Shown piece after piece: positions 1-64,000 of a DNA stretch of 64,000 bases (positions are counted from its first letter, which is position 1; each line of letters begins with the position of its first letter). A program made the translations under genes and the position numbers. The notes beneath the pieces are model-generated. The model saw nothing but the letters and a program-made list of their open reading frames with translations, ran no database searches and had not been told where the DNA came from. The DNA is taken from positions 62,001 to 126,000 of the forward strand of contig JAEINS010000006.1 of NCBI GenBank assembly GCA_016342755.1, given 5' to 3'. Source of the DNA: Melioribacteraceae bacterium (GTDB lineage Bacteria; Bacteroidota; Ignavibacteria; Ignavibacteriales; Melioribacteraceae).

Positions 1-387
1 GTTGATGGAATTATAATTATAAGCGGTATACTTGCATTTAGATCAATAGATATGGTGCCTTACGCAATTATTACAATTTTCACCCTTTCTAAAACGGTTG
101 ATACAGTCTTAACCGGACTTGATAATAGAAAAGCCGTATTTATTATTTCCGATCATCATGAAAAAGTCCGTGATATTATTCTTAATAAACTGGACAGAGG
201 CGGAACTTATTTATTAGGAAGGGGATTGTATTTTCATGAAGAAGACAGGAAAATAATTTTCACAGCATTAACCAGAAGGGAAATGGTTAATCTGCAAACA
301 TATATAAAGGAAGTTGATAAAGAGGCGTTTATTACCGTTGTTGATACAAACGAAATTATAGGAAGCGGATTTAAACCACTTACTTAA
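1..387 (+). CDS. YitT-like membrane protein, C-terminal part (5' truncated)
   Basis: The reading frame is open from the first base of the window, so the start and most of the membrane region lie upstream. The visible 128 residues begin with the end of a hydrophobic helix and then a soluble domain with DNRKAVFIISDHHEKV and GTYLLGRGLYF. This layout matches the DUF2179 domain that closes YitT-family integral membrane proteins, where GxT(x)L..xGxY is typical. YitT proteins are polytopic and of unsettled function; the DUF2179 domain resembles a PII-like ligand-binding fold. The first internal ATG is at 52 but is not a credible start because the family needs upstream membrane helices. No partner gene is visible. 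Confidence 0.75.
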   Translation, partial: VDGIIIISGILAFRSIDMVPYAIITIFTLSKTVDTVLTGLDNRKAVFIISDHHEKVRDIILNKLDRGGTYLLGRGLYFHEEDRKIIFTALTRREMVNLQTYIKEVDKEAFITVVDTNEIIGSGFKPLT

Positions 388-460
388 AAGGGCATTAATA
401 ATTACATTTGCAAATTCATTTTCTAATCAGTTTCTTAGAATGTTTAAATAAAGGAATCAG

Positions 461-3016
461 ATGAACAAGTTTAAAATTTTACCAGTTTTGGTTTTAGGAA
501 TCATATTATTCTATTTTATACAAAACGAAATAATAACTCAGCAAAAAGATAAAAGTATTAAAAAACCTAATGAGTGGTCTTGGATAAAAAGAACATATCC
601 TCATTATAAAGCAAATATAAATTCTCAGATTGATGCTATTAAAAAAGCAAAATTAATGCGGACGGAAAAATCATTAAGCAAAAAAAACAGCGATGCTGAA
701 TGGGAATTTGCCGGACCTCTTAACATTGGCGGAAGAATAACCGACATTGAATATAATCCCAAAGATCCTTCTATTATTTATGCGGGATCGGCGACAGGCG
801 GTGTATTAAAATCAGCAGACGGCGGTATAACCTGGGAATCTATTTTTGATGAACAATCATCTTTATCAATTGGTGATATTGGAATTGATCCGAACTTCCC
901 GGATACTATTTATGTAGGAACCGGAGAACCTAATGGCGGGCATAATAATTTTCCAGGAATCGGTATTTATAAATCTATTGATGCCGGTGAAACATGGGAT
1001 CATATTGGACTGGAAAAAAGTGCTTCAATAGGAAGAATAATTGTTGATCCTTCAGATTCTAAAATAGTTTATGCGGCAGCCGTTGGCTCATATTTTCTGC
1101 CAAATTCCGAAAGAGGTGTTTACAAAAGCACTGATGGCGGAGTAACATGGGAAAAGTCATTATACATAAGTGATTCAACAGGAGCGGTTGATATAGTTAT
1201 AAATCCCCAAAATCCTTCTATACTTTTAGTTTCAATGTGGGAGCGGGTTAGAAGACCTGACACTGGAACACATTTGTCTGGCAGATCTGGCGGAATATAT
1301 AAAACCACAAACGGCGGTTTTTCCTGGGAAGAAGTAACAGAAGGACTTCCAAATCCAAGGACAGAAGATGTTGGCAGAATAGGATTAACACTATGCCAGA
1401 GCAGCCCAAATGTAATTTATAGTTTATATAACGACGGTTCATATGTTACCGGTGTTTATAAATCAGTTGATTATGGTGATACATGGACAAAAATGAAAGA
1501 CCCGGGATTACAAGGCGGATTTAGCTGGTATTTTGGTCAGATAAGAGTTCATCCCAAAAATTCGAAATTGATTTATGCCCTCGATGTAGAAATGAAAAAG
1601 TTTAACACTAGTTTAGATGCATGGATTCCGATGCTTGATAATACATACGAATTACACGTTGATCATCATGCTTTAGCGTTTCATCCTACAGATTCGCTAA
1701 CGATTATTAACGGAAATGATGGCGGCATAAACATTTCTCATGATCTTGGTACAACCTGGCAGGCAACACCTTCGCTTCCAGTTACACAATTTTATGAAAT
1801 AGGTTTGGATAAAACTAATCCACAACGACTTTATGGCGGAACACAGGATAACAATACAATAAGAACCGCAACCGGTGCTTTAGACGATTGGGAATACCTT
1901 TTAGGAGGTGACGGCTTTTATGTGAATGTTGATCCGAACGATCCGGATATAATATATGCTGAATCACAATTTGGCGGATTAGTAAAAATAAAGGTTTACA
2001 ATGGTATTAAATATTATTTGAATGCCATGGAAGGAATTAACACTAATGATCCCACCAATTGGTCAACCCCCGTTATAATGGATCCAAATAACAGCAGCAC
2101 TCTCTATTATGGGACAAATAAAGTTTATAAAACTTCAAATAGCGCCGGGTCATGGGAAGCAATTAGTCCGGTTTTAAGTACTACTGAGAATGTTTCAAAT
2201 AATTCCCTTACTACTATTGATGTTGCTCCTTCAAACTCAAATATAGTTTATGCGGGTACAGGTAACGGTCGAGTCTGGATTTATAACGGAGAAGATTGGA
2301 AAGAAATTTCTGAAGGTCTTCCTAACCGCTGGGTAACCCGTGTAAAAGCCGATCCTAGAGATGCTTCAGTTGTCTATGTTACTTTTTCCGGCTTAAAATG
2401 GGTAGATCCGCAGCCGCATGTTTTTATGAGTGAAAATTTTGGAGAAACCTGGGAAGACATAAGTTCTAACCTTCCGGATTCTCCGGTTAACGCTTTTGAA
2501 ATTGATAGAAACGATTCCACTGTTTTATACCTTGGTTCTGATGTTGGTGCATATGTAAGTTTTAATAAGGGAACAAACTGGGAGCCAATAGCTGAGAATC
2601 TTCCAATAGTTTCTGTGTACGATATGAAAATTCACTCTACGGAAAACTATTTAGCAATCGGGACACACGGAAGAGGAATCTATAAAATTGATCTAAACAA
2701 AATTGTGAGTGTCGAAAATTCGCAAACAACCTTAATGAAAGATTACAGACTAAGCCAGAATTATCCCAATCCGTTTAACCCTTCTACCACTATCAATTAT
2801 AGAATTGGTAAAACCGGCTTGGTATCCTTAATAATTTATAACTCGCTGGGACAAGAAATTAAAACGCTTGTAAAAGAGAATCAAAGCAACGGTAATTACA
2901 GGGTTGCCTGGTACGGTGATGATAACAGGGGCAAACCGGTTTCCAGCGGAGTTTATTATTACAGGTTAGAATCTAAAGATTTTATTCAGGTAAAAAAAAT
3001 GAGTCTGGTTAAGTAA
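461..3016 (+). CDS. Secreted Asp-box beta-propeller protein with T9SS sorting domain
   Basis: This 851-residue protein starts with a hydrophobic signal/anchor (residues 4-22). Its body carries about nine Asp-box repeats of the S/DxGxTW type, for example DGGITW, DAGETW, DGGVTW, DYGDTW, DLGTTW and NFGETW, as in BNR/sortilin (VPS10-like) propellers. The last ~85 residues are a type IX secretion sorting domain: YPNPFNPST, then IYNSLGQEI, and the closing GVYYYRL...KKMSLVK. It should be exported to the periplasm and then secreted or attached to the surface by T9SS. Asp-box propellers occur in sialidases, xyloglucanases and adhesins; I see no residues that settle a catalytic role, so the substrate is unknown. 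An AAGGAATCAG ribosome-binding stretch precedes the ATG. Confidence 0.9.
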   Translation: MNKFKILPVLVLGIILFYFIQNEIITQQKDKSIKKPNEWSWIKRTYPHYKANINSQIDAIKKAKLMRTEKSLSKKNSDAEWEFAGPLNIGGRITDIEYNPKDPSIIYAGSATGGVLKSADGGITWESIFDEQSSLSIGDIGIDPNFPDTIYVGTGEPNGGHNNFPGIGIYKSIDAGETWDHIGLEKSASIGRIIVDPSDSKIVYAAAVGSYFLPNSERGVYKSTDGGVTWEKSLYISDSTGAVDIVINPQNPSILLVSMWERVRRPDTGTHLSGRSGGIYKTTNGGFSWEEVTEGLPNPRTEDVGRIGLTLCQSSPNVIYSLYNDGSYVTGVYKSVDYGDTWTKMKDPGLQGGFSWYFGQIRVHPKNSKLIYALDVEMKKFNTSLDAWIPMLDNTYELHVDHHALAFHPTDSLTIINGNDGGINISHDLGTTWQATPSLPVTQFYEIGLDKTNPQRLYGGTQDNNTIRTATGALDDWEYLLGGDGFYVNVDPNDPDIIYAESQFGGLVKIKVYNGIKYYLNAMEGINTNDPTNWSTPVIMDPNNSSTLYYGTNKVYKTSNSAGSWEAISPVLSTTENVSNNSLTTIDVAPSNSNIVYAGTGNGRVWIYNGEDWKEISEGLPNRWVTRVKADPRDASVVYVTFSGLKWVDPQPHVFMSENFGETWEDISSNLPDSPVNAFEIDRNDSTVLYLGSDVGAYVSFNKGTNWEPIAENLPIVSVYDMKIHSTENYLAIGTHGRGIYKIDLNKIVSVENSQTTLMKDYRLSQNYPNPFNPSTTINYRIGKTGLVSLIIYNSLGQEIKTLVKENQSNGNYRVAWYGDDNRGKPVSSGVYYYRLESKDFIQVKKMSLVK

Positions 3017-3059
3017 AATTTATTCTGGAGGATGCAAACTTTGTGTCTAAATTTTTTGT

Positions 3060-3083
3060 AGCCTGCTTAACCGCAAGCAGGCT
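3060..3083. repeat. Stem-loop between convergent genes
   Basis: A 9-bp perfect stem (AGCCTGCTT / AAGCAGGCT) with a 6-nt loop lies between the convergent propeller and RlpA genes. No T-run follows on either strand, so it is not a textbook intrinsic terminator. It may still stabilise 3' ends. Confidence 0.6.
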
Positions 3084-3101
3084 CAATATTACAACGTTAT
3101 C

Positions 3102-3578
3102 TCAATTAACCCTTTTATTATCGCCCATTACAAGAACTTCAATTTTCACTTGCTGTAATCCTTTATCAAGCATATCAAGTTCTTTTGCGGTTCCGTAAGA
3201 AAGATCAATAATTCTATCGGGATGCTGCGGCATTCTATCATTTATTTTTAAGACAACAGTTTTTTTATTACCCAGATTTGTTACTCTGATAATTGTGTTT
3301 AACGGCAGCGTTGGATGAGCGGCTGATAAATCATACATATTATAAATCTCGCCGTTTGCGGTCATTTTTTTGTGAAACTCATGAGCATAATATGAAGCAA
3401 TGCCTACTTCAACCATTTGCAATGAATCTGTTTTAACTGCCGATGGTTCCTTAGTATTATTAAACTCTGTTTGTTTTGGCACTTGTTCCAGTTTTTCTTC
3501 CGATGTAAACCGGGGAATACCTGCACATGCCGAAATCATAATTATAGAAAGAAGAAACTGAATTATAGTTTTATACAT
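3102..3578 (-). CDS. rlpA: RlpA-like double-psi beta-barrel lipoprotein
   Basis: A 158-residue lipoprotein: the N-terminus has a hydrophobic stretch ending in the lipobox ISAC, with Cys18 as the lipidated residue. The core matches the RlpA double-psi beta-barrel: GIASYYAHEFHKKMTANGE, then AAHPTLPLNT, VTNLGNKKTVVLKINDR and RIIDLSYGTAKEL. RlpA proteins bind or cleave denuded peptidoglycan strands; the catalytic Asp of the family sits in the INDR block, which is intact. There is no C-terminal SPOR domain, so recruitment to the septum by denuded glycan is not supported here. It is a single gene facing the propeller gene, with its promoter in the 3579-3706 gap shared with the M16 operon. Confidence 0.88.
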   Translation of the reverse strand: MYKTIIQFLLSIIMISACAGIPRFTSEEKLEQVPKQTEFNNTKEPSAVKTDSLQMVEVGIASYYAHEFHKKMTANGEIYNMYDLSAAHPTLPLNTIIRVTNLGNKKTVVLKINDRMPQHPDRIIDLSYGTAKELDMLDKGLQQVKIEVLVMGDNKRVN

Positions 3579-3706
3579 AGTGAAAATTTTATGTTAGTGA
3601 ATATCTTAATTCCAAAATATAATAATATTATTTCTTGATCAGAAACTAATAAAATTCTAAGTTTACCCATTGGTTTATTTTTAACTACATAATTAAAGGG
3701 GCTAAG

Positions 3707-5041
3707 ATGAAAAAAAGAAATCTAGTTGTACTATTTTTGCTTTTTATAACTACTCTTTCTTTTGGCCAAAGAAAGAATATTGAGTTTGAAGAGTATGATC
3801 TTGATAATGGACTTCATGTAATTCTTCATGAAGATCATTCCACACCAATAGTTGCTGTAACAATAATGTATCACGTAGGTTCTAAAAATGAAGATCCAAG
3901 CAGAACAGGTTTTGCGCACTTTTTTGAACACCTAATGTTCGAAGGATCTAAAAATATTCCCAGAGGCGAATTTGATAAAATCATTCAGAATAATGGCGGA
4001 ACACTTAACGCTAATACTTCACAGGACAGAACTTTTTATTATGAAATCTTACCGTCTAACCAATTAGAATTGGGATTATGGTTAGAATCTGAAAGACTTC
4101 TACATTTAAGACTTGATAGTATTGGTGTTGAAACACAAAGAAAAGTTGTGAAGGAAGAAAGAAGTCAGAGATACGATAATCAGCCTTACGGTTCTTTATT
4201 AGAAGAAACTTTTAAACGCGCTTATACAAAACATCCTTATCAGTGGATGCCAATCGGATCAGTACAATATATAGATCAGGCTACACTTAATGAATTTATG
4301 GAATTCCATAGTACTTTTTATGTGCCTAATAATGCTACTCTTTCTATTGCCGGCGATTTAAATATTGATGAAGCCAAAGAATTGATTGAAAAATATTTTG
4401 CGGATATTCCTAAAGGAACAAAAGAAATTTTTCGTCCAAGTATTGTTGAACCTCCAATGCAGTCAGAAGTACGCGATATAGTTTATGATAACATTCAGCT
4501 TCCATTAATAATGCAGGCATATCACAGTCCGGAGCAAAACAGCGATGACTATTATGCATTAAGCATGTTATCAACATTGCTTTCGAGAGGACAAAGTTCA
4601 AGAATGTATAAGTCATTAGTTGATAACCAGCAAAAAGCCGTCCAGGCAGGCTCATTCCCCTTCCCATCGGAAGATCCGGGTCTGGTTCTTGTTTATTCAA
4701 TTGCCAATGCCGGTGTTGATGCTAACGAACTTGAAAACGCTATGGAAGTAGAATTGGATAAAGTTAAAAACGAAATGATTACTGAAAAGGAATTTCAGAA
4801 ACTCCGAAATCAAATGGAAAATAGCTTTGTAAATGGTAATTCAACAGTTGCCGGTATAGCTGAAAGTCTTGCAGACTACCATGTTTATTATGGCGACGCA
4901 CATTTAATTAATAATGAGATTGATAGATATTTAAGTGTAACAATGGAAGATATAAAGAATGCGGCAAATAAATACCTGACAAAAGATAATAGAGTTGTTC
5001 TGCATTATTTACCTAAATCAGCTAAACTGGAAAATAAATAA
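3707..5041 (+). CDS. M16 family zinc metallopeptidase (catalytic subunit)
   Basis: A 444-residue periplasmic protease with a signal peptide ending near SFGQ (residue 21). The inverted zinc motif HFFEH is at residues 71-75 and the third metal ligand, a Glu in VVKEERSQR, is about 75 residues downstream, so the catalytic site is complete. Two M16 halves are present, with the second half (about 190-440) being the structural domain. It is followed 23 nt later by an M16 paralogue without the zinc motif. Paired active/inactive M16 genes form heterodimers in related bacteria, which is the likely arrangement here. Natural substrates of such pairs are mostly undefined, with peptide turnover in the periplasm being the usual proposal. 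Confidence 0.93.
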   Translation: MKKRNLVVLFLLFITTLSFGQRKNIEFEEYDLDNGLHVILHEDHSTPIVAVTIMYHVGSKNEDPSRTGFAHFFEHLMFEGSKNIPRGEFDKIIQNNGGTLNANTSQDRTFYYEILPSNQLELGLWLESERLLHLRLDSIGVETQRKVVKEERSQRYDNQPYGSLLEETFKRAYTKHPYQWMPIGSVQYIDQATLNEFMEFHSTFYVPNNATLSIAGDLNIDEAKELIEKYFADIPKGTKEIFRPSIVEPPMQSEVRDIVYDNIQLPLIMQAYHSPEQNSDDYYALSMLSTLLSRGQSSRMYKSLVDNQQKAVQAGSFPFPSEDPGLVLVYSIANAGVDANELENAMEVELDKVKNEMITEKEFQKLRNQMENSFVNGNSTVAGIAESLADYHVYYGDAHLINNEIDRYLSVTMEDIKNAANKYLTKDNRVVLHYLPKSAKLENK

Positions 5042-5064
5042 ATTGAATAATTGGAGATTTGAAA

Positions 5065-7140
5065 ATGAGATATAAATTAATTGCTGCCCTTTTAGTTCTA
5101 TTATTTTCGTTTGAAGTTGTTGCGCAGGTTGATAGAAGTAAACAGCCTGAGCCGGGTCCGGCGCCGGAAATACAGATAGGTGATTACGAATCATTTACAC
5201 TTGAGAACGGATTAAAAGTATTTGTAGTTGAAAATGATAAACTTCCTAAAGTTACTTTCAGATTGATACTTGACAGAGACCCAATATTAGAAGGTGAAAA
5301 CGCTGGTTATGTATCGGCGGCAGGAAGCCTTTTAAGAACCGCGACTAAAACCCGAACCAAAGATCAAATTGATGAAGAAGTTGATTTCATCGGTGCATCG
5401 CTGGGTACGTCTTCTTCAAGCATTTATGGTTCGTGTTTAACTAAACATCAGGAAAACTTTGTTGAACTGATGGCGGATGTAATTTTAAATGCTGAGTTCA
5501 AACAAGAGGAATTGGATAAAGTAAAAAAACAAATGATGTCAGGATTACAATCAAAAAAATCTGATCCAAAAACAATTGCAAACGATGTTAGACTAGCTAT
5601 AACTTATGGAGAAGATCATCCTTACGGCGAAATAATGACTGAATCGTCAGTTGAATCGATAACTTTGGAGCATTGTAAAAATTATTACGAAACTTTCTGG
5701 AAACCAAACGCGGCTTACATGGCTATTGTTGGCGATATTGATAAAGACGACGCGGAAGAATTAGTAAACAAATATTTTGGCGCATGGACTAAAAATGAAA
5801 TTCCAACAGCCAAATTTAAAACTCCCAAAGCTCCTTTAGTTACAAAGGTTAATGTTGTTGACAGACCCGAATCAGTTCAGTCAGTTATTAACATTACTTA
5901 TCCTATTAAACTTATGAAAGGCAGCGCAGATGTAATTCCGGTTTCAATATTAAATACAATTCTGGGCGGAAGTTTCAGATCACGGTTAAACCAGAATTTG
6001 CGTGAAAAACACGGCTGGACTTACGGAGCCGGTTCCAGCATGGAATCTGACGAACTGATTGGATCATTTAGAGCATCAAGTGAAGTTAAATCAGCAGTAA
6101 CCGATAGTGCTGTCACCGAGTTTTTATTTGAAATGAAAGAACTTCGCGACAATAAAATAACAGAAAAAGAACTTCAGGAAACAAAAAATTATTTAACCGG
6201 AAGTTTTTCAAGATCACTCGAAAGTCCAAATACCATTGCAAGTTTTGCCTTGAATATTGAACGATATAACCTTCCAAAAGATTATTATAAAAATTATCTT
6301 AAACAATTAAACGTTGTTACGGTTGATGATGTTCAAAGAGTTGCAAAAAAATATTTAAAACCAAATAAGGCTCACATCCTGGTTGTTGGTAATTCTGCCG
6401 ACTTTGCGGATGAGATCGAGAAATTTAGTCCTGGCGGGAAAATAACCTACTACGATGCGTTTGCGGAAAAATATGATCCGTCAGTTAAAAACATTCCGGA
6501 AGGCATGAACGCGCAAAAAGTTATTGATAGTTACATTGATGCAATTGGCGGAAAGGAAAAAGTATCGGCAATAAATGATGTTAAGATGGTAATGAAAGGT
6601 TCCGTACAGACTATGGAAATGTCTATTACTATCTGGAAAAAGGCTCCTAATATGGTTAAATCTCTTGTTGAAGTTGGTGCAATGAAACAGACTACTGTAT
6701 TTGACGGAGAACATGGTAAGTCATCTGCAATGGGACAGGAAAAGGTTTTTGAAGGAAAAGAGCTGGAAGAAATGAAAATAACATCAGTTATAAATCCTGA
6801 ATTAAAACTTGATGAATATGGTGTTAAATCGGAATTAACGGGTCTTGAAACTATTGATGGAAAAGATGCTTATAAAATAGTTTTTGAATTACCGACCGGA
6901 AAAAAAACTACATCATATTTTGATGCGGAAACATTCTTAAAAATAAAAGAAGTTTCAACACTGGATTCTCCTCAGGGTCCAATAACACAGCAGGCTGTGT
7001 TTGCTGATTATAAAGATATAAACGGTGTCAAATTCCCTTCAACTGTTTCGCAGCAGTTTGGGCCACAAAGTATTCAGTTAAAAGTTGAATTAGTTGAGTA
7101 TAACACCGGTTTAGAAGATTCAATGTTTAAAGTTCAATAG
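5065..7140 (+). CDS. Inactive M16 peptidase subunit fused to a LolA-like C-terminal domain
   Basis: I start at ATG 5065 (MRYKLIAALL), not the TTG six bases upstream, because GGAG at 5053-5056 is well spaced for it and it gives a clean signal peptide ending VVAQ. The product is 691 residues. Residues ~35-470 are an M16 fold in which the HxxEH motif is absent (the equivalent region reads GYVSAAGSLL). The R/Y-type second-half motif region FRSRLNQNLREKHGWTYG is well kept, as in the non-catalytic partner of M16 heterodimers. Residues ~475-690 (IDSYIDAIGGKEKV onward) look like an outer-membrane lipoprotein-sorting (LolA/LppX-like) beta domain. This fusion is the odd feature. The gene follows the active M16 gene directly. 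Confidence 0.88.
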   Translation: MRYKLIAALLVLLFSFEVVAQVDRSKQPEPGPAPEIQIGDYESFTLENGLKVFVVENDKLPKVTFRLILDRDPILEGENAGYVSAAGSLLRTATKTRTKDQIDEEVDFIGASLGTSSSSIYGSCLTKHQENFVELMADVILNAEFKQEELDKVKKQMMSGLQSKKSDPKTIANDVRLAITYGEDHPYGEIMTESSVESITLEHCKNYYETFWKPNAAYMAIVGDIDKDDAEELVNKYFGAWTKNEIPTAKFKTPKAPLVTKVNVVDRPESVQSVINITYPIKLMKGSADVIPVSILNTILGGSFRSRLNQNLREKHGWTYGAGSSMESDELIGSFRASSEVKSAVTDSAVTEFLFEMKELRDNKITEKELQETKNYLTGSFSRSLESPNTIASFALNIERYNLPKDYYKNYLKQLNVVTVDDVQRVAKKYLKPNKAHILVVGNSADFADEIEKFSPGGKITYYDAFAEKYDPSVKNIPEGMNAQKVIDSYIDAIGGKEKVSAINDVKMVMKGSVQTMEMSITIWKKAPNMVKSLVEVGAMKQTTVFDGEHGKSSAMGQEKVFEGKELEEMKITSVINPELKLDEYGVKSELTGLETIDGKDAYKIVFELPTGKKTTSYFDAETFLKIKEVSTLDSPQGPITQQAVFADYKDINGVKFPSTVSQQFGPQSIQLKVELVEYNTGLEDSMFKVQ

Positions 7141-7153
7141 ATATAAATATTTT

Positions 7154-7191
7154 AAAAGGGTGAAAGCGTATTTTATGTTTTCACCTTTTTT
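7154..7191 (+). terminator. Intrinsic terminator of the M16 operon
   Basis: A 12-bp stem (AAAAGGGTGAAA pairing with TTTCACCTTTTT, one G-U pair) with a 13-nt loop ends in a T-run, 13 bases after the M16 stop codon. Confidence 0.85.
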
Positions 7192-7280
7192 ATTCATCTT
7201 CCTTAAATTTCCTAAATCAGAAATAAAAACTTAATTCGAAATTGCTGGCAAACATATTGCCATGTAAAATTGAAAGTTAT

Positions 7281-7340
7281 GTCAGTCCGGGCGAAGCCGG
7301 TAACTAACTATTTTAGGGTATTTTCACTCTTCGGCCCGGC
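7281..7340. repeat. Degenerate GTCAGT-type dispersed repeat in a 342-bp gap
   Basis: The gap 7141-7482 holds the M16 terminator and, at 7281-7340, an imperfect inverted repeat (CCGGGCGAAG at 7287-7296 against CTTCGGCCCGG at 7329-7339). It begins GTCAGTCCGGGCGAAGCCGG, which resembles worn copies of the GTCAGTTCGAGCGAAG-type intergenic repeats common in this phylum (from memory). I see no gene in the gap. Confidence 0.5.
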
Positions 7341-7482
7341 TCGGAGCAACATAATAAATTTGATTGAGTCTGTTAATTCTTCCTTTTATAATTTATTTAT
7401 ATTATTCTTTTCCTTCTCCAAAATTTTGTAATAAAATATTATATTTAGTAATCCTAAAAAAAACAAAACGCCTGGAAATTTT

Positions 7483-9063
7483 ATGAAATTTACAACGGAA
7501 AAACTCCGGCAGCTTGCAAAAGATGATTCTGCTTATGAAAAACTTCTGAATTTATTTAATTCATTTAACAACAATCAGAATGGTATTAAGCTAGGGAGAA
7601 TAAAAGACAGAATTTCTTCGAATAATCTTGATGCATATTTTTGGTCCAGAGAATTTATTGACGGACAGAAAGTAGTTAATTTCACTGATTCGGTAGTGAG
7701 AATTACCGGCTATACTGTTGAAGAAATCATTAAAAAACCAGGCAGAATGCTGGCGTTTATTTCTGAAGAAGATATAAGTAAAGTTAAATCTGAAATGATA
7801 GAGTTTGAGTCTGATCCAAACAAAGGTTCTTTAGTTCTGGAATATCGAATTATAAGAAATGATGGCGATATAATATGGGTTAAGGAGTTTTTATCAGTTA
7901 TACGCGATGAAAAAGGGAAAGTATTAAAATATAATAGTTTTGTTCAGGATATAACGGCTATAAAGGAAAAAGAATCTGAACTGAATAAAAAGATTGAGCT
8001 GCTTCAGGAAATCAATTCTCAGAAAGACCGCTTTATATCGATAGTTTCGCATGATCTGCGCTCACCATTTACCAGTTTACTTGGGTTTTCAGAAATTCTC
8101 ATAAATGAACCTGATTTGCCTGAAGAAATGAAGAGCGAGTATTTGGGCTATATTTATGAAGCCTCACAAACTCAATTACAAATGATTAATTATCTGCTTG
8201 ACTGGTCGCGGCTTCAAACCGGACGTCTTACAATTGAACCTTGCAGACTGAGTGTTTTAAATCTTGTTAATAACTGTGTTTCGGTTCTTACAGGCAACCT
8301 GATTAAAAAACATATTGAAATTAAAGTTGATGTGCCGGACAATCTTTTTATAAATGCCGATGAACGCTTAATAAATCAGTCAGTTCAAAACATTCTTAGT
8401 AATGCTATTAAGTTTACTCCTAACAATAAAAAAATATTTGTAAGCGCAAATACTTTTAAAGAAGGACTTATAGAAATTACAGTTAAAGATGAAGGTATTG
8501 GTATTTCTGAGGAGAACCAGGAAAAACTATTTAAGATTGATAAAAAATTATCGCTAGTGGGAACCAACGGAGAAAAAGGAAGCGGACTTGGGTTAACGCT
8601 GGTTAAAGAAATTATTGAAAAACATCATGGTGAAATTTGGTTTTACTCGAAGTTTGGTGAAGGAAGTGAATTTCATTTTACTATGCCTACTGCCAAAAAT
8701 ACTGTTATTGTTGTTGAGGAAAACAAAGAAGCTTACAAAAAGTATGAATCAATTATACAAGAAGTTTTGCCTCATTTCGAAATAATACAATCCAGTACAG
8801 GTTATGAAGCTATTAGATTAATACTTCATGATCCGCCATCGATGATTATATCTGATCATAACATGTCTCTTATGAACGGAATTCAACTGGTTGAAGCTGT
8901 TCGTAAAAAAGAAATAAACAGAGAAATACCAATTATAATAGTCTCTGAAACTTTTAATGATGAATTGCTTTTAAAATATAAACGACTAAATGTTAATAGT
9001 GTTATTAGGAAACCGATTAAAGAAGAGGATTTAATATATCACATTGAAAGCAGTGTGTTATAA
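7483..9063 (+). CDS. PAS-domain hybrid sensor histidine kinase with C-terminal receiver
   Basis: A 526-residue soluble hybrid kinase. A PAS/PAC sensor occupies about residues 45-165 (YFWSREF, VRITGYTVEEI, VQDITAIKE). The HisKA dimerisation domain follows with phospho-acceptor His190 in SHDLRSPF. The HATPase domain has the N-box at LSNAIKFTPN (~306), G1 DEGIGIS (~336) and G2 GSGLGLTL (~366). A receiver domain at ~405-526 keeps the phosphorylatable Asp458 (SDHNM), Ser488 and Lys510. No transmembrane segment is seen, so it senses a cytoplasmic cue. It is the first gene of a tight four-gene operon with a NusG-like factor, an exoribonuclease and a sirtuin, but no separate output regulator is encoded beside it. 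Confidence 0.93.
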   Translation: MKFTTEKLRQLAKDDSAYEKLLNLFNSFNNNQNGIKLGRIKDRISSNNLDAYFWSREFIDGQKVVNFTDSVVRITGYTVEEIIKKPGRMLAFISEEDISKVKSEMIEFESDPNKGSLVLEYRIIRNDGDIIWVKEFLSVIRDEKGKVLKYNSFVQDITAIKEKESELNKKIELLQEINSQKDRFISIVSHDLRSPFTSLLGFSEILINEPDLPEEMKSEYLGYIYEASQTQLQMINYLLDWSRLQTGRLTIEPCRLSVLNLVNNCVSVLTGNLIKKHIEIKVDVPDNLFINADERLINQSVQNILSNAIKFTPNNKKIFVSANTFKEGLIEITVKDEGIGISEENQEKLFKIDKKLSLVGTNGEKGSGLGLTLVKEIIEKHHGEIWFYSKFGEGSEFHFTMPTAKNTVIVVEENKEAYKKYESIIQEVLPHFEIIQSSTGYEAIRLILHDPPSMIISDHNMSLMNGIQLVEAVRKKEINREIPIIIVSETFNDELLLKYKRLNVNSVIRKPIKEEDLIYHIESSVL

Positions 9064-9093
9064 TTAAACCTTTGCAGTAACATGGGAATTGAA

Positions 9094-9603
9094 ATGAAAG
9101 AAATAAAAAGATACTGGTACGCATTATATACAAAGCCAAAGCATGAATTTAAAGCAGCAGATAGAATACGCTCGATTGATATTGAATATTATCTGCCGAC
9201 AATAACTACTGTTAAACAATGGAGTGACAGAAAGAAGAAAGTAACGGAACCTTTATTCAAAGGCTATATATTTGTTAAAGCCAATGAAACTGAGAGGTTT
9301 TTGGTATTGGCTCTTGACGGCATTGTAAATACGGTGTGTTTCGGAGGTAAGCCTTCCAGGATTCCGGATTGGGAAATAGAAAACTTAAAAAGGATGATGG
9401 AAATTGATCCGAATGTTATAGTGTCTGAAAAAATACCGATAGGAAGCTTGGTTAAAGTTATTGAGGGACCATTTGCCGGTATTGAAGGAAATGTCTGTGA
9501 GGAAGAAAATAACGAGAGAATGCTTGGGATTACTGTTAATCTTTTAAGACGTTCGGTTCTTGTAAAATTACCGATGGATAATGTTATAGAAACTAAAAAT
9601 TAG
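9094..9603 (+). CDS. NusG/RfaH-family (UpxY-like) transcription antitermination factor
   Basis: A 169-residue protein with the NusG N-terminal (NGN) fold: WYALYTKPKHEFKAADRI at the start, YLPTITTVKQWSDRKK, and LFKGYIFVK. This is followed by a KOW domain around residues 115-160 (IGSLVKVIEGPFAGIEG). Its size and motifs match the specialised RfaH/UpxY group, not housekeeping NusG. These bind RNA polymerase at particular operons and suppress early termination. I prefer ATG 9094 (GGGA at 9084-9087) to the upstream in-frame ATG at 9082. The gene abuts the next one: its TAG ends at 9603 and the next ATG begins at 9604, so translation is probably coupled. UpxY genes usually head polysaccharide operons, which is not the case here. 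Confidence 0.85.
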   Translation: MKEIKRYWYALYTKPKHEFKAADRIRSIDIEYYLPTITTVKQWSDRKKKVTEPLFKGYIFVKANETERFLVLALDGIVNTVCFGGKPSRIPDWEIENLKRMMEIDPNVIVSEKIPIGSLVKVIEGPFAGIEGNVCEEENNERMLGITVNLLRRSVLVKLPMDNVIETKN

Positions 9604-10599
9604 ATGGTTATGATAGAACAAAAAAAAGTTAATCAATTAAAGCCGGGTGATACTGTTTTTCACTTTCTGCTGAAAAGAAAAAGTGAACTGAAAATCACAA
9701 AATCAAATAGACAATTTTTGGATTTAGAACTTGGTGATGAAACCGGTTATATTCCGGCTAAAGTATGGGAAGGATTCCAAAATCTGAAAATTACAGACGA
9801 CAGTGTTAAAATTTTGAAGGTTGCCGGAACTGTCGATGAGTATCAGGGGAGTCCGCAAGTTAAGGTTGATAAAATAAGACCTGCACTTCCTGAAGATAAT
9901 ATAAATGTTGAAGATTTTTTGCCTAAATCAAAACGTTCGCTAGAATTAATGTTAAGTGAATTAAATGAACGAATTGATAAAATTTCAAATCCGTTTATAA
10001 ATCAATTGTTAAGTTTAATTTTTGATAGTGATAATCTGGATAAGTATAAAAGGGTTCCGGCGGGTAAAGCCTGGCATCACGCTTATATTCATGGTTTATT
10101 GGAACACACGCTTGAGATAGTAAAAATATGCGATTTAATGTGTGATATTCATCCTGAGATAAAACGTGATACACTTATATGCGGTGCTTTGCTGCATGAT
10201 TTTGGCAAAATTGAAGAACTTATATACGATTCAAACTTCGACTATTCTGACAAAGGTAAACTGATTGGTCATATTGTAATTGCTGCCTTGTTAATTGAGA
10301 AAAAGGCTGATCAGATAAACGGATTTCCCCAGGATTTAAAAAATCAGATAATTCATTTAGTTTTAAGTCACCAGGGAAAATTAGAATTTGCTTCACCTGT
10401 TGAGCCTAAAACTTTAGAAGCAATTGTACTTTATCATGCCGATGAATTAAGCGCAAAAACCAATGCTTATAAACAGGCGATTAAAGCTGAAGAGAAATCA
10501 GGTAAAAGCTGGACAAGGTTTTTACCATTGGCGGGCACATCTTTAATGATTCCTAAAGAAACAGAAGATGAAGCTCCCAAAGAATCTTTATTTGATTAA
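9604..10599 (+). CDS. OB-fold/HD-domain 3'-5' exoribonuclease, YhaM-like
   Basis: A 331-residue protein with an N-terminal OB-fold nucleic-acid-binding domain (about 10-95; GYIPAKVWEG, DEYQGSPQVKV) and an HD metal-dependent phosphohydrolase domain (about 155-300). Metal-binding residues are visible: WHHAYIHGLLEH, the HD pair at 198-199 in LLHDFGK, the His in LSHQGKLEF, and the Asp in YHADELSAK. This order and spacing match YhaM/CBF1-type 3'-5' exoribonucleases, which degrade RNA and some single-stranded DNA. A second ATG lies two codons in (9610) and could equally be the start. It sits between a transcription antiterminator and a sirtuin, which suggests a role in transcript fate; that link is inferred. 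Confidence 0.88.
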   Translation: MVMIEQKKVNQLKPGDTVFHFLLKRKSELKITKSNRQFLDLELGDETGYIPAKVWEGFQNLKITDDSVKILKVAGTVDEYQGSPQVKVDKIRPALPEDNINVEDFLPKSKRSLELMLSELNERIDKISNPFINQLLSLIFDSDNLDKYKRVPAGKAWHHAYIHGLLEHTLEIVKICDLMCDIHPEIKRDTLICGALLHDFGKIEELIYDSNFDYSDKGKLIGHIVIAALLIEKKADQINGFPQDLKNQIIHLVLSHQGKLEFASPVEPKTLEAIVLYHADELSAKTNAYKQAIKAEEKSGKSWTRFLPLAGTSLMIPKETEDEAPKESLFD

Positions 10600-10613
10600 G
10601 GGAGATTTGAACT

Positions 10614-11363
10614 ATGAAATTCCCGGATGTGCTGATAGCGGCATTACTAAAAGCTAACTCATTAGTGTTTTTCACCGGAGCAGGTATTTCAGCCGAAAGC
10701 GGCATTTCTACTTTCAGAGGGAAAGGCGGAATCTGGAATAAAATGAAGCCCGAAGAACTGGCAAACTTTGACGCTTTCATGAAAAAACCTGATCTTGTCT
10801 GGGAATGGTATCAGTACCGCCGAAAAATAATAAATGAAACCGGACCAAATCCTGCACACACAGCAATTGCCGAATTCGAAAAATACTACAGCGATGTTTC
10901 TGTAGTAACACAAAATGTTGATAATCTTCATAACCGTGCCGGAAGTAAAAATGTATTTGAGCTGCATGGCAACATAGAAAAAAATTATTGTGTCGATTGT
11001 GAGACTCATTATTCTTCACCGGAAATAACGTTTTCGGAAAAGGTTCCTAAGTGTGAAAAATGCGGAGGTCTGATTAGACCAGATATAGTTTGGTTTGGAG
11101 AGATGCTTCCGCAAGATGTGTTTATCAATGGGGATAAAGCGGCTGCCAGATGTGATATTTGTTTTATAATTGGAACTTCGGCTGTTGTATATCCGGCCGC
11201 GCATATTCCCATTACAGCAAGAGATAAAGGCGCGTATCTGGTTGAAATAAATATTGAAGAATCTAATATTTCTGATAAGGTTAATTGTTTTTTAAAAGGG
11301 AAAGCCGGTGTTATATTACCAGCTTTGCTAAATGAGATCATGAATAAAATAAAACCTCAATAA
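10614..11363 (+). CDS. SIR2-family NAD-dependent protein deacylase (class III type)
   Basis: A 249-residue sirtuin with all core motifs: GAGISAESGI (NAD binding, ~22-31), STFRG, TQNVDNLHNRAG (~99-110) and the catalytic His118 in ELHGN. The zinc ribbon has Cys126/Cys129 and Cys147/Cys150. Residues Y66 and R69 (YQYR) form the YxxR pair that in CobB and SIRT5 recognises acidic acyl groups, so desuccinylation or demalonylation is likely besides deacetylation. It is the last gene of the kinase-antiterminator-exoribonuclease operon, 14 nt after its neighbour, with a GGGAGATTTGAACT leader. No acetyltransferase or acyl-CoA synthetase gene lies nearby. Confidence 0.92.
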   Translation: MKFPDVLIAALLKANSLVFFTGAGISAESGISTFRGKGGIWNKMKPEELANFDAFMKKPDLVWEWYQYRRKIINETGPNPAHTAIAEFEKYYSDVSVVTQNVDNLHNRAGSKNVFELHGNIEKNYCVDCETHYSSPEITFSEKVPKCEKCGGLIRPDIVWFGEMLPQDVFINGDKAAARCDICFIIGTSAVVYPAAHIPITARDKGAYLVEINIEESNISDKVNCFLKGKAGVILPALLNEIMNKIKPQ

Positions 11364-11408
11364 TAGTAAATTACAAAACACTAAATCTGATTTTTTTATT
11401 TTTACTTA

Positions 11409-12404
11409 TTATGCGTCCGGCGGTTCATATCCAAAAGATTTCACATAGAAGTAATGTATTTTTACATAATAATCATATACAATCTGCGAACCAAATATTC
11501 CATAACCGCCTTCAACATTGGAGTAAACTGATTTATTAGTTCTTATGGAATATTTGTCGGCACTGCTTTCCGTACTTGAATAATATAGACTTAAGTTTGA
11601 ATCGTACTCTAATAAGCTAAATGCTAAATTGTGAATTTTGTATCTCTCCTTATTCGGATCTCCTTCTGAAAGCTCAGTCAGAGCTTTTTCAATAGCTTTA
11701 AATTGATAAACACACGATGAATAATCATCCACAGCAGGATAAACCGCAATTTCTTTTCCGCCTGTCTTAATGTACTCTAAAGGAATCTCTTTTAATTTCA
11801 TAGATTTATTTCCTTCGTCATCAGTATATGTATAAACTATATTCAGTTTTCCCAGATAAGAATGTCCCAACTGGCTCTTCCACGAAATTTCAAATTTCCT
11901 TCCTCTCATAAAATTAACTGAACTATCTATAAGAGTTGTTAATCCGGAATTAAACGGATAGTTTTGTTCGAAGTTTTTATACTGAGGAAGTTTTGTCTGT
12001 GCCGTTAAAATCTTGCCATTTGGAAGTTCAGCTTTAATTTTAACTGTTGTATTCTGGCGCAATATTTTATTGATGTAAAACTTACTCTTAGGAAGTTTTA
12101 CATCCGGATCATAATTTTTTTTGTACGTCCTGGTTAACGAATATTCGCTATTATCATAAATCAGCTTCACCTTACCGGTATAATTGGGTATTTCTGTCTG
12201 CACCTCAGGATCAAGTCCCTCAACATCATAAACTCTGGTTAAATATGCGGTTACAGTTGAAGGGGAATCCCAGTATTTGCTAAACGCAATTTGACAATTT
12301 AAAACGTACTGATCGTCTAATTTACCTTTGGGACTTAAGGTTTCCTCGCATGAAAGATTTAAAAGCAGTAATACTGCGACAATTATTCTATTTATAATTT
12401 TCAT
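11409..12404 (-). CDS. DUF4249-like outer-membrane lipoprotein partnered with a TonB receptor
   Basis: A 331-residue lipoprotein with lipobox LNLSCEE (lipidated Cys19). The overall architecture is an N-terminal beta-rich domain with YDVEGLDPEV and LRQNTTVKIKAELPNG, then a C-terminal block ending with SNVEGGYGIFGSQ. This resembles DUF4249 proteins that follow TonB-dependent receptors in Bacteroidota. Its ATG overlaps the stop of the receptor gene by 4 nt, so the two are translationally coupled. It is probably a surface or periplasmic accessory of that transporter, with the ligand unknown. The family match is from pattern memory and not certain. Confidence 0.68.
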   Translation of the reverse strand: MKIINRIIVAVLLLLNLSCEETLSPKGKLDDQYVLNCQIAFSKYWDSPSTVTAYLTRVYDVEGLDPEVQTEIPNYTGKVKLIYDNSEYSLTRTYKKNYDPDVKLPKSKFYINKILRQNTTVKIKAELPNGKILTAQTKLPQYKNFEQNYPFNSGLTTLIDSSVNFMRGRKFEISWKSQLGHSYLGKLNIVYTYTDDEGNKSMKLKEIPLEYIKTGGKEIAVYPAVDDYSSCVYQFKAIEKALTELSEGDPNKERYKIHNLAFSLLEYDSNLSLYYSSTESSADKYSIRTNKSVYSNVEGGYGIFGSQIVYDYYVKIHYFYVKSFGYEPPDA

Positions 12405-14617
12405 AATTTTGCCTTCACAGATAACGATGGTAGGAATGGAAGCATATAAACTGTTTCTTTTGTTTCTAAATCATAATAGAAAACATTTTTCCTATCGTAT
12501 ACATTTATGATATTTGCATCAATAGTTAAATCAAGAAATCCCAGTTTTAGTTTTTTTGAAACACCAACATCTAATCTATGATAAAACGGCAGTTCCTTGC
12601 TATTCTTGAACGAACGAAGTGTTACTGTTGATGACGGCGGCGTAATATAATTGTATGACCATGGATTACTTATGTTTAATCTTTCATAATATCCTGATAA
12701 GGGTGTATACGGCATACCGGATTTTAGACTCCAGCTTGTATTAAATTTCCAGCCATTACCCAAGGCAAATCCCAAAAGAATATTTAGCGAGTGTCTTATA
12801 TCAAAGCGTGGCCGGTAAGTTAAACCATCACGTTTTTTTTCGGACCAGCTTAAAGAGTAGCCTGTTTTAAAAAACATAAAAGGAGTATTCCATTTTAACA
12901 AGGCCTCTCCTCCATACGAGTATCCATTTACTCTTGTATAATCTGAATATTTTTCTGAATACTTTTCATAGTTCGGTTCAAGAAGATTAGCTAAATCTTT
13001 ATAGTAGGCTTCCAGTTCAAGAGATAATTTATCACTAAAATATGATTTTATACCGATTATAAAATGAGTTGCTTCCGGAGGCGCAATGTTTTCGGGAGTT
13101 ATTATCCAAGGCTCAAAAATAGAAATCAGCTCGTTTTCATCGGCAAGCGTAGATATCTCCTGGGAATGTCTGGCTATTGCTGCCTTTAAAGCTATAAACG
13201 GCCATGGTCTGTAAGTGAAACTGAATCTTGGTTCCAGCATAATTGGGCCAACATTAGAAATGCCATTCAAGAAAATTCTCATTCCGGCTTCGAACCCTAT
13301 TTTTTCCCAGCGATAGAATTTGTAGTTCCCATATAAAGCCAGCTCAGTCCCGGTCTCATTATATGTGGCTTTATTGTTATAAACATTTTCAATTTCTAAT
13401 TCGGTACTCAAATGTTTTGTCTGTAGTCCAAAATCAAATTCATCTTTATTTCCATAGACATATGTAAAATCGAAGTTTGCTGAAATATCATAAAGATGAT
13501 TTTTTCTGCCTTTGCTGGATCCAAGTTTAGGATCAAGTTCGGCATCAAAACCACTGTAATAAAGGGAAAATACCGAGAAGAGCGGAGTTGACCATATTTT
13601 CTGCCAGTTTGAACCAAGTACTAAATTGCTAATATTGTGATCTTCTTCTAATGGATTTTCATTTTTTACTTCATCAAAACTATAAAATCCGTGAATTGTA
13701 AATTTGCTGTTTTTATCAAGTTCCGGAAAAGTTTGATTTATTTTGAATGAAAGGTCATAAAAATTAAACGGTGCTTCTTTATCATTTAAGTATTTTTTTA
13801 ATATGCCTGAGTGATAGCTTTTTCTTCCCGAAAAGATATATGATCCATCTCCAAGAGGTCCTTCTAACATTGCCTTTCCAGAAAGCATTCCAAATGTAGC
13901 CGTGCCGCCAATTCTATTTTTGTTGCCGTCTTTTGTAACTACATCTAAAACCGAAGATAATCTGCCGCCGTATTCTGGACCGAATCCGCCTTTGTAAAAG
14001 TTCATCTGCGAAATAACCTCAGGATCAATAACACTAAAAATACCCATTGCGTGAAACGGATTATATATCGGCACTCCGTTCATCACAACCATATTCTGAT
14101 CAGAATTACCGCCGCGTACAAAAAACTTTGCAGTTACATCGCCTGTTGCGCTTACACCCGGAGCCGATTTTATAACTCTGAAAATATCTGCTTCGGCACC
14201 ATGCGGCTGCATCTCAATTTCGCGGGCAGAAATTTTTTGCAATCCAAGATCCGTTTCAGTATCTCTAATTGATTTTTCACTAACAATGTTAACTACATCT
14301 AGTTTAACATTATCCGGTTCTAACGCGGCACTTAGTTCTGTAATTTTATTGGATTGTATTACTACTTCAACTGTTTTCTTTTTATAGCCTAAATAAGAAA
14401 TTACAACTAATTGTTTTCCAACGGGAACCGAAGGAACAAAGTAATAACCCCGTGTATTGGTTGGTGCTCCAATTGTTGTACCTTTAATAAACACATTTGC
14501 ATAAATAACAGTTTCGCCTGTACCTGAATCTGTTATAATTCCGCGTAAACTTCCAGTTTCCTGTGCATTAATTAAACTATAAAAACACACAAGAAGTAAG
14601 ACAAAAAGCTTCTTCAA
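12401..14617 (-). CDS. TonB-dependent receptor with carboxypeptidase-regulatory-like N-terminus
   Basis: A 738-residue outer-membrane receptor. After the signal peptide (to NAQ, ~19) comes a CarboxypepD_reg-like domain (GSLRGIITDSGTGETV, ANVFIKGTTIG, ~22-105). The plug follows at ~125-240 (GVSATGDVTAKFFVRGG, NQNMVVMNGVPIYNPFH, GFGPEYGGRLSSVLDV). The rest is a beta-barrel ending in LSVKAKL with an aromatic-poor terminus. It is not a SusC: there is no SusD downstream, only the small DUF4249-like lipoprotein. Cargo cannot be read from the sequence; siderophore, cobalamin, peptide and metal uptake are all possible. Confidence 0.9.
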   Translation of the reverse strand: MKKLFVLLLVCFYSLINAQETGSLRGIITDSGTGETVIYANVFIKGTTIGAPTNTRGYYFVPSVPVGKQLVVISYLGYKKKTVEVVIQSNKITELSAALEPDNVKLDVVNIVSEKSIRDTETDLGLQKISAREIEMQPHGAEADIFRVIKSAPGVSATGDVTAKFFVRGGNSDQNMVVMNGVPIYNPFHAMGIFSVIDPEVISQMNFYKGGFGPEYGGRLSSVLDVVTKDGNKNRIGGTATFGMLSGKAMLEGPLGDGSYIFSGRKSYHSGILKKYLNDKEAPFNFYDLSFKINQTFPELDKNSKFTIHGFYSFDEVKNENPLEEDHNISNLVLGSNWQKIWSTPLFSVFSLYYSGFDAELDPKLGSSKGRKNHLYDISANFDFTYVYGNKDEFDFGLQTKHLSTELEIENVYNNKATYNETGTELALYGNYKFYRWEKIGFEAGMRIFLNGISNVGPIMLEPRFSFTYRPWPFIALKAAIARHSQEISTLADENELISIFEPWIITPENIAPPEATHFIIGIKSYFSDKLSLELEAYYKDLANLLEPNYEKYSEKYSDYTRVNGYSYGGEALLKWNTPFMFFKTGYSLSWSEKKRDGLTYRPRFDIRHSLNILLGFALGNGWKFNTSWSLKSGMPYTPLSGYYERLNISNPWSYNYITPPSSTVTLRSFKNSKELPFYHRLDVGVSKKLKLGFLDLTIDANIINVYDRKNVFYYDLETKETVYMLPFLPSLSVKAKL

Positions 14618-14725
14618 GATTTCCCCATAATATTTTAAGTGTCTAAACTAAAGTTTATGCCTTCTACTTTCAACAACATAATCATGTAGGGTATATAATT
14701 AAATATAAAATTGTAAATTTATGTT

Positions 14726-14938
14726 ATGAATAATAAAGAATACTTCTTAAAGCTGGCTAAGACTAAAATGCCATTTGGCAAATATACCGGCCGATTTTTA
14801 ATTGACTTACCTGAACATTATTTAATCTGGTTTAAAGGGAAAGGTTTCCCAGAAAATGAATTGGGAAAAATGCTGGAAGCTATTTATGAAATTAAGCTGA
14901 ACGGATTAGAACATTTGGTGAGACCTTTTAGGAATTAA
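14726..14938 (+). CDS. DUF3820 small protein
   Basis: A 70-residue protein whose sequence matches DUF3820 closely: MPFGKYTGRFLIDLPEHYL, WFKGKGFPENELGKML and a closing IKLNGLEHLVRPF. The family is small, widespread in Gammaproteobacteria and Bacteroidota, and uncharacterised. The MPFGKYxG motif is also found as an accessory segment beside exonuclease domains, so a nucleic-acid role has been suspected. It is monocistronic, divergent from the TonB receptor, with a short A/T-rich leader. Confidence 0.88.
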   Translation: MNNKEYFLKLAKTKMPFGKYTGRFLIDLPEHYLIWFKGKGFPENELGKMLEAIYEIKLNGLEHLVRPFRN

Positions 14939-15093
14939 TTTTTCTACTGCATGGAATTGTATTCCACAAAAACCCCATTAATCATGCATAACATTTTACG
15001 AATATAAAATTATCTTTTTCATGTAAAAAATTCCCTGAAGATATATTAGTTTCTCTGCCCCTTATAAACACTACGTTTTTCACTTTTCTTTAT

Positions 15094-15198
15094 TTTCAAA
15101 TAAAACTTAACGCTGAAAATCTTGCGAGCGGGATTTATTTATATCAGATAAAAACCGGTTCTTTTACTGATACAAGGAAGATGATTTTAATTAGATGA
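15094..15198 (+). pseudogene. Remnant of a T9SS C-terminal sorting domain
   Basis: Within the 320-bp gap 14939-15258, the frame ending with TGA at 15196-15198 encodes LNAENLASGIYLYQIKTG and then SFTDTRKMILIR. This lines up with the end of the T9SS sorting domain of the protein at 36839-38566 (NFTSGIYFYTLSTN...KKMILIK). Nothing recognisable as the YPNPFNPST block or a cargo domain lies upstream, and no start codon with a ribosome-binding site serves it. It is therefore the last ~30 codons of a deleted secreted protein. Confidence 0.8.
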
Positions 15199-15208
15199 TT
15201 TTTTAGCA

Positions 15209-15246
15209 ATGCCGGCAGCACTTTTATAAACCAGTGAAGCCGGCAT
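15209..15246. repeat. Stem-loop downstream of the cytochrome operon
   Basis: An 8-bp perfect stem (ATGCCGGC / GCCGGCAT) with a 22-nt loop lies just after the NapC-type gene. No T-run follows on the reverse strand, so it is a 3'-end hairpin and not a strict terminator. Confidence 0.5.
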
Positions 15247-15258
15247 AATCTTTAAAAC

Positions 15259-16749
15259 TTACTTATACGAATTCAAAAACTCTTCCTGCAAATATACATG
15301 CATTGCAGAATCCGGATCAGCTTTTTCAACCGGTCTCAAATATTGGAAAGGTGTTTCTGAATCAGAGGCTAAAATATTATGACAAAGTGTACAATCATAT
15401 CTAATGGCTGTACCGCTCTCATCAACCATATCATTATTGTGGCATCTAAAACAACCCGCGTCACGGTCATGTCCTAAATGATTAGGATAACTTCCCCATT
15501 CAATATTCATATTAGGATGAACATTTTTATCATATACTCTTTGAAGTGTTTTTACAGCAGTTTCAATTTCTTTGCCCTTTGTATCCGCTAGTGATGAATA
15601 GTTATTCCTATAGAATCTTTCCATATGAGTTCTTATTACTTCTTTTGCCAATTCTTTTTCGGCAAAGGTTTTTGAAATAGAAGATAGAGCTTCTCTTTTT
15701 ATAAATGGAAGTGAATGATCAATTTCTCCGGTTGCAATTCTTATATCCACAGCTTTTCTTGGGTCTTCGTAAATATGAGTTGCTCTGTTATGACAATCAA
15801 CACAATCCATAATTCTGGTTTCCTCAAAAGAATTGTCAGATTCACCCAGAGTTTTGTTTATATATTTTTTGTATGTGCCGTCGTCCTGCTTAGTTTCAAC
15901 CCAGAGCATTTCCTGGCGTTTATCATCAACTGACGCATATTTAACTTCATTGTTTTTTCCAATATGCCAGTGAATTCCCGCTTTCCCAACTTTTGAACCT
16001 GTATCAATCTTAAGATTAAGAGTTGTATACTTTGCGGTTGAAGTTTCATCACTATCATATCTAACAATTCTTTTTAATCTGCTTCCGTAGAATTTATCCG
16101 GCCAGTGGCATTTTTCGCAGGTTTCTCTTGCTGGTCGTAATTGATGAACCGGTGTTGGAATTGGTCTTTCATATAAGTTAAATGTAACTGATATCATCTG
16201 ATACGCACCATTTAGTTTAGATGATATCAATGCACCAACTCCTTCACCAACATGACAGTCGACGCAGTTTACATTTGCATGCGGCGAATCTTGATAAGTC
16301 ATCCATTCCGGATTCATAACACTATGGCAGGCAGTTCCACAAAACTCTGCATCATCCATAAAACTCATTGTTCTAAAACTTGCTGCTGAAAGGAAAATTA
16401 CATTTGCAATAGTTAAAATTATAACAACTCTAAAAATCCTTGATCCATAAGTTTTTGCTCTAAGTTCATCATCTTCAAACCTTTCAGTTGCTAATTCATC
16501 GAGAGATTTGCCTGTTTCCTTATGATATTTCCACCATCCTAACGGCAGTAGAATAAGCCCAATAATAAATAAGAATGGCAGTAATAAATAAGTAATAAGC
16601 CCAATATAGGCATTCGTTAGAATGCCTAATAATCTGGGAATCTCAACAACTATAAAAGTTATAAAGGCCGAAGTGGTAAGAATCATACCAAGTTTGCCAA
16701 TCCAGTTTACCGAAACTCCAAGTAAAAATTTGAAGTATTTTTCCTTCAT
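15259..16749 (-). CDS. Large NapC/NirT-type membrane multiheme cytochrome c (quinol dehydrogenase)
   Basis: A 496-residue membrane protein with three hydrophobic helices (about 15-37, 47-70 and 106-124), then a periplasmic multiheme domain. Heme sites are one CX3CH (CGTACH, 137-142) and five CXXCH (CVDCH 162, CEKCH 211, CVDCH 316, CFRCH 433, CTLCH 453). The first site plus the following SVMNPEW and SPHANVNCVDCH is the usual start of NapC/NirT/NrfH quinol dehydrogenases. At 496 residues it is more than twice the size of NrfH. It follows the octaheme cytochrome gene by 11 nt on the reverse strand, so it most likely passes menaquinol electrons to that enzyme. Confidence 0.88.
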   Translation of the reverse strand: MKEKYFKFLLGVSVNWIGKLGMILTTSAFITFIVVEIPRLLGILTNAYIGLITYLLLPFLFIIGLILLPLGWWKYHKETGKSLDELATERFEDDELRAKTYGSRIFRVVIILTIANVIFLSAASFRTMSFMDDAEFCGTACHSVMNPEWMTYQDSPHANVNCVDCHVGEGVGALISSKLNGAYQMISVTFNLYERPIPTPVHQLRPARETCEKCHWPDKFYGSRLKRIVRYDSDETSTAKYTTLNLKIDTGSKVGKAGIHWHIGKNNEVKYASVDDKRQEMLWVETKQDDGTYKKYINKTLGESDNSFEETRIMDCVDCHNRATHIYEDPRKAVDIRIATGEIDHSLPFIKREALSSISKTFAEKELAKEVIRTHMERFYRNNYSSLADTKGKEIETAVKTLQRVYDKNVHPNMNIEWGSYPNHLGHDRDAGCFRCHNNDMVDESGTAIRYDCTLCHNILASDSETPFQYLRPVEKADPDSAMHVYLQEEFLNSYK

Positions 16750-16760
16750 AATCTTACCGT

Positions 16761-18092
16761 TTATTTAAGGTTAAATAATTGTTTATAAATTTTCTGATGA
16801 TCACCACTGTTGATGTTATCTTTAAGGTCTTTAGTATCTTTAGATAACCAGTTATGCATAGGATCACTCATTACTTTTGCAATTAAATCATTTACATCTT
16901 TATCATTAAGGTGTTTAGCTTCTGGTATAAATTCGAAATAGAAATTATGAATTACATCATATATTCCATGCCACCAGGCATAGTCTGGTCCCATCATAGC
17001 TGCTCCGTGTCTTGCTCTACGACCTTCGTGATGCCATAGTTCCCAATACACCCATTCAATATCATTACTGAACGCGGCTTTGTTTTCTAATAGGTTTTTC
17101 TTTTTAATTAGATCCATAATTTGTGTAGCCGGCTTAGCAAATTTTTCATCATAAAGATTTACTAAAGCATCAAACTGATAGAAGTGACCTTCAGCAAATC
17201 TGTCACCATGACAAGCCAGACAAACATCCTTCATGTTTTTACGCTTTTTTGCAAAATCTTCTTTTGTTTTTGAAATTGGCGGACGTAATGACCACTTAAG
17301 TCTGTTACCAACATCATGTGTAACTTTTTGTTTTTTAGTTGCCGACATATGACATGTTGCACAAGTTGGAGCTTCTGCATAATCTACACCAACAACCCAT
17401 GAATCACTGGCAAGATTATTTTTTTCTTTATTTGTGTAGTAAGCATTACCATGTTTACTTTCTTCATAAATTTCTTTTTGAGGATGATCGGGTCCTAAGT
17501 GGCATTTAGAACATGCTTCCGGCTGACGCGCCTGGGCTTTAGAAAATGAATGCCGGGTATGGCATGATACACACGCGCCTTTAGAACCATCAGGGTTTAT
17601 TCTGCCGATACCTGAATTAGGCCATGATATTTTAGCTAATTTATTTGGTGAATTTTCATCGATAATTACTTTTGAACCATGACAGCTTTCGCAGCCAACT
17701 ATTGCAACAGGAGAACCTCCGCCAACGTGAGCTAAATATGCATCGTTTGATTCTAGTATCATTCCTGCATTTGCATGATAAGATTCGCCAACTTCTTTGG
17801 CTTCTTTAGGATGGCAATTACCGCAGTCTTTTGGTGTTACTAATGTTGCAATGTAAGCTCCTTCGTGCATAAATGCATCTGCATCACTGCTTTTTGCACC
17901 GTGGCAGTCAATACATGTAACATTATGCTGCCCATGATTTGAGCTATGCCATTGTTTGTATATTCCCGGACTCTCTTCCTTATGACAAGTAATACATTTA
18001 CCAGCAACCTTACTATCAACTTTTTGCGCAGGTAAATAAGAAATGATTCCAAAGAATAATACAAGAAAGATTAAAGATCTTGTTCTCTTCAT
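16761..18092 (-). CDS. Octaheme cytochrome c of the hydroxylamine oxidoreductase family
   Basis: A 443-residue periplasmic protein with a signal peptide (to ~22) and eight CXXCH sites: CITCH 33, CIDCH 60, CGNCH 90, CESCH 134, CVSCH 174, CSKCH 194, CATCH 244 and CLACH 291. The stretch CATCHMSATKKQKVTHDVG, then LRPPISKT, and the helical C-terminal part with HHEGRRARHGA and GPDYAWWHGIYDV match HAO-type octaheme cytochromes. HAO proteins paired with a NapC/NirT partner, as here, are generally thought to work as nitrite or hydroxylamine reductases. Whether the cross-linking Tyr needed for oxidation is present cannot be decided without an alignment. AAGGAG precedes the ATG. It is the first gene of the two-gene operon. 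Confidence 0.86.
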   Translation of the reverse strand: MKRTRSLIFLVLFFGIISYLPAQKVDSKVAGKCITCHKEESPGIYKQWHSSNHGQHNVTCIDCHGAKSSDADAFMHEGAYIATLVTPKDCGNCHPKEAKEVGESYHANAGMILESNDAYLAHVGGGSPVAIVGCESCHGSKVIIDENSPNKLAKISWPNSGIGRINPDGSKGACVSCHTRHSFSKAQARQPEACSKCHLGPDHPQKEIYEESKHGNAYYTNKEKNNLASDSWVVGVDYAEAPTCATCHMSATKKQKVTHDVGNRLKWSLRPPISKTKEDFAKKRKNMKDVCLACHGDRFAEGHFYQFDALVNLYDEKFAKPATQIMDLIKKKNLLENKAAFSNDIEWVYWELWHHEGRRARHGAAMMGPDYAWWHGIYDVIHNFYFEFIPEAKHLNDKDVNDLIAKVMSDPMHNWLSKDTKDLKDNINSGDHQKIYKQLFNLK

Positions 18093-18506
18093 TAGGTACT
18101 CCTTTTAATTAATTTCCGCTTGTTTATTAGTTTATATTAAGAACCTTATGTCTGATATAGCTTGTTATAATGGGACAAATAGCCAGTCGTGCTATTTTCT
18201 TTTATTGTTGCATAAGATACTCTAAAGTTTTTATAAAAACACACTTTTTTTTAAGAAAGTTATTTCTTCTAAATAAAATTAGAATGTACTTGTTTGCTTA
18301 ATCTTTTCACTTGTTATAAATCATATTCATGCTGTTATAATTGAGACAAACAAACTTAATCTTGTAAAAAGCGTATTAGTAAAGTTCTATATGTTACATT
18401 CAAAAAAAAGGTTTTCATATGGTTATACTCTCAAAATTAAAGAGCATCCTTTTTTAATATTTATTATATTCAAAATTTGTTTGATCAACTATTTGAAAGG
18501 GATAAA
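18093..18506. other. Divergent control region with repeated TGTTATAATNNGACAAA motif
   Basis: This 414-bp gap separates the octaheme cytochrome gene (reverse) from the lipase-like gene (forward). It contains two direct copies of a TGTTATAAT..GACAAA element, at 18163-18179 and 18333-18350, and a partial third (TTGTTATAAA, from 18311). Each full copy has TGT...ACA dyad ends. I see no clear FNR box and no gene. The copies may be regulator sites for the cytochrome operon. Confidence 0.4.
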
Positions 18507-19763
18507 ATGTTTCCAGACAATAAAGGTCTCAGCAAATTCATAAAATCATTACTCTCAATAATTCTTATTATTACCTTCACTTCATGTTCCGATAGCGGAA
18601 CAGATCCGGAAGACGAAAAACTAAAAGAAAGAGGCGATATTTATTCTTCCGAATCTGGAAATATTTATACAACGCAGACTATAAACACACTTATAAGTGC
18701 GGCTGCCAGCGGAACTCCTTTACCAACTATCAATTTTTTATATGATGTTAAGTTTGTGTCTATAGAATATCAGACAGTAGATTACAATAACAAAAAAGTT
18801 AAAGCATCCGGAGCCTTATATATTCCTCAAACCGATAAGAGTTTTCCGCTTATTAGCATCCAGCACGGAACTTTACTTAAAAGAACCGCGGCTGCTTCTA
18901 ATAGCCCTTTGTCTATTACAGAAGGAGCTTTTGGTTTAACAATGGCAAGTATGGGTTATGTAAGCTGCGTTCCTGATTTATTAGGTTTTGGAACATCTGA
19001 TATAATACATCCTTATGTACACGGCAAAGGGAACTCTAATGCTGTAGTTGATTTTATGAGAGCTGCCCGTAATTATTGCGAAGAACACGGCATAATGTTA
19101 AACGGACAAGTATTTTTAGGAGGTTATTCTGAAGGCGGATATGTTACATTAGCAACCCAAAAAGATATTGAACAAAATTATTCAAATGAATTTCACTTAA
19201 CCGCGGTTGCTCCAATGGCTGGTCCGTACGATTTGAATTACACTATGGATTGGATTGTAAATAAAGGGAAATATGATTATCCCGGTTATATAAGCTATTT
19301 CTTAGTTGCTTATAACGAAGTTTACGGATGGAATAGACTTAATGACTTTTTTGTAAGTAGTTTATCCGGTAATATACGGGCTATGTTTAATGGAAGCAGA
19401 GATTTTAATTCGGTTAATAACGAACTCCCGAAATCGGTTGAAGGTCTTTTAAATAGCAAAATAATTGATGGAATTAGAAATAGAACTGATGCAGAATTTT
19501 TATCTAAAATTGACGAGAATTCACTTCTAGAATGGAATCCGGTCGCGCCAATTACTCTTTATCACGGCAATGCCGATAACGCGGTTCATTATCAAAACTG
19601 TGTTCACGCTTACGAAGCATTAAGTACCCGTACAAGTTCCTTTGTTAAAATTGTAACTATACAGGGCGGTACACACGAATCGTCAGTTCTGCCTTCTGTA
19701 ATAGGAATGATTGGATGGTTTGAATCTCTTAAACAGACAAGCTATTTTGCAAAAGCCAATTAA
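18507..19763 (+). CDS. Alpha/beta-hydrolase lipoprotein (secretory-lipase-like)
   Basis: I start at ATG 18507 (GAAAGGG at 18495-18501), not the TTG 30 nt upstream; this gives 418 residues with a lipobox FTSC. The fold is an alpha/beta hydrolase: the nucleophile elbow is GGYSEGG, with the Asp probably in GNADNAVHY and the His in GGTHESS. The segment ISIQHGT near the front would supply the oxyanion hole. Sequence style (VPDLLGFGTSD, GYSEGG, APMAGPYDL) resembles secretory lipases and related esterases. It should be anchored in the outer or inner membrane and act on ester substrates; the substrate is unknown. Confidence 0.82.
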   Translation: MFPDNKGLSKFIKSLLSIILIITFTSCSDSGTDPEDEKLKERGDIYSSESGNIYTTQTINTLISAAASGTPLPTINFLYDVKFVSIEYQTVDYNNKKVKASGALYIPQTDKSFPLISIQHGTLLKRTAAASNSPLSITEGAFGLTMASMGYVSCVPDLLGFGTSDIIHPYVHGKGNSNAVVDFMRAARNYCEEHGIMLNGQVFLGGYSEGGYVTLATQKDIEQNYSNEFHLTAVAPMAGPYDLNYTMDWIVNKGKYDYPGYISYFLVAYNEVYGWNRLNDFFVSSLSGNIRAMFNGSRDFNSVNNELPKSVEGLLNSKIIDGIRNRTDAEFLSKIDENSLLEWNPVAPITLYHGNADNAVHYQNCVHAYEALSTRTSSFVKIVTIQGGTHESSVLPSVIGMIGWFESLKQTSYFAKAN

Positions 19764-19765
19764 TA

Positions 19766-19811
19766 TTTAGTTAGTTAGCCAGCGGATAACTCCATTGTTT
19801 AACTAACTAAA
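19766..19811. terminator. Stem-loop between convergent genes
   Basis: A 12-bp perfect stem (TTTAGTTAGTTA / TAACTAACTAAA) with a 22-nt loop is followed on the forward strand by CAATTTTTATTTT. It sits between the lipase-like gene and the convergent polyferredoxin gene and probably ends both. Confidence 0.6.
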
Positions 19812-19817
19812 CAATTT

Positions 19818-20897
19818 TTATTTTCCCTTAGCATCTTTGTTTAACTTTTCAATATCTTCAGAACTTCTTATATGACCTATTTTATCCTTTACTTTATAAA
19901 GTTCTAAGTATTCTTCTTTAGAAATATTATTTTGCCAATTTCCTGTTAACATGGCACTAAGAATAATTGAACTGTAAACAAAAACGATGATAAATAGAAT
20001 TTTAACTTTCGAAAGTTTTTTCTTTCCAAATGTTTTTACATCGAGAGTTTCACTTACCGGACAAACATCAATACAGTTTAAACACGATGTACATTCATCA
20101 GAAACAACCGTACTAACTTTATCAACCTTTATATTTGAAGGACAGGCTTTTGCGCAGAGGCTACAGTCTATACAGGTTTCACTATTGCGCTTAATTTTGT
20201 TAGGGCTAAAAAGACCGATGAAACCTAGCAATGCTCCGTACGGACATAAATATCTGCACCAAAAATTTGTAATAAATATTGAAAGAATAAAAAGCACAGA
20301 AAGTACAATTAGCGCAAACTGCGATATATCGACAAAGAAATAATACATCTTAACATCGGAAATAATATTGTAGGAACTATCTAAAAAATGTTTTAGTGCA
20401 ACCTCTGACATTGATACAAATATTGCCCACGCAAAAAATCCTAAAATCAGATATTTCAAACTTCGCAATGGATAATCTAAAAACCTTGGTAATTTTAATG
20501 TTTTTTTGAATAGTTTTTTTGAAATTTTATCTCCAAAATCACCTACCAGTTCAGATAGAAATCCAACGGGACAAATCCAGCTGCAGAATGATTTTCCTAC
20601 TAGAAAAGATACACTTAAAATTGCGATGAACATAAAAAATCCGGCAGGATGAGCACCGTGTATTTCGCCACTTAAGAAAAAGTAATAAAGACTCATTAAT
20701 GAACTGATTGGCAAAAAGGCTTCGGCTCCGGGTGGTCGTGCAGAAAAATCAATTGTACCGCCACTTTCTAAATATTCAGCAAAGAAATAAAAATCTAACC
20801 CAATCCATAGACAGATTAATACAAAAGCTGCCTGTATGTAAAATCTATATTTTTGAATTCCGGGTTCTTCGTTTTTAACATATTTCATAAAAGACAT
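19818..20897 (-). CDS. NapH/CcoG-like membrane polyferredoxin
   Basis: A 359-residue membrane iron-sulfur protein. Hydrophobic helices are seen at about 22-40, 85-105, 148-170, 190-215 and 300-320. Two CxxxCP motifs follow membrane helices (CSWICPVG and CRYLCPYG). Two 4Fe-4S ferredoxin clusters follow (CIDCSLCAKACP and CTSCLNCIDVCP). This is the NapH layout, in which electrons pass from menaquinol to a periplasmic or cytoplasmic acceptor. It lies near the HAO/NapC pair but is separated by a forward-strand gene, so shared function is inferred only. The last ~45 residues are a charged tail. Confidence 0.85.
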   Translation of the reverse strand: MSFMKYVKNEEPGIQKYRFYIQAAFVLICLWIGLDFYFFAEYLESGGTIDFSARPPGAEAFLPISSLMSLYYFFLSGEIHGAHPAGFFMFIAILSVSFLVGKSFCSWICPVGFLSELVGDFGDKISKKLFKKTLKLPRFLDYPLRSLKYLILGFFAWAIFVSMSEVALKHFLDSSYNIISDVKMYYFFVDISQFALIVLSVLFILSIFITNFWCRYLCPYGALLGFIGLFSPNKIKRNSETCIDCSLCAKACPSNIKVDKVSTVVSDECTSCLNCIDVCPVSETLDVKTFGKKKLSKVKILFIIVFVYSSIILSAMLTGNWQNNISKEEYLELYKVKDKIGHIRSSEDIEKLNKDAKGK

Positions 20898-21089
20898 CTT
20901 GTATTATTTCTAAACTCAAATATATGCAAATCATCATATAAAATTCAAAATTATTGATGGAACTTGAAACTTTTTTATCTGTTAAACATCCATTAATTAA
21001 GTATTTATTTTATATTAAGTATTTTAAATCGTAAATTTTTAATATTATTTTTTTAACTATTATTGGTAATACTCAAATTAGAGGGACAA

Positions 21090-22439
21090 ATGGAAGCTGA
21101 TTCCAATTCAAACGAAAAAAAATCTTTATCCGAAAAAATCGATCAAAAATTAGAGAATTCCAAACTGCCGGGTTTTTTGAAAAATAAAATTACATTAGCA
21201 CTAATTTCTTTTTTCGTTTTAATAATTGTTATAAGTGTGTTTGGTTCAGTTTCTTCCGATGAATCACTAATACCAACCTATAAAGTTAAGCGGGGTAATT
21301 TTCTTGTTTCCTTAACTGAGAGCGGCGAGCTGAAAGCAAAACGCTCCTTACCGGTTCCTGCACCCAGAATAAACAGCCGAAACTTAAAAATAACTTATTT
21401 AGTTGACGAAGGAACCTACGTTGATTCCGGCACAATAGTAATGAAATATGATCCGACTGAAATGCTTCAGAGACTTCAGGAAATTGAATCCACATTGGAA
21501 ATTGCTATGTCGGATAAAAAGAAGCTTGAGGCCAATCATAAATCCGCCGAAGCACAAATGGAATCTGATTTGAAATCTGCTGAGCTAAGTTATGAACTTT
21601 CAAAGCTTAATTTAGAACAAATGAAATTTGAAGCTGATGTAAAAAGAAAAGAAGCAAAATTAAATCATCAGAAAGATGAATTAAGTTATAACAAGACCAA
21701 ACAGGATTATGAGTCAAAAAAAATAATCCGCCGTTCGGAAATGGCAAAGATGGAAATCGAGATTGGCCAGAAAGAATCGGATGTTGAGAAGGTTCGCGGA
21801 GATATAAACGCTCTAACTGTAACTGCTCCATCTGAAGGATTAATTGTTTATGGTACTAACTGGCAAAACAACGGGCAAAAATTTTCCGTAGGTGATCAGC
21901 CCTGGCCCGGACAGGTGGTAATAACATTACCGGATCTTTCTTCAATGGAAAGTAAAACAAGTGTAAATGAAGTTGATGTAAGTAAAATAAAAGCGGGACA
22001 AAATGTAACTATAAAACTGGATGCATTTCAGGACAGCAGTTATACCGGGCAAATTTCGGCGGTTGCAAAATTAGGAAAGAAAAAAAGCAACGATTCTAAC
22101 ATTAAAGTTTTTGAAGTAACCGTTGCAATTAATGGTATTTCAGAAATTCTTAGACCGGGAATGACAACAAGTAACCAGATTGTGATTAATGAGATTCCAG
22201 ATCAATTATTTGTACCCCTAGAAGCCTTGTTCGAAAAAGGAGAAGAATCGTTTGTTTATGTGAAAAACGGAAGTGGCTTTGATGAATATGAAGTTATAAT
22301 TGGAGAAAAAAGCGAAGATTACGTTGTAATAAAATCCGGTTTAGAAGCAGATTCGGAAGTTGCCCTAAGAGATCCGACTCTTGATATTGACAATAAAGAA
22401 AACGAACAGACGGTTAATATTCCTAATTCGGAAGGCTAG
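21090..22439 (+). CDS. HlyD-family membrane fusion protein
   Basis: I start at ATG 21090 (GAGGGACAA leader), not the TTG at 21063; this gives 449 residues. After a polar N-terminus comes one membrane helix (about 34-53), then a barrel-sandwich hybrid (GNFLVSLTESGELKA), a long alpha-helical hairpin (about 135-240, rich in K/E), the second lipoyl half (ALTVTAPSEGLIVYG) and beta-barrel domains. This is the periplasmic adaptor of tripartite efflux or secretion systems of the MacA type. Its stop codon is followed at once by the ATG of the permease gene, and an outer-membrane TolC gene comes third. The absence of an ABC ATPase gene is notable. Confidence 0.88.
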   Translation: MEADSNSNEKKSLSEKIDQKLENSKLPGFLKNKITLALISFFVLIIVISVFGSVSSDESLIPTYKVKRGNFLVSLTESGELKAKRSLPVPAPRINSRNLKITYLVDEGTYVDSGTIVMKYDPTEMLQRLQEIESTLEIAMSDKKKLEANHKSAEAQMESDLKSAELSYELSKLNLEQMKFEADVKRKEAKLNHQKDELSYNKTKQDYESKKIIRRSEMAKMEIEIGQKESDVEKVRGDINALTVTAPSEGLIVYGTNWQNNGQKFSVGDQPWPGQVVITLPDLSSMESKTSVNEVDVSKIKAGQNVTIKLDAFQDSSYTGQISAVAKLGKKKSNDSNIKVFEVTVAINGISEILRPGMTTSNQIVINEIPDQLFVPLEALFEKGEESFVYVKNGSGFDEYEVIIGEKSEDYVVIKSGLEADSEVALRDPTLDIDNKENEQTVNIPNSEG

Positions 22440-23714
22440 ATGAACAGACTGGAAACCATGAAGATTAGCTTAAATGAATTAAAAGCTAACAAAACTAAAT
22501 CCGCTTTAACAATGCTGGGAATTGTATTTGGTGTTGCGTCTGTAATAGCTATGCTTTCAATTGGAGAAGGAGCCAGGCAGGAAACCCTTGAACAATTAGA
22601 ACTTCTGGGAACAAACAATATTTTAATTTCAAAAAGAAATGTTGATCTAAAAAGTTTGGAAGCAAATACTTCATTTTCTCCGGGACTTAATATAAAAGAT
22701 GCCAAGGCAATTAAAAAAATAAATCCCTTTGTAAAAACTGTTGCCGCCCAGCGCGAAGCCGAATACTCAGTAACATATAAATCAACAATAACTACAACCA
22801 AAGTTCTAGGTGTTACTTCAAATTATATTGATGCTTATAATTCAAAACTAGAAAAAGGAAAATTCTTTGGAGAACATCATTCTGCGGCTTATTCAAATGT
22901 TTGTGTAATTGGAAGTGATATTAAAAATGAACTATTCAAATTTGAAGATGCAATTGGGAAAAAAATTAAAATTGAGGATTTGTGGTTTCGTATTATCGGC
23001 GTAATGGCTCATAAAAAATCAGCCGCCGGAAGCGGTATTGCCGGAGCCCGTAATAACAACAAGGACATTTATATTCCTTTAGCCACTATGCTTTTTAAGT
23101 TTAAATCTGAAAATGACGCCGCTGGTAACGACTGGCGCGGCAGACTAGCTGTTGTAATTGATAGAAGCTCAGTAGATTTGTTAACTGTTAAAATTACAGA
23201 TGATAAATATATACAGGAATCAGCCGATCTTATAAAACGGATATTAGCACGGAAACATTATAATATTGCTGATTACGATGTGATAATTCCTGAACAAATA
23301 ATGGAGCAGAAACAAAAAACCCAGCGCATTTTTAATGTTGTTATGGGAGCTATTGCAGGCATTTCTTTATTAGTTGGCGGAATTGGGATTATGAACATTA
23401 TGCTCGCTAATATATTAGAACGCACAAAGGAAATTGGAATAAGACGGGCAATTGGAGCTACCAGAGTTGATGTACTAAATCAGTTTATTTATGAAGCACT
23501 TATTATAAGTATACTTGGCGGAATTATCGGGATTCTTCTGGGCTTTATTCTAACGTATTTAATTTCGTCGTATGCCGATTGGCGCACTATTATTACACCA
23601 TATTCAGTAATACTTGCTTTTTTTGTTTCGGTCGGAGTAGGATTGGGATTTGGAAGTTTCCCTGCAAAAAAAGCAGCTGAAAAAGATCCAATTGAATCAT
23701 TACGTTATGAATAA
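22440..23714 (+). CDS. MacB/FtsX-like ABC transporter permease
   Basis: A 424-residue permease with an N-terminal membrane helix (NKTKSALTMLGIVFGVASVIAM), a large periplasmic MacB_PCD-type domain (about 45-280) and three C-terminal helices of the FtsX domain (GAIAGISLLVGGIGIMNIML onward). The cytoplasmic coupling segment ERTKEIGIRRAIGAT is well kept. There is no nucleotide-binding domain in the protein, unlike MacB proper (about 640 residues), so an ATPase has to come from elsewhere. It begins one base after the HlyD stop codon, so the two are translationally coupled. The substrate could be a lipid, peptide or macrolide-like compound. Confidence 0.9.
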   Translation: MNRLETMKISLNELKANKTKSALTMLGIVFGVASVIAMLSIGEGARQETLEQLELLGTNNILISKRNVDLKSLEANTSFSPGLNIKDAKAIKKINPFVKTVAAQREAEYSVTYKSTITTTKVLGVTSNYIDAYNSKLEKGKFFGEHHSAAYSNVCVIGSDIKNELFKFEDAIGKKIKIEDLWFRIIGVMAHKKSAAGSGIAGARNNNKDIYIPLATMLFKFKSENDAAGNDWRGRLAVVIDRSSVDLLTVKITDDKYIQESADLIKRILARKHYNIADYDVIIPEQIMEQKQKTQRIFNVVMGAIAGISLLVGGIGIMNIMLANILERTKEIGIRRAIGATRVDVLNQFIYEALIISILGGIIGILLGFILTYLISSYADWRTIITPYSVILAFFVSVGVGLGFGSFPAKKAAEKDPIESLRYE

Positions 23715-23751
23715 TCCGGTATCCTTAAATCTAAAAAACACAGGCTTTATT

Positions 23752-25173
23752 ATGAGATTTTTCATTATTCTTTTTTGTTTTACAAATGTTTTATTTGCTC
23801 AAAAAATTCTGACTTTAGAAGACGCGTTAAACATTGCTCTTAAAGAAAGCTACAATATTAAAGCAGCGGAATATTCCTTAGAAAGTTCAAAAAAATCTTT
23901 AGAAGCAGTTAAACTTGGATTGCTTTCACGTGTTGATCTTGAATTCGATTTACCGGATTATTCCAGAAGCCTGGCAAGCAGATTTAATCCTATTACAGAA
24001 AAGGACGAATATTATAATATTGGAAGCACACGTTTACAAAGCCGCTTATTTGTTACACAGCCTTTAATATTTTCAAATGGAACCATTTCGGTTGTTGGAA
24101 GTGTCTATGGGCGCGATCAGTTTATAGAAGGTTCTAATGATGCGCGCGATTATTTTTCTAATTTGAACATTATGTTAAGACAGCCGCTTTTTACATTTAA
24201 TACTCAAAAAGCCAATCTGGAACGTGCCGAAGTGAATCTTAATAAATCTGAACGCAATTATACTCAGGCCGAAAGAAACATTATTTATGAAGTTACAGCA
24301 GGATTTTTCAATTTGTATAAATCCAAAAGAAATGCTGAAATTCAAAAAGAGAAAGTTAAGCAGAGTGAAATTTCTTTTGTTACAGCGGAAAATAAATTTA
24401 AAGCCGGGTTAATTGCTGAAGTTGAAAAGATGCAGCTTGAAGTAGATTTGGCAAGCAGCAGAAACCAATTACTTGATGCCGAACGGACTTATGAAGAAAA
24501 TAAAAACGAATTCAAATATTTAATTGGATTAGAGTTAGATGATAACATAGATGTAAAAGAAAATTTAGCTTACGAAATAGTAAAGATTGATATAAATGCC
24601 GCTATTAAAAGCGCGCTCAAAAACAGTCCGGATCTTTTAAATTCTGAAGATGATATTTTTCTGCGTGAATTATCTGTTGATGAAACAGATTCCAGAAGTA
24701 CTATTAAAGCTGATATTACCGCTGTTTACGGAATCAATAAAAATGACGAACAGTTTGATAATATCTTTAGACAGTTTGAAGATAATAGAAGTGTTGTTAT
24801 GACTCTTTCTGTTCCGGTTTTTGACTGGGGACAAAATAGCAGAGAGGTTCAATCGGCTGAAGCAAACTTAAAACTGACTAAAGAATACAATAAAAATCTA
24901 AAAGTGCGAATAAAAAAAGAAATAATTTCGGCAGTTAATAGAATTAAATCGGCTGAAGCCAGAGTTGATGTATTGAGTAAAACCGTTAATGTTGCCCAGG
25001 AAAGCTATGATATTAGTCTGGAAAGGTTTAAAGCCGGTAAAATTACATCATTCGATCTTTCACAAATGCAGTTAAGATTAACAGATTCAAAATTAAACAG
25101 TCTTGCCGCATTAATCGATTATAAACTTGCTTTAGCGGATTTGGAAAGAAAAGCTTTAATGAAATTTAATTAA
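23752..25173 (+). CDS. TolC-family outer-membrane efflux protein
   Basis: I start at ATG 23752 because MRFFIILFCFTNVLFAQ is a complete signal peptide; the frame is open further upstream (an ATG at 23707 overlaps the permease end) but that would bury it. The product is 473 residues. It starts TLEDALNIALKESYNIK, the usual opening of the outer-membrane efflux protein repeat, and has two long alpha-helical hairpins (about 130-240 and 340-470) around short beta segments. The second repeat repeats the theme with ALKNSPDLLNSEDDI. It should form the trimeric channel used by the HlyD-type adaptor encoded two genes upstream. Confidence 0.9.
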   Translation: MRFFIILFCFTNVLFAQKILTLEDALNIALKESYNIKAAEYSLESSKKSLEAVKLGLLSRVDLEFDLPDYSRSLASRFNPITEKDEYYNIGSTRLQSRLFVTQPLIFSNGTISVVGSVYGRDQFIEGSNDARDYFSNLNIMLRQPLFTFNTQKANLERAEVNLNKSERNYTQAERNIIYEVTAGFFNLYKSKRNAEIQKEKVKQSEISFVTAENKFKAGLIAEVEKMQLEVDLASSRNQLLDAERTYEENKNEFKYLIGLELDDNIDVKENLAYEIVKIDINAAIKSALKNSPDLLNSEDDIFLRELSVDETDSRSTIKADITAVYGINKNDEQFDNIFRQFEDNRSVVMTLSVPVFDWGQNSREVQSAEANLKLTKEYNKNLKVRIKKEIISAVNRIKSAEARVDVLSKTVNVAQESYDISLERFKAGKITSFDLSQMQLRLTDSKLNSLAALIDYKLALADLERKALMKFN

Positions 25174-25179
25174 CAATAA

Positions 25180-25203
25180 ACCCAACTTTTTAAAAAGTCG
25201 GGT
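25180..25203 (+). terminator. Hairpin after the TolC gene
   Basis: A 24-nt self-complementary stretch (ACCCAACTTTTT pairing with AAAAAGTCGGGT, one A-C mismatch) lies 6 bases after the TolC stop. It has little loop and no long T-run after it, so termination is only probable. Confidence 0.5.
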
Positions 25204-25220
25204 CTAGAAATGATTTTTTC

Positions 25221-25290
25221 TGTCATCCCAAACATTTTTGGTGAGGGATCTTTTATTTAGATTTCTCACAAAAAAATGAGAATTCTAAAT
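25221..25290. repeat. Dispersed palindromic repeat, reverse-oriented copy
   Basis: TGTCATCCCA at 25221-25230 and GTGAGGGATC at 25241-25250, read on the reverse strand, give GATCCCTCAC...TTTGGGATGACA, the same module as at 32090-32132. It is followed by an inverted repeat (ATTTAGATTTCTCA at 25255-25268 against TGAGAATTCTAAAT at 25277-25290, one mismatch). It lies in the intergenic space between tolC and queD. Confidence 0.7.
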
Positions 25291-25309
25291 AAAAAACATC
25301 AAAGTTATA

Positions 25310-25726
25310 TTATAATTTAATCTCATCCTCAGCGTAAGTTGATTCAGTTTCAAAAACTTTAACCATAACAGCTGTTATATTTTTTGGCAGGTTAGCTTCA
25401 CTAATTTTTTTTAAGAAATAATGAACCATATTTTCGGCAGTTGAATGGAATGGAGTAACCAAATGTTTCATATCCATTTCCACCAGAAAATCTATCATTT
25501 TTGTATCTTTTTCATAAACCATAAATGAGTGATCAAGTTCATCTACTAAAGGAGCTATTATTTCTTTTACTTCATAATAATCAAGCACCATTCCGTTTTC
25601 ATCTTCTGTTCCCGTAAACTCAACCATCATTTTATAAGAATGACCATGTAAGTTTTTACATTTATCTTCATGGAAGGGTAAACGATGTCCCATTTCCCAT
25701 CTAAACTCTTTTGCTATTTTCATCAT
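25310..25726 (-). CDS. queD: 6-carboxy-5,6,7,8-tetrahydropterin synthase (QueD)
   Basis: A 138-residue member of the 6-pyruvoyl-tetrahydropterin synthase fold. Zinc-binding histidines are His14 and the pair His27/His29 in NLHGHSYK; the catalytic Cys is Cys23 (DKCKNLHGH). DHSFMVYE and STAENMVHYFLKKI carry the remaining family signature, including the substrate-binding Glu. It converts dihydroneopterin triphosphate to 6-carboxytetrahydropterin in queuosine/7-deazaguanine synthesis. It overlaps queE by 4 nt on the reverse strand. The gene for QueC, the next step, is not in the window. Confidence 0.95.
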   Translation of the reverse strand: MMKIAKEFRWEMGHRLPFHEDKCKNLHGHSYKMMVEFTGTEDENGMVLDYYEVKEIIAPLVDELDHSFMVYEKDTKMIDFLVEMDMKHLVTPFHSTAENMVHYFLKKISEANLPKNITAVMVKVFETESTYAEDEIKL

Positions 25727-26361
25727 ACACCTCTTTTTTCAGGATTCCAAATATATTTATGCATTTGGAGCTGATATCTTACATTCAATTTATCTTTTAA
25801 AATCAAGTCAACTAACTCTTTATGTTCAATCTTTCCAAAAACGGAAGAAAATAGAACCACAAATTTTTCATCCAATTTATAATCCTTAACAATACTTTTC
25901 GACCATTCATAATCTTCTTTACTTCCCATTACAAATTTAATTTCATCAATCTCTTTTAGATGATCTATATTCGTATAAAGATTCTTTTTCATCATTTTGC
26001 TCGAAGGAGTTTTAAGATCCATAATAATCTTCACTCTTTTATCAACTTCTGATATCGGCAGACTTCCGCCGGTTTCCAGCATTACGTCAAAACCTTGGTC
26101 GCAGAGTATTTTCATCAATTCAAGAGATTCCTTTTGCATCAAAGGTTCTCCGCCGGTTATCTCAACTAAATTACAATTATAAGATTTAATTTTTTTTATG
26201 ATTTCATTAAAGGATAAATCACTGCCTTCTTCAAAAGCATATTCAGTATCGCAATACGAACACCGGAGATTACAGTAAGTTAACCTTACAAATACGCAGG
26301 GTAAACCGGCTTTAGTACTTTCGCCCTGAATGGAATAAAATATTTCGTTTATTTTTAGCAA
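25723..26361 (-). CDS. queE: 7-carboxy-7-deazaguanine synthase (QueE), radical SAM
   Basis: A 212-residue radical SAM protein with the cluster motif CNLRCSYC (Cys30, Cys34, Cys37) just after the typical N-terminal MLKINEIFYSIQGES. ITGGEPL supplies the SAM-contact GGEP motif. The length is normal for QueE. It turns 6-carboxytetrahydropterin into 7-carboxy-7-deazaguanine, following QueD in the same pathway. The ATG precedes queD on the reverse strand and the stop overlaps its start, so the two are co-translated. The C-terminal part (VVLFSSVFGKI) matches the QueE region that binds substrate. Confidence 0.95.
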   Translation of the reverse strand: MLKINEIFYSIQGESTKAGLPCVFVRLTYCNLRCSYCDTEYAFEEGSDLSFNEIIKKIKSYNCNLVEITGGEPLMQKESLELMKILCDQGFDVMLETGGSLPISEVDKRVKIIMDLKTPSSKMMKKNLYTNIDHLKEIDEIKFVMGSKEDYEWSKSIVKDYKLDEKFVVLFSSVFGKIEHKELVDLILKDKLNVRYQLQMHKYIWNPEKRGV

Positions 26362-26454
26362 ATTTCTCTTTCAATTTTAGGTTTCAAAAATAATAATATG
26401 CTAACACTTAAAAAAGTTAATTAATCTTGTATTAATAATTTAAATTAGAAGTGT

Positions 26455-26485
26455 TTGATTTAAAAAGTTATTTACTTTATATTTG
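26455..26485 (+). promoter_or_regulatory. rpsT promoter
   Basis: TTGATT at 26455-26460, a 17-bp spacer and TATATT at 26478-26483 fit a sigma-70 type promoter. The same bases also fit the Bacteroidetes housekeeping pattern: TTTG at 26454-26457, 20 bp, then TATATTTG at 26478-26485. The leader to the ATG would be about 35 nt. Confidence 0.65.
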
Positions 26486-26527
26486 TAATCTTAGATTGGA
26501 TTAAAATTAAACATTAGGGAAGATAAT

Positions 26528-26782
26528 ATGGCTAATCATAAGTCAGCGAAAAAAAGAATTAAAACTAGTGAGAAAAGAAGAGTAATGAACAAAGCAGCGG
26601 CTTCTAAGATTAAAACTTTAATTAAAAAAGTTCAGACTGCTAAAGAAAAAGAAACAGCTGCAGTACTCTTGAAAGATGCGGTATCTTATATCGATAAAAA
26701 TGTTAGTAAAGGTCGTTTACACAAAAACACTGCTGCTAGAAAAAAATCTTCATTAACTAAATTTGTTAATGGATTAAAATAA
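26528..26782 (+). CDS. rpsT: 30S ribosomal protein S20
   Basis: An 84-residue, strongly basic protein with the classic S20 opening MANHKSAKKRIKTSEKRR and the C-terminal KGRLHKNTAARKKSSLTKFV. It binds 16S rRNA at the bottom of the 30S body as a three-helix bundle. A GGGAAGATA ribosome-binding stretch precedes the ATG. It is monocistronic, with its own promoter upstream and an intrinsic terminator 26 nt after the stop codon. Confidence 0.98.
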   Translation: MANHKSAKKRIKTSEKRRVMNKAAASKIKTLIKKVQTAKEKETAAVLLKDAVSYIDKNVSKGRLHKNTAARKKSSLTKFVNGLK

Positions 26783-26807
26783 GTTTTAGAATTTAATTTC
26801 TAAATGG

Positions 26808-26840
26808 AAAGCCATCCCGTTTTGCGTGATGGCTTTTTTT
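26808..26840 (+). terminator. Intrinsic terminator of rpsT
   Basis: A 9-bp stem (AAAGCCATC / GATGGCTTT) with an 11-nt loop is followed by a continuous T-run up to 26840. On the reverse strand the T-run is short, so it mainly serves rpsT. Confidence 0.93.
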
Positions 26841-26842
26841 GA

Positions 26843-28342
26843 TTATCCTAATTCTTCAACTGCGTCAAGACCTTCAGGCATCGGCAGATAAAATTTTATC
26901 GGCTGAATTGTTCCGTCTTTTTTAACCAGCTTTTCTATTTTCTTCTTTATAAGAACACTATGTTCAATATGAATATCATCTTCAATCTTAGAACCATAAA
27001 TGTAGCTTGTTCCTTTTATCAAAACATTTTTGCCAATTCTCAACGGGTTTTCATCGCTGCCGGTCATGTTAACGCTCGATTCAATTCGTGAACCTTCGCC
27101 AATAACAATATTTCCTTTTATTAGATCGCCCCAAAGAATTTCTACATTATCTTCAACAATAAGAGTCTGATTTGAGAAACAGGATAAGTAAGCATTTTCC
27201 CAGAGCACAACATTTTTGCCAAGCCTAACATTTCCACTTAAATAAACATTCTTTTTAAGAGTAAGATTGTAATTAAGATTTACTCCTTTACCAATAAAAA
27301 CACCTTTCCCTATTTTTATATCTAATGGAATTCCTTCTTTATCCATAACAATTATTTTTTCAACTACATCTTCATCAATATAAAAATCTTCAGGATCAGC
27401 TATTTCTATAATATCTTTAAGTTTCTCATAAACAAGGTTACGCGCAACATCATCCATTTGGTGAAGTACAGATTTGTTGTTGAATCCCATAAGCACATAT
27501 TGTTTATTGGGACTTACAGCACCAACTGTTAAGCCGTCTTTATTGAAAAGGTCTATTAAGTCTGTAATATAAATCTCGCCCTGGACATTATCAGAACTTA
27601 TCTGATTTATCAGTCTGATTAAATGATCGTATTTAAAAGCGTAAACACCTGAATTGAATTCAATATTTTCAATCAGTTCCTGTCTGGAATAGGAATAATT
27701 TTTTCCGCTAAATTTAAGAATATATGGTTCATTATCGGAGAGGCTTAAAATATCTTTGTATTCTTTAATCTCAATAACTTTGCCTTTATCATCACCAGAT
27801 GAATTTCCATTGGCATCGGTATCTTTTACACGCACAATACGGCCGTATGCGTTTTCGTTTATATCACCTTCATAAAGCCCGGTTAAAACCATCATATCAT
27901 TATCAGATTGATTAAAACTATCTCTGAACATTTTTATAGTTTCGGCATCAAAAAGACCCATATCGCCAGGAAGCACAAATACAGTTCCCACATATTTAGA
28001 AGAATCTATATTTTCAATTCCAACCTGTACCGCGTGCCCGGTTCCGTTCTGTTCTTCCTGCAATGCAAAAAGAGCGTTTTCTCTTTTACCAATAACGTCC
28101 ATAACGTTTTCGGCCTTTATACCAACCACTACAACCATGTTGGCTTTATTAAGACCTTTTTTACAAGCATTATAAACCCTCTCAACTGTTGGAACTTCCC
28201 AAATTTTATGAAGCATTTTTGAAGTATGCGACTTTATTCTTTTTCCGTGTCCGGCCGCTAAAATTACAGCAGTTTCGTTTAATGTGTAATCAAAACTAGA
28301 GGATAAATCATTTACCATTTGGTGAATCTTATTTTCCGGCAT
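26843..28342 (-). CDS. GlmU-like nucleotidyltransferase with degenerate left-handed beta-helix
   Basis: A 499-residue protein whose first ~320 residues are a GlmU-type sugar-1-phosphate nucleotidyltransferase: LAAGHGKRIKSHTSKMLHKI (29-48), QEEQNGTGHAV, the metal-binding LPGDMG, and INENAYGRIVR. Residues ~350-480 form hexapeptide-type turns (IGKGVFIGKGV, LGKNVVLWENAYL, IGEGSRIESSV). I do not see the arrangement of acetyl-transfer residues of GlmU, so it may only make a nucleotide sugar such as UDP-GlcNAc. An unusual insertion rich in D/S/G is at about 185-205. It is convergent with rpsT and has no operon partner. Confidence 0.78.
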   Translation of the reverse strand: MPENKIHQMVNDLSSSFDYTLNETAVILAAGHGKRIKSHTSKMLHKIWEVPTVERVYNACKKGLNKANMVVVVGIKAENVMDVIGKRENALFALQEEQNGTGHAVQVGIENIDSSKYVGTVFVLPGDMGLFDAETIKMFRDSFNQSDNDMMVLTGLYEGDINENAYGRIVRVKDTDANGNSSGDDKGKVIEIKEYKDILSLSDNEPYILKFSGKNYSYSRQELIENIEFNSGVYAFKYDHLIRLINQISSDNVQGEIYITDLIDLFNKDGLTVGAVSPNKQYVLMGFNNKSVLHQMDDVARNLVYEKLKDIIEIADPEDFYIDEDVVEKIIVMDKEGIPLDIKIGKGVFIGKGVNLNYNLTLKKNVYLSGNVRLGKNVVLWENAYLSCFSNQTLIVEDNVEILWGDLIKGNIVIGEGSRIESSVNMTGSDENPLRIGKNVLIKGTSYIYGSKIEDDIHIEHSVLIKKKIEKLVKKDGTIQPIKFYLPMPEGLDAVEELG

Positions 28343-28476
28343 ATTGCCCTCGTTTATTTTCTAGGAACATTTATTTCGCTTACAAATATAAGCAATTAGA
28401 TAAAATTTATATAAGAAGTTTATTAACTTTCGGATTCTTATTAATACAAATTTATTTTTAACATACGAGCTGGTTT

Positions 28477-28944
28477 ATGAAAAAATTTCTTTTAACGGTT
28501 ATACTTGTTGTTTTTACTTTTCTTAATTTTGAAACTTTCGCGCAGGATCAGGGTTTTGGTTTGGGAATTATGATTGGAAAACCTACGGCTATTAGTAGTA
28601 AATACTGGCTTTCAGAAAATACCGCGGCTGATTTTGGACTTGGTTATTCAATTTTGGATGATGCCGGATTTACTCTTCACACAGATTTTTTATATCATCA
28701 GGATGGTTTATTTGAATCATCCGAAAAAATTGTTGTTCATTATGGATTTGGTGCCAGGTTAAAAGCAAATGATAATAATGATACTTCACTTGGCGCGCGG
28801 GGTGTAATTGGTTTAACCTGGATGTCTAAACAATCACCTATTGACGCTTTTATTGAGCTGGCTCCTGTATTTAAGCTTATTCCTAAAACAGCTTTGGGAT
28901 TCGATTTAGCACTGGGTGCCCGTTATTATTTTAATACTAAATAG
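28477..28944 (+). CDS. Small outer-membrane beta-barrel protein (DUF3996-like)
   Basis: A 155-residue exported protein with signal peptide MKKFLLTVILVVFTFLNFETFAQ. The mature part alternates polar and hydrophobic residues in short strands (GFGLGIMIGKPTAISSKYWL, AADFGLGYSI, FTLHTDFLYH, VVHYGFGARLKA, ALGARYYF) and ends in an aromatic residue, which is what an 8-stranded barrel looks like. The GIMIGKPTAISSKYW start resembles DUF3996/BAPKO_0422-type proteins. The function is unknown. Confidence 0.7.
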   Translation: MKKFLLTVILVVFTFLNFETFAQDQGFGLGIMIGKPTAISSKYWLSENTAADFGLGYSILDDAGFTLHTDFLYHQDGLFESSEKIVVHYGFGARLKANDNNDTSLGARGVIGLTWMSKQSPIDAFIELAPVFKLIPKTALGFDLALGARYYFNTK

Positions 28945-28957
28945 TCATGTTTTATAT

Positions 28958-28981
28958 AACCAACGGCTTTTGCCGTTGGTT
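28958..28981. terminator. Stem-loop between convergent genes
   Basis: A perfect 10-bp stem (AACCAACGGC / GCCGTTGGTT) with a TTTT tetraloop lies between the convergent barrel and carboxylase genes. The T-runs beyond it are short, but position and stability favour a shared transcript end. Confidence 0.6.
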
Positions 28982-28993
28982 AAAATATATAAG

Positions 28994-30694
28994 CTATGCT
29001 AAAACTGCGTACATTTGTAAACCGCTCTCAATCTTATTCATCTTTTCTTCAAAACTTAACTTATTGTATTCCGCTCTTTCTCTATTATATTTTTCTTCTT
29101 TTTCTAAAATCTCTTCTTCAAGTTTTCTGTTAAATTCATCAGTCTTAACCTTTTTTAGAAATCCTATGGCTACTGATGGAAAAAGTTCAAGAAGCAATTC
29201 TTCCTTTTCATTTTCGGCAAGTTTAACTCCGCCAATTTCTTCAAGTACCGGATTATCTTGTTTTATGTAGTTTGAAGTATCAAAAGGTGTTTCCTCGCTA
29301 ATTCCGCAAATCTGTTTTCTGAATTTCGGATCAATTTCCACCGGAGTTTTTCCGTAAAATCCTTTTACTAAATTGTGAAACTGAGTTGAAACATTCGAGT
29401 AAAAAGGCTCTTTTTTATTTTCAGATATTACACAGTTAACAGCCTGCGCGCCAACTATCTGACTCGAAGGTGTTACCAGTGGAGGAATTCCGGCATCTAA
29501 TCTTACCTTCGGAACAACCTCCAAAACTCTGTCTAATAAATGATCTAACTTTAACTGCTTTAATTGTGAAAGCATATTTGTATACATTCCCCCCGGAATC
29601 TCGGCGTTTTTCACTTTTTCATTTGGAGCAACAAAATTAAAATAATCCTCAATCTTATGTATAGTCTCAAGCAGTTCATCTTCACTGTCACATTTTGCAA
29701 ATAATATTGCTTTATCAAAAAGGTAATTTATTTCTTCCGGCAACTTATAGTTTCTTATATCAAACTCTATCGGAAATTGTTTGTAACTGTCATGTTCCGC
29801 AAGTTCTTCCCTAATAAGTTTCAATTCAGAATTTATTTCATAAACCGAATCTAAATTTACTCCCGTATCCAGGTTTAATTTGTCCGCAAATATTTGAACA
29901 ATCTCAAATGCCGGAGCCGCTGATCCGCCTGCAAAATTCATCATGTTTGTATCAACAATATCAACGCCATTTATAATTGCCATTAACACAGAAGCTAAAC
30001 CGTAACCAGGTGTGCAATGTGTGTGAAAATCTATTGGAACATTTATTTCTGATTTTAATCTTTTTATAATTTTTCCAGTTTGCGAAGGCGTAATTAAACC
30101 GGCCATATCTTTAACTGAAATAATATCGGCACCTAATTTTTCCATTTGTTTAGCTTTATTTAAAAAGTAATCTATATCAAACAATTTTTTTGGTAGCTTT
30201 TTGCCTGCCAAAACAGCTTTAGCTTTATCACGTCTCGAAAATTTTGGATCAACGGTATAACAAACCGCGCAGTCAGCCATTCCGCCATATTGCTTAACAT
30301 ATTTAATTGTCGATTTCATATTATCAACATCATTTAAGCAGTCAAAAATCCTCATTATTCCTATTCCGGATTGAACGGCATTTTTATTGAATCCTTCAAT
30401 CACTTCTTCGGGATAAGGATTGTATCCAAAAAGATTTCTGCCTCTGGATAAAGCTGTTAATTTTGAAACCTCTCCAATTTCAGATTTTATTTTTTCTAAT
30501 CTGGTCCATGGATTTTCTCCCAGGAACCTCATTATTGAATCTGGAACTGCTCCTCCCCAGACTTCCATCGCATAAAATCCGGCTTCTTTATAAAATCCAA
30601 GAACTCTGTCAACCTGCTCTTGTTTCATTCTGGTTGCAAAAAGTGATTGTTGGCCATCTCTTAAGGTCAAATCACGAATTTGTAATTTTTTCAT
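28994..30694 (-). CDS. Carboxyltransferase subunit of a biotin-dependent carboxylase/decarboxylase (PycB/OadA-like)
   Basis: A 566-residue protein opening with IRDLTLRDGQQSLFATRM, the metal-binding start of the pyruvate carboxylase/oxaloacetate decarboxylase carboxyltransferase TIM barrel. The catalytic Lys lies in ISVKDMAGLITP and the metal-binding His pair in IDFHTHCTPG. A C-terminal PYC/OADA conserved domain follows (GGMYTNMLSQLKQL, VTPSSQIVGAQAV, PVEIDPKFR). The protein stops without a biotinyl-carrier domain (no MKM motif), so biotin is carried by another protein. It transfers CO2 between biotin and pyruvate/oxaloacetate. It is a single gene with a 439-bp upstream gap. Confidence 0.9.
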   Translation of the reverse strand: MKKLQIRDLTLRDGQQSLFATRMKQEQVDRVLGFYKEAGFYAMEVWGGAVPDSIMRFLGENPWTRLEKIKSEIGEVSKLTALSRGRNLFGYNPYPEEVIEGFNKNAVQSGIGIMRIFDCLNDVDNMKSTIKYVKQYGGMADCAVCYTVDPKFSRRDKAKAVLAGKKLPKKLFDIDYFLNKAKQMEKLGADIISVKDMAGLITPSQTGKIIKRLKSEINVPIDFHTHCTPGYGLASVLMAIINGVDIVDTNMMNFAGGSAAPAFEIVQIFADKLNLDTGVNLDSVYEINSELKLIREELAEHDSYKQFPIEFDIRNYKLPEEINYLFDKAILFAKCDSEDELLETIHKIEDYFNFVAPNEKVKNAEIPGGMYTNMLSQLKQLKLDHLLDRVLEVVPKVRLDAGIPPLVTPSSQIVGAQAVNCVISENKKEPFYSNVSTQFHNLVKGFYGKTPVEIDPKFRKQICGISEETPFDTSNYIKQDNPVLEEIGGVKLAENEKEELLLELFPSVAIGFLKKVKTDEFNRKLEEEILEKEEKYNRERAEYNKLSFEEKMNKIESGLQMYAVLA

Positions 30695-31133
30695 GACGAC
30701 TCCCCATCTTTGTTATTAATTTATAAAGGAAAAATTTCTCGATATAATATTAGAGATATTTTTCACGAATGGCAAATTTTATCGAGAATTTTTTCGCATT
30801 AAAAATAGTGTAATTATAAAAGTCCCTTTTAAAGGCTGATTTCAAAGCTTTTGGCATAGGTTTTTCTTCGGGTAAAAATATTTGAGCCTATATTTCATGA
30901 GGAATAAATTTAAATGGGTGGCATTAGTTCAGAATTATTTTATATTTATTGTTCCAATTTTTAGGCTGAGCCAATCTTATTTGTGATTGAGTTAAAGGCA
31001 AACCTTTCAAAAATAAGTGGGTAAGTAAAATTACCCGGGCCGGCCAATTTAACAAAATAGTAACATCTTACCTCTACGTCCCACCCAAATTTTAGTTATT
31101 TTTACATAGTTATTTTTTATTAATGTGAGTGTT
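30695..31133. promoter_or_regulatory. Divergent promoter region with an inverted repeat
   Basis: This 439-bp gap between the carboxylase (reverse) and the phosphatase (forward) genes has no open frame I trust. Near the carboxylase start it holds an inverted repeat, 30730-30744 against 30780-30794, with core CTCGATA / TATCGAG and flanking A/T tracts, one base short of perfect. Further on, GGGTAA...TTACCC near 31019-31036 forms a small hairpin. The rest is featureless A/T-rich sequence. Confidence 0.45.
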
Positions 31134-31895
31134 ATGGAAAATCTTATTGAGTTTAAACAATTCGGGAAACTGCTTTCAGAAGTCAGCGGAAAAGTTATTA
31201 GAAAATATTTTAGACAGGATTTTGTAATTGAATCTAAAGAGGATGAATCGCCTGTAACAATAGCTGATAAAACAGCCGAAGAAAAAATGCGCGAAATAAT
31301 TATGAGAAACTATCCTGAACATGGAATTATAGGTGAAGAGTTTGGGAATTATAATGAAGACGCGGAATATAAATGGGTTTTAGATCCAATTGACGGAACA
31401 AAAAGTTTTGTCTGCGGAACCGTTACTTTCGGAACCCTGATTGCACTTCTTAAAAATGGCGAACCAATAATGGGAATTATAAATCAGCCGATATTAAACG
31501 AATTTTTAATCGGGGATAATGAAACAGCATTATTGAACGACCAGAAAGTTAATGTTAGAGAATGCAATAATATTTCTGACGCATACTTAATGACAACCGA
31601 TCACCTGAATATTGAAAAATATCAGGATCTTGCGAAGTTTGAAGAAGTAATGCGCAAAGTTAAACTTTACAGACAGTGGGGCGACTGTTACGGTTATTAT
31701 CTTGTTGCAACCGGTTATGCTGATGTAATGATAGATCCGATTATGTCACCCTGGGATTCTCTGGCTGTTATTCCGGTAATAAAAGGTGCCGGCGGAATTA
31801 TTACAGATTACCAGGGTAAAGATCCGGTTAAAGGAGAAAGCATAATTGCAGGTGTTTCAGGAATACATTCCGAAATTATTAAAAGTTTGAATTAA
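31134..31895 (+). CDS. Inositol-monophosphatase-family phosphatase (histidinol-phosphatase-like)
   Basis: I start at ATG 31134; a GTG at 31125 adds three residues and is possible. The product is ~253 residues. Motifs of the lithium-sensitive phosphatase fold are all present: GEEFG for metal binding, WVLDPIDGTKSF (core D-P-I-D-G-T), and the C-terminal WDSLAVIPVIKGAGG. The family includes inositol monophosphatase, CysQ and the HisN-type histidinol-phosphatase; the sequence around CDS IMSPWDSLAVIPV is closest in my reading to HisN, but this is not decisive. It stands alone, followed by the dispersed-repeat cluster. Confidence 0.87.
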   Translation: MENLIEFKQFGKLLSEVSGKVIRKYFRQDFVIESKEDESPVTIADKTAEEKMREIIMRNYPEHGIIGEEFGNYNEDAEYKWVLDPIDGTKSFVCGTVTFGTLIALLKNGEPIMGIINQPILNEFLIGDNETALLNDQKVNVRECNNISDAYLMTTDHLNIEKYQDLAKFEEVMRKVKLYRQWGDCYGYYLVATGYADVMIDPIMSPWDSLAVIPVIKGAGGIITDYQGKDPVKGESIIAGVSGIHSEIIKSLN

Positions 31896-31945
31896 AAAGC
31901 ACTAGAGTATGAACAGCGGCAAATTCATTTTGGTTAATATAAATT

Positions 31946-32013
31946 GTTAGAGATGACATCTTTTAAAAAGATGTCATCTCTCTGTTGTTTAAAGTAAGAA
32001 TTGTTATTCCGGT
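31946..32013. repeat. Palindrome-bearing direct repeat, copy 1
   Basis: Copy 1 of a ~60-68 bp unit: GTTAGAGATGACATC, a palindrome (31949-31981, AGAGATGACATCTTTT meeting its complement), and a tail AAGAATTGTTATTCCGGT. Copy 2 is at 32185-32244. Together they flank the GTCAT-type element at 32041-32170. Confidence 0.8.
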
Positions 32014-32040
32014 ATTCTTCTCCATTACGGTCTTGCTATT

Positions 32041-32170
32041 AATCTGTCATTTCGAAATGAGCGTAGCGATTGAGAAATCTTTTCTTTCAAGATCCCTCAC
32101 GGAAAAGAAGTTCGGGATGACATGCAAAAACGTCATTCAGAGGAACGAAGCAACGAAAGAATCCCAACAG
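32041..32170. repeat. GTCAT-type dispersed intergenic repeat
   Basis: The stretch opens TGTCATTTCGAAATGAGCGT and ends near TTCGGGATGACA, so its ends are roughly inverted (GTCATTTCG / CGGGATGAC). A second module, CGTCATTCAGAGGAACGAAG, follows after a short spacer. The inner segment GATCCCTCAC...GGGATGACA is shared with the reverse copy at 25221-25250. Elements of this look are scattered between genes in many Bacteroidota-related genomes (from memory). A short open frame across it is repeat-derived and not a gene. Confidence 0.78.
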
Positions 32171-32184
32171 TAAAAGGTTAAGCC

Positions 32185-32244
32185 GTTAGAGATAACATCT
32201 TTTTAAAAGATGTCATTTCTCTATGTAAGAATAATCATTCCGGT
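32185..32244. repeat. Palindrome-bearing direct repeat, copy 2
   Basis: This diverged copy of the 31946-32013 unit keeps GTTAGAGAT.ACATCTTTTT, the facing AAAAGATGTCAT arm, CTCTNTG, TAAGAAT and CATTCCGGT. The palindrome arms now carry mismatches, so this copy appears older or less constrained than copy 1. Confidence 0.78.
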
Positions 32245-32253
32245 GTAGCTTAA

Positions 32254-33498
32254 TTACCATTTAATCTGACTTGGATCAATTTTTTCAAGTTGAACAAGTT
32301 CGGTAGAAAGAACTTCTCTATTAAATCCGGTTGACTTAAAAATGACATAAAAATGTTTTGGAAACTCGCCAAACTTTTCTTCAAACTTAAGTTTAAGTTT
32401 TTCCAGAGAACTTTCTTCAGTAATATATTTAATAGTTCCAACAGATCCTGTGGCATAAAAACTAGCGATAATTAGAATTGTATTATTATTTGGTCCCGGA
32501 ATTTTTATAAAAGCAGAATAATCAATATGATCAAATGCCGGTATTCCCGTCCTTTTATATTCAACAACAGAATCTTTGCTGCTGAAATTTGCAATTGTTA
32601 AGGTCTCATCTCCAATAATATTGTAACTCATTCCAAGATCTTTTATTACCGGATCAAGTAAACCGAGAGTCCAGAAAGAGCCGAGAAAAACAATATCGTT
32701 GGCTTTTATATCGTTCGAATTTAAAGTTGAAGCGCTGTTAATCCTATATTCAATATTATTCTCGTGCATTATTTTAACAAGATGTGGCAGAGGCCAGACG
32801 GCTGCCTGATTAAAAAATGAGAATGGAAGTTTTTTATATGAATCTCTTTCGCTGTCTTCCGACTTAAATTTTTCGAATTCTTCTTCACGATTTATTTCAG
32901 AATTACGATACATTTTTCTTATTGATTTTGTTTTAAACTCACTGAAATCGCTGTAATAAAGAAAATCATCGCCGAGCGAAATAATTGTATTTTTATCTGC
33001 TTTAATAAAATCGGAATAAATGTTTAAAGCAACAGCAGAAGAAGTCAGATCATTTTGATTTTTTAACTGAGCGGGAATTTTAAAGATCAAATAAATAATT
33101 ATGATTATTAAAAGCGTGATAATTGAAATTAAAATTAGATAAGGATTTTTAACTTTGTCTTTTAAGTTCTCTTTCGAATAATTAAAGAATTCAACCTCAT
33201 AATGCCCTTTGGGTATTTTAACCCTGAGTTTTGTCCGTTTTCCCATATTTTGGTAATAACGTTCTAATTTTTTTCTGAGATTATAAACCGAGACACGGAC
33301 AATTGTATCTTCGTTTGGATTAAAACCGGAGTCTTTATTAAAAACATCAATCGCTATAGAAAATTCTGAAGGGCTTGTATTGTTGATCGAACATTCAATT
33401 AGGTATGTAAGCAGCTTGCAATTTAGTTTTGAATTAGCAAAACTTTTGCTTTTTAATATTTCTTCTAATATGTGTTTTTTTGTTGAATTATCAATCAT
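32254..33498 (-). CDS. CadC/ToxR-like membrane-anchored winged-helix regulator of the glycan locus
   Basis: A 414-residue one-component regulator. Residues 1-103 are a winged-helix DNA-binding domain: the recognition-helix area reads EDTIVRVSVYNLRKKLERYY and the wing reads KIPKGHYEVEF, which parallels the LRKKL...GxGY pattern of the OmpR/CadC C-terminal effector domain. One membrane helix follows (119-139, LILISIITLLIIIIIYLIF). Residues ~145-414 are a periplasmic sensor of a kind I do not recognise. The same N-terminal domain type is known from acidobacterial signalling proteins (from memory). It is divergent from the TonB receptor gene, with phased repeats between them, so it probably controls that locus in response to a periplasmic glycan. 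Confidence 0.75.
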   Translation of the reverse strand: MIDNSTKKHILEEILKSKSFANSKLNCKLLTYLIECSINNTSPSEFSIAIDVFNKDSGFNPNEDTIVRVSVYNLRKKLERYYQNMGKRTKLRVKIPKGHYEVEFFNYSKENLKDKVKNPYLILISIITLLIIIIIYLIFKIPAQLKNQNDLTSSAVALNIYSDFIKADKNTIISLGDDFLYYSDFSEFKTKSIRKMYRNSEINREEEFEKFKSEDSERDSYKKLPFSFFNQAAVWPLPHLVKIMHENNIEYRINSASTLNSNDIKANDIVFLGSFWTLGLLDPVIKDLGMSYNIIGDETLTIANFSSKDSVVEYKRTGIPAFDHIDYSAFIKIPGPNNNTILIIASFYATGSVGTIKYITEESSLEKLKLKFEEKFGEFPKHFYVIFKSTGFNREVLSTELVQLEKIDPSQIKW

Positions 33499-33600
33499 AA
33501 ATTTTTTGAACCTAAGAAATATAAAAATAAGATAAAAATTGTAATATTACAAAATAAATAGAGCTTTCAAATTATTAGTAAATTGACCGAAAAGAAGAGA

Positions 33601-33667
33601 TTTAACAGTTAAATTAACGGTATAATTCACCGTTTTTCACCATTTTTAACTGTTTTCCGCCATTTGC
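33601..33667. promoter_or_regulatory. Phased repeat array, probable operator of the glycan locus
   Basis: Three TTAACNGT sites (33602, 33614, 33646) lie here, the first within a perfect 13-bp palindrome TTTAACAGTTAAA (33601-33613). Four contiguous 10-bp imperfect repeats follow at 33628-33667 (CACCGTTTTT, CACCATTTTT, AACTGTTTTC, CGCCATTTGC). Nested inverted repeats are AACGGT/ACCGTT (33616-33621, 33629-33634) and AACAGTTAAA/TTTAACTGTT (33604-33613, 33645-33654). Such 10-bp phasing suits OmpR/CadC-type regulators. A TATAAT lies at 33691-33696. Confidence 0.6.
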
Positions 33668-33760
33668 ATAAGTTATACTTGCCCCAGAAATATAATTCGC
33701 TTAGTCCAGAAATAATTAAACATTTAAGCAAAAAAAATTAAATAGAAGGTGATAAGTAAT

Positions 33761-36691
33761 ATGAAATGGCCAAAACTAACATACGCTTTTTTTCTAATCG
33801 TTTTATTCATTTTTCAAAATTTAACTATTGCCCAGAGTATATCCGGGAAAATATCGGACAAAGAAACGGGTGAAGTTTTAATAGGCAGTAATGTTATGTT
33901 AATTGGAACTTCTATTGGTGCCGCATCCGATTTTGAAGGAGCTTATGTTATAAAATCCGTTCAAGCCGGGGAATATAAAATTAAGGCTTCTTTTCTTGGA
34001 TACAAACCTCTTATAAAAGATATAACAGTTGTAGAAGGAAAGAAAATCATTCTTGATTTTGTACTCGAATTTGAAAGTCTGCAAGGTGAAACTATTGTTG
34101 TTACGGCTCAGGCATTGGGACAAAAACAGGCAATAAATCAGCAGTTATCATCAAAGAACATAAAAAATATAGTTTCTTCGGCAAGAATTAAAGAAGTGCC
34201 GGATGCAAATGCGGCAGAATCAGTAGGGCGTTTGCCAGGTGTTTCTCTTTTAAGAGAAGGCGGCGAAGGCAACAAAGTAGTTATTAGAGGTCTAGAACCA
34301 AAATTTAACGCAATAACAATAAACGGTGTTTCACTTTCATCTTCGGATGCCGGTGATAGAAGTACAGACTTAAGTATGATTTCTTCGAGTATGCTTGCCG
34401 GAATTGAAGTCTCGAAAAGTATTACTCCTGATATGGATGCAAATGTTATTGGAGGTACGGTTAATTTTCAATTACGGGACGCAACTACAAATATTTCCGG
34501 CAAACCAATAATAGCTCTTAATGTGCAGGGAGGATATAATGGTTTATCGAATGCCCGGGAAAACTTCAAAAATTTTAAAATTGACGCGTCATTCGAAAAT
34601 AGATTTTTAGATAACGATTTAGGTCTTTTTGTACAGGGTTCTTACGAAAATAGGAATCTGTCCTCTAATGAACTGGGCGCGCAATATGATCCGATGGGAG
34701 TGAGCGAGGAAGATTATTTAATTAACAATATTTTTATCAGCGATATTTTTAGAATGCGGGAAAGAGGAAACGCGGTTTTATCGCTCGATTATAAATTACC
34801 GCAAGGAAAAATTAAATTTTCCAATTTATTAAGTACTAGTACAACGGAAACAAATAGCAGAGGTCAGGCATATTTAGTTGATAAAGGTTCAAATACTCAA
34901 AGATTTTCCGGTATGTTCTCTGAGAACACATTAAATTCAATATCCAACATTCTTAATTTTGAAAACCAGTTTTCCATTTTTGATGTTAAAACATCCTTAT
35001 CACATTCATATTCAGAATCAAAAGCACCCAATTCATGGGATGTCAGATTCTCCAATACTCCTGCTAACATTGAAAAATTTGCGTCTATTTCAAATGCCGA
35101 TCCCAAAGATGTTGTAAAAGCCGCTAATAATGATTTAGAAAATACTTTACTGCAGACAATTACAGCTACCAATACATTCGGAAGAGAAAGAAGCCTTGCC
35201 GCTTCTATTGATTTAGAAACACAATTCAATTTATCAGATTATATAACCTCAACAATAAAATTTGGCGGAAAGTATCAGCATAAAAAAAGGTCGTATAACA
35301 GTAATACAATTAATGGCGATAGTTTTGGATTAGCGAGCGGTGCCGCTTTAATTGATCAGCTACAGAACAATATTTCCTGGTTTAATCATTCACCGGGCGA
35401 TAATGTTAATGTTCAAATGAATCAGTTTGTAGATCACAATTTTGATTACGGTTCATTTTTAGATGATGATTATGAAATGGTTTATCCATTAGATTTTGAC
35501 CGTTTACATGAAATGATCAATTTTATGAATAACAACTTGCTTGATGACAACATTACTTATAATAAAAATATTGGTGCCTCTTTAACAAATGATTACGAGG
35601 GAACAGAAGATATTTCTGCTGCATACATTATGGCAACAATTAATATTGGACCAAAATTAACAATTATCCCCGGTGTTAGATATCAGGAATTAAGAACTTC
35701 TTATACTGCTCCTCAGGGTTTACAGGGACCATTTCCTTTTTCATCGTACGAACACAAATTAAAAACTGTAACTGAATCACACTCATATTTTTTACCGGAT
35801 GTTTTAGTTCAATATAAACCATTTGACTGGTTTGATGTTAGACTTGCCTACACTAATACCTTATCGTATCCGGATTATGCAGCTTTAACTCCAAGAATAA
35901 ATGTTGCTTTAACAGGTAATAGTCTGGCATATAATGGTTTTAATCTTAAACCAATGGAATCTAAAAACTATGACGCCTATTTCTCATTCTACAATAATAC
36001 AGTCGGGCTGTTTACCGTAGGCGCGTTTTTAAAAGAAATGAAAGACCTGATTTATCAGTATACATTTACTCCGGCTACTTCAGACGATTTAATTGTGTAT
36101 TACCCTGACTGGGTAGCTAATAAAAATCCTAAGGCAGGTGTTAATGTTACGCGCTGGTTAAATAATTCCTTTAAAGTTGATAATTATGGAATTGAACTAG
36201 ACTGGCAAACACATTTCTGGTATCTGCCTAGTGTTCTTTCCGGTTTAGTTTTTAATATTAATTATACCCATATTTTTTCAGAAGCAGAATACCCGGTTCA
36301 GGTTTTTGTACGCGAGGGAAGACGTGTTGTTCCGGTAGATTCTTCTTTTATAGCTCCGTTATTATTCCAGCCGGATGATATCTTAAATATAACAATTGGT
36401 TACGATTATGAAGATTTCTCATTAAGAGTATCGATGTTATATAGTTCAGATGTTTTTACAGGCCCGCGTGTTTATCCGCAATTAAGAGCTTCAACAGATT
36501 CATATACAAGATACGACTTAACAATGAAACAAAAGCTGTCGTTTATTATGGAAGGATTTGAAGTCTTCCTGAATTACAACAATATATCCGGAGCCGATGA
36601 TGCCAGTTCAATTTCAGCACAAACAAGTGCGCCAACAAGAATACAATCTTATGGTTCAATGATAGAACTGGGTTTAAGAAGTCAATTTTAA
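33761..36691 (+). CDS. TonB-dependent receptor of the glycan locus (Xanth-Caul type)
   Basis: I start at ATG 33761 (GAAGGTG at 33745-33751); the product is 976 residues with a signal peptide to IAQ. A CarboxypepD_reg-like domain comes first (SGKISDKETGEVLIGSNVML). The plug then reads AESVGRLPGVSLLREGGEG, VVIRGLEPKFNAITINGVS and GIEVSKSITPDMDANVIGG, matching the TonB-dependent receptor subfamily first described in Xanthomonas and Caulobacter, which often imports oligosaccharides including chitin fragments. The barrel ends in GLRSQF, with a terminal Phe as expected. No SusD follows. It heads a co-directional run with a T9SS protein, MFS transporter, ChbP and GH20-like genes. Confidence 0.92.
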   Translation: MKWPKLTYAFFLIVLFIFQNLTIAQSISGKISDKETGEVLIGSNVMLIGTSIGAASDFEGAYVIKSVQAGEYKIKASFLGYKPLIKDITVVEGKKIILDFVLEFESLQGETIVVTAQALGQKQAINQQLSSKNIKNIVSSARIKEVPDANAAESVGRLPGVSLLREGGEGNKVVIRGLEPKFNAITINGVSLSSSDAGDRSTDLSMISSSMLAGIEVSKSITPDMDANVIGGTVNFQLRDATTNISGKPIIALNVQGGYNGLSNARENFKNFKIDASFENRFLDNDLGLFVQGSYENRNLSSNELGAQYDPMGVSEEDYLINNIFISDIFRMRERGNAVLSLDYKLPQGKIKFSNLLSTSTTETNSRGQAYLVDKGSNTQRFSGMFSENTLNSISNILNFENQFSIFDVKTSLSHSYSESKAPNSWDVRFSNTPANIEKFASISNADPKDVVKAANNDLENTLLQTITATNTFGRERSLAASIDLETQFNLSDYITSTIKFGGKYQHKKRSYNSNTINGDSFGLASGAALIDQLQNNISWFNHSPGDNVNVQMNQFVDHNFDYGSFLDDDYEMVYPLDFDRLHEMINFMNNNLLDDNITYNKNIGASLTNDYEGTEDISAAYIMATINIGPKLTIIPGVRYQELRTSYTAPQGLQGPFPFSSYEHKLKTVTESHSYFLPDVLVQYKPFDWFDVRLAYTNTLSYPDYAALTPRINVALTGNSLAYNGFNLKPMESKNYDAYFSFYNNTVGLFTVGAFLKEMKDLIYQYTFTPATSDDLIVYYPDWVANKNPKAGVNVTRWLNNSFKVDNYGIELDWQTHFWYLPSVLSGLVFNINYTHIFSEAEYPVQVFVREGRRVVPVDSSFIAPLLFQPDDILNITIGYDYEDFSLRVSMLYSSDVFTGPRVYPQLRASTDSYTRYDLTMKQKLSFIMEGFEVFLNYNNISGADDASSISAQTSAPTRIQSYGSMIELGLRSQF

Positions 36692-36838
36692 GCTAAAGTA
36701 AAACTGAATTAAAAAGGAGAAGAGTTCATAATTGTTTAGACGCAGGTAATTGAAAAGAACAAACTATATAAAAGACTACTAAACAAACAATTTTAACAGA
36801 AGCAGAGTATCAATATTAACTAACAAAAGGAGAAACAG

Positions 36839-38566
36839 ATGAAGAAGTTTATTTACTATTTGAGTTTTTTAATGTTCGCGGTAATTACATCTCAAATTAC
36901 GGCACAGTCAGAACTAATTATTCATGCAACTCCAAATTCCTTAGATGCGGTTATAAAAGCAGATCAGGATAGTGGCAGTCCGCATGATATTTATACTTTA
37001 GTAAGTTTAGATACTACTTATGTTTTTGATGAAGGCATTATAATCGATAACAGTATTGTAATTAGAGGTGTAGCAGGTGCAGATGGAAAACTTCCTACAA
37101 TTCAGCCAGGTGTTGATCTGGAAGGAAATGTAGCACCACACTTATTTACTTTTACAAAAGATGAATCTGTTATTAAACTTGAAAACCTATATTTACTTGG
37201 GGTTTCATATAATAATACAGTCGATTTAGGTGATGGTTATGGAGTTACAGTTAATGGAAATAATATTAAAACATACATTGATAATGTAGTATTTGAACAA
37301 TGGACACAATTTAGTGTCAATTTTTCTGGTGATTGGAACAGCTTTTGGGTAACAAATTGTAAATTTAGAAATAGTGTTAACTCTGGATCAGTTTATACAG
37401 GGCAGGCATTCAGACAAAGAAATGATCTGGGTACAACTTTAGTTGATACAATTGTAATGAAGTATAATACCTTTTTTGCAACCAATGCATATGCAATGTG
37501 TTCTCCGGTAACGGGTCATCTTAACTATGGTGAGTTTTCTCATAATACAGTCGCGGCAATGGTTAAAAATCCTTTATTCAGTATGAATGCAACTAATATG
37601 AAAATAGCGCACAATATTTTTTATGATACATACGCGTCAGGTATGTCAAACGGAGAATTCCCCTGGTGGGATAGAATCTGGGCAGGTGGTTTAAGTTCAA
37701 CTATCGATTTTGATCCGCTTAATAAACTTAATGCATATCTGGCAGGTATCGATACAAATGCGGTAGATTGGTCTGTACAGGCTGAAGCAATAAGAACAAT
37801 TGATGTTATTGATAATATCTATTACAGATCGCCTGAAATAGATGCTTTTATAGCAAGTGTTAATGATACAGCCTCAACAGCAAACGATACAATTCATCTT
37901 ACACCATGGATGAATGAAGTTACTACAAATATGTTTGCTGATGATTCTCAATGGCCTGGTTTTAATGATGAAGGCAATAAATTTGTAGATCCTGGTTTTG
38001 GCGATAAATATGCTGAAATATTGGGAGCAAGCGGAACAGTAATCCCGGCAGAAAATGGAATAGGAATGCTGCCTTATATAACATTAGCAAGAGCAAATGG
38101 CGGTACAGCAAATGATCAGTTCGGTTATAATTATTCACAGCCCGATGGATTAGAAGATTGGGTCCCAACCTGGCCTTTACCTGAATTTACTGATGAAGTT
38201 CTAAAATATACAGCCGATTTAACTGCAATTGACGGAATGGTATACGGCGATCCTTTCTGGTTTACAGGTGTAACTGATGTCGAACAAATTAATTCAGTTC
38301 CAACAGAATATTCGCTAGAACAAAATTATCCTAATCCGTTTAACCCATCAACAGTTATAGAGTATAGTCTTCAGAAAGCTGGTCTGGTAAATTTATCTGT
38401 CTTCAATATCTTAGGAGAAGAAGTTGCTACCTTAGTTAACTTAGAACAAGGAACAGGCAGTTATAAAGTTAATTTTAACGCGGTAAACTTTACAAGTGGA
38501 ATTTATTTCTACACACTTTCAACAAACAGTGTTCTTTTAACTAAAAAAATGATTTTAATAAAATAA
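36839..38566 (+). CDS. T9SS-secreted beta-helix-like protein, candidate surface glycan-binding partner
   Basis: A 575-residue protein with signal peptide to ITAQ and a C-terminal T9SS sorting domain (YSLEQNYPNPFNPSTVIEYS to KKMILIK). The body begins like a pectate-lyase-type right-handed beta-helix (YTLVSLDTTYVFDEGIIID, IVIRGVAG, then NLYLLGVSYN and NCKFRNSVNSGS repeating strand-turn units), followed by a less regular segment with many W/D residues. No catalytic residues of a lyase can be assigned. Its place directly after the receptor suggests it takes the surface-binding role that SusD has in classical systems; that is inference. AGGAGAAACAG precedes the ATG. Confidence 0.78.
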   Translation: MKKFIYYLSFLMFAVITSQITAQSELIIHATPNSLDAVIKADQDSGSPHDIYTLVSLDTTYVFDEGIIIDNSIVIRGVAGADGKLPTIQPGVDLEGNVAPHLFTFTKDESVIKLENLYLLGVSYNNTVDLGDGYGVTVNGNNIKTYIDNVVFEQWTQFSVNFSGDWNSFWVTNCKFRNSVNSGSVYTGQAFRQRNDLGTTLVDTIVMKYNTFFATNAYAMCSPVTGHLNYGEFSHNTVAAMVKNPLFSMNATNMKIAHNIFYDTYASGMSNGEFPWWDRIWAGGLSSTIDFDPLNKLNAYLAGIDTNAVDWSVQAEAIRTIDVIDNIYYRSPEIDAFIASVNDTASTANDTIHLTPWMNEVTTNMFADDSQWPGFNDEGNKFVDPGFGDKYAEILGASGTVIPAENGIGMLPYITLARANGGTANDQFGYNYSQPDGLEDWVPTWPLPEFTDEVLKYTADLTAIDGMVYGDPFWFTGVTDVEQINSVPTEYSLEQNYPNPFNPSTVIEYSLQKAGLVNLSVFNILGEEVATLVNLEQGTGSYKVNFNAVNFTSGIYFYTLSTNSVLLTKKMILIK

Positions 38567-38607
38567 AATTCACCTCCTAACTAAAGTGAGTGAGAAATAG
38601 TTAGTGT

Positions 38608-38631
38608 GGGAGCCACCTCAGGGTGGTTCCC
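38608..38631. terminator. Intercistronic stem-loop
   Basis: A 10-bp stem (GGGAGCCACC / GGTGGTTCCC, one G-U) with a TCAG loop follows the T9SS gene. No T-run comes after it. It could separate high expression of the surface proteins from lower expression of the transporter and enzymes. Confidence 0.55.
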
Positions 38632-38782
38632 TAATTAAAAAGAAGTACTCTTCTTAATTGTAAAATTCGATAATTGATATTATTAATTCGCTGAAGTAAC
38701 AAATCAATATTAAAGATAAATTAAAAAAAATATTGATTTGATTGGAAATGTTGTGTCAAAAACAAAAGGACAATCATCAAAT

Positions 38783-40045
38783 ATGACTACTAAAAAAAAG
38801 CATCCGGCTTTCTGGGTTCCAAGTTTATACTTTTCTGAAGGATTACCTTTTGTTGCTACTTCAGTGGTTTCTGTACTTATGTATAAAAGTCTTGGATTAA
38901 CCGATTCGGAAATCGCGTTTTTTACAACACTTGTAATGTGGCCCTGGACTTTGAAACCTCTATGGGGACCATTATTAGAGATGTTTAAAACAAAAAAACA
39001 TTTTGTTGTCGCAACCCAGTTTATCGGCGGAGTTGCGTTCGGAGTTTTAGCTCTAACATTACCTCTTGAGGGATTTCTTCAGTATTCATTGATTATGTTT
39101 GTTATAATTGCCTTTAACTCGGCCACACACGATATTGCCGCTGACGGTGTTTATATAAACACCCTTACGCCTAAAGAACAGGCAAAGTATGTAGGATGGC
39201 AGGGAGCTTTTTATAATATTGCAAAAGTATTTTCGCAAGGAGCACTTGTATATATTGCGGGCAGACTAGAATTAAGTTTAGGAATTGTGGAAGCTTGGAT
39301 GATTGTTATGGGAATATTTGGCTTAATTCTTTTACTAATGGGTCTGTACCACTGGAAAGTGCTTCCTACCGGCGGTTCATCAACTAATGTGAAAAATGCG
39401 GGTGAAGCATTCCAAACCTTTGGAAAAGTTATTAAATCGTTTTTCGCTAAAAAACATATTTATTGGGGATTGGCTTTTATAATTCTTTTTAGAACGGCTG
39501 AAGGTCAGCTTACTAAAATTGTACCATTGTTTATGAGAGCTGCCAGAGCAGATGGCGGATTAGGATTATTAACGGCAGATATAGGAATTGCGTACGGTAT
39601 TTTTGGTGCGGCCGCATTTGTTATCGGTTCAATTGCAGGCGGATATTTTGTAGCTAAGCGAGGATTGAAGAAATCAATTTTTCTTTTGGCAATTATTTTT
39701 AACGTCCCCGATTTGGTCTACACATACCTGGCTTTTACTGTACCTGAAAACTTTTCAATGGTTTGTACCGCTATTGTAATTGAATGGTTTGGATATGGAT
39801 TTGGCTTTGTCGGTGTTATTTTATTTATGATGCAGCAAATTGCGCCTGGGCCTTACAAAATGGCTCATTATGCTTTTGCAACAGCTATAATGAACCTTGG
39901 TTTTATGCTACCTTCAATGATAAGCGGTTTTGTAAGTGATTTTTTAGGGTATCAAAAGTTTTTTGTCTGGGTACTAATTGCAACAATACCCTCATTTCTT
40001 GCTGCCTGGTTAGTTCCTTTTAAGGAAGTTTCGTTCGACGAATAA
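38783..40045 (+). CDS. AmpG-like major facilitator superfamily transporter
   Basis: I use ATG 38783 (420 residues); a GTG at 38753 or TTG at 38738 in the same frame are alternatives. The protein begins HPAFWVPSLYFSEGLPF and carries twelve likely helices, with AmpG-like motifs: MWPWTLKPLWGPLLEMF after helix 2, and FNSATHDIAADGVYINTL in the third-fourth helix region. AmpG imports GlcNAc-anhydromuramyl compounds; relatives in glycan loci carry other amino-sugar oligosaccharides. With a chitobiose phosphorylase as the next gene, the likely cargo is N,N'-diacetylchitobiose or a related disaccharide. Both directionality and cargo are inferred. Confidence 0.85.
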   Translation: MTTKKKHPAFWVPSLYFSEGLPFVATSVVSVLMYKSLGLTDSEIAFFTTLVMWPWTLKPLWGPLLEMFKTKKHFVVATQFIGGVAFGVLALTLPLEGFLQYSLIMFVIIAFNSATHDIAADGVYINTLTPKEQAKYVGWQGAFYNIAKVFSQGALVYIAGRLELSLGIVEAWMIVMGIFGLILLLMGLYHWKVLPTGGSSTNVKNAGEAFQTFGKVIKSFFAKKHIYWGLAFIILFRTAEGQLTKIVPLFMRAARADGGLGLLTADIGIAYGIFGAAAFVIGSIAGGYFVAKRGLKKSIFLLAIIFNVPDLVYTYLAFTVPENFSMVCTAIVIEWFGYGFGFVGVILFMMQQIAPGPYKMAHYAFATAIMNLGFMLPSMISGFVSDFLGYQKFFVWVLIATIPSFLAAWLVPFKEVSFDE

Positions 40046-40101
40046 ATTTTGAAAAGTGTTGCTCTATTATATTAAATTGAATTTAAACACCGGAGATAAA
40101 A

Positions 40102-42501
40102 ATGAAGTATGGTTTTTTTGATGATGAAAATAAAGAGTATGTAATTGATAAACCTGATGTTCCGGTTTCATGGACTAATTACCTTGGTGTTAAAGATCTA
40201 TGTACTGTTATTTCTCATAATGCCGGCGGGTATTCGTTTTATAAATCTACAGAACATCACAGGGTAACCAGATTCAGACCAAATGGTGTTCCTATGGATA
40301 GACCCGGACATTATGTATATATACTTGATGATGATACGGGTGAATACTGGACTATTTCATGGCAGCCGGTCGGAAAAGATTTTTCTAAGGCTAAATATAT
40401 TTGCAGACACGGTTTGTCCTACTCTAAGTTTCAATGCGATTATAAGGGTATAGAAGCAGAGCAGCTTTTGTTTATTCCTGTTGAAGAGGATGTTGAATTA
40501 TGGGATGTGAAAATTAAAAACAATTCTGGTAAACCTAGAAATCTAAGTGTGTTTTCTTATGTTGAATTTTCTTTCCATCATGTTGAAATAGATAATCAAA
40601 ATTTTCAAATGAGTTTGTATGCAAGCGGTTCAAATTATAAAGAAGGAATAATTGAATATGATTTTTTCTACGAACCATGGACCTATCATTTTCTAGCTTC
40701 TAATTTTGACCCGGACAGTTATGATTGTGTTAGAGATAAATTTATTGGCAGTTATAGAACAGAAACAAATCCAGAATCAGTAGAAAAAGGAATTTGTTCT
40801 AATAGCACAGAGCTTGGCGGTAATCATTGCGGATCATTACACAAGAAGATTAAACTTGAAGCGGGTGAATCTTCAAGATTAATATTTATGCTTGGTGTCG
40901 GGGCTCGTGAAGAAAAAGGGATAGAAATAAAAAAAAAATATTCTAACCTTAATAATGTTGATAATGAATTTGAGAAGCTTAAAGATTATTGGGATAAAAA
41001 AACATCAATTCTAAAAGTTAAAACTCCTCACGAAGGTTTTAACTCAATGATAAATATATGGACACTTTACCAGGCCGAAACCTGTGTGGTCTGGTCCCGT
41101 TTTGGTTCCTTTGTGGAAACCGGGGGAAGAGTAGGATTAGGATATAGAGATACATCGCAAGATATACTGGGGGTTATTCATACTAATCCTAATAAAACCA
41201 AGGGTAGGATTATAGAATTACTTCAGGGGCATACAAGTAAAGGTTATGGATTACACTTGTTTGATCCGGATGTTTTTAAACCGAAAGAAAATAAATTGCC
41301 CGGTGTAAAACTCCCGACTGTTGTACCTATACCGGATCCTTCAGATATAGTTCACGGAATGGAAGATGTTTGCTCGGACGATGCATTGTGGCTTGTTACT
41401 TCAGTTTGTGAATGGATAGTTGAAAATGATGAGATTGAGTTTTTCGATCAGACTATTCCATATGCTGACTGCGGTGAAGGAACTGTTTATGAGCACATGA
41501 CTAAAATTTTAGATTTCTCAACGGAGCAAGTTGGGCAAACCGGCATTTGTAAAGGACTTAGAGCCGACTGGAACGATTGCCTTAATCTTGGCGGCGGTGA
41601 AAGTTCGATGGTTTCATTTATGCATTATTGGGCTATAAAAGTATTTATCAAATCTGCGGAGAAGCTTGGAAAATATGAGGATGTACAAAAATATACTAAA
41701 ATTGCCGAAAGGGTAAAAAAATCGTGCGAAGAAGAATTGTGGGATGGCGAATGGTATTTACGCGGTTTCACCAAAAAAGGAAAAAAGATTGGTACTCACA
41801 AAGAAGATGCAGGAAAGATATTCTTAAACGCGCAGACATGGTCGGTGCTTTCAGGTGTGGCATCGGACGACAGAGCATTAAAAGCTATGAATGCTGTGGA
41901 TAAATACTTATTTTCAAAATATGGATTACATCTTCTGTGGCCGGCATATTCAGAACCTGATGATGATATTGGCTATGTTACAAGAGTTTATAAAGGGATA
42001 AAAGAAAATGCTTCAATATTTAGTCATCCCAATCCATGGGCTGTAATTGCGGAGTGCGAACTTGGCAGAGGTAATAGAGCCATGAAGTTTTATGATGCTA
42101 TTTTACCGTACCGCCAGAATAACGAAATAGAAATAAGACAAAGCGAGCCATACTCATATTGTCAGTTCATAATGGGAAAAGACCATACTGCACACGGAAG
42201 AGCCAGACATCCATGGCTTACCGGTACTGCATCATGGTTTTATACCGCGGCAACAAAACATATTTTAGGAATTAAACCTGGTTACGAAGGATTGATAATC
42301 GATCCTTGTATACCGTCCGACTGGAAAGAGTTTGAAGTTACCAGAGTCTGGAGAGGTGCAGTATATAAGATTAAAGTGAATAATCCTAATGGAGTTGAGA
42401 AAGGTATAAAATCGATAGAAGTTGATGGAAAGGTTATTAAAGGTATTATCCCAATTGCGCAGAGGGATACAGTTGTAAACGTTAATGTTGAAATGGGATA
42501 A
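40102..42501 (+). CDS. chbP: N,N'-diacetylchitobiose phosphorylase (GH94)
   Basis: A 799-residue cytoplasmic enzyme (no signal peptide). It is a full-length GH94 phosphorylase: N-terminal beta-sandwich opening MKYGFFDDENKEYVI, then a helical linker and an (alpha/alpha)6 barrel. The general acid is Asp492 in RADWNDCLNLGGGESS. Motifs ETCVVWSRFGSFVETGGR and HPWLTGTASWFY are preserved. The overall wording (HNAGGYSFYKS, FSHPNPWAVIAE, DPCIPSDWKEFEVTRVWRG) matches chitobiose phosphorylase of Vibrio more closely than cellobiose phosphorylase. It cleaves chitobiose with phosphate to GlcNAc-1-phosphate and GlcNAc, saving one ATP. It lies 56 nt after the transporter and 39 nt before the GH20-like gene. 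Confidence 0.9.
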   Translation: MKYGFFDDENKEYVIDKPDVPVSWTNYLGVKDLCTVISHNAGGYSFYKSTEHHRVTRFRPNGVPMDRPGHYVYILDDDTGEYWTISWQPVGKDFSKAKYICRHGLSYSKFQCDYKGIEAEQLLFIPVEEDVELWDVKIKNNSGKPRNLSVFSYVEFSFHHVEIDNQNFQMSLYASGSNYKEGIIEYDFFYEPWTYHFLASNFDPDSYDCVRDKFIGSYRTETNPESVEKGICSNSTELGGNHCGSLHKKIKLEAGESSRLIFMLGVGAREEKGIEIKKKYSNLNNVDNEFEKLKDYWDKKTSILKVKTPHEGFNSMINIWTLYQAETCVVWSRFGSFVETGGRVGLGYRDTSQDILGVIHTNPNKTKGRIIELLQGHTSKGYGLHLFDPDVFKPKENKLPGVKLPTVVPIPDPSDIVHGMEDVCSDDALWLVTSVCEWIVENDEIEFFDQTIPYADCGEGTVYEHMTKILDFSTEQVGQTGICKGLRADWNDCLNLGGGESSMVSFMHYWAIKVFIKSAEKLGKYEDVQKYTKIAERVKKSCEEELWDGEWYLRGFTKKGKKIGTHKEDAGKIFLNAQTWSVLSGVASDDRALKAMNAVDKYLFSKYGLHLLWPAYSEPDDDIGYVTRVYKGIKENASIFSHPNPWAVIAECELGRGNRAMKFYDAILPYRQNNEIEIRQSEPYSYCQFIMGKDHTAHGRARHPWLTGTASWFYTAATKHILGIKPGYEGLIIDPCIPSDWKEFEVTRVWRGAVYKIKVNNPNGVEKGIKSIEVDGKVIKGIIPIAQRDTVVNVNVEMG

Positions 42502-42540
42502 ATAACTTATAGCTAAGAGAATAATAAACAAGAGGTAGAA

Positions 42541-43638
42541 TTGAAGAGTATTAACTTATTATTTTTGTCAATGATTATAATTTTTTCTTCGTGTGTTAAT
42601 GTGCCAAGGCAAAATATGAAAGAGAAAAATAAGTGGGATAATATAGAAGAGGAAGCCAGACTAAGCTGGCGGGCTGTTCATTTACTCCATTATAACAATG
42701 ATAAAGCCTTGGGTGGTTTATCAAAACAAATTCCTTTATTAAGTAAAATGGGAATTAATAAAATAATTTTAGAAGTTGATTATCACTTTAATTTTAAGTC
42801 ACACCCGGAACTGCGACAAACGGATTCAACAATAACTAAAGAAGGTGCTCAGGCATTTTCAAAAATTTGCGCAGAAAACGGGATTGAAATTATTCCTCAG
42901 TTTCAATGTGTTGGTCATCAGTCGTGGGCAAAAGATACGTGGAAGCTTTTAGAAGTATATCCTGAATTGGACTTAACACCAAACGCATTTCCAAATAACG
43001 AAGGATTATATTGTAGAGAGTGGGATGTAACAAATAAGAAAGTATATGAAATTATATTCCCTTTAATTGATGAAATTATTGATGCTTTTAATGCCAAAGC
43101 AATACACGTTGGAATGGATGAAGTTTTCCTTCTTGGCTCTGAATTTTCTCCAAATACAAAAGGGCAGGATCCGGCAGTGTTATTTGCAAAAGCTGTAAAC
43201 GATATGTATAATCATCTGGTTAAAGATAAGAACGTTGAAATGTTAATGTGGGGCGATAGATTAATTGATACCGCAAAAGTAAATTATGGCGAATGGGAAT
43301 CCGCGGCAAATGGAACAGCCTCTGCTTTAGATATGATACCCAAAGACATAATTATATGTGACTGGCATTATGAAAGTTTTGATGACTATAAAAGTTTGAA
43401 GGAAAAAGACTTTTTATCAATTCCAATGTTTCTCGAAAAAGGATTTAGAGTTTTGCCTACAAGTTGGAGAGTCGCAGAAAATATGGAAAGTCTGATGTAC
43501 AGCAGCTTAATACATTATAAACCTGAAATGCTGGGACATCTGTTTATCCTCTGGTCATCGGCCAAAGGCGAAGAGTTAATTAAATATCAGCCTATGGTAA
43601 AAGGTCTTAAACTTGGGGAAAGATTTTTTAGGAAGTAA
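42541..43638 (+). CDS. GH20-like beta-N-acetylhexosaminidase lipoprotein
   Basis: A 365-residue lipoprotein that starts with TTG (AGAGG eight bases upstream); the lipobox is IFSSC with lipidated Cys18. The body is a TIM-barrel glycosidase-like domain. Its central motif HVGMDEV (His189, Asp193, Glu194) is the Asp-Glu pair of GH20 N-acetylhexosaminidases, which use substrate-assisted catalysis. VGHQSWA and the C-terminal WSSAKGEE segment also fit. It lacks the usual N-terminal GH20b domain and is short. In this locus it would trim GlcNAc from oligosaccharides in the periplasm or at the outer membrane. A related inactive or hexosaminidase-like role is possible. Confidence 0.78.
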   Translation: MKSINLLFLSMIIIFSSCVNVPRQNMKEKNKWDNIEEEARLSWRAVHLLHYNNDKALGGLSKQIPLLSKMGINKIILEVDYHFNFKSHPELRQTDSTITKEGAQAFSKICAENGIEIIPQFQCVGHQSWAKDTWKLLEVYPELDLTPNAFPNNEGLYCREWDVTNKKVYEIIFPLIDEIIDAFNAKAIHVGMDEVFLLGSEFSPNTKGQDPAVLFAKAVNDMYNHLVKDKNVEMLMWGDRLIDTAKVNYGEWESAANGTASALDMIPKDIIICDWHYESFDDYKSLKEKDFLSIPMFLEKGFRVLPTSWRVAENMESLMYSSLIHYKPEMLGHLFILWSSAKGEELIKYQPMVKGLKLGERFFRK

Positions 43639-43714
43639 TGGAATGATTTACAAGAGCTGTTTTAATCGTTTTTCAAATAGGCTTGCGGAAGATATATCTA
43701 ATAAATAATTGAGA

Positions 43715-43752
43715 AAAAAACAGTGCCCGGTTTCTAACGGGCATTGTTTTTT
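43715..43752. terminator. Bidirectional intrinsic terminator
   Basis: A 15-bp stem (AAAAAACAGTGCCCG / CGGGCATTGTTTTTT, one G-U) with an 8-nt loop carries A and T tracts on both sides. It lies between the GH20-like gene and the convergent DUF1028 gene and should end both transcripts, marking the end of the glycan locus. Confidence 0.93.
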
Positions 43753-43762
43753 TACAAAATTT

Positions 43763-44740
43763 CTATTGTTCTAAAATTATTTTTAATAACTCTTTATCAT
43801 CTTTTAACATTCCTGCCTTAATTAATCTTGGAGTCATTTTTTTAAGTTTCGGTTTCATAGCAAAAACTTTTTTGAATATAGGAAGCGCTTCTTCTAAGCG
43901 ACCTGTATTTGCTAATGAAACAGCCGACCAATAAGGAAGTTCAGCATTCTCCGGGTAATATTCAGATGCTTTATCATATTCAATTAATGCACTGTTTATA
44001 TCATTTTTTTCTAAATAATAATCACCCTGGTTTGCATGATTATATGCTTTACTAATACTAATTAACCGTCTAAGTTCTTTTAGAGGTTCCGGATTATCAT
44101 CAACTCTTATGTCAATAACTTTGTCTTTCCACTCAACTCCGGTTGGAGTTCCGCTTACAATAATCATAGCGGCTGACTGACGACCGCGTATATCGCCGCC
44201 TTCATTTTCCGCAGCTTCGAGAGCAAGCATCATTCTTTCTGCTAAATCGCCATGGGCATTTTCAAATGCCTTTGCCATGGCAGTCCAGACAGTATTGTTT
44301 TCCATCATGTTTGCCTGGCAAGAAAAATTCTTCCCGACAAAATGACCAGCCATATCAACACATTTAGAACCAGTATGGGCAGCTGCGTTTCCATTAACAT
44401 CAATCATAGCTACTTGTCTAACAGCTTCACCCTCATCTTCCAATACTAGTTTATTTAAGGCTTCGGCAGCGGATAATCCGTTTTCAATAAGCGTTAATCC
44501 GTCAGGACCGTATTCAACTTTTACAAATGACTGAGTTGCAACGGCACCGACTCCTGCTTTTGCCCATGGAACAAGTTGCCCTACAGAAAACCAATGACTC
44601 TGCACGGCCACACCAAATTCTTTTGTCACTTCATCATAAGCAACAATTGAATAAGTTGAAACGGGTCTGGTAATTTTTGTCTGGGCAAAGTTTGTAGAAG
44701 TTATGATAAATATAAGCAGGCATATCTTAATGGATTCCAT
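43763..44740 (-). CDS. Secreted DUF1028 protein with C-terminal TPR
   Basis: A 325-residue exported protein with a signal peptide to NFAQ (~19). Residues ~25-225 match DUF1028: STYSIVAYDEVTKEFGVAVQS, GVGAVATQSF, GLTLIENGLSAAEAL, HTGSKCVDMAGHFVG and GGDIRGRQSAAMIIV. The fold is thought to be of the Ntn-hydrolase type, and no activity is established. Residues ~230-320 carry TPR-like helices (AYNHANQGDYYLEKNDINSA). It is reverse-oriented, so it is not part of the glycan operon. Confidence 0.88.
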   Translation of the reverse strand: MESIKICLLIFIITSTNFAQTKITRPVSTYSIVAYDEVTKEFGVAVQSHWFSVGQLVPWAKAGVGAVATQSFVKVEYGPDGLTLIENGLSAAEALNKLVLEDEGEAVRQVAMIDVNGNAAAHTGSKCVDMAGHFVGKNFSCQANMMENNTVWTAMAKAFENAHGDLAERMMLALEAAENEGGDIRGRQSAAMIIVSGTPTGVEWKDKVIDIRVDDNPEPLKELRRLISISKAYNHANQGDYYLEKNDINSALIEYDKASEYYPENAELPYWSAVSLANTGRLEEALPIFKKVFAMKPKLKKMTPRLIKAGMLKDDKELLKIILEQ

Positions 44741-44840
44741 AAATTACTTCCAATTTTAATTTAGTTTAAAGATTTATAAGGATTTAATATAATAAAATTA
44801 TTATTACATTTATATTTTCAAATTTAGATAAGATTTTATT

Positions 44841-45308
44841 GTGAGACAAAAACTTAGCCTGGAACTAAAAAAGAAACTTTATACTGAATGCCAAAGTTTT
44901 ATTGATCAAAAAATTGATAGGGAAATTAAGGCGATGGATGATATACAAAAATCGGCTAATGCTGAAACAAGAAGCAGTATGGGCGATAAGTATGAAACAG
45001 GCCGGGCAATGATCCATTTAGAAAAAGAAAAAATAGAAATTCAGTTACGTGAATCAATGAAATTAAAAATGGTTATTGAACAGATTGATTTTACAACTGA
45101 ACATCTTTCAGTACAACCAGGAAGCATTGTAGTTACTGATAAGGGCAACTTTTTTATTGCTATAAATTGTGGCGAAATAGAAGTGGATGGCGATAAGTTC
45201 TACACTTTGTCTCTTGCATCTCCAATTGGGAAAGCACTATTTAATAAAGAGATTGGGGATTTAATAGTTTTCCGGGATAAAAATTTTGAAATCATTAACT
45301 TAATTTAA
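44841..45308 (+). CDS. Coiled-coil protein with GreA-C-like end
   Basis: A 155-residue protein starting with GTG. The first ~85 residues are a charged helical hairpin, including SSMGDKYETGRAMIHLEKE. The rest is a small beta domain ending SPIGKALFNKEIGDLIVF, the kind of segment found at the C-terminus of GreA/GreB and Rnk, which binds RNA polymerase. The N-terminal hairpin is also the Gre plan, but it lacks a clear DD/E tip motif I could point to. Related Bacteroidota proteins are often mislabelled 3-oxoacyl-ACP synthase. It may bind RNA polymerase; this is inference. Confidence 0.68.
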   Translation: MRQKLSLELKKKLYTECQSFIDQKIDREIKAMDDIQKSANAETRSSMGDKYETGRAMIHLEKEKIEIQLRESMKLKMVIEQIDFTTEHLSVQPGSIVVTDKGNFFIAINCGEIEVDGDKFYTLSLASPIGKALFNKEIGDLIVFRDKNFEIINLI

Positions 45309-45355
45309 TACGAACATTCTTATGTTTGTAACTGAATATTTTATGGGGATAAATT

Positions 45356-47212
45356 ATGAAGTTAGTAAAGCTTGTTGTAATAAGTATTGTAATTCTATTT
45401 AACATTTCTAACGCACAAGAAACAAAGAAATCAGATGAAGTGAGATTTGTTCTGTTTGGTGACAGTCAGTTTGGTAATCCGCCGGAGTTTGAACGAATGA
45501 TTCATGAGGCAGAAATGCTGAGACCGGATTTTGCGATACAGGTTGGCGATCTGATTCACGGTTATACAAAAAACAAAGAACAGTTGCGTAACGAATGGAA
45601 ACGGTTTAAAAATCAGATATCGCCATTAACCACGCCGTTTTATCCTGTACCCGGAAATCATGATGTTGTTACAGATGAAGCTGAAGAAATTTATGCTGAA
45701 GTCTGGGGAAAGGAAAAGCTTTATTATTCGTTTGATAAAGAGCATGTTCATATTATTGTTCTTAATTCATGGTGGCAGGAAGCGGATGATAGAATTGAAG
45801 AATGGCAGAGAGATTGGTTAGTCGAAGATCTTAAGTCTTATGCTGATAAAAATGGCGGTATTGATTCTGACCAATTCAAAACAAAATCAATTTTTGTCTT
45901 TGTACATAGCCCTTTATGGAAATACCCGGATGAAGTAGAAGGGAAAAAGGATTGGGATTTGGTTCATGAAATTTTAAAAAAATATCCGGTTAAATTAGTA
46001 GCGGCAGGTCATTCTCACGAGTATGTCTGGGAAAATAAGGACAGCATTAATTATCTCGTTATAAATAGTGCGGGTGTAAGCAGACCAAGCTATAGGGGCG
46101 GGAAGTTTTCTTCTTTCCTTCATGTAAGTGCTTTGGATAATGGCGATATACATTATGGCAACATAAAAGCTGGTTCTGTACTGCCTTTAGACTCAGTTAA
46201 TCCGGATGAGCGGAAAACTGTTCCACAATATAACATAAGAGAACAGACTATTCAGGTTCCAGATTGGAAAGAGGGAAAATCATTGAGCATGAAAGTTAAT
46301 GCCCCAATAATAAATAGTTTATCTGTTCCAAGAAGATATAGACTTGACTGGTACATTCCGTACGAAGCAAAAGTAACGATTGAACCGGAAAGTATGTGGT
46401 TAGATATTCCAGCAAATGATACAGCCAATTTGGAATTTATTATAAATTCTGAAAATGCTCCATCACCTGATAACTTACCTTGGATGGAAATAAGTTCTAA
46501 AGAAAACTTGAGAACGGGATATGTTGCAAGAAAAATTGAAAAAAAATATAGAGAAGAAAAAAACAGTAGTGTAATACTTGATGCTCCTGTTGAGTTTAAA
46601 GGAAAGTACAGATTGTTTATTCCGCCGGTTTCTGTTGTTAAACGCATAGACGGCGAAATTAAACTTGACGGTGTTATTGATGACGCTGTTTGGGAAAGAG
46701 CAGATATAATCGGAGAGTTTAAGAAATCAGGTAATGAGCCAATTGGTGAAAAAACGCAAGTAAGAATTCTATACGATGATGACTATCTTTACTTTGGTGT
46801 ATGGCTGGAAGAACCTAATCCAAAGGACTTAAGGAATGAAGCAATAGGTCCTATTCCTTTAACCTGGGATGATGATGATTTTGAAATGTTCTTTGATCCG
46901 GCGCAATCGCAAAGTGATTATAACAGATTATTTATTAATTCAGCCGGAACAAGATTTAACTCTCTTCCGCGCTGGCATCAGGATAAATATTTTGAGAGCA
47001 GTTATAAAAGCAAGATACATGTTGGTGAAAATTTTTGGTCAATAGAAATGATTATTCCCTGGAGTGATATTGCTTTAGAGAAAGCTCCTAAAGCCGGTGA
47101 TAAATGGGGATTTAATGTCGGTCGCCATAGACAGCAAAGTTATATTAAGCGCAGCAAATGGTCGGGCAATTTATATAATCCTAAAACTTATGGTATTTTG
47201 AGGTTTGAATAA
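45356..47212 (+). CDS. Secreted calcineurin-like metallophosphoesterase with CBM9-like C-terminus
   Basis: A 618-residue exported protein (signal peptide to ISNAQ). The metallophosphoesterase domain (about 27-260) keeps the metal motifs FGDSQFG, QVGDLIHG, GNHD and AAGHSHEY. A linker region (about 300-400) follows, then a domain at ~425-615 with LDGVIDDAVWERAD, VRILYDDDYLYFGVWLEE and DDDDFEMFFDPA, which is the CBM9-like (DOMON-type) sugar-binding fold. It probably hydrolyses a phosphoester on or near a carbohydrate, though the substrate is not readable. ATGGGGAT precedes the start by a few bases. A perfect palindrome separates it from the NtrC-like gene. Confidence 0.85.
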   Translation: MKLVKLVVISIVILFNISNAQETKKSDEVRFVLFGDSQFGNPPEFERMIHEAEMLRPDFAIQVGDLIHGYTKNKEQLRNEWKRFKNQISPLTTPFYPVPGNHDVVTDEAEEIYAEVWGKEKLYYSFDKEHVHIIVLNSWWQEADDRIEEWQRDWLVEDLKSYADKNGGIDSDQFKTKSIFVFVHSPLWKYPDEVEGKKDWDLVHEILKKYPVKLVAAGHSHEYVWENKDSINYLVINSAGVSRPSYRGGKFSSFLHVSALDNGDIHYGNIKAGSVLPLDSVNPDERKTVPQYNIREQTIQVPDWKEGKSLSMKVNAPIINSLSVPRRYRLDWYIPYEAKVTIEPESMWLDIPANDTANLEFIINSENAPSPDNLPWMEISSKENLRTGYVARKIEKKYREEKNSSVILDAPVEFKGKYRLFIPPVSVVKRIDGEIKLDGVIDDAVWERADIIGEFKKSGNEPIGEKTQVRILYDDDYLYFGVWLEEPNPKDLRNEAIGPIPLTWDDDDFEMFFDPAQSQSDYNRLFINSAGTRFNSLPRWHQDKYFESSYKSKIHVGENFWSIEMIIPWSDIALEKAPKAGDKWGFNVGRHRQQSYIKRSKWSGNLYNPKTYGILRFE

Positions 47213-47219
47213 TCAATAT

Positions 47220-47247
47220 GTAGAGACGAGGCAAGCCTCGTCTCTAC
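47220..47247. repeat. Perfect GTAGAGACGAGGC palindrome
   Basis: A 13-bp perfect stem (GTAGAGACGAGGC / GCCTCGTCTCTAC) with a 2-nt AA loop lies between convergent genes. Palindromes of the GTAGAGACG...CGTCTCTAC form are scattered between genes in diverse bacteria (from memory). It has no T-run, so it is a repeat first and a transcript end at most. Confidence 0.8.
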
Positions 47248-47254
47248 GGTTAAT

Positions 47255-48619
47255 TTAGTGCTTGCCAAATTTTGTTGGAATTCCCAACTCTTCCATTTTA
47301 CGGTATAACGAAGAAAGTCCAATATTCAAAGCCTTTGCGGCAGATTCCTTATCATGATCATATTTTTTGAATATTTTATTTATATGATCTTTTTCAAATG
47401 TTTTAATTGCGTCCTTTAATGAATCCGGATAACCGGCAGGTGTTGCGCTTCCTCTAAGATAATCAGACAAGTCTTCGACAGTTATAACTTCGCCTTCTGC
47501 AAATATAACCGCACGTTCAATTATGTTTTCTAACTCCCGGACGCCTCCGCGCCAGTTATGTCCCATCAATATTTTTGTTGTTTCATTATCAACGCCAACA
47601 ATTTTTCTACCCATTTCATTACAATATTTTTCAATAAAATGATTTATCAACAAAGGGATATCCTCTTTTCTTTCATTAAGAGTAGGCAGTTTTAGTTCAA
47701 CAACATTTAATCTGTAATACAGATCTTCTCTAAACTCACCCGACTTTGCTTTTTCAAAAATATTTTGATGAGTAGCCGCAATTATACGCACATTTGTTTT
47801 AATTGATTTTGTACCGCCAACAGGAAAAAACTCACGGTCTTCAATTGCGCGCAATAGCTTTACTTGCAGATTTAATGGCAGATCACCAATTTCATCAAGA
47901 AATAATGTTCCTCCATCAGCAACTTTAAATAGGCCTTGTTTATCTTCGCTTGCTCCTGTAAAGGAACCTTTTTTATGTCCGAATAATTCGCTCTCAATCA
48001 GGTTCTCCGATATTGCGCCACAGTTAATTGGAAGAAATACTTTGTCTTTTCTAACACTGTTATAATGAATAGCCTTGGCAACAAGTTCTTTTCCGGTACC
48101 GCTTTTTCCAGAAATAAGTACGTTGCTATTTGTTGGTGCTACAGTTGTTATTAAACTAAAAATTCGTTTCATCGAATCGCTATTACCAATAATGTTTTGA
48201 AACCCAAGTGATGATGAAACCCTTTGCCGCAATGCTTTATTCTCAAGTGATACACTTTTGAAATCGAGTAGTCTTTTTACTCTGATTAAAACATCTTCAA
48301 ATTCCACGGGCTTAATTAAATAATCGTAAGCACCCTTTCTTAAAGCGTTTATGGCGGTATCAACAGACGCAAAGGCAGTCATAATAATAAAAAAAGTGCC
48401 AGGTGAAATTTGCGCGGATTTCTCTAACAATTGAATTCCATCAAACTTAGGCATTTTTATATCAGATAAAACTACATCATAATTGTCTTCTTCTATTTTA
48501 TCGAGTGCCTCTTCACCATCAGCGGCAGTTTCGGTTGTAAAACCTTCTTCTTCTAAAAATAATTTAAGTGAATCGCGTATTGCAATTTCATCATCTACCA
48601 CCAATATTTTTGCCGGCAT
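47255..48619 (-). CDS. NtrC-family sigma-54 response regulator
   Basis: A 454-residue regulator with a receiver domain (phospho-acceptor Asp53 in LSDIKMP, Lys103 in LIKPVEF) and an AAA+ sigma-54 interaction domain (Walker A GKSGTGKE 171-178; loop GSFTGA 218-223, a variant of GAFTGA; LFLDEIGDLPL as Walker B). It ends with a Fis-type helix-turn-helix (KESAAKALNIGLSSLYRKMEEL). It activates sigma-54 promoters when phosphorylated. It is the last gene of an operon with the NtrB-like kinase, 9 nt downstream of it. Ser for Ala in the GAFTGA loop is a known tolerated variant but worth noting. Confidence 0.94.
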   Translation of the reverse strand: MPAKILVVDDEIAIRDSLKLFLEEEGFTTETAADGEEALDKIEEDNYDVVLSDIKMPKFDGIQLLEKSAQISPGTFFIIMTAFASVDTAINALRKGAYDYLIKPVEFEDVLIRVKRLLDFKSVSLENKALRQRVSSSLGFQNIIGNSDSMKRIFSLITTVAPTNSNVLISGKSGTGKELVAKAIHYNSVRKDKVFLPINCGAISENLIESELFGHKKGSFTGASEDKQGLFKVADGGTLFLDEIGDLPLNLQVKLLRAIEDREFFPVGGTKSIKTNVRIIAATHQNIFEKAKSGEFREDLYYRLNVVELKLPTLNERKEDIPLLINHFIEKYCNEMGRKIVGVDNETTKILMGHNWRGGVRELENIIERAVIFAEGEVITVEDLSDYLRGSATPAGYPDSLKDAIKTFEKDHINKIFKKYDHDKESAAKALNIGLSSLYRKMEELGIPTKFGKH

Positions 48620-48628
48620 ATATTCTCC

Positions 48629-50131
48629 TTACTGATTTTCAATTAGTGGAAGTTTAACCGTAAAACAGCTCCAGGCTCCAAGCTGACTTTCCACTAATAT
48701 ATCTCCGTTAAACTTTTTAATAATTCCATAACTAACTGCCAAACCTAATCCTGTTCCTTTACCAACTTCTTTAGTAGTGTAAAACGGATTAAACAGTTTA
48801 TCCAGATTTTCTTCTTCAATACCGCAGCCGTTATCTAATAACTCAACATACAAAAATTTATCATCATGATATGTTCTAACTTTAATTGTGCCGGTTCCTT
48901 CAAGGGCATCTAAGGCATTAAACAATATATTTACAAACACCTGAAGTAATTGATCGGGGATAACATTTATTTTGGGAATGGAAGGTGCAAGTTTAGAATC
49001 GAAAAAAATATCCTTTACACGTTTATCATATTTAACAATGCCCAATGCTGTTTTAAGAATATCGTTAATCTGAATATACATTTTTTCATAACCCGGAGGA
49101 CGTGAAAAATCAACCAGTTCACGTACAATTCTGGATATTCTATCAATATTTTCTTTAATGTTTGCAAGGGTAGTTCTAAAAAATTCTTCTTCGCTTTTAC
49201 GCTGTAAAATTTGAACAAGTGACGAAATTGATGCCAGAGGATTTCCTATTTCGTGGGCAACACCGGCAGCTAACTGACCTATTACTGCCAGCTTTTCAGA
49301 TTGATCAACTTGCTGTTTTAACTGTTTAACTTCCGTGAAGTCCTTTACAATAACGGTTCTGCCGGCATATTCACCATTCGCGTTTTTTAATACCGAACCG
49401 GTTAACTGTACTGAAACATGTTTCCCGTTTTTTGCAACTCTTTCTGTCTCATTTATTTTGAAAAATCCATCAGATTTTATTGCTTCGCGAATATAATTTA
49501 ATTCGTCTCTATATTCTTCTGTATTAGGAAAAAGAGATGCAGCCGGAGCTCCGGAAATTTCCTTTTCAGTAAAACCAAAAATCAGTTCCGCCCCTTTGTT
49601 CCATTCGGTAATTCTATCCTTTTCATCAATAACTAAAATAGCGGAATCAGAGGAATGTAAAATATTCTTTAGATATTGCTGGTTGATTTCCAGTTTTGTG
49701 GCAAGTCTGTCACGGTCAGCAGTAACCTCTTTCATTTTGGCTTCCTGATGCATAACACTGTACCGCGCAAAAATCTGCTCAATTATTTCTTCGATAAAAC
49801 CAAGTAGAATAATTGGATCATAATTTGAATCAACATCATCTTCAAGATAATTAACAACCGCGTATCTGCCATAGCTAAATACATTGCTAACCTTCAGCAA
49901 ATCCATACCTGCGTTTGATGCCAATAAATAAAGGTCAACCAGATATTGATCAGCAATAGAGTAATCAGACCGCTCTAAAACATCCATTAAGATATTTAAA
50001 CTATCCTTAATAAGTTTGTCTATTTCATCATCAGTTAGCACAGCACCAAAATCTTTTTTTACAGCACTTGCCCAATTTTGAAATATAAAATCAAAATGTT
50101 TTAGTATTAGCTCAATTATTATTTTTTTCAT
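48629..50131 (-). CDS. PAS-domain NtrB-like sensor histidine kinase
   Basis: A 500-residue soluble kinase. Residues ~1-130 form an all-helical domain (FQNWASAVKKDFGAVLTD, YAVVNYLEDD) resembling the RsbRD N-terminal type. A PAS domain follows (~150-270; ILHSSDSAILVIDEKDRITE and TVIVKDFTEVKQL). HisKA has the phospho-acceptor in VAHEIGNPLASI, and the HATPase keeps NILFNALDAL, DNGCGIEEEN and GTGLGLAVSYG. There is no membrane helix, so it senses an internal signal. It overlaps the upstream flavoprotein gene by 4 nt and feeds the NtrC-like regulator downstream. Confidence 0.93.
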   Translation of the reverse strand: MKKIIIELILKHFDFIFQNWASAVKKDFGAVLTDDEIDKLIKDSLNILMDVLERSDYSIADQYLVDLYLLASNAGMDLLKVSNVFSYGRYAVVNYLEDDVDSNYDPIILLGFIEEIIEQIFARYSVMHQEAKMKEVTADRDRLATKLEINQQYLKNILHSSDSAILVIDEKDRITEWNKGAELIFGFTEKEISGAPAASLFPNTEEYRDELNYIREAIKSDGFFKINETERVAKNGKHVSVQLTGSVLKNANGEYAGRTVIVKDFTEVKQLKQQVDQSEKLAVIGQLAAGVAHEIGNPLASISSLVQILQRKSEEEFFRTTLANIKENIDRISRIVRELVDFSRPPGYEKMYIQINDILKTALGIVKYDKRVKDIFFDSKLAPSIPKINVIPDQLLQVFVNILFNALDALEGTGTIKVRTYHDDKFLYVELLDNGCGIEEENLDKLFNPFYTTKEVGKGTGLGLAVSYGIIKKFNGDILVESQLGAWSCFTVKLPLIENQ

Positions 50132-51300
50132 TTAGTAAAATAAAGTTTTGCAACATCAATTAGTAGTTTAGGATTATTCATTAATGCTTTTTGAAACAAT
50201 CCGCCAATCGATCTTTTTTCATAGGGGATTTTTGACATTGCTTTGGAAAGTTTGATAAAATCCTTATCAGAAAAGTTGTAAATACCTTCTTTCAAATTGT
50301 TAAATATAACATGTCTTTTTCCAAGTCTGTCGTCCCATGCCTTTTCATAGCTTAACAAAAAGTCTGGTTTATTATTCAGAATTGATTCTGCCGCTATTTT
50401 GCCGCCAATTGATCCTCCAATCATGCCGCTCGCAATTCCTCCACCGGTAAGCGGATTGGTCTGGCGGGCAGCATCACCGACTAAAATAATACCTGGCGCG
50501 GCAATTTTTTCTAATGTTGGAACACAGGGAACACCGCCTGCAACCGTAGTTAATATTGCGGTATCCGGATATTTTTTATTCATAAAATCATTTAAATACG
50601 ATAAAGCCGATTTTTTCTTACCAGCCGCGCCACTAACACCAAGACCTATATTCGCGTTATTTCCGCCCTTAGGGAAAATCCATAAATAGCCGCCCGGTGC
50701 ATACGATTGTCCAAAATGGAAATAGAGTGTATCTTCATTTATATCATTTACATTTGAAGCCGTATACTGAACACATGAATCAATATCCCGAAAATCAATA
50801 TAGGTTTTAATTCCAGCCCAGCGTCCAACTCTAGATTCAACACCATCAGCGGCAATAACCACTTTAGCCTTTATTTCTTTTTGTATGCCCATGTAATCTA
50901 CTTTTATACCGGCTACTTTATCATTATCAAATAAAAGACCGTTTACATAGGCTTTAGTATAAATTTCGCATCCGGCATTTGCCGCCATCTGGGCAAGTTT
51001 AAAGTCGAAAACTTTTCTATTTAAAATGTATCCAACCTGATCAAGAGAAATTTCAATCCTTTCTCCTTCAGGCGAAACGAGGCAAAATTTATTTATAGTC
51101 GCGTCAATAAAAGACGGATCAATATCTATAAAGTCTTTAATTCCCTCGTGACTTGTACCTTCGGCGCATCTAACAGGAGTACCAATTTCTCTGTCCTTTT
51201 CAAGAATTAAAACCGAAACTCCTTTTTCAGCAGCATACCTTGCCGCAACCGAGCCTGCCGGACCACCGCCAACAACTATAATATCATAATTATTTTTCAA
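50128..51300 (-). CDS. Geranylgeranyl-reductase-family FAD oxidoreductase
   Basis: A 390-residue flavoprotein. The dinucleotide-binding motif is DIIVVGGGPAGSVAARYAA (5-23), and VRCAEGTSHEG is the signature of the digeranylgeranylglycerophospholipid/geranylgeranyl reductase family. VVIAADGVESRVGRW and the FAD-contacting GDAARQTNPLTGGGI complete the fold. Family members saturate polyisoprenoid chains with electrons from ferredoxin or NADPH; in bacteria menaquinone side-chain reduction is one known role. A ferredoxin gene lies 1 nt upstream, which fits. Its stop overlaps the kinase start, so it shares an operon with a two-component system. Confidence 0.88.
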   Translation of the reverse strand: MKNNYDIIVVGGGPAGSVAARYAAEKGVSVLILEKDREIGTPVRCAEGTSHEGIKDFIDIDPSFIDATINKFCLVSPEGERIEISLDQVGYILNRKVFDFKLAQMAANAGCEIYTKAYVNGLLFDNDKVAGIKVDYMGIQKEIKAKVVIAADGVESRVGRWAGIKTYIDFRDIDSCVQYTASNVNDINEDTLYFHFGQSYAPGGYLWIFPKGGNNANIGLGVSGAAGKKKSALSYLNDFMNKKYPDTAILTTVAGGVPCVPTLEKIAAPGIILVGDAARQTNPLTGGGIASGMIGGSIGGKIAAESILNNKPDFLLSYEKAWDDRLGKRHVIFNNLKEGIYNFSDKDFIKLSKAMSKIPYEKRSIGGLFQKALMNNPKLLIDVAKLYFTK

Positions 51301-51301
51301 A

Positions 51302-51493
51302 TTATTTTACTCCTTCTTTGTTGAACTTAAGAACTTCAATTGGGCAGCTCCACACACACTTAGAGCAGTTTGTGCAAAGTTCCTCACTAATTGTTATATC
51401 AGCTTCTTTAAGTTCTATTGCGTCTTCCGGGCAAATAGAAACACAGGTTCCGCAATAATCACATTTATTTGGAGTAATTTCTATCATCAACAT
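51302..51493 (-). CDS. 2[4Fe-4S] ferredoxin
   Basis: I start at ATG 51493 (AGGA spaced 8 bases before it), giving a 63-residue protein; the frame is open upstream to a TTG at 51553 but those residues are atypical. Two clusters are bound by CDYCGTCVSICP and CTNCSKCVWSCP. It is a bacterial-type ferredoxin that most likely supplies electrons to the flavoprotein encoded next. It is the first gene of the four-gene operon ending at the NtrC-like regulator. Its divergent neighbour is the MuiA-like gene at 51620. Confidence 0.9.
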   Translation of the reverse strand: MLMIEITPNKCDYCGTCVSICPEDAIELKEADITISEELCTNCSKCVWSCPIEVLKFNKEGVK

Positions 51494-51619
51494 ATTTGAA
51501 TTCCTAACTGGAAATGTTATAATGCAATCTTTATCATTTAAAACAATGCTCAATATATAAAATGGAACGAATTATTCAATCTTGTGTATAAGAAAAAGTT
51601 TAAACATAAGGATACCGAT

Positions 51620-53212
51620 ATGAAAACAACTAAACTTTTATTCCTAATTATTTTAACTGCTTCAATTACTTTTGCCTCAAATGAAGTCAGATTAAGTTCA
51701 AACCTCGATCAGGTTACAGTTTTTACAAACGGAGCGGAAATTTCCAGAACACTTAATACAACGGTTGTACAGGGAATTTCGGATTTAATAATATCCAATC
51801 TTGAAAATAACATTGATAATAACTCACTTCAGGTTTCCATTAAAGGAAATGTTACTATTCTTTCAATCAATCAAAGAACCAATTATTTAAAAAACAGTGA
51901 AAAACCGGAAAGAATTATTCAGCTTGAAAAAAATCTGGAAACGTTAAAAGACAAAGTTTTTTATCTACAGACTGAAAAGGAAGTTATAGAAGCTGAAATT
52001 GACATGATACTTTCAAATAAGGTATTAGGAAGCGGGCAGCAGGGTGTTAAGGTTGCGGAATTAAAAAAAATGTCTGAATATTATAATGACAGATTATTAA
52101 AAATTAAAATAAACCATAAAGACAAAACCAAAAAGATTAATGAATTTAATGAAGAAATAAACAATCTGCAGAAGCAGATAAATGAACTAACAGGTAAATT
52201 TAATCAGCCGGTAAACGAAGTTGTTGTACAGGTTACGGCAAAAGAAAATGTAAAAGTTTCGGTGAAATTGGGTTATGTGATTTATGATGCCGGATGGTCA
52301 CCGGCTTATGATCTTAGAGTTGCCGACATAAATAGCAGTATAGAACTGTATTACAAAGCTAATGTCTGGCAAAACAGCGGTATTGACTGGAATGATATTA
52401 ACGTTAAGCTTTCAACAAGAAATCCCCGGGAAAACAATAACAAGCCGGTTATAAACCCATGGTACTTAAATTTTGTTCAGCCTATGCCTATTCAAAATTT
52501 GCGGCAAAAATTTGGCAGAATGGAAAAAAGTGTTTCAATGGATGCGGCAGCGCCAATGATGGAATCAGAATCTTTGGCTAATTATATGGCAATTGAAGAA
52601 AATCAGTTGTCCGTTGAATTTGTACCATCTATAAAAGTAACTATTCCTTCTGATGGGAAACAGCATAATATTGCTCTGGAAGAGAAAGAACTTGACGCCA
52701 GGTTTGAATATTACACTGCTCCAAAACTTAGAGAGGCTGCATATTTAATAGGCTATATTAAAGACTTTAAGTCTGCCAATCTGATCCCTGGTAACGCGAA
52801 TATATATTTTGAAGGTTCCTATGTTGGAAAAGTTTTTCTGAATCCAAGAAGTTTTGAAAAAGAGTTCCCAATTTCTTTAGGAAAGGATGACAATATTTTT
52901 GTGAAGAGAAAACAGATTACAGATTTTTCGGAAACTAAATTTTTGAGCAGTAACATTGAACGGAGATTTTCTTATGAGATTGAGATCCGTAATAATAAAA
53001 AGGATATGATAGATATTATAGTTGAAGATAATCTGCCAATTTCTCAGCATGAAGATATTGAAGTGGAATTGATTGAAAAGTCAGGCGCGGATTATGATAA
53101 TAATACAGGTTTGCTCACTTGGAAAATATCACTTGAACCGAATAAAACAAACACAAAAAATTTAATTTATACAGTGAAGTATCCACAGGACAAGAGAATA
53201 AACAATTTATAA
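51620..53212 (+). CDS. MuiA-family protein (DUF4140/DUF4139)
   Basis: I start at ATG 51620 (AAGGA upstream; the frame is open to 51584). The 530-residue product has a signal peptide to TFAS, then the DUF4140 start (VTVFTNGAEISRTL), a coiled-coil (about 95-190) and the DUF4139 domain (VKLGYVIYDAGWSPAYDLRV, YYKANVWQNSGIDW, DVKLSTRNP-like block, and LTWKISLEPNKTNTKNLIYTVKYP at the end). The family is annotated mucoidy inhibitor MuiA; its biochemistry is unknown. It is periplasmic or outer-membrane associated and stands alone. Confidence 0.9.
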   Translation: MKTTKLLFLIILTASITFASNEVRLSSNLDQVTVFTNGAEISRTLNTTVVQGISDLIISNLENNIDNNSLQVSIKGNVTILSINQRTNYLKNSEKPERIIQLEKNLETLKDKVFYLQTEKEVIEAEIDMILSNKVLGSGQQGVKVAELKKMSEYYNDRLLKIKINHKDKTKKINEFNEEINNLQKQINELTGKFNQPVNEVVVQVTAKENVKVSVKLGYVIYDAGWSPAYDLRVADINSSIELYYKANVWQNSGIDWNDINVKLSTRNPRENNNKPVINPWYLNFVQPMPIQNLRQKFGRMEKSVSMDAAAPMMESESLANYMAIEENQLSVEFVPSIKVTIPSDGKQHNIALEEKELDARFEYYTAPKLREAAYLIGYIKDFKSANLIPGNANIYFEGSYVGKVFLNPRSFEKEFPISLGKDDNIFVKRKQITDFSETKFLSSNIERRFSYEIEIRNNKKDMIDIIVEDNLPISQHEDIEVELIEKSGADYDNNTGLLTWKISLEPNKTNTKNLIYTVKYPQDKRINNL

Positions 53213-53222
53213 TGTTAATATT

Positions 53223-53245
53223 TTGGAGGTTTTTTAAACCTCCAA
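53223..53245. terminator. Stem-loop between convergent genes
   Basis: A 10-bp perfect stem (TTGGAGGTTT / AAACCTCCAA) with a TTT loop lies between the MuiA-like gene and the convergent hutH. No T-run is present on either side beyond the stem. Confidence 0.55.
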
Positions 53246-53253
53246 GGTGTTAT

Positions 53254-54819
53254 TTATTTCAAATTTACAGCAGTTTCAACTTCTTTAAGAATCTCACCAT
53301 TTCGCACAAGTTCAATTAACTTATTAATATCTTCGTAAAGAATTCTATCTTCATCAAGGAACTTCACATGATTTCTAATTTTTGAAAAAGCAGCACCAGT
53401 TCCCAATCCGCATTTTAGCGGTTTATGAAAATCAATACCCTGCGAGGCTACTAATAATTCAATTGCTATAACGGATTCAACATTTCTTAAGATATCAAAC
53501 GCATGCCGTGCAGAGATAGAACCCATCGAGTTATGATCTTCTTGATTTGCTGAAGTCGGTATAGAATCGACACTTGCCGGATGTGCAAGAACTTTATTCT
53601 CAGAAACTAAACTTGCGGCCGTATATTGCGCAATCATGAAGCCGGAATTTAGTCCTCCTTTTTTAGTAAGGAATCGTGGCAAACCGCTAAGTGATCCGTT
53701 AACAAGCCTTTCAATTCTTCGTTCAGCAACGTTAGCTAATTCGCTAAGAGCAATTCCAATAAAATCCATTACCAAAGCCATTGGCTGTCCGTGGAAATTT
53801 CCGCCTTCCAAATGTTCTTCTGTATCGGGGAATATTAATGGATTGTCGGTGACTGAATTCAATTCAGTTTCAACCTTTGAACACACATAATTTATGGCAT
53901 CACGAGAGGCACCATGAATTTGCGGTATACAGCGCATTGAATAAGAATCCTGAACACGTGTATCATTTTTAAGATGCGATTTTCTAATTTCACTTTTCTT
54001 GATTAAAGACAACATGTTTTTTGCCGTGTCAATCTGACCTTCGTGAGGTCTAAGATTATGCAGCCTTAAATCATAGGCTTTATCTGTTGCTCTTAACGCT
54101 TCGTGAGTCATTGCTCCGCTCAGATCCGCAAGCTTGTTAAGTTTCTTAGCTCTTATGCAAACAAGCGATGCAAATGCGGTCATCATCTGAGTACCATTAA
54201 TTAAAGCTAATCCTTCTTTTGCCTGAAGCTTAACTTCTTTAACCCCGAGTTTTTTAAAAACTGATTTAGCTGTAACCACCTTTGTTTTTACTGCTTCGTC
54301 ACTATAAACATTTTCAATTACCTGAACTTTTCCTTTGCCAATCATTGCTAAAACTAAATGTGATAAAGGCGCAAGATCACCGCTCGATCCGACTGAACCT
54401 TGTGAAGGTATAACCGGAATAATATTATTGTTGATCATGAAAATCAGGTGTTCAAGTGTTTCTATTCTAATTCCGGAATGCCCCTGTGCTAAAGCATTTA
54501 CACGAAGCAGCATCATTATTTTAACTATATAAGGCGGCAGCGGAGTGCCAACTCCGGTAGAATGACTTATAATAAGGTTTTCCTGAAGTTTACACAAATC
54601 TTCCTTGGAAATATTTACATTTGCAAATTCCCCAAAGCCGGTTGTCACACCGTAAATAACCTCTCCTGTCTCAACCCATTTGTCAATCAGCCTTCTGGAC
54701 TTATTGATTTTTTCAACAGATTCCTTTGTCAATCCGACTATGGTTTTTTCATTTAAGAAGAGTTCGATTTTTTCTAAGGAAAGTGATTTCCCGTCAATTA
54801 ATAATTTTTGGTCTTTCAT
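53254..54819 (-). CDS. hutH: Histidine ammonia-lyase
   Basis: A 521-residue aromatic-amino-acid lyase. Tyr56 (YGVTTGFGEFAN) and His86 (ISHSTGVG) are the HAL-type active-site residues, and NQEDHNSMGS carries the Glu typical of histidine specificity. The MIO prosthetic group normally forms from Ala-Ser-Gly; here the segment reads GSVGSSGDLAPL, so the tripeptide is Ser145-Ser146-Gly147. Activity is likely but the change is unusual. It deaminates L-histidine to urocanate. The rest of the hut pathway is not in the window. Its start overlaps the end of hflX by 26 nt on the reverse strand. Confidence 0.9.
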   Translation of the reverse strand: MKDQKLLIDGKSLSLEKIELFLNEKTIVGLTKESVEKINKSRRLIDKWVETGEVIYGVTTGFGEFANVNISKEDLCKLQENLIISHSTGVGTPLPPYIVKIMMLLRVNALAQGHSGIRIETLEHLIFMINNNIIPVIPSQGSVGSSGDLAPLSHLVLAMIGKGKVQVIENVYSDEAVKTKVVTAKSVFKKLGVKEVKLQAKEGLALINGTQMMTAFASLVCIRAKKLNKLADLSGAMTHEALRATDKAYDLRLHNLRPHEGQIDTAKNMLSLIKKSEIRKSHLKNDTRVQDSYSMRCIPQIHGASRDAINYVCSKVETELNSVTDNPLIFPDTEEHLEGGNFHGQPMALVMDFIGIALSELANVAERRIERLVNGSLSGLPRFLTKKGGLNSGFMIAQYTAASLVSENKVLAHPASVDSIPTSANQEDHNSMGSISARHAFDILRNVESVIAIELLVASQGIDFHKPLKCGLGTGAAFSKIRNHVKFLDEDRILYEDINKLIELVRNGEILKEVETAVNLK

Positions 54820-56074
54820 CTACGAGTCTCTTAATTTTGTTCCTGTTAATAGCATCAGCTCTATAAACCACCGTTATTTTATCTTCGTCATATTTTGTAT
54901 CTAATACTTCAGCTAAACTATGGATTTGCGCAACAATCTTTGAGTCGGTCAAACTCAGTTCCAAGTAATGTTCGCCATAATTTGCCTCATAAATTTCAAG
55001 TAGTTTTTCATTAAGATTAGATACGTTTATTCCTCTTTGAGCCGAGAGGACAAGACTGTTTTTAAACTTATTTGTCACATATTCAATTTTTGTTTTGTCT
55101 TCAAGTTTATCAACCTTATTAAAAATTCTAATCTGAGGCTTCTTCTCGCAATCAAGTTCTTTTAACATATCATCAACGACTTTCATGTGATCTTCAAAAA
55201 ATGGATTTGTAATATCGATTACTTGAAGAATAACATCCGCGTCCCGCACTACATTTAATGTGCTTTTGAAAGATGCCACTAAATTATGCGGAAGTTTTCT
55301 AATGAATCCGACTGTATCACTGATCAGTAATTTTTTGTTTTTTTCAAGTTCAAATGAACGGGTTGTAGAATCGAGTGTAGCAAATAATTGATTTTCAGCC
55401 AGAACACCGGCATCAGTTAATAAATTAAGGAGCGTTGATTTTCCGGCATTAGTATATCCAACTAAAGAAGCTTTAAGAAAATTTTGTCTTTGTCCGCTTT
55501 TAATTCTTTGCTGAGCCTCAATTTTTTTAAGCTTATCTTTCAGCTTTATAATCCTGGTTCTAATAATTCTTCTATCAGTTTCAATCTGTGTTTCTCCGGG
55601 CCCTTTTGTTCCTATACCGCCATACTGCTTTTGTAAGTGGGTCCAGGCTCTTGTGAGGCGGGGAAGCATATACTGTAACTGTGCTAATTCAACTTGAGTT
55701 TTTGATTCTTTTGTTTGTGCGTGTGATACAAAAATATCCAGGATCAATCCGCTTCGGTCAATAATTTTCCTGTCAATCAGTTTTTCCAAGTTTCTAACCT
55801 GAGTAGGTGTAAGATCATGATCAAATATAATAAGCGATATATCATTCATCTCGGCAAGTTCAGCTATTTCTTCAGCTTTACCTTTGCCAATATAAAAAGC
55901 AGTATCAATTCTGTCTTTATCCTGCACTATTTTGAATAAAACTTCAGCACCTGCAGTATCAGCAAGCATTTCAAGTTCATCAATATGTTCTTCTATTATT
56001 TCATGCGAAACATCTTTTGGACGTACAGCAACTAGCATCGCACGTTCATTCGTTTTCTCTTTTAAATCTATCAT
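54794..56074 (-). CDS. hflX: GTPase HflX
   Basis: A 426-residue ribosome-associated GTPase. The N-terminal HflX domain (~8-190) shows ELEMLADTAGAEV, FYIGKGKAEEI, and QLQYMLPRLTRAW...QYGGIGTKGPGETQIE. The G domain has G1 GYTNAGKST, G3 DTVGFIRKLPHNLV and G4 NKVD. It splits stalled or hibernating 70S ribosomes in other bacteria. It lies 19 nt after the BatA-like gene and overlaps hutH, so at least three genes may be co-transcribed. Confidence 0.95.
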   Translation of the reverse strand: MIDLKEKTNERAMLVAVRPKDVSHEIIEEHIDELEMLADTAGAEVLFKIVQDKDRIDTAFYIGKGKAEEIAELAEMNDISLIIFDHDLTPTQVRNLEKLIDRKIIDRSGLILDIFVSHAQTKESKTQVELAQLQYMLPRLTRAWTHLQKQYGGIGTKGPGETQIETDRRIIRTRIIKLKDKLKKIEAQQRIKSGQRQNFLKASLVGYTNAGKSTLLNLLTDAGVLAENQLFATLDSTTRSFELEKNKKLLISDTVGFIRKLPHNLVASFKSTLNVVRDADVILQVIDITNPFFEDHMKVVDDMLKELDCEKKPQIRIFNKVDKLEDKTKIEYVTNKFKNSLVLSAQRGINVSNLNEKLLEIYEANYGEHYLELSLTDSKIVAQIHSLAEVLDTKYDEDKITVVYRADAINRNKIKRLVDERPKIIN

Positions 56075-56093
56075 ATCATCTATACCTAATAAT

Positions 56094-58148
56094 CTAATTA
56101 AATTCTGATAATTCTTTCTTTGTGTTTTTTGCGACTAACATTTCTATAACAGCAAGTAAAAATGCAAAAATTAAAAAATATCTCCAAAGTTCTGATCCAA
56201 ACCTTTCATGTTTTATTTCTTCAATATAATTATCGTTAGTTGATAACTTAAAAACATTCGCGAAACCCGAGAGTTTATCTTCATGATTTTCTTTTGCAAA
56301 AACTTCATTTGGATTAACATTTACAACTGCATAATTAAGAAGTTTCCCTTGCGAAAACAACTTATAAATACCGCTCAGCTCAGCATCTCTATACTTTACA
56401 ATATTATTTTTTATCGAATCCGGCGGGAAAAACAATTCAGTATTATCCGGTTTTATTAGTTTACATTGACTTACAGCCTTCCCGGAAACATCAAAATAAA
56501 TATCATCACCACAAATATAATTTTCAAGTTCATTTAATTTACTTGAAAGATAAAATACCTGTTTGGTTATTAATGGCGCAAAAATTCCTTTCACTGGAAA
56601 ATCGCTCCAGCTTAAAACCGGCGCAATGTTATACAGCAGCATGCTGCCATTATTTACTTTTTGTTCACTTAAGAAAGCCGAGTTATCCGCAAGTGTAATT
56701 ATATTTCTGCCGCTAGAGTTTTTACTTTTTAGAAATTTATAAATTTGAGGCGAACCCAATTTTACTTTTTCAACATTTTCAAAAATATTTGCAAACGTTG
56801 GATGATTAAGATCGTATTTGTCAAATTCATTAAATGTACCGTTCTCAATATTTTCAATCAGTTGATATGAATCCTCAATTCCCAAACTTGCTAAGAATCT
56901 GTTAAACTCAACTCCGGTTGTCTTTTCTGAAGGGAATAAAACCAGCCCTTTCCCGGCGTTAAAATAGTCTTCCAGCTTATTTGTATTCTCAACATCTGTT
57001 CCAACTAAGACAACAACATCATATTGTAAAATATTTGTCGAAGATATTTGAGATAATTTCTTTTTATCCACGGTTATGATATTTTGGTTAATGGAGCTTT
57101 GTAAAGCACTAGTTATGAAAGAAATATCGCCTGAGTTTTCTGAGAATAATCCGACTCTTATTTGTTCTGGAACATACAACGCCGTATAACTCCTATTATC
57201 ATTGAGTATATCATCATCCTCTAATTCAATAAAAGCTTCAATTAATCCGGATGAATTTGTAGAAACTTCAAAACCCAAATTGCCGCTTTTTTTAGAATCA
57301 ATATTCTGCTGTGCCATTCTTTTTCCGTTTATATAAAGAGAAGCAACGGCATTATAAGATTCTGACTGATTTTTATACACAGCAGAAAAATTGATAGGCG
57401 TGTTTTTTTCAATTATCTGGTTTTTAATTTTAAGATTTGAGACAACACCATTTTTTAATACTGCCGAGTTCATGTTAAACGAATATACTTTTACCCTTTC
57501 ATCAAGCTTAGATATAATCGAATCAATTTCACTGGCATTGGAAAAACCGGCTCCGGTAAAGTCAGAAAAAATGTAAAGCTCTTTATTAAAATTATCAGAT
57601 TCATTTAAAGCGTTAACGGCAGAAACTAATGATTCTGTAAAGCTTCCTGATATTTCTGAAACTTCTATATCTGCTAATGATTTCGTTTTTCCATCTTGAA
57701 ACTGAAAAAAATCTAATTTCTGATTCATGGAAAATGCTGGTATGGCAACTTCATCTCCTTCTTCAAACTCATTTAATATTTCAGCAATAATTTTTTTGGA
57801 AATATTTAAATATGAACCTTTGTCAGTAATAACAGACATACTAAAGCTGTCATCAACAAGAAATATAGCTGAAGTTTTAGCTGTTGAAGCAGCACCGCCA
57901 ATAGAAACAGAGTCGATAGTTGGTCGTGCAAACGCAAAAACTAAAGAGAGAATTATTAGGATTCTAAGAATTAAAAGTATTATCTGTTTAATTTTTACTT
58001 TACGGATTTTTGTTTTCTGCAATTCCTTCAAGAACGCAACTGTGCTGAATTCTATTTTTTTTAACTTCCTAAGATTTAGTAGGTGTAATAGAATTGGAAT
58101 AGATGCGGCTAATAAGCCAAACAGCATAGCAGGATTAAGAAAGGTCAT
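56094..58148 (-). CDS. BatA-type membrane protein with von Willebrand A domain
   Basis: A 684-residue protein whose N-terminus matches the BatA domain: MTFLNPAMLFGLLAASIPIL, HLLNLRKLKKIEFSTV, and a second helix near LLILRILIILSLVFAFARP. A VWA domain follows (~90-250; SAIFLVDDSFSMS gives a MIDAS-like D-x-S-x-S, and LYIFSDFTGAG). The remainder is a large extracytoplasmic part with beta-sandwich and class-I glutamine-amidotransferase-like segments, and a final helix near the C-terminus (YFLIFAFLLAVIEML). Such proteins associate with MoxR-type ATPases; none is encoded here. Confidence 0.87.
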   Translation of the reverse strand: MTFLNPAMLFGLLAASIPILLHLLNLRKLKKIEFSTVAFLKELQKTKIRKVKIKQIILLILRILIILSLVFAFARPTIDSVSIGGAASTAKTSAIFLVDDSFSMSVITDKGSYLNISKKIIAEILNEFEEGDEVAIPAFSMNQKLDFFQFQDGKTKSLADIEVSEISGSFTESLVSAVNALNESDNFNKELYIFSDFTGAGFSNASEIDSIISKLDERVKVYSFNMNSAVLKNGVVSNLKIKNQIIEKNTPINFSAVYKNQSESYNAVASLYINGKRMAQQNIDSKKSGNLGFEVSTNSSGLIEAFIELEDDDILNDNRSYTALYVPEQIRVGLFSENSGDISFITSALQSSINQNIITVDKKKLSQISSTNILQYDVVVLVGTDVENTNKLEDYFNAGKGLVLFPSEKTTGVEFNRFLASLGIEDSYQLIENIENGTFNEFDKYDLNHPTFANIFENVEKVKLGSPQIYKFLKSKNSSGRNIITLADNSAFLSEQKVNNGSMLLYNIAPVLSWSDFPVKGIFAPLITKQVFYLSSKLNELENYICGDDIYFDVSGKAVSQCKLIKPDNTELFFPPDSIKNNIVKYRDAELSGIYKLFSQGKLLNYAVVNVNPNEVFAKENHEDKLSGFANVFKLSTNDNYIEEIKHERFGSELWRYFLIFAFLLAVIEMLVAKNTKKELSEFN

Positions 58149-58230
58149 TTTTTCCCTTTACAAATAGATTCCATTTAAGAATGGAAATAAAAATTAAGTG
58201 GAACTACTGTTCTTTTTCTAATACAAAATT

Positions 58231-58281
58231 TGTCATATTCACCAGTCCGATAAAATCGGACTGGCTCAATTCTAAATGACA
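58231..58281. repeat. Nested palindrome with TGTCAT...ATGACA ends
   Basis: An inner perfect 10-bp stem (CCAGTCCGAT / ATCGGACTGG, AAA loop, 58242-58264) sits within outer ends TGTCAT (58231-58236) and ATGACA (58276-58281). The GTCAT-type ends are shared with the repeats at 25221 and 32041. It lies between the SpoIID and BatA-like genes, in a 156-bp gap. Confidence 0.65.
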
Positions 58282-58304
58282 TTCATTTTAAAACTATTTT
58301 AATA

Positions 58305-59651
58305 TTAATAATCTTTCTGAATACTAGCACCCTTAAAATAGTGCAGTAATATTGCGTCGAAGCTATATCCCATTTCACCCATTACCGCAGCGCCTATTTG
58401 ACATAGCCCGACTCCATGTCCCCAACCGGCACCGGTTAAAATGAACTTGCCTGGAACATTATCAACAATCATATCTTTGTCTATTACAAAAGCAGAACTG
58501 TATAAATGAGATTTAGATAGTATTCGTCTAATTTCTAATTCTTTCCCAATTATTAAGGTTTTTTTAGAACCAACAATTTTAAGTTTTATTAGTCTGCCGG
58601 AAACTCCGCGTTCAATCGGGATTAAATCAATTATATCACCAAAATCCCATGCAGACTTACCATTAATTAACTCAGCAATTTCATTCTGGGAGTATTCAAC
58701 TTTCCAGCGATAAAAATCAGTTGTTTCCTGATCATAATCGAGCAACACCTGCGAAAGTATTTTTTCATCTGAAGTATTACAAAATGCAGCGGGTGATTTT
58801 CTTATCCAGGCTTCGGCAGCTTTTTCCTTTGTTAAATCCAGATCGAAATCATCCGGTTCATATTTATAATCAATAGTTTTAACAAGATAGTCATGTTTAA
58901 CCGGCTCCCATACATTTTCAAAATCTTCCGCAATTCCGCCGCATGATTTGGAAAACCGTGCATCACAAATTTTATTTTTATATTTAAGAACCATTCCTTC
59001 GGTTGCGTTTACAGCCGCACGAACCTTCTCTGTATATGCTTTTGTAATTCCCTGATATCTTTGGCAATGATCATCGTTGCAAACATCATATAATTTATGA
59101 TCTTCTCTATCATACCATTTAATAAATTCATCTTCAGTTTCAATAACAGGAATGTAATCATTCCCGCTGGTATCAAGTTCTTTTTGTTTATCAATTTGGG
59201 CTAACAGCCAGCTCCTGGAAATTATAGCGTGAGCTTTAAGAAGTTCGATTGAACTGTTAGCACTCATTTCAGAAGATATAACACTTATTAAATAGTTTTC
59301 TACTGATAAAACATTTACCGCGACAATCTTTCCGTCTTCAACTAATAATTTTAAAGAACCCTGAAATCTTTGATTCTCCTTTTGCTCCCAATGAAAATCC
59401 ACACCTATTACAACATCATTAATTACAAATGATTCTGATGAAAGCTCGCTTGGTACTAATTTAATTTCTTTCGAAAAATCATAATCCTTTCCATCGCATG
59501 AAAGTCTGATTTTTCCATTAACAAGTTTAGCAACACATTTGCCGCTTAAAAGATCATCAAAATCTTTTGAAGTATAATTTCCGTATAGAACAAACTTTAT
59601 TTCATCGTTTTTTACAATTGAAACACTAACCTTTGGTTTCCCCATCATCAA
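58305..59651 (-). CDS. SpoIID/LytB-domain protein
   Basis: A 448-residue protein. The SpoIID domain starts at about residue 90 and shows VENYLISVISSEMS, SIELLKAHAIISRSWLL, SCGGIAEDFENVWEP and the final GAGWGHGVGLCQIGAAVM...ILLHYFKGASI. SpoIID enzymes cleave denuded peptidoglycan glycan chains. No signal peptide is evident at the given start, so localisation is uncertain; a segment of ~60 residues inserted around 150-205 includes DNDHCQRYQGITKAY. It follows the YciI-like gene after 10 nt. In non-sporulating bacteria such proteins act in cell-wall turnover. Confidence 0.87.
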   Translation of the reverse strand: MMMGKPKVSVSIVKNDEIKFVLYGNYTSKDFDDLLSGKCVAKLVNGKIRLSCDGKDYDFSKEIKLVPSELSSESFVINDVVIGVDFHWEQKENQRFQGSLKLLVEDGKIVAVNVLSVENYLISVISSEMSANSSIELLKAHAIISRSWLLAQIDKQKELDTSGNDYIPVIETEDEFIKWYDREDHKLYDVCNDDHCQRYQGITKAYTEKVRAAVNATEGMVLKYKNKICDARFSKSCGGIAEDFENVWEPVKHDYLVKTIDYKYEPDDFDLDLTKEKAAEAWIRKSPAAFCNTSDEKILSQVLLDYDQETTDFYRWKVEYSQNEIAELINGKSAWDFGDIIDLIPIERGVSGRLIKLKIVGSKKTLIIGKELEIRRILSKSHLYSSAFVIDKDMIVDNVPGKFILTGAGWGHGVGLCQIGAAVMGEMGYSFDAILLHYFKGASIQKDY

Positions 59652-59661
59652 CCTTATATAT

Positions 59662-59961
59662 TTAATTTTCGCTTACCCAGTTTCCCATAAAGTCCTGAAA
59701 TTTAACAGGATTGAATTCTGTATATAAATACTCTGTATAACCAGCTTTATTGTAAGGATCATTTTCAAAAAACTCAACTATATCTTCCAATGATTCTGCC
59801 TTTGCAATAGCAATTCCGCCAGTTAATGGTTCTTGCGGACCGGAGCATAAAAGCATATTTTTATCATAACCTATTTGCAGAAAACTTCTGTGTTCATCAA
59901 GAACTTCTTTAATTTTTTCAAAATCCACAGTATAACTAATCTCAACTACAAAATGTTTCAT
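59662..59961 (-). CDS. YciI-like protein
   Basis: A 99-residue protein of the YciI (ferredoxin-like, dimeric alpha-beta barrel) fold: VEISYTVDFEKIKEVLDEHRSFL, GPQEPLTGGIAIAKAESLED, and ENDPYNKAGYTEYLYTEF. The conserved His of the family appears in EHRSFL. Members are small metabolic proteins of mostly unknown activity. It is the first gene of the reverse-strand run with SpoIID, and its start region is divergent from the giant lamin-tail gene. Confidence 0.9.
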   Translation of the reverse strand: MKHFVVEISYTVDFEKIKEVLDEHRSFLQIGYDKNMLLCSGPQEPLTGGIAIAKAESLEDIVEFFENDPYNKAGYTEYLYTEFNPVKFQDFMGNWVSEN

Positions 59962-60031
59962 AAATTCCTCCTAATTATAACGTGCAAATATAAAAAGTAT
60001 CGCTTCCTTAAACAATTACAGAATTTATTTA

Positions 60032-60061
60032 TTGATATAAAACGGCACTTTTTATTATATT
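60032..60061 (+). promoter_or_regulatory. Promoter of the lamin-tail protein gene
   Basis: TTGATA at 60032-60037 and TATATT at 60056-60061 with an 18-bp spacer form a plausible sigma-70 type promoter, 24 bases before the ATG at 60086. AAGGGAAAC is the ribosome-binding stretch. Confidence 0.5.
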
Positions 60062-60085
60062 GAAATATGTACATAAAAGGGAAAC

Positions 60086-63000
60086 ATGAAAAAAGGAACA
60101 ATAGGGTGTAATGTTCTTTTAGCTCTTCTCTTGGTTTTGGTAAATTCTCTAAGGGCGCAGAACAATTCAATCGAATTATCAGAGATTATGTTTAATCCTA
60201 CTGATGTAAACAGCGAATTTATTGAATTATATAATAATTCTGATTCAGTGACTTATAATTTGGCAAATCTAAAAATCATCTATGAAACATCAGCCCCCGA
60301 TCTGGTAAATGATAATACGGATTTGTTATTAGAACCCGGGAAATATGCAATTATACTTGAAGGAGATTATGATCTTGCCGCCGGAGTTTACAAAAATCTT
60401 ATTCCGGACGATGTATTAATTTGCCTGATTGATAATAATTCTTTTGGCCGGTCAGGAATGGCAAATTCTTCCGATAGAACAATTTATCTTGTTTATGAAA
60501 CCGATACGCTGGAAACCTACTTATATTCGGCTGATAATGATAAAGGTATTTCTGATGAAAAATTTGAACATGGCTTTACAGATTGGGAAAATTCTTTATT
60601 AATAGATGGTTCTCCCGGAATGAAAAATTCAGTTTCTCCTAAGCAGCACGATCTGAAAATTGTATCAGTTCAAAAAAAATCAGCAGCTATAATAGAAGGT
60701 GAGAATTTTATAATTGACATCATGCTTAAAAACTTAGGATTTGCAAACGCGGAGAATTTTTCGCTGACTGTTTACCTCGATGAAAATACTGATTCGCTGA
60801 CTGAAGCAAATGAATTAATATTTCAAGACGATTTACAAAATTTGGAAAGTAATGATTCAATCATGGTTTCCGCTGCTTTTAATGGTTTTAGCAAAGGGAA
60901 TTATTCATTTATAATTATTCTGGGTTATATTTTAGATGAATTCGCTAATAACAATGTCTATTATTATAAGTTTAATATTGCGGCTAACCCGGTTGAGTTT
61001 AATTCGGTTATAATAAATGAATTAATGATCATTCCCAAAGATGAACCTGAATGGATTGAGCTTTATAATAATAGTTCTGCGGATATAAACCTGAAAAACT
61101 GGAGTATAACTGATTCTAAATCAGCAGTTGAGTTAATTGACAAAACTTTTTTATTGGAGCCGCAAAAATATTTAATTATTACGGATGACAGTTCTGTTGT
61201 CGATTATTACTCAAATAAATTTAGTTTTATTGAAGTAAATCTACCGTCATTAAATAACAGCGGTGATAATGTAGTATTAAAAGATTCTCTGGGGTTCATA
61301 ATTGATTCGCTCAGTTATAATAGCAGGTGGTTAAACTCTGATTGTAAATCACTTGAACGGATTGAATCTTTTTATTCGAGCCTTGATTCTGCAAACTGGG
61401 GAATCTCTAATGATAGAAAAGGCGCAACTCCAGGATTTATAAATTCAGTAACACCAAAAGATTTTGATTTAACAATATCAGGCTTTAAAACGTTAACTCC
61501 GTTTCAAATTATGGGGGAATCAATTGGAGTCTCTGTTACAGTAACAAATATAGGCCGGAATGAGGTGTTAAACTCTAATCTCGAACTATATATGGATATA
61601 AACAAAGATTCATTAGTTCAGACAACTGAAATTATATTATCAAATAATATAATTTCATTATCCGCACAAGATTCAGCGGAGATTATAATTGAGGTTCCCG
61701 AATTTGTAGAAGGCAAAAATAATCTGATAGCGTTAATAAATTATCAAGAAGATCTAAATAATTTTAATGATACTTCTTACACTAGTTTTACCGGAATTAA
61801 AATAAACGAAATAAGAAATGATATTGTTATCAATGAGATTTTATATGCGCCGGACAGCGTTAGTACAGAATGGATTGAACTATATAATCGCAGTAACAAG
61901 GAAATTAATTTAAAAAACTATAAAGTTGCAGACGCAAATGATACATCAATTGTTAACAGCAAGGATTTAATACTTAAACCCGACAAATATGCCATTATAA
62001 GCAGCGATAGTAGTTTTGTTGATTTTTATACTAATAGAAAAAATGTGATCATAGGTAAATTCTCTTCCTTAAATAATTCATTTGATACTGTTATCATACT
62101 TGATTCACTGGACAGAGTTATAGATTCCGTTTATTATTCATCCGATTATGGATATAAACAGGGTTATTCAATTGAGAGAATAAACTCTGAATCTGAAACT
62201 GACAGCAGCAATTGGAAGCTTGTTCAATATGGATTAAGAAATACTTTGGGACAGATTAATAGTGTTTCTAAAAAAGATCATGATCTGGAATTGTCAAATC
62301 TGGAGTTTGAAAGTTCCTATCAAATAATTGGGAATTCTATCAGTGGAAATTTTACAGTTAAAAATATTGGGAAAACCGCCGCGCAAAATTTTACAATAGA
62401 TATTTTTCTGGATAAAAATTCAAATAATATTTTAGAGACAAATGAACTTAATCAATCCGCTAATATAACCTTACTTGAAGCAAACGATAGTCTTCAAAGC
62501 AGTTTTAAGCTTGATGATTTTAATGCCGGACAAAATCACGTTTATGCAATAATTAATTTTACAGATGATACTTTCCCGCTTAATGATACGTTATCAGTAT
62601 ACTTCATAGGTGTTAAGCTGAATGAAATAAGAAATGACCTTGCAATAAATGAAGTTATGTATTCACCCGGGGAAGACAGGTCTGAGTGGATTGAAATTTT
62701 TAATCGGAGTGAGAAAACGATTAATCTGAAAAATTATCAAATAGCCGATGAAAAGGATACTTCCAGAATTAATAGGAAAATACTGTTTGTTAAACCAAAT
62801 GAATTTTATGTAATTGCCAGGGACAGTTCATTTATTAACGAGTTTCCAAATGTGCGAAATCTGATTGTCGGTAAGTTTCCATCGTTGAACAATGATGATG
62901 ATAAAATTATTTTGCTTGATTCATTAAACAGAGTAATCGACTCAATCCAGTACTTTGATAAGTGGAATGATTATGAACATGCGAGCCTTGAACGCATGAA

Positions 63001-64000
63001 TGCTGCGCTTCCTTCGGACAGCTTAAATTGGCTTCCGTATAAATATGGAATTGGCGGATCACCGGAGAGCATAAATAGTGTAACGCAAAAAGATCATGAT
63101 TTAGAAATAACTGATATAATTTATTCGCCGGAAAAACCATTTTATGGCGATACAGTTTTTATAATGGTAAAAGTAAAGAACATTGGTAAACTCCAATCTG
63201 ATTTTGCACTTAATCTGTTCAGTGATACTGATTTAGATACGCTTGAAAATGCAGTTATAGAAGAGGGTAATGAGATTAGTTTAACGCCCGGGGACTCAAC
63301 TATTTTTACGTTCGATTTTTTTATAAATAAAATCAACAACGTAAACGCGTTTTTTGTGAAGATTTATTCCGCGAAAGATCAGGATACATTAAATAATAGC
63401 ATTTATAAAAAAATAGAACCCGGCTTCCCGCAAACTTCAGTTATAGTTAGTGAAATTATGTATTACCCGGATTCGGATGAGCCGGAATGGGTTGAGTTGT
63501 ATAATAGGAGTGACAAAATTATTAATCTCAAGGATTGGGAAATGTCAGATGTATTGAACTATCCGCAAAAATGTGTAATTACAAAAAAGGATTTATTTAT
63601 TAATCCTTCCGGGTTTTTAATTATTTCCAAAGATTCTGTCATTACGGAATTCCATGAATTTATAAATTGTTCAATCCACATTTTGAATTTTGCAAATTTA
63701 AACAATGATGCTGATGGAATAGTGATTAAAGATAATAGGAGTATTACTATTGATTCCGTAGTTTATAACAAATCGTTCAGTTTAAATAGCGGATATTCTC
63801 TTGAACGGATTGATTTTTCAAAAATTTCTACCGATATAAATAATTGGTCTTCTTCAATCGATTTTGAAAAAAGTACACCCGGGCGAATGAACAGTGTTAC
63901 TCTAAAGCAATATGATCCGGCTGTTGTTTCGTTAGAGTTTAATCCTACGTTTCCATTAAACGGTCAATCTGTAATTCCAATCTTAACTTTGTGTAACAGA
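60086..64000 (+). CDS. Giant secreted protein of tandem lamin-tail and CARDB modules (3' truncated)
   Basis: The frame runs from ATG 60086 with no stop to the window end, at least 1305 residues. A signal peptide ends SLRAQ. The body is five successive modules of about 270 residues, each starting with a lamin-tail-like (LTD) domain such as LSEIMFNPTD, VIINELMIIPKDEPEWIELY, IVINEILYAPDS, LAINEVMYSPGEDRSEWIE and VIVSEIMYYPDSDEPEWVELY. Each module continues with a CARDB-like beta-sandwich starting near DHDLEI/HDLKI. LTD starts are near 60170, 61007, 61823, 62639 and 63440, giving a repeat period of ~810 bp. Such proteins are surface adhesins or attachment scaffolds; a T9SS domain would be expected beyond the window. 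Confidence 0.9.
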   Translation, partial: MKKGTIGCNVLLALLLVLVNSLRAQNNSIELSEIMFNPTDVNSEFIELYNNSDSVTYNLANLKIIYETSAPDLVNDNTDLLLEPGKYAIILEGDYDLAAGVYKNLIPDDVLICLIDNNSFGRSGMANSSDRTIYLVYETDTLETYLYSADNDKGISDEKFEHGFTDWENSLLIDGSPGMKNSVSPKQHDLKIVSVQKKSAAIIEGENFIIDIMLKNLGFANAENFSLTVYLDENTDSLTEANELIFQDDLQNLESNDSIMVSAAFNGFSKGNYSFIIILGYILDEFANNNVYYYKFNIAANPVEFNSVIINELMIIPKDEPEWIELYNNSSADINLKNWSITDSKSAVELIDKTFLLEPQKYLIITDDSSVVDYYSNKFSFIEVNLPSLNNSGDNVVLKDSLGFIIDSLSYNSRWLNSDCKSLERIESFYSSLDSANWGISNDRKGATPGFINSVTPKDFDLTISGFKTLTPFQIMGESIGVSVTVTNIGRNEVLNSNLELYMDINKDSLVQTTEIILSNNIISLSAQDSAEIIIEVPEFVEGKNNLIALINYQEDLNNFNDTSYTSFTGIKINEIRNDIVINEILYAPDSVSTEWIELYNRSNKEINLKNYKVADANDTSIVNSKDLILKPDKYAIISSDSSFVDFYTNRKNVIIGKFSSLNNSFDTVIILDSLDRVIDSVYYSSDYGYKQGYSIERINSESETDSSNWKLVQYGLRNTLGQINSVSKKDHDLELSNLEFESSYQIIGNSISGNFTVKNIGKTAAQNFTIDIFLDKNSNNILETNELNQSANITLLEANDSLQSSFKLDDFNAGQNHVYAIINFTDDTFPLNDTLSVYFIGVKLNEIRNDLAINEVMYSPGEDRSEWIEIFNRSEKTINLKNYQIADEKDTSRINRKILFVKPNEFYVIARDSSFINEFPNVRNLIVGKFPSLNNDDDKIILLDSLNRVIDSIQYFDKWNDYEHASLERMNAALPSDSLNWLPYKYGIGGSPESINSVTQKDHDLEITDIIYSPEKPFYGDTVFIMVKVKNIGKLQSDFALNLFSDTDLDTLENAVIEEGNEISLTPGDSTIFTFDFFINKINNVNAFFVKIYSAKDQDTLNNSIYKKIEPGFPQTSVIVSEIMYYPDSDEPEWVELYNRSDKIINLKDWEMSDVLNYPQKCVITKKDLFINPSGFLIISKDSVITEFHEFINCSIHILNFANLNNDADGIVIKDNRSITIDSVVYNKSFSLNSGYSLERIDFSKISTDINNWSSSIDFEKSTPGRMNSVTLKQYDPAVVSLEFNPTFPLNGQSVIPILTLCNR

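Follow-up and report, generated by a model that had tools for sequence, protein, structure and literature searches.

A candidate operator of five direct half-sites between a membrane-anchored regulator and a TonB-dependent receptor in Melioribacteraceae

Introduction

Polysaccharide utilisation loci of the Bacteroidota combine a local regulator, either SusR or a hybrid two-component protein, with a TonB-dependent receptor and glycan enzymes. The locus described here likewise features a local regulator adjoining a TonB-dependent receptor and glycan enzymes, but the regulator is a predicted winged-helix protein with one putative transmembrane segment rather than SusR or a hybrid sensor kinase.

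Winged-helix domains of the OmpR/PhoB family bind head-to-tail to operators composed of two to five direct half-sites, spaced by approximately one helical turn. For instance, PHO boxes consist of two 11-nt direct repeats (PMC4415409), ArcA sites contain two to five direct elements that are mostly 11 bp apart (PMC3798270), and KdpE half-sites read TTTATA and TTTACA (PMC3264566). The array reported here shares the number, the spacing by about one helical turn and the head-to-tail order of the units, and its TTCAC/TTTAC half-sites resemble the TTTACA half-site of KdpE. It differs in the exact distances, 12/12/10/10 bp, where PHO and ArcA boxes have 11 bp. Moreover, OmpR/PhoB regulators are phosphorylated two-component proteins, whereas the regulator encoded next to the array has a predicted transmembrane segment of its own and an outer domain.

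In the latter respect the protein is similar to CadC/ToxR-like regulators. Like them it lies beside a transport operon, and it is predicted to have an N-terminal winged-helix domain, one transmembrane segment and a C-terminal outer domain. CadC sites, however, are reported to be head-to-head, with few specific contacts, while the units described here are direct and strongly conserved. A preliminary description of this DNA had invoked the binding of OmpR/CadC proteins to direct repeats; the analogy is apt for direct repeats of the OmpR/PhoB/ArcA/KdpE type, but not for CadC, for which head-to-head TTAxxxxT sites have been reported (PMC5430869).

Results

The window, i.e. the whole 64-kb stretch of DNA analysed, contains an intergenic region (33499-33760) flanked by the regulator gene on the minus strand and by the TonB-dependent receptor gene on the plus strand. 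This region hosts an array of five TT(A/C)AC-N-GT half-sites, called U1 to U5, which spans positions 33602-33653. The distances between the C residues of consecutive half-sites are 12, 12, 10 and 10 bp in the window (Table 1).

Table 1. Features of the regulator-receptor locus (positions in the window)
Feature	Position	Strand	Remarks
Membrane-anchored regulator	32254..33498	-	414 aa; no Pfam/NCBIfam family above cut-off
Candidate weak promoter of the regulator, ATTACA-16-TATATT	33518..33545	-	seen in the window; not above shuffle expectation
Half-site U1, TTAACAGT	33602..33609	+	C at 33606; TTAAC in all five orthologues, 11-12 bp 5' of U2
Half-site U2, TTAACGGT	33614..33621	+	C at 33618; kept in 5/5 orthologues, 12 bp before U3
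Half-site U3, TTCACCGT	33626..33633	+	C at 33630; kept in 5/5 orthologues, 10 bp before U4
Half-site U4, TTCACCAT	33636..33643	+	C at 33640; kept in 5/5 orthologues, 10 bp before U5
Half-site U5, TTAACTGT	33646..33653	+	C at 33650; kept in 5/5 orthologues; stands where a -35 would be
Fourth repeat of the preliminary description, CGCCATTTGC	33658..33667	+	within the unconserved spacer (+7..+23, 34% identical, near background)
-10 hexamer TATACT, receptor promoter	33674..33679	+	starts exactly 24 bp past the C of U5
TonB-dependent receptor, first operon gene	33761..36691	+	PF00593, PF07715, TIGR01782
T9SS-sorted protein, possibly beta-helix	36839..38566	+	PF18962, TIGR04183, weak PF13229
AmpG-like MFS transporter	38738..40045	+	PF07690 above cut-off; TIGR00901 below cut-off
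GH94 phosphorylase, nearest chitobiose phosphorylase	40102..42501	+	PF17167; 1V7V 1145 bits, next sequence 541 bits
GH20 family protein (beta-N-acetylhexosaminidase family)	42541..43638	+	PF00728

The region had been described as carrying four repeats in 10-bp phase, CACCGTTTTT (33628), CACCATTTTT (33638), AACTGTTTTC (33648) and CGCCATTTGC (33658). All four are present, and no other place in the 64-kb window scores higher for four units at period 10. When the intergenic region was shuffled with its dinucleotides preserved, approximately 0.04% of the shuffles reached this score, or 0.2% if any period from 8 to 13 was allowed. The fourth repeat, however, is not conserved and is probably not part of the predicted operator; the conserved array consists of five units at 12/12/10/10 bp rather than of four units at 10 bp.

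Orthologous loci were searched for in 79 genomes of the family. In four other genomes, an orthologue of the regulator (about 60% identity) is encoded beside a receptor, and the corresponding loci, together with the window, are referred to as the five orthologues; a contig scan with a single protein query had retrieved only one of them. The half-sites of the five loci read TTAAC, TTAAC and three times TT(A/C)AC, at C-to-C distances of 11-12, 12, 10 and 10 bp. A -10 hexamer, either TATACT, TACAAT or TATAAT, is located exactly 24 bp past the C of the last half-site in all five. Mean pairwise identity is 84% in U2-U5 and 87% in the hexamer, but drops to 34% in the spacer between array and hexamer and to 28-31%, i.e. 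to background level, in the flanks. Alignment of orthologous regions had been proposed as a check on the repeats, and its outcome is clear-cut, as units are conserved and spacers drift. The layout corresponds to that of OmpR/PhoB-type operators in two respects. The half-sites are tandem and direct, the three promoter-proximal ones being 10 bp and the distal ones 11-12 bp apart, and the array takes the place of the -35 element at a fixed distance from the -10 hexamer. Simple TTTTT runs raise the number of period matches, and repeats might arise by chance in a region with a 76% AT content. Both the array and its spacing are conserved in five orthologues whose flanks cannot be aligned, and in other families (see below). 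This refutes the explanation, to which we assign practically no probability.

The preliminary description also reported three TTAACNGT sites, which are indeed found at 33602, 33614 and 33646, a perfect 13-bp palindrome, TTTAACAGTTAAA (33601-33613), and nested inverted repeats (33604-33613/33645-33654). Palindrome and inverted repeats are present in the sequence but are not conserved features, and the window contains 36 such palindromes. The palindrome TTTAACNGTTAAA overlaps U1 in the window and U2 in three orthologues. Its shift from one half-site to another between loci suggests that this palindrome, like the nested inverted repeats, is a side effect of the half-site sequence AACNGTT. In principle, such a palindrome and the 10-bp inverted arms could form an inverted-repeat operator or a hairpin in a leader RNA. 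Both readings were rejected because of the varying position of the palindrome, the RNA fold z-score of -1.2 and the lack of any Rfam match. Furthermore, as the -10 hexamer comes after the element, the receptor promoter does not transcribe it. We regard a function of the palindromes as very improbable.

At the receptor promoter, no -35 element matches TTGACA at more than 3/6 positions at spacers of 15-19 bp, or at more than 2/6 positions at the standard spacers of 16-18 bp. In contrast, the regulator promoter on the opposite strand has an ordinary, factor-independent layout with near-consensus elements in four orthologues (TTGCAA or TTGGAA-17-TATATT), and is weaker in the window. The difference suggests that receptor transcription is activator-dependent, and the promoter anatomy makes activation of the receptor operon likely. 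The regulator could alternatively act as a repressor that covers the -35 region of the receptor promoter and is released upon a signal. U5 spans approximately -40 to -31, and a protein bound there would stand in the way of RNA polymerase. Nevertheless, the promoter has no -35 element worth blocking. Activators typically have several upstream units and an invariant distance to the -10 hexamer, here 24 bp across families, and repression requires neither. Repression by the regulator is accordingly regarded as unlikely.

Homologues in other families were obtained from 391 genomes of the class and from two further family searches. In most of the first loci examined, the divergent gene encodes a TonB receptor. 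The held-out loci were scored with a model in which the half-site and the 24-bp distance were taken from the orthologues and the gaps were slightly relaxed. With this mixed-spacing model, most loci of family f19 and three loci of family f5 reached z-scores of 4-6, and 24 bp was the best among distances from 18 to 30 bp. A fixed-period tandem scan had missed most distant loci because their spacing is mixed (11-12 bp, then 10-11 bp). When the array was chosen on its units alone and the downstream sequence was then read for the hexamer, TAnnnT was found at exactly +24 in 10 of the 26 held-out loci, as opposed to a mean of 0.53 and a maximum of 4 in 300 runs on shuffled sequences; the count was not fully blind, as some held-out loci had been viewed by eye beforehand, and related loci are not independent. 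Among more distant Melioribacteraceae paralogues, array scores exceeded those of shuffles, but the +24 signal was absent with this model. Some of these paralogue loci carry related repeats.

Two further operator dialects were observed. The sequence upstream of L015, L024 and L004 is of the type GTTATTAAC-NN-GTTANNAACAGTAATTACATTGA, is common to paralogues of different genera, and has another spacing without the +24 hexamer. A third dialect, in which the last half-site ends in TTATCTTG or TTTTCTTG and the -10 hexamer is located at +24 or +25, occurs upstream of L058, L059, L068, L066, L067, L076, L077 and L079, and is common to families f5 and f19.

Operator identity tracks the identity of the DNA-binding domain of the adjacent regulator (Mantel r 0.75, p <= 0.0002; 28 regulator loci, including L016, whose operator register was wrongly set and whose pair is to be disregarded). 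In a control region, the 32 bases downstream of the -10 hexamer, r with DNA-binding-domain identity was 0.17. The correlation drops to r 0.22 for pairs with less than 60% identity in the DNA-binding domain. Comparisons of paralogues separate the effect on the operator from that of the genome. For instance, L072 and L078, which belong to different families, share 73% identity in the domain and 75% in the operator; L072 and L055, which reside in one genome, share 73% and 62%, respectively.

The array pattern with 0 mismatches occurs at one place only in the 4.7-Mb genome, and a genome-wide scan for further sites retrieved only background-level matches with 3 mismatches. Of the other TonB receptors in this genome, 26 were scored, and none is preceded by a comparable array (scores <=20.2, compared with 26.7). 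Being unique in the genome, the array qualifies as a local, dedicated switch. Another factor, such as a response regulator of the OmpR/PhoB type, might read an array that adjoins the divergent regulator by position only. The half-sites do resemble those of OmpR-family proteins, such as the TTTATA/TTTACA of KdpE (PMC3264566), and the genome encodes six Trans_reg_C proteins above cut-off. We consider this quite improbable, given that the single array is found at the loci of the divergent regulator and not upstream of other TonB receptors, and that the operator type follows the DNA-binding domain of that regulator, also between paralogues in one genome. The preliminary assignment of the array to the membrane-anchored regulator is thus borne out by the rigid 24-bp distance, the co-variation of operator and DNA-binding domain, and the lack of comparable arrays at other receptors. 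The array is very likely the operator to which this regulator would bind.

The regulator is composed of a winged-helix-like DNA-binding domain (approximately aa 1-105), a predicted transmembrane segment (approximately aa 118-140) and a C-terminal domain (aa 142-414). The segment between the two domains was recognised in the sequence as a hydrophobic stretch, predicting a CadC/ToxR-like order in which the C-terminal domain is presumably periplasmic. The window protein matches no Pfam or NCBIfam family above cut-off and does not match Trans_reg_C (PF00486). Trans_reg_C is weakly matched by 12 of 21 homologues at E <= 0.1 (best value, 4e-4), and the paralogue at C26 reaches 21.6 bits where the cut-off is 26.2. 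Comparison with hhalign against the Trans_reg_C domains of response regulators of the same genome gave a probability of 88.6% over 51 columns, in which VRVSVYNLRKKL is aligned with VDVHIRKIREKL; the recognition-helix feature looked for in winged-helix comparisons was of the LRxKL type. These comparisons suggest that the DNA-binding domain is distantly related to Trans_reg_C, at a level below the Pfam cut-off. Since the Pfam gathering cut-off is not reached, we describe the operator as working in an OmpR-like manner and do not file the regulator under Trans_reg_C.

PDB profile searches with the DNA-binding and the outer domains yielded nothing convincing, and no relatives of the outer domain were detectable in PDB or Pfam. 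AlphaFold models of the DNA-binding and outer domains, built on two-sequence alignments, had pLDDT values of 45 and 37, respectively, and were discarded as too poor.

Three paralogous regulators (L003, L004 and L005), 26-38% identical, are encoded elsewhere in genome G000. The ORFs beside L003 and L005 appear by eye to be sulfatase-like and sodium-symporter-like, and are not TonB receptors. In the window, the interval between the stop codon of an inositol-monophosphatase-family gene and that of the regulator (31948-32222) contains recurring stretches, GATGACATCTTTT...AAAGATGTCATCTC along with an element similar to TGTCATTTCGAAATGAGCGTAGCGATTGAGAAATC, which resemble an intergenic repeat element.

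The gene order regulator, receptor, T9SS protein, AmpG-like transporter and GH94 phosphorylase is conserved in two orthologous loci, and the same order is found in two more as far as the contigs extend. No SusD was found among the operon genes examined. The succession of chitobiose phosphorylase and GH20 genes (40102-43638) assigns the receptor operon to a chitin-sugar pathway, and the association of these two enzymes with uptake genes (TonB receptor and MFS transporter) is that of a chitooligosaccharide operon. Judging from gene content, the operon likely functions in chitooligosaccharide uptake, and chitooligosaccharides are the likely source of the signal for the regulator.

Discussion

We hold with good confidence that the array is the operator through which the divergent, membrane-tethered, OmpR-like one-component regulator would bind and activate the chitooligosaccharide operon. 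The winged-helix domains of several regulator molecules would lie side by side on the array, and the bound molecules would be tethered at the inner membrane by their own transmembrane segments. A signal, probably one connected with chitooligosaccharides, would be sensed by the outer, presumed periplasmic domain. The protomers nearest the promoter, on U4 and U5 (at about -46 and -36), would then recruit RNA polymerase to a promoter devoid of a -35 element, and the uptake operon would be switched on.

This type of switch is already known, but the libraries of families that were searched (Pfam and NCBIfam) contain neither the regulator family nor its sensor. The data may define a new family of membrane-tethered OmpR-like one-component activators in the class, a proposal for which we see even chances. 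Its members would form a chain of four to five protomers on a tandem array placed 24 bp from the -10 hexamer, each paralogue would have an operator dialect of its own, and glycan-receptor promoters would be held at the membrane when on.

For a protein family that has no model in Pfam or NCBIfam, and in a bacterial group that has been little studied, the locus supplies a predicted pair of regulator and operator. As the half-site varies among paralogues and the geometry is fixed, the targets of other members may be predictable from sequence, and the operators of the paralogues constitute a natural collection from which the rules of site choice by winged-helix domains might be learned. The link of the switch to the uptake of chitin sugars would provide a concrete candidate signal for an uncharacterised sensor domain.

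Follow-up and report, generated by a model that had tools for sequence, protein, structure and literature searches.

What takes the place of SusD in a glycan locus that lacks it? The SusC-SusD pair is the textbook hallmark by which the glycan-uptake loci of Bacteroidota are found. The window considered here, a stretch of 64,000 nucleotides from a Melioribacteraceae bacterium, holds a TonB-dependent receptor of another type, and a sequence-only reading proposed that the secreted protein encoded behind it captures glycans at the cell surface, held there by the type IX secretion system (T9SS) in place of a lipid anchor. Two observations on which that proposal stood are borne out: the gene lies directly after the receptor gene (33749-36691), and a Pfam scan of 8 proteins of the locus returned zero SusD matches. 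We call the protein BHEL, and the features discussed below are as follows.

32254..33498, minus strand: divergent putative membrane-bound regulator, with no named family above cut-off
33749..36691, plus strand: TonB-dependent receptor of the TIGR01782 (TonB-Xanth-Caul) type with CarboxypepD, plug and barrel domains; the partner of BHEL
36839..38566, plus strand: T9SS-sorted beta-helix protein (BHEL), 575 aa, ATG start, from domain scans and a model
36839..36904, plus strand: signal peptide, residues 1-22, then Gln23; cleavage site by eye
36992..37624, plus strand: right-handed beta-helix coils, main stack, about residues 52-262, from model secondary structure and structural matches
37625..38263, plus strand: conserved C-terminal part of the body (final coils and helical cap), about residues 263-475, from alignment conservation and the model
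38327..38554, plus strand: T9SS type A C-terminal sorting domain, residues 497-572 (PF18962, TIGR04183)
38738..40045, plus strand: AmpG-like MFS transporter (under the AmpG cut-off), probable inner-membrane importer, from domain scans; conserved in sister loci
40102..42501, plus strand: GH94 phosphorylase of the N,N'-diacetylchitobiose phosphorylase type, from a domain scan and bit scores against PDB chains
42541..43638, plus strand: GH20-type beta-hexosaminidase-like lipoprotein (PF00728, E 2.9e-10; lipobox by eye)

The receptor, its probable cargo and the place of SusD

The receptor matches TIGR01782 over residues 114-980 with 355.5 bits (cut-off 310), and reaches 49 bits on the SusC model TIGR04056, under that model's cut-off of 368. 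Five of six further receptors scanned also exceed the TIGR01782 cut-off, and the sixth falls just below it. Downstream of BHEL, the GH94 phosphorylase scores 1145 bits against chitobiose phosphorylase 1v7v and 541 against 8bou, and at most 497 against cellobiose phosphorylases (3qde). Because this enzyme is of the chitobiose phosphorylase type, the cargo of the locus is probably chito-oligosaccharide, a substrate that lyases cannot cleave; a sister locus (L041) carries an additional GH18 enzyme with a sorting domain.

The lack of SusD matches extends beyond the locus. The SusD Pfam models PF07980 and PF14322 find zero matches in the whole genome, and neither BHEL (E <= 1) nor any of 37 family members scanned matches them. 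A single receptor in the genome passes the SusC cut-off, on contig C15, and it is followed by a TPR lipoprotein of 473 aa (L232:355-4612) that the SusD models do not recognize and that could be a divergent SusD. We considered whether SusD is absent from the lineage and rejected this, given that SusC-type receptor with its TPR lipoprotein and PF07980 matches in 77 of 294 genomes of the class. Two published studies describe susCD as scarcely detected in the enzyme clusters of Ignavibacteriales paddy-soil genomes, numerous as those clusters are (PMC10576277), and a single susCDE operon in Melioribacter roseus (PMC3534657).

Two other genes of the window deserve mention. The regulator-like protein at 32254-33498 (minus strand) has a central transmembrane stretch, and homologues of it lie beside the receptor-BHEL pair in seven other loci (L047, L059, L133, L139, L145, L193 and L199). 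Positions 45356-47212 encode a secreted-looking protein in which a calcineurin-like phosphoesterase domain is joined to a CBM9-like domain.

Predicted fold and route to the surface

What kind of protein is BHEL? The signal peptide described in the sequence-only reading is visible by eye as 22 residues followed by Gln, and the strand-turn repeats that it likened to pectate-lyase folds correspond to a right-handed beta-helix that AlphaFold2, run on the protein without its signal peptide and with an alignment of 60 sequences, predicts confidently (mean pLDDT 90.2, pTM 0.81) and whose structural matches are themselves beta-helices. By VIA-align the closest solved fold is that of BcAlyPL6, a two-domain PL6 alginate lyase, in its C-terminal beta-helix half (Z 29.9, 297 residues, 2.8 A), a match to its residues 427-747 that covers the region of BHEL residues 263-475; further PL6 C-terminal halves follow at Z about 24, and the other top matches are phage depolymerases, pectate lyases and alginate epimerases. 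Foldseek with the same model returned zero PDB matches at E <= 0.001. At the level of sequence the body belongs to no named family in Pfam, NCBIfam or PHROGs: the Pfam model Beta_helix (PF13229) is sub-threshold on BHEL (E 0.023), 23 of 37 relatives match it weakly and nothing else meaningful in a Pfam/NCBIfam scan, and sequence and profile searches of the PDB gave nothing useful. A plasmid collection yielded no homologue.

These folds raise the main rival to a binding role, namely that BHEL is an enzyme acting on carbohydrates at the cell surface (a lyase, hydrolase or epimerase built on the beta-helix) and supplies the receptor with oligosaccharides, the pairing and the co-divergence both arising through the substrate. 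Its best structural matches are such enzymes, all 60 aligned sequences share the residues D42, D203, E316 and R319, which could be catalytic or structural, and T9SS exports many enzymes, among them sorting-domain GH18 and GH53 proteins in loci that carry the pair. However, the strongest match involves the C-terminal half of a two-domain PL6 lyase, and enzymes of this kind have their active site in the other, N-terminal half (PMC11381880). A review credits the PL6 C-terminal domain with helping to position substrate and also with weak lyase activity (PMC8618178). No enzyme model in Pfam or NCBIfam matches BHEL, and in particular no lyase model that would place it in PL6, nor does a profile search retrieve any PDB chain. 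The loci with recognizable cargo already bring their own enzymes, of several unrelated chemistries, and chitin-type cargo offers a lyase no uronate; on these two grounds the enzymatic reading is weakened.

The T9SS sorting domain noticed in the sequence-only reading scores above both curated cut-offs (Por_Secre_tail, PF18962: E 2.2e-9, 37.9 bits versus 27; TIGR04183: E 4.6e-10, 39.3 bits versus 23), and it is a property of the family: 136 of 138 complete distinct homologues keep it, one of the two exceptions being apparently frameshifted (L076) and the other having a similar but unmatched tail (L231). A signal-like hydrophobic core is present in 133 of the 138. The window protein has no lipobox, and only one homologue in 138 has a lipobox-like motif. 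With a sorting domain so nearly universal and a lipobox so rare, T9SS, and not a lipid, is the route to the surface that the sequences predict for this family, in keeping with the substitution originally proposed. The genome encodes SprA, the T9SS translocon.

In its own genome (56 contigs, 4.7 Mb) the BHEL query gives about 146 matches, nearly all in the sorting domain, a very large set of T9SS cargo for a genome of this size. On another contig (L081:4880-10761, C8:38900 onward) the gene immediately after a TonB-dependent receptor encodes another kind of sorting-domain protein (981 aa), with response-regulator-like and histidine-kinase-like genes beside the two; this is possibly a second pairing of a receptor with a T9SS protein.

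Conservation and co-divergence of the receptor-BHEL pair

Is the neighborhood of receptor and BHEL more than an accident of one operon? We surveyed 294 genomes of the class, taking the best two receptors per genome at E <= 1e-90 (125 receptors) and, with a profile of 37 BHEL bodies, the best 5 BHEL candidates per genome. Among the matches listed, the receptor occurs in 73 genomes and BHEL in 80, and 72 of the 73 receptor genomes also have BHEL (Fisher p 3e-58). For 110 of the 125 receptors a BHEL homologue lies no more than 1 kb downstream in the same orientation, or is the next gene, so the joint conservation across Ignavibacteria that the sequence-only reading called for is found, and its proposal is not refuted on this count. 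For 74 of the 110 the homologue is among the listed matches and lies within these limits of distance and strand. We inspected the remaining 51 receptors locus by locus, and in 36 of them the gene that follows is a homologue (in L091 once a spurious ORF of 81 aa is disregarded). The others are one locus in which a single gene separates the two (L087), three in which the protein after the receptor has a sorting domain but does not match in its body (L098, L113, L130), two with the receptor at a contig edge (L088, L123), and nine without a BHEL neighbor (L082, L083, L084, L085, L086, L089, L090, L110 and L131). Counted from the BHEL side, a receptor is directly upstream in 33 of 42 and in 80 of 95 homologues (two partly overlapping sets), and the order is reversed in L182 and L183.

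The genome of the window itself has four full-length receptors of this type, three of which are followed by a BHEL-family member (the window, L060 and L059, the last recognized by profile); the fourth (C12:360482) sits in a sulfatase/glycan gene cluster and has no such neighbor. Beyond the class, a phylum search of 395 genomes was positive in 50, of which 24 belong to other classes, and most of the 20 loci fetched from outside the class contain the pair. Named carriers include Melioribacteraceae, Stygiobacter electus, Kryptoniota and KSB1, together with one record labeled Marinimicrobia and one labeled Bacteroidales.

A T9SS cargo gene might have come to lie beside a receptor by happenstance, as such genes are common (the 146 sorting-domain matches above). 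However, sorting-domain matches amount to roughly 4% of genes by a rough estimate, against 110 of 125 receptors with an adjacent BHEL, and the arrangement is therefore not chance. The pair also recurs across classes of the phylum, and its partner-specific co-divergence, described below, exceeds that of other operon genes. On co-occurrence and adjacency, the shuffle test and the comparison with operon genes we set simple hitch-hiking aside as very nearly incredible; the receptor-BHEL pair is real, dedicated and widespread.

The genes around the pair vary. Among 20 proteins scanned from pair loci we found GH2, GH18, GH20, GH53, GH94, GHL10, Spherulin4, sulfatases, SSF transporters and an isomerase-like enzyme, and with so many enzyme families among its neighbors the pair serves loci of many chemistries. 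The same scan gave no family for the neighbors in L164, L215 and L227, and those in L213 (a peptidyl-prolyl isomerase) and L203 (FecR) do not point to a glycan locus. BHEL itself varies in length and number: long variants of 836-1322 aa occur (L077, 886 aa; L078, 1322 aa; L203, L217, L219, L221, L225), and in L064, L067, L069 and L076 two copies or pieces of the gene stand in tandem after one receptor, those of L076 looking frameshifted.

The two partners also diverge together. Across 73 pairs, the distance matrices of the receptor and the BHEL body correlate with r 0.907, as compared with 0.39 for the receptor and the sorting domain, and when partners were shuffled within 11 genomes that hold several pairs the mean fell to 0.765, with 0 of 5000 shuffles reaching 0.907. 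At 17 chitobiose-type loci that also encode the MFS transporter and GH94, the receptor correlates with BHEL at 0.82 (partial correlation likewise 0.82), with the transporter at 0.36 and with GH94 at 0.24, and an earlier set of 10 loci agrees. Split by domain over 71 pairs, the body follows the barrel (0.91) and the plug (0.82) more closely than the periplasmic CarboxypepD domain (0.60), and the barrel correlates with the sorting domain at 0.41. Even when sampled down to as few columns as the periplasmic domain has, the barrel gives 0.82; in 36 closer pairs it keeps a correlation of 0.72-0.75, as the periplasmic and sorting domains drop to about zero. The co-divergence is thus specific to the receptor barrel. 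Contact at the barrel would produce this pattern, and so would a specificity that BHEL shares with the barrel; the two fit alike, and shared substrate specificity alone could be its source. That BHEL follows the barrel and not the co-encoded GH94 speaks further against an enzyme that makes oligosaccharides for the receptor, which we regard as rather unlikely overall.

Both halves of the BHEL body co-diverge with barrel and plug, and conserved residues are spread through the whole body, as might be expected if BHEL itself bound no glycan but supported or gated the receptor, whether as an assembly factor, as a cap or as a docking element for T9SS. Yet the beta-helix folds that it matches belong mostly to carbohydrate-active proteins, and the tandem duplicates after one receptor in L064, L067 and L069 are easier to reconcile with additional binding proteins than with an assembly factor that is obligate; we judge such a purely structural role to be distinctly improbable. 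With regard to contact, we modeled a read-through fusion (L152) as receptor barrel, without the plug, joined to the BHEL body. Both parts fold as expected, disorder is confined to the linker, and pTM is 0.78, against about 0.6 for two undocked domains of these sizes by a rough estimate, which is suggestive of receptor-BHEL contact in the model and no stronger than that.

Proposed role and comparison with known systems

We propose that TIGR01782 receptors probably have in BHEL a dedicated partner, delivered by T9SS, that binds glycan and is similar to SusD in its job but unrelated to it. BHEL would cross the inner membrane via Sec and the outer membrane via T9SS, after which its sorting domain would keep it attached to the surface in the manner of T9SS type A cargo. 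There the beta-helix body may capture oligosaccharide and pass it to the receptor at its extracellular face, so that the task SusD performs on SusC would be done by an unrelated fold with an unrelated anchoring route. In the window, the cargo, most likely chito-oligosaccharide, would then travel from the receptor to the AmpG-like transporter and on to GH20 and chitobiose phosphorylase. The nine receptors without a BHEL neighbor, along with the one at C12:360482, speak against this proposal. TIGR01782 receptors of Xanthomonas and Caulobacter are not known to have such a partner, and a receptor of this type therefore need not have one.

How does this arrangement relate to systems already known? 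Like SusD/RagB proteins, BHEL is encoded directly after a TonB-dependent receptor (in its case not SusC) in loci rich in glycan enzymes, is predicted at the cell surface, can occur as several diverged pairs per genome and co-diverges with its receptor. Unlike them, it is a beta-helix in its AlphaFold2 model (pLDDT 90) where SusD has a helical TPR-type fold, it lacks a SusD Pfam match, it carries a T9SS sorting domain where SusD has a lipid anchor, and its receptor is of the TIGR01782 type, in contrast to SusC (TIGR04056). BHEL is not a member of the SusD family. SusE/SusF and other SGBPs are lipoproteins encoded after SusD; they provide accessory surface glycan binding, the role proposed here for BHEL, whereas BHEL occupies the SusD position itself. 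The C-terminal beta-helix domains of PL6 enzymes (BcAlyPL6 427-747, AlyGC, Patl3640) match the predicted fold in coils and cap, but identity is 16%, there is no profile match to any PDB sequence, and BHEL stands alone, T9SS-sorted and receptor-paired, with no attached catalytic domain. The window receptor falls, above cut-off, in the same TIGR01782 subfamily as the TonB-Xanth-Caul receptors of SusD-less Xanthomonas and Caulobacter loci, and differs from them in its N-terminal CarboxypepD domain and its T9SS-delivered partner, neither of which is known from the proteobacterial receptors.

Our literature search, which covered titles and abstract openings and had preprints and most subscription journals outside its scope, found, among the papers listed, no description of a TIGR01782 receptor paired with a T9SS beta-helix protein. 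The published scarcity of susCD in Ignavibacteriales clusters (PMC10576277) leaves the route of glycan import there to be explained. We see an even chance that the pair represents a phylum-wide alternative to SusC-SusD, in which TIGR01782-type receptors work with substrate-specific T9SS beta-helix lids that have diversified over chitin-type, sulfated, GH2-type and GH53-type glycans, and that in the susCD-poor Ignavibacteria it is a main route by which glycans are taken up. A conserved receptor with a T9SS beta-helix partner would give a searchable marker for the glycan loci of Ignavibacteriales, would tie T9SS directly to nutrient import, and would show that the role of a capture protein can be filled by an unrelated fold.
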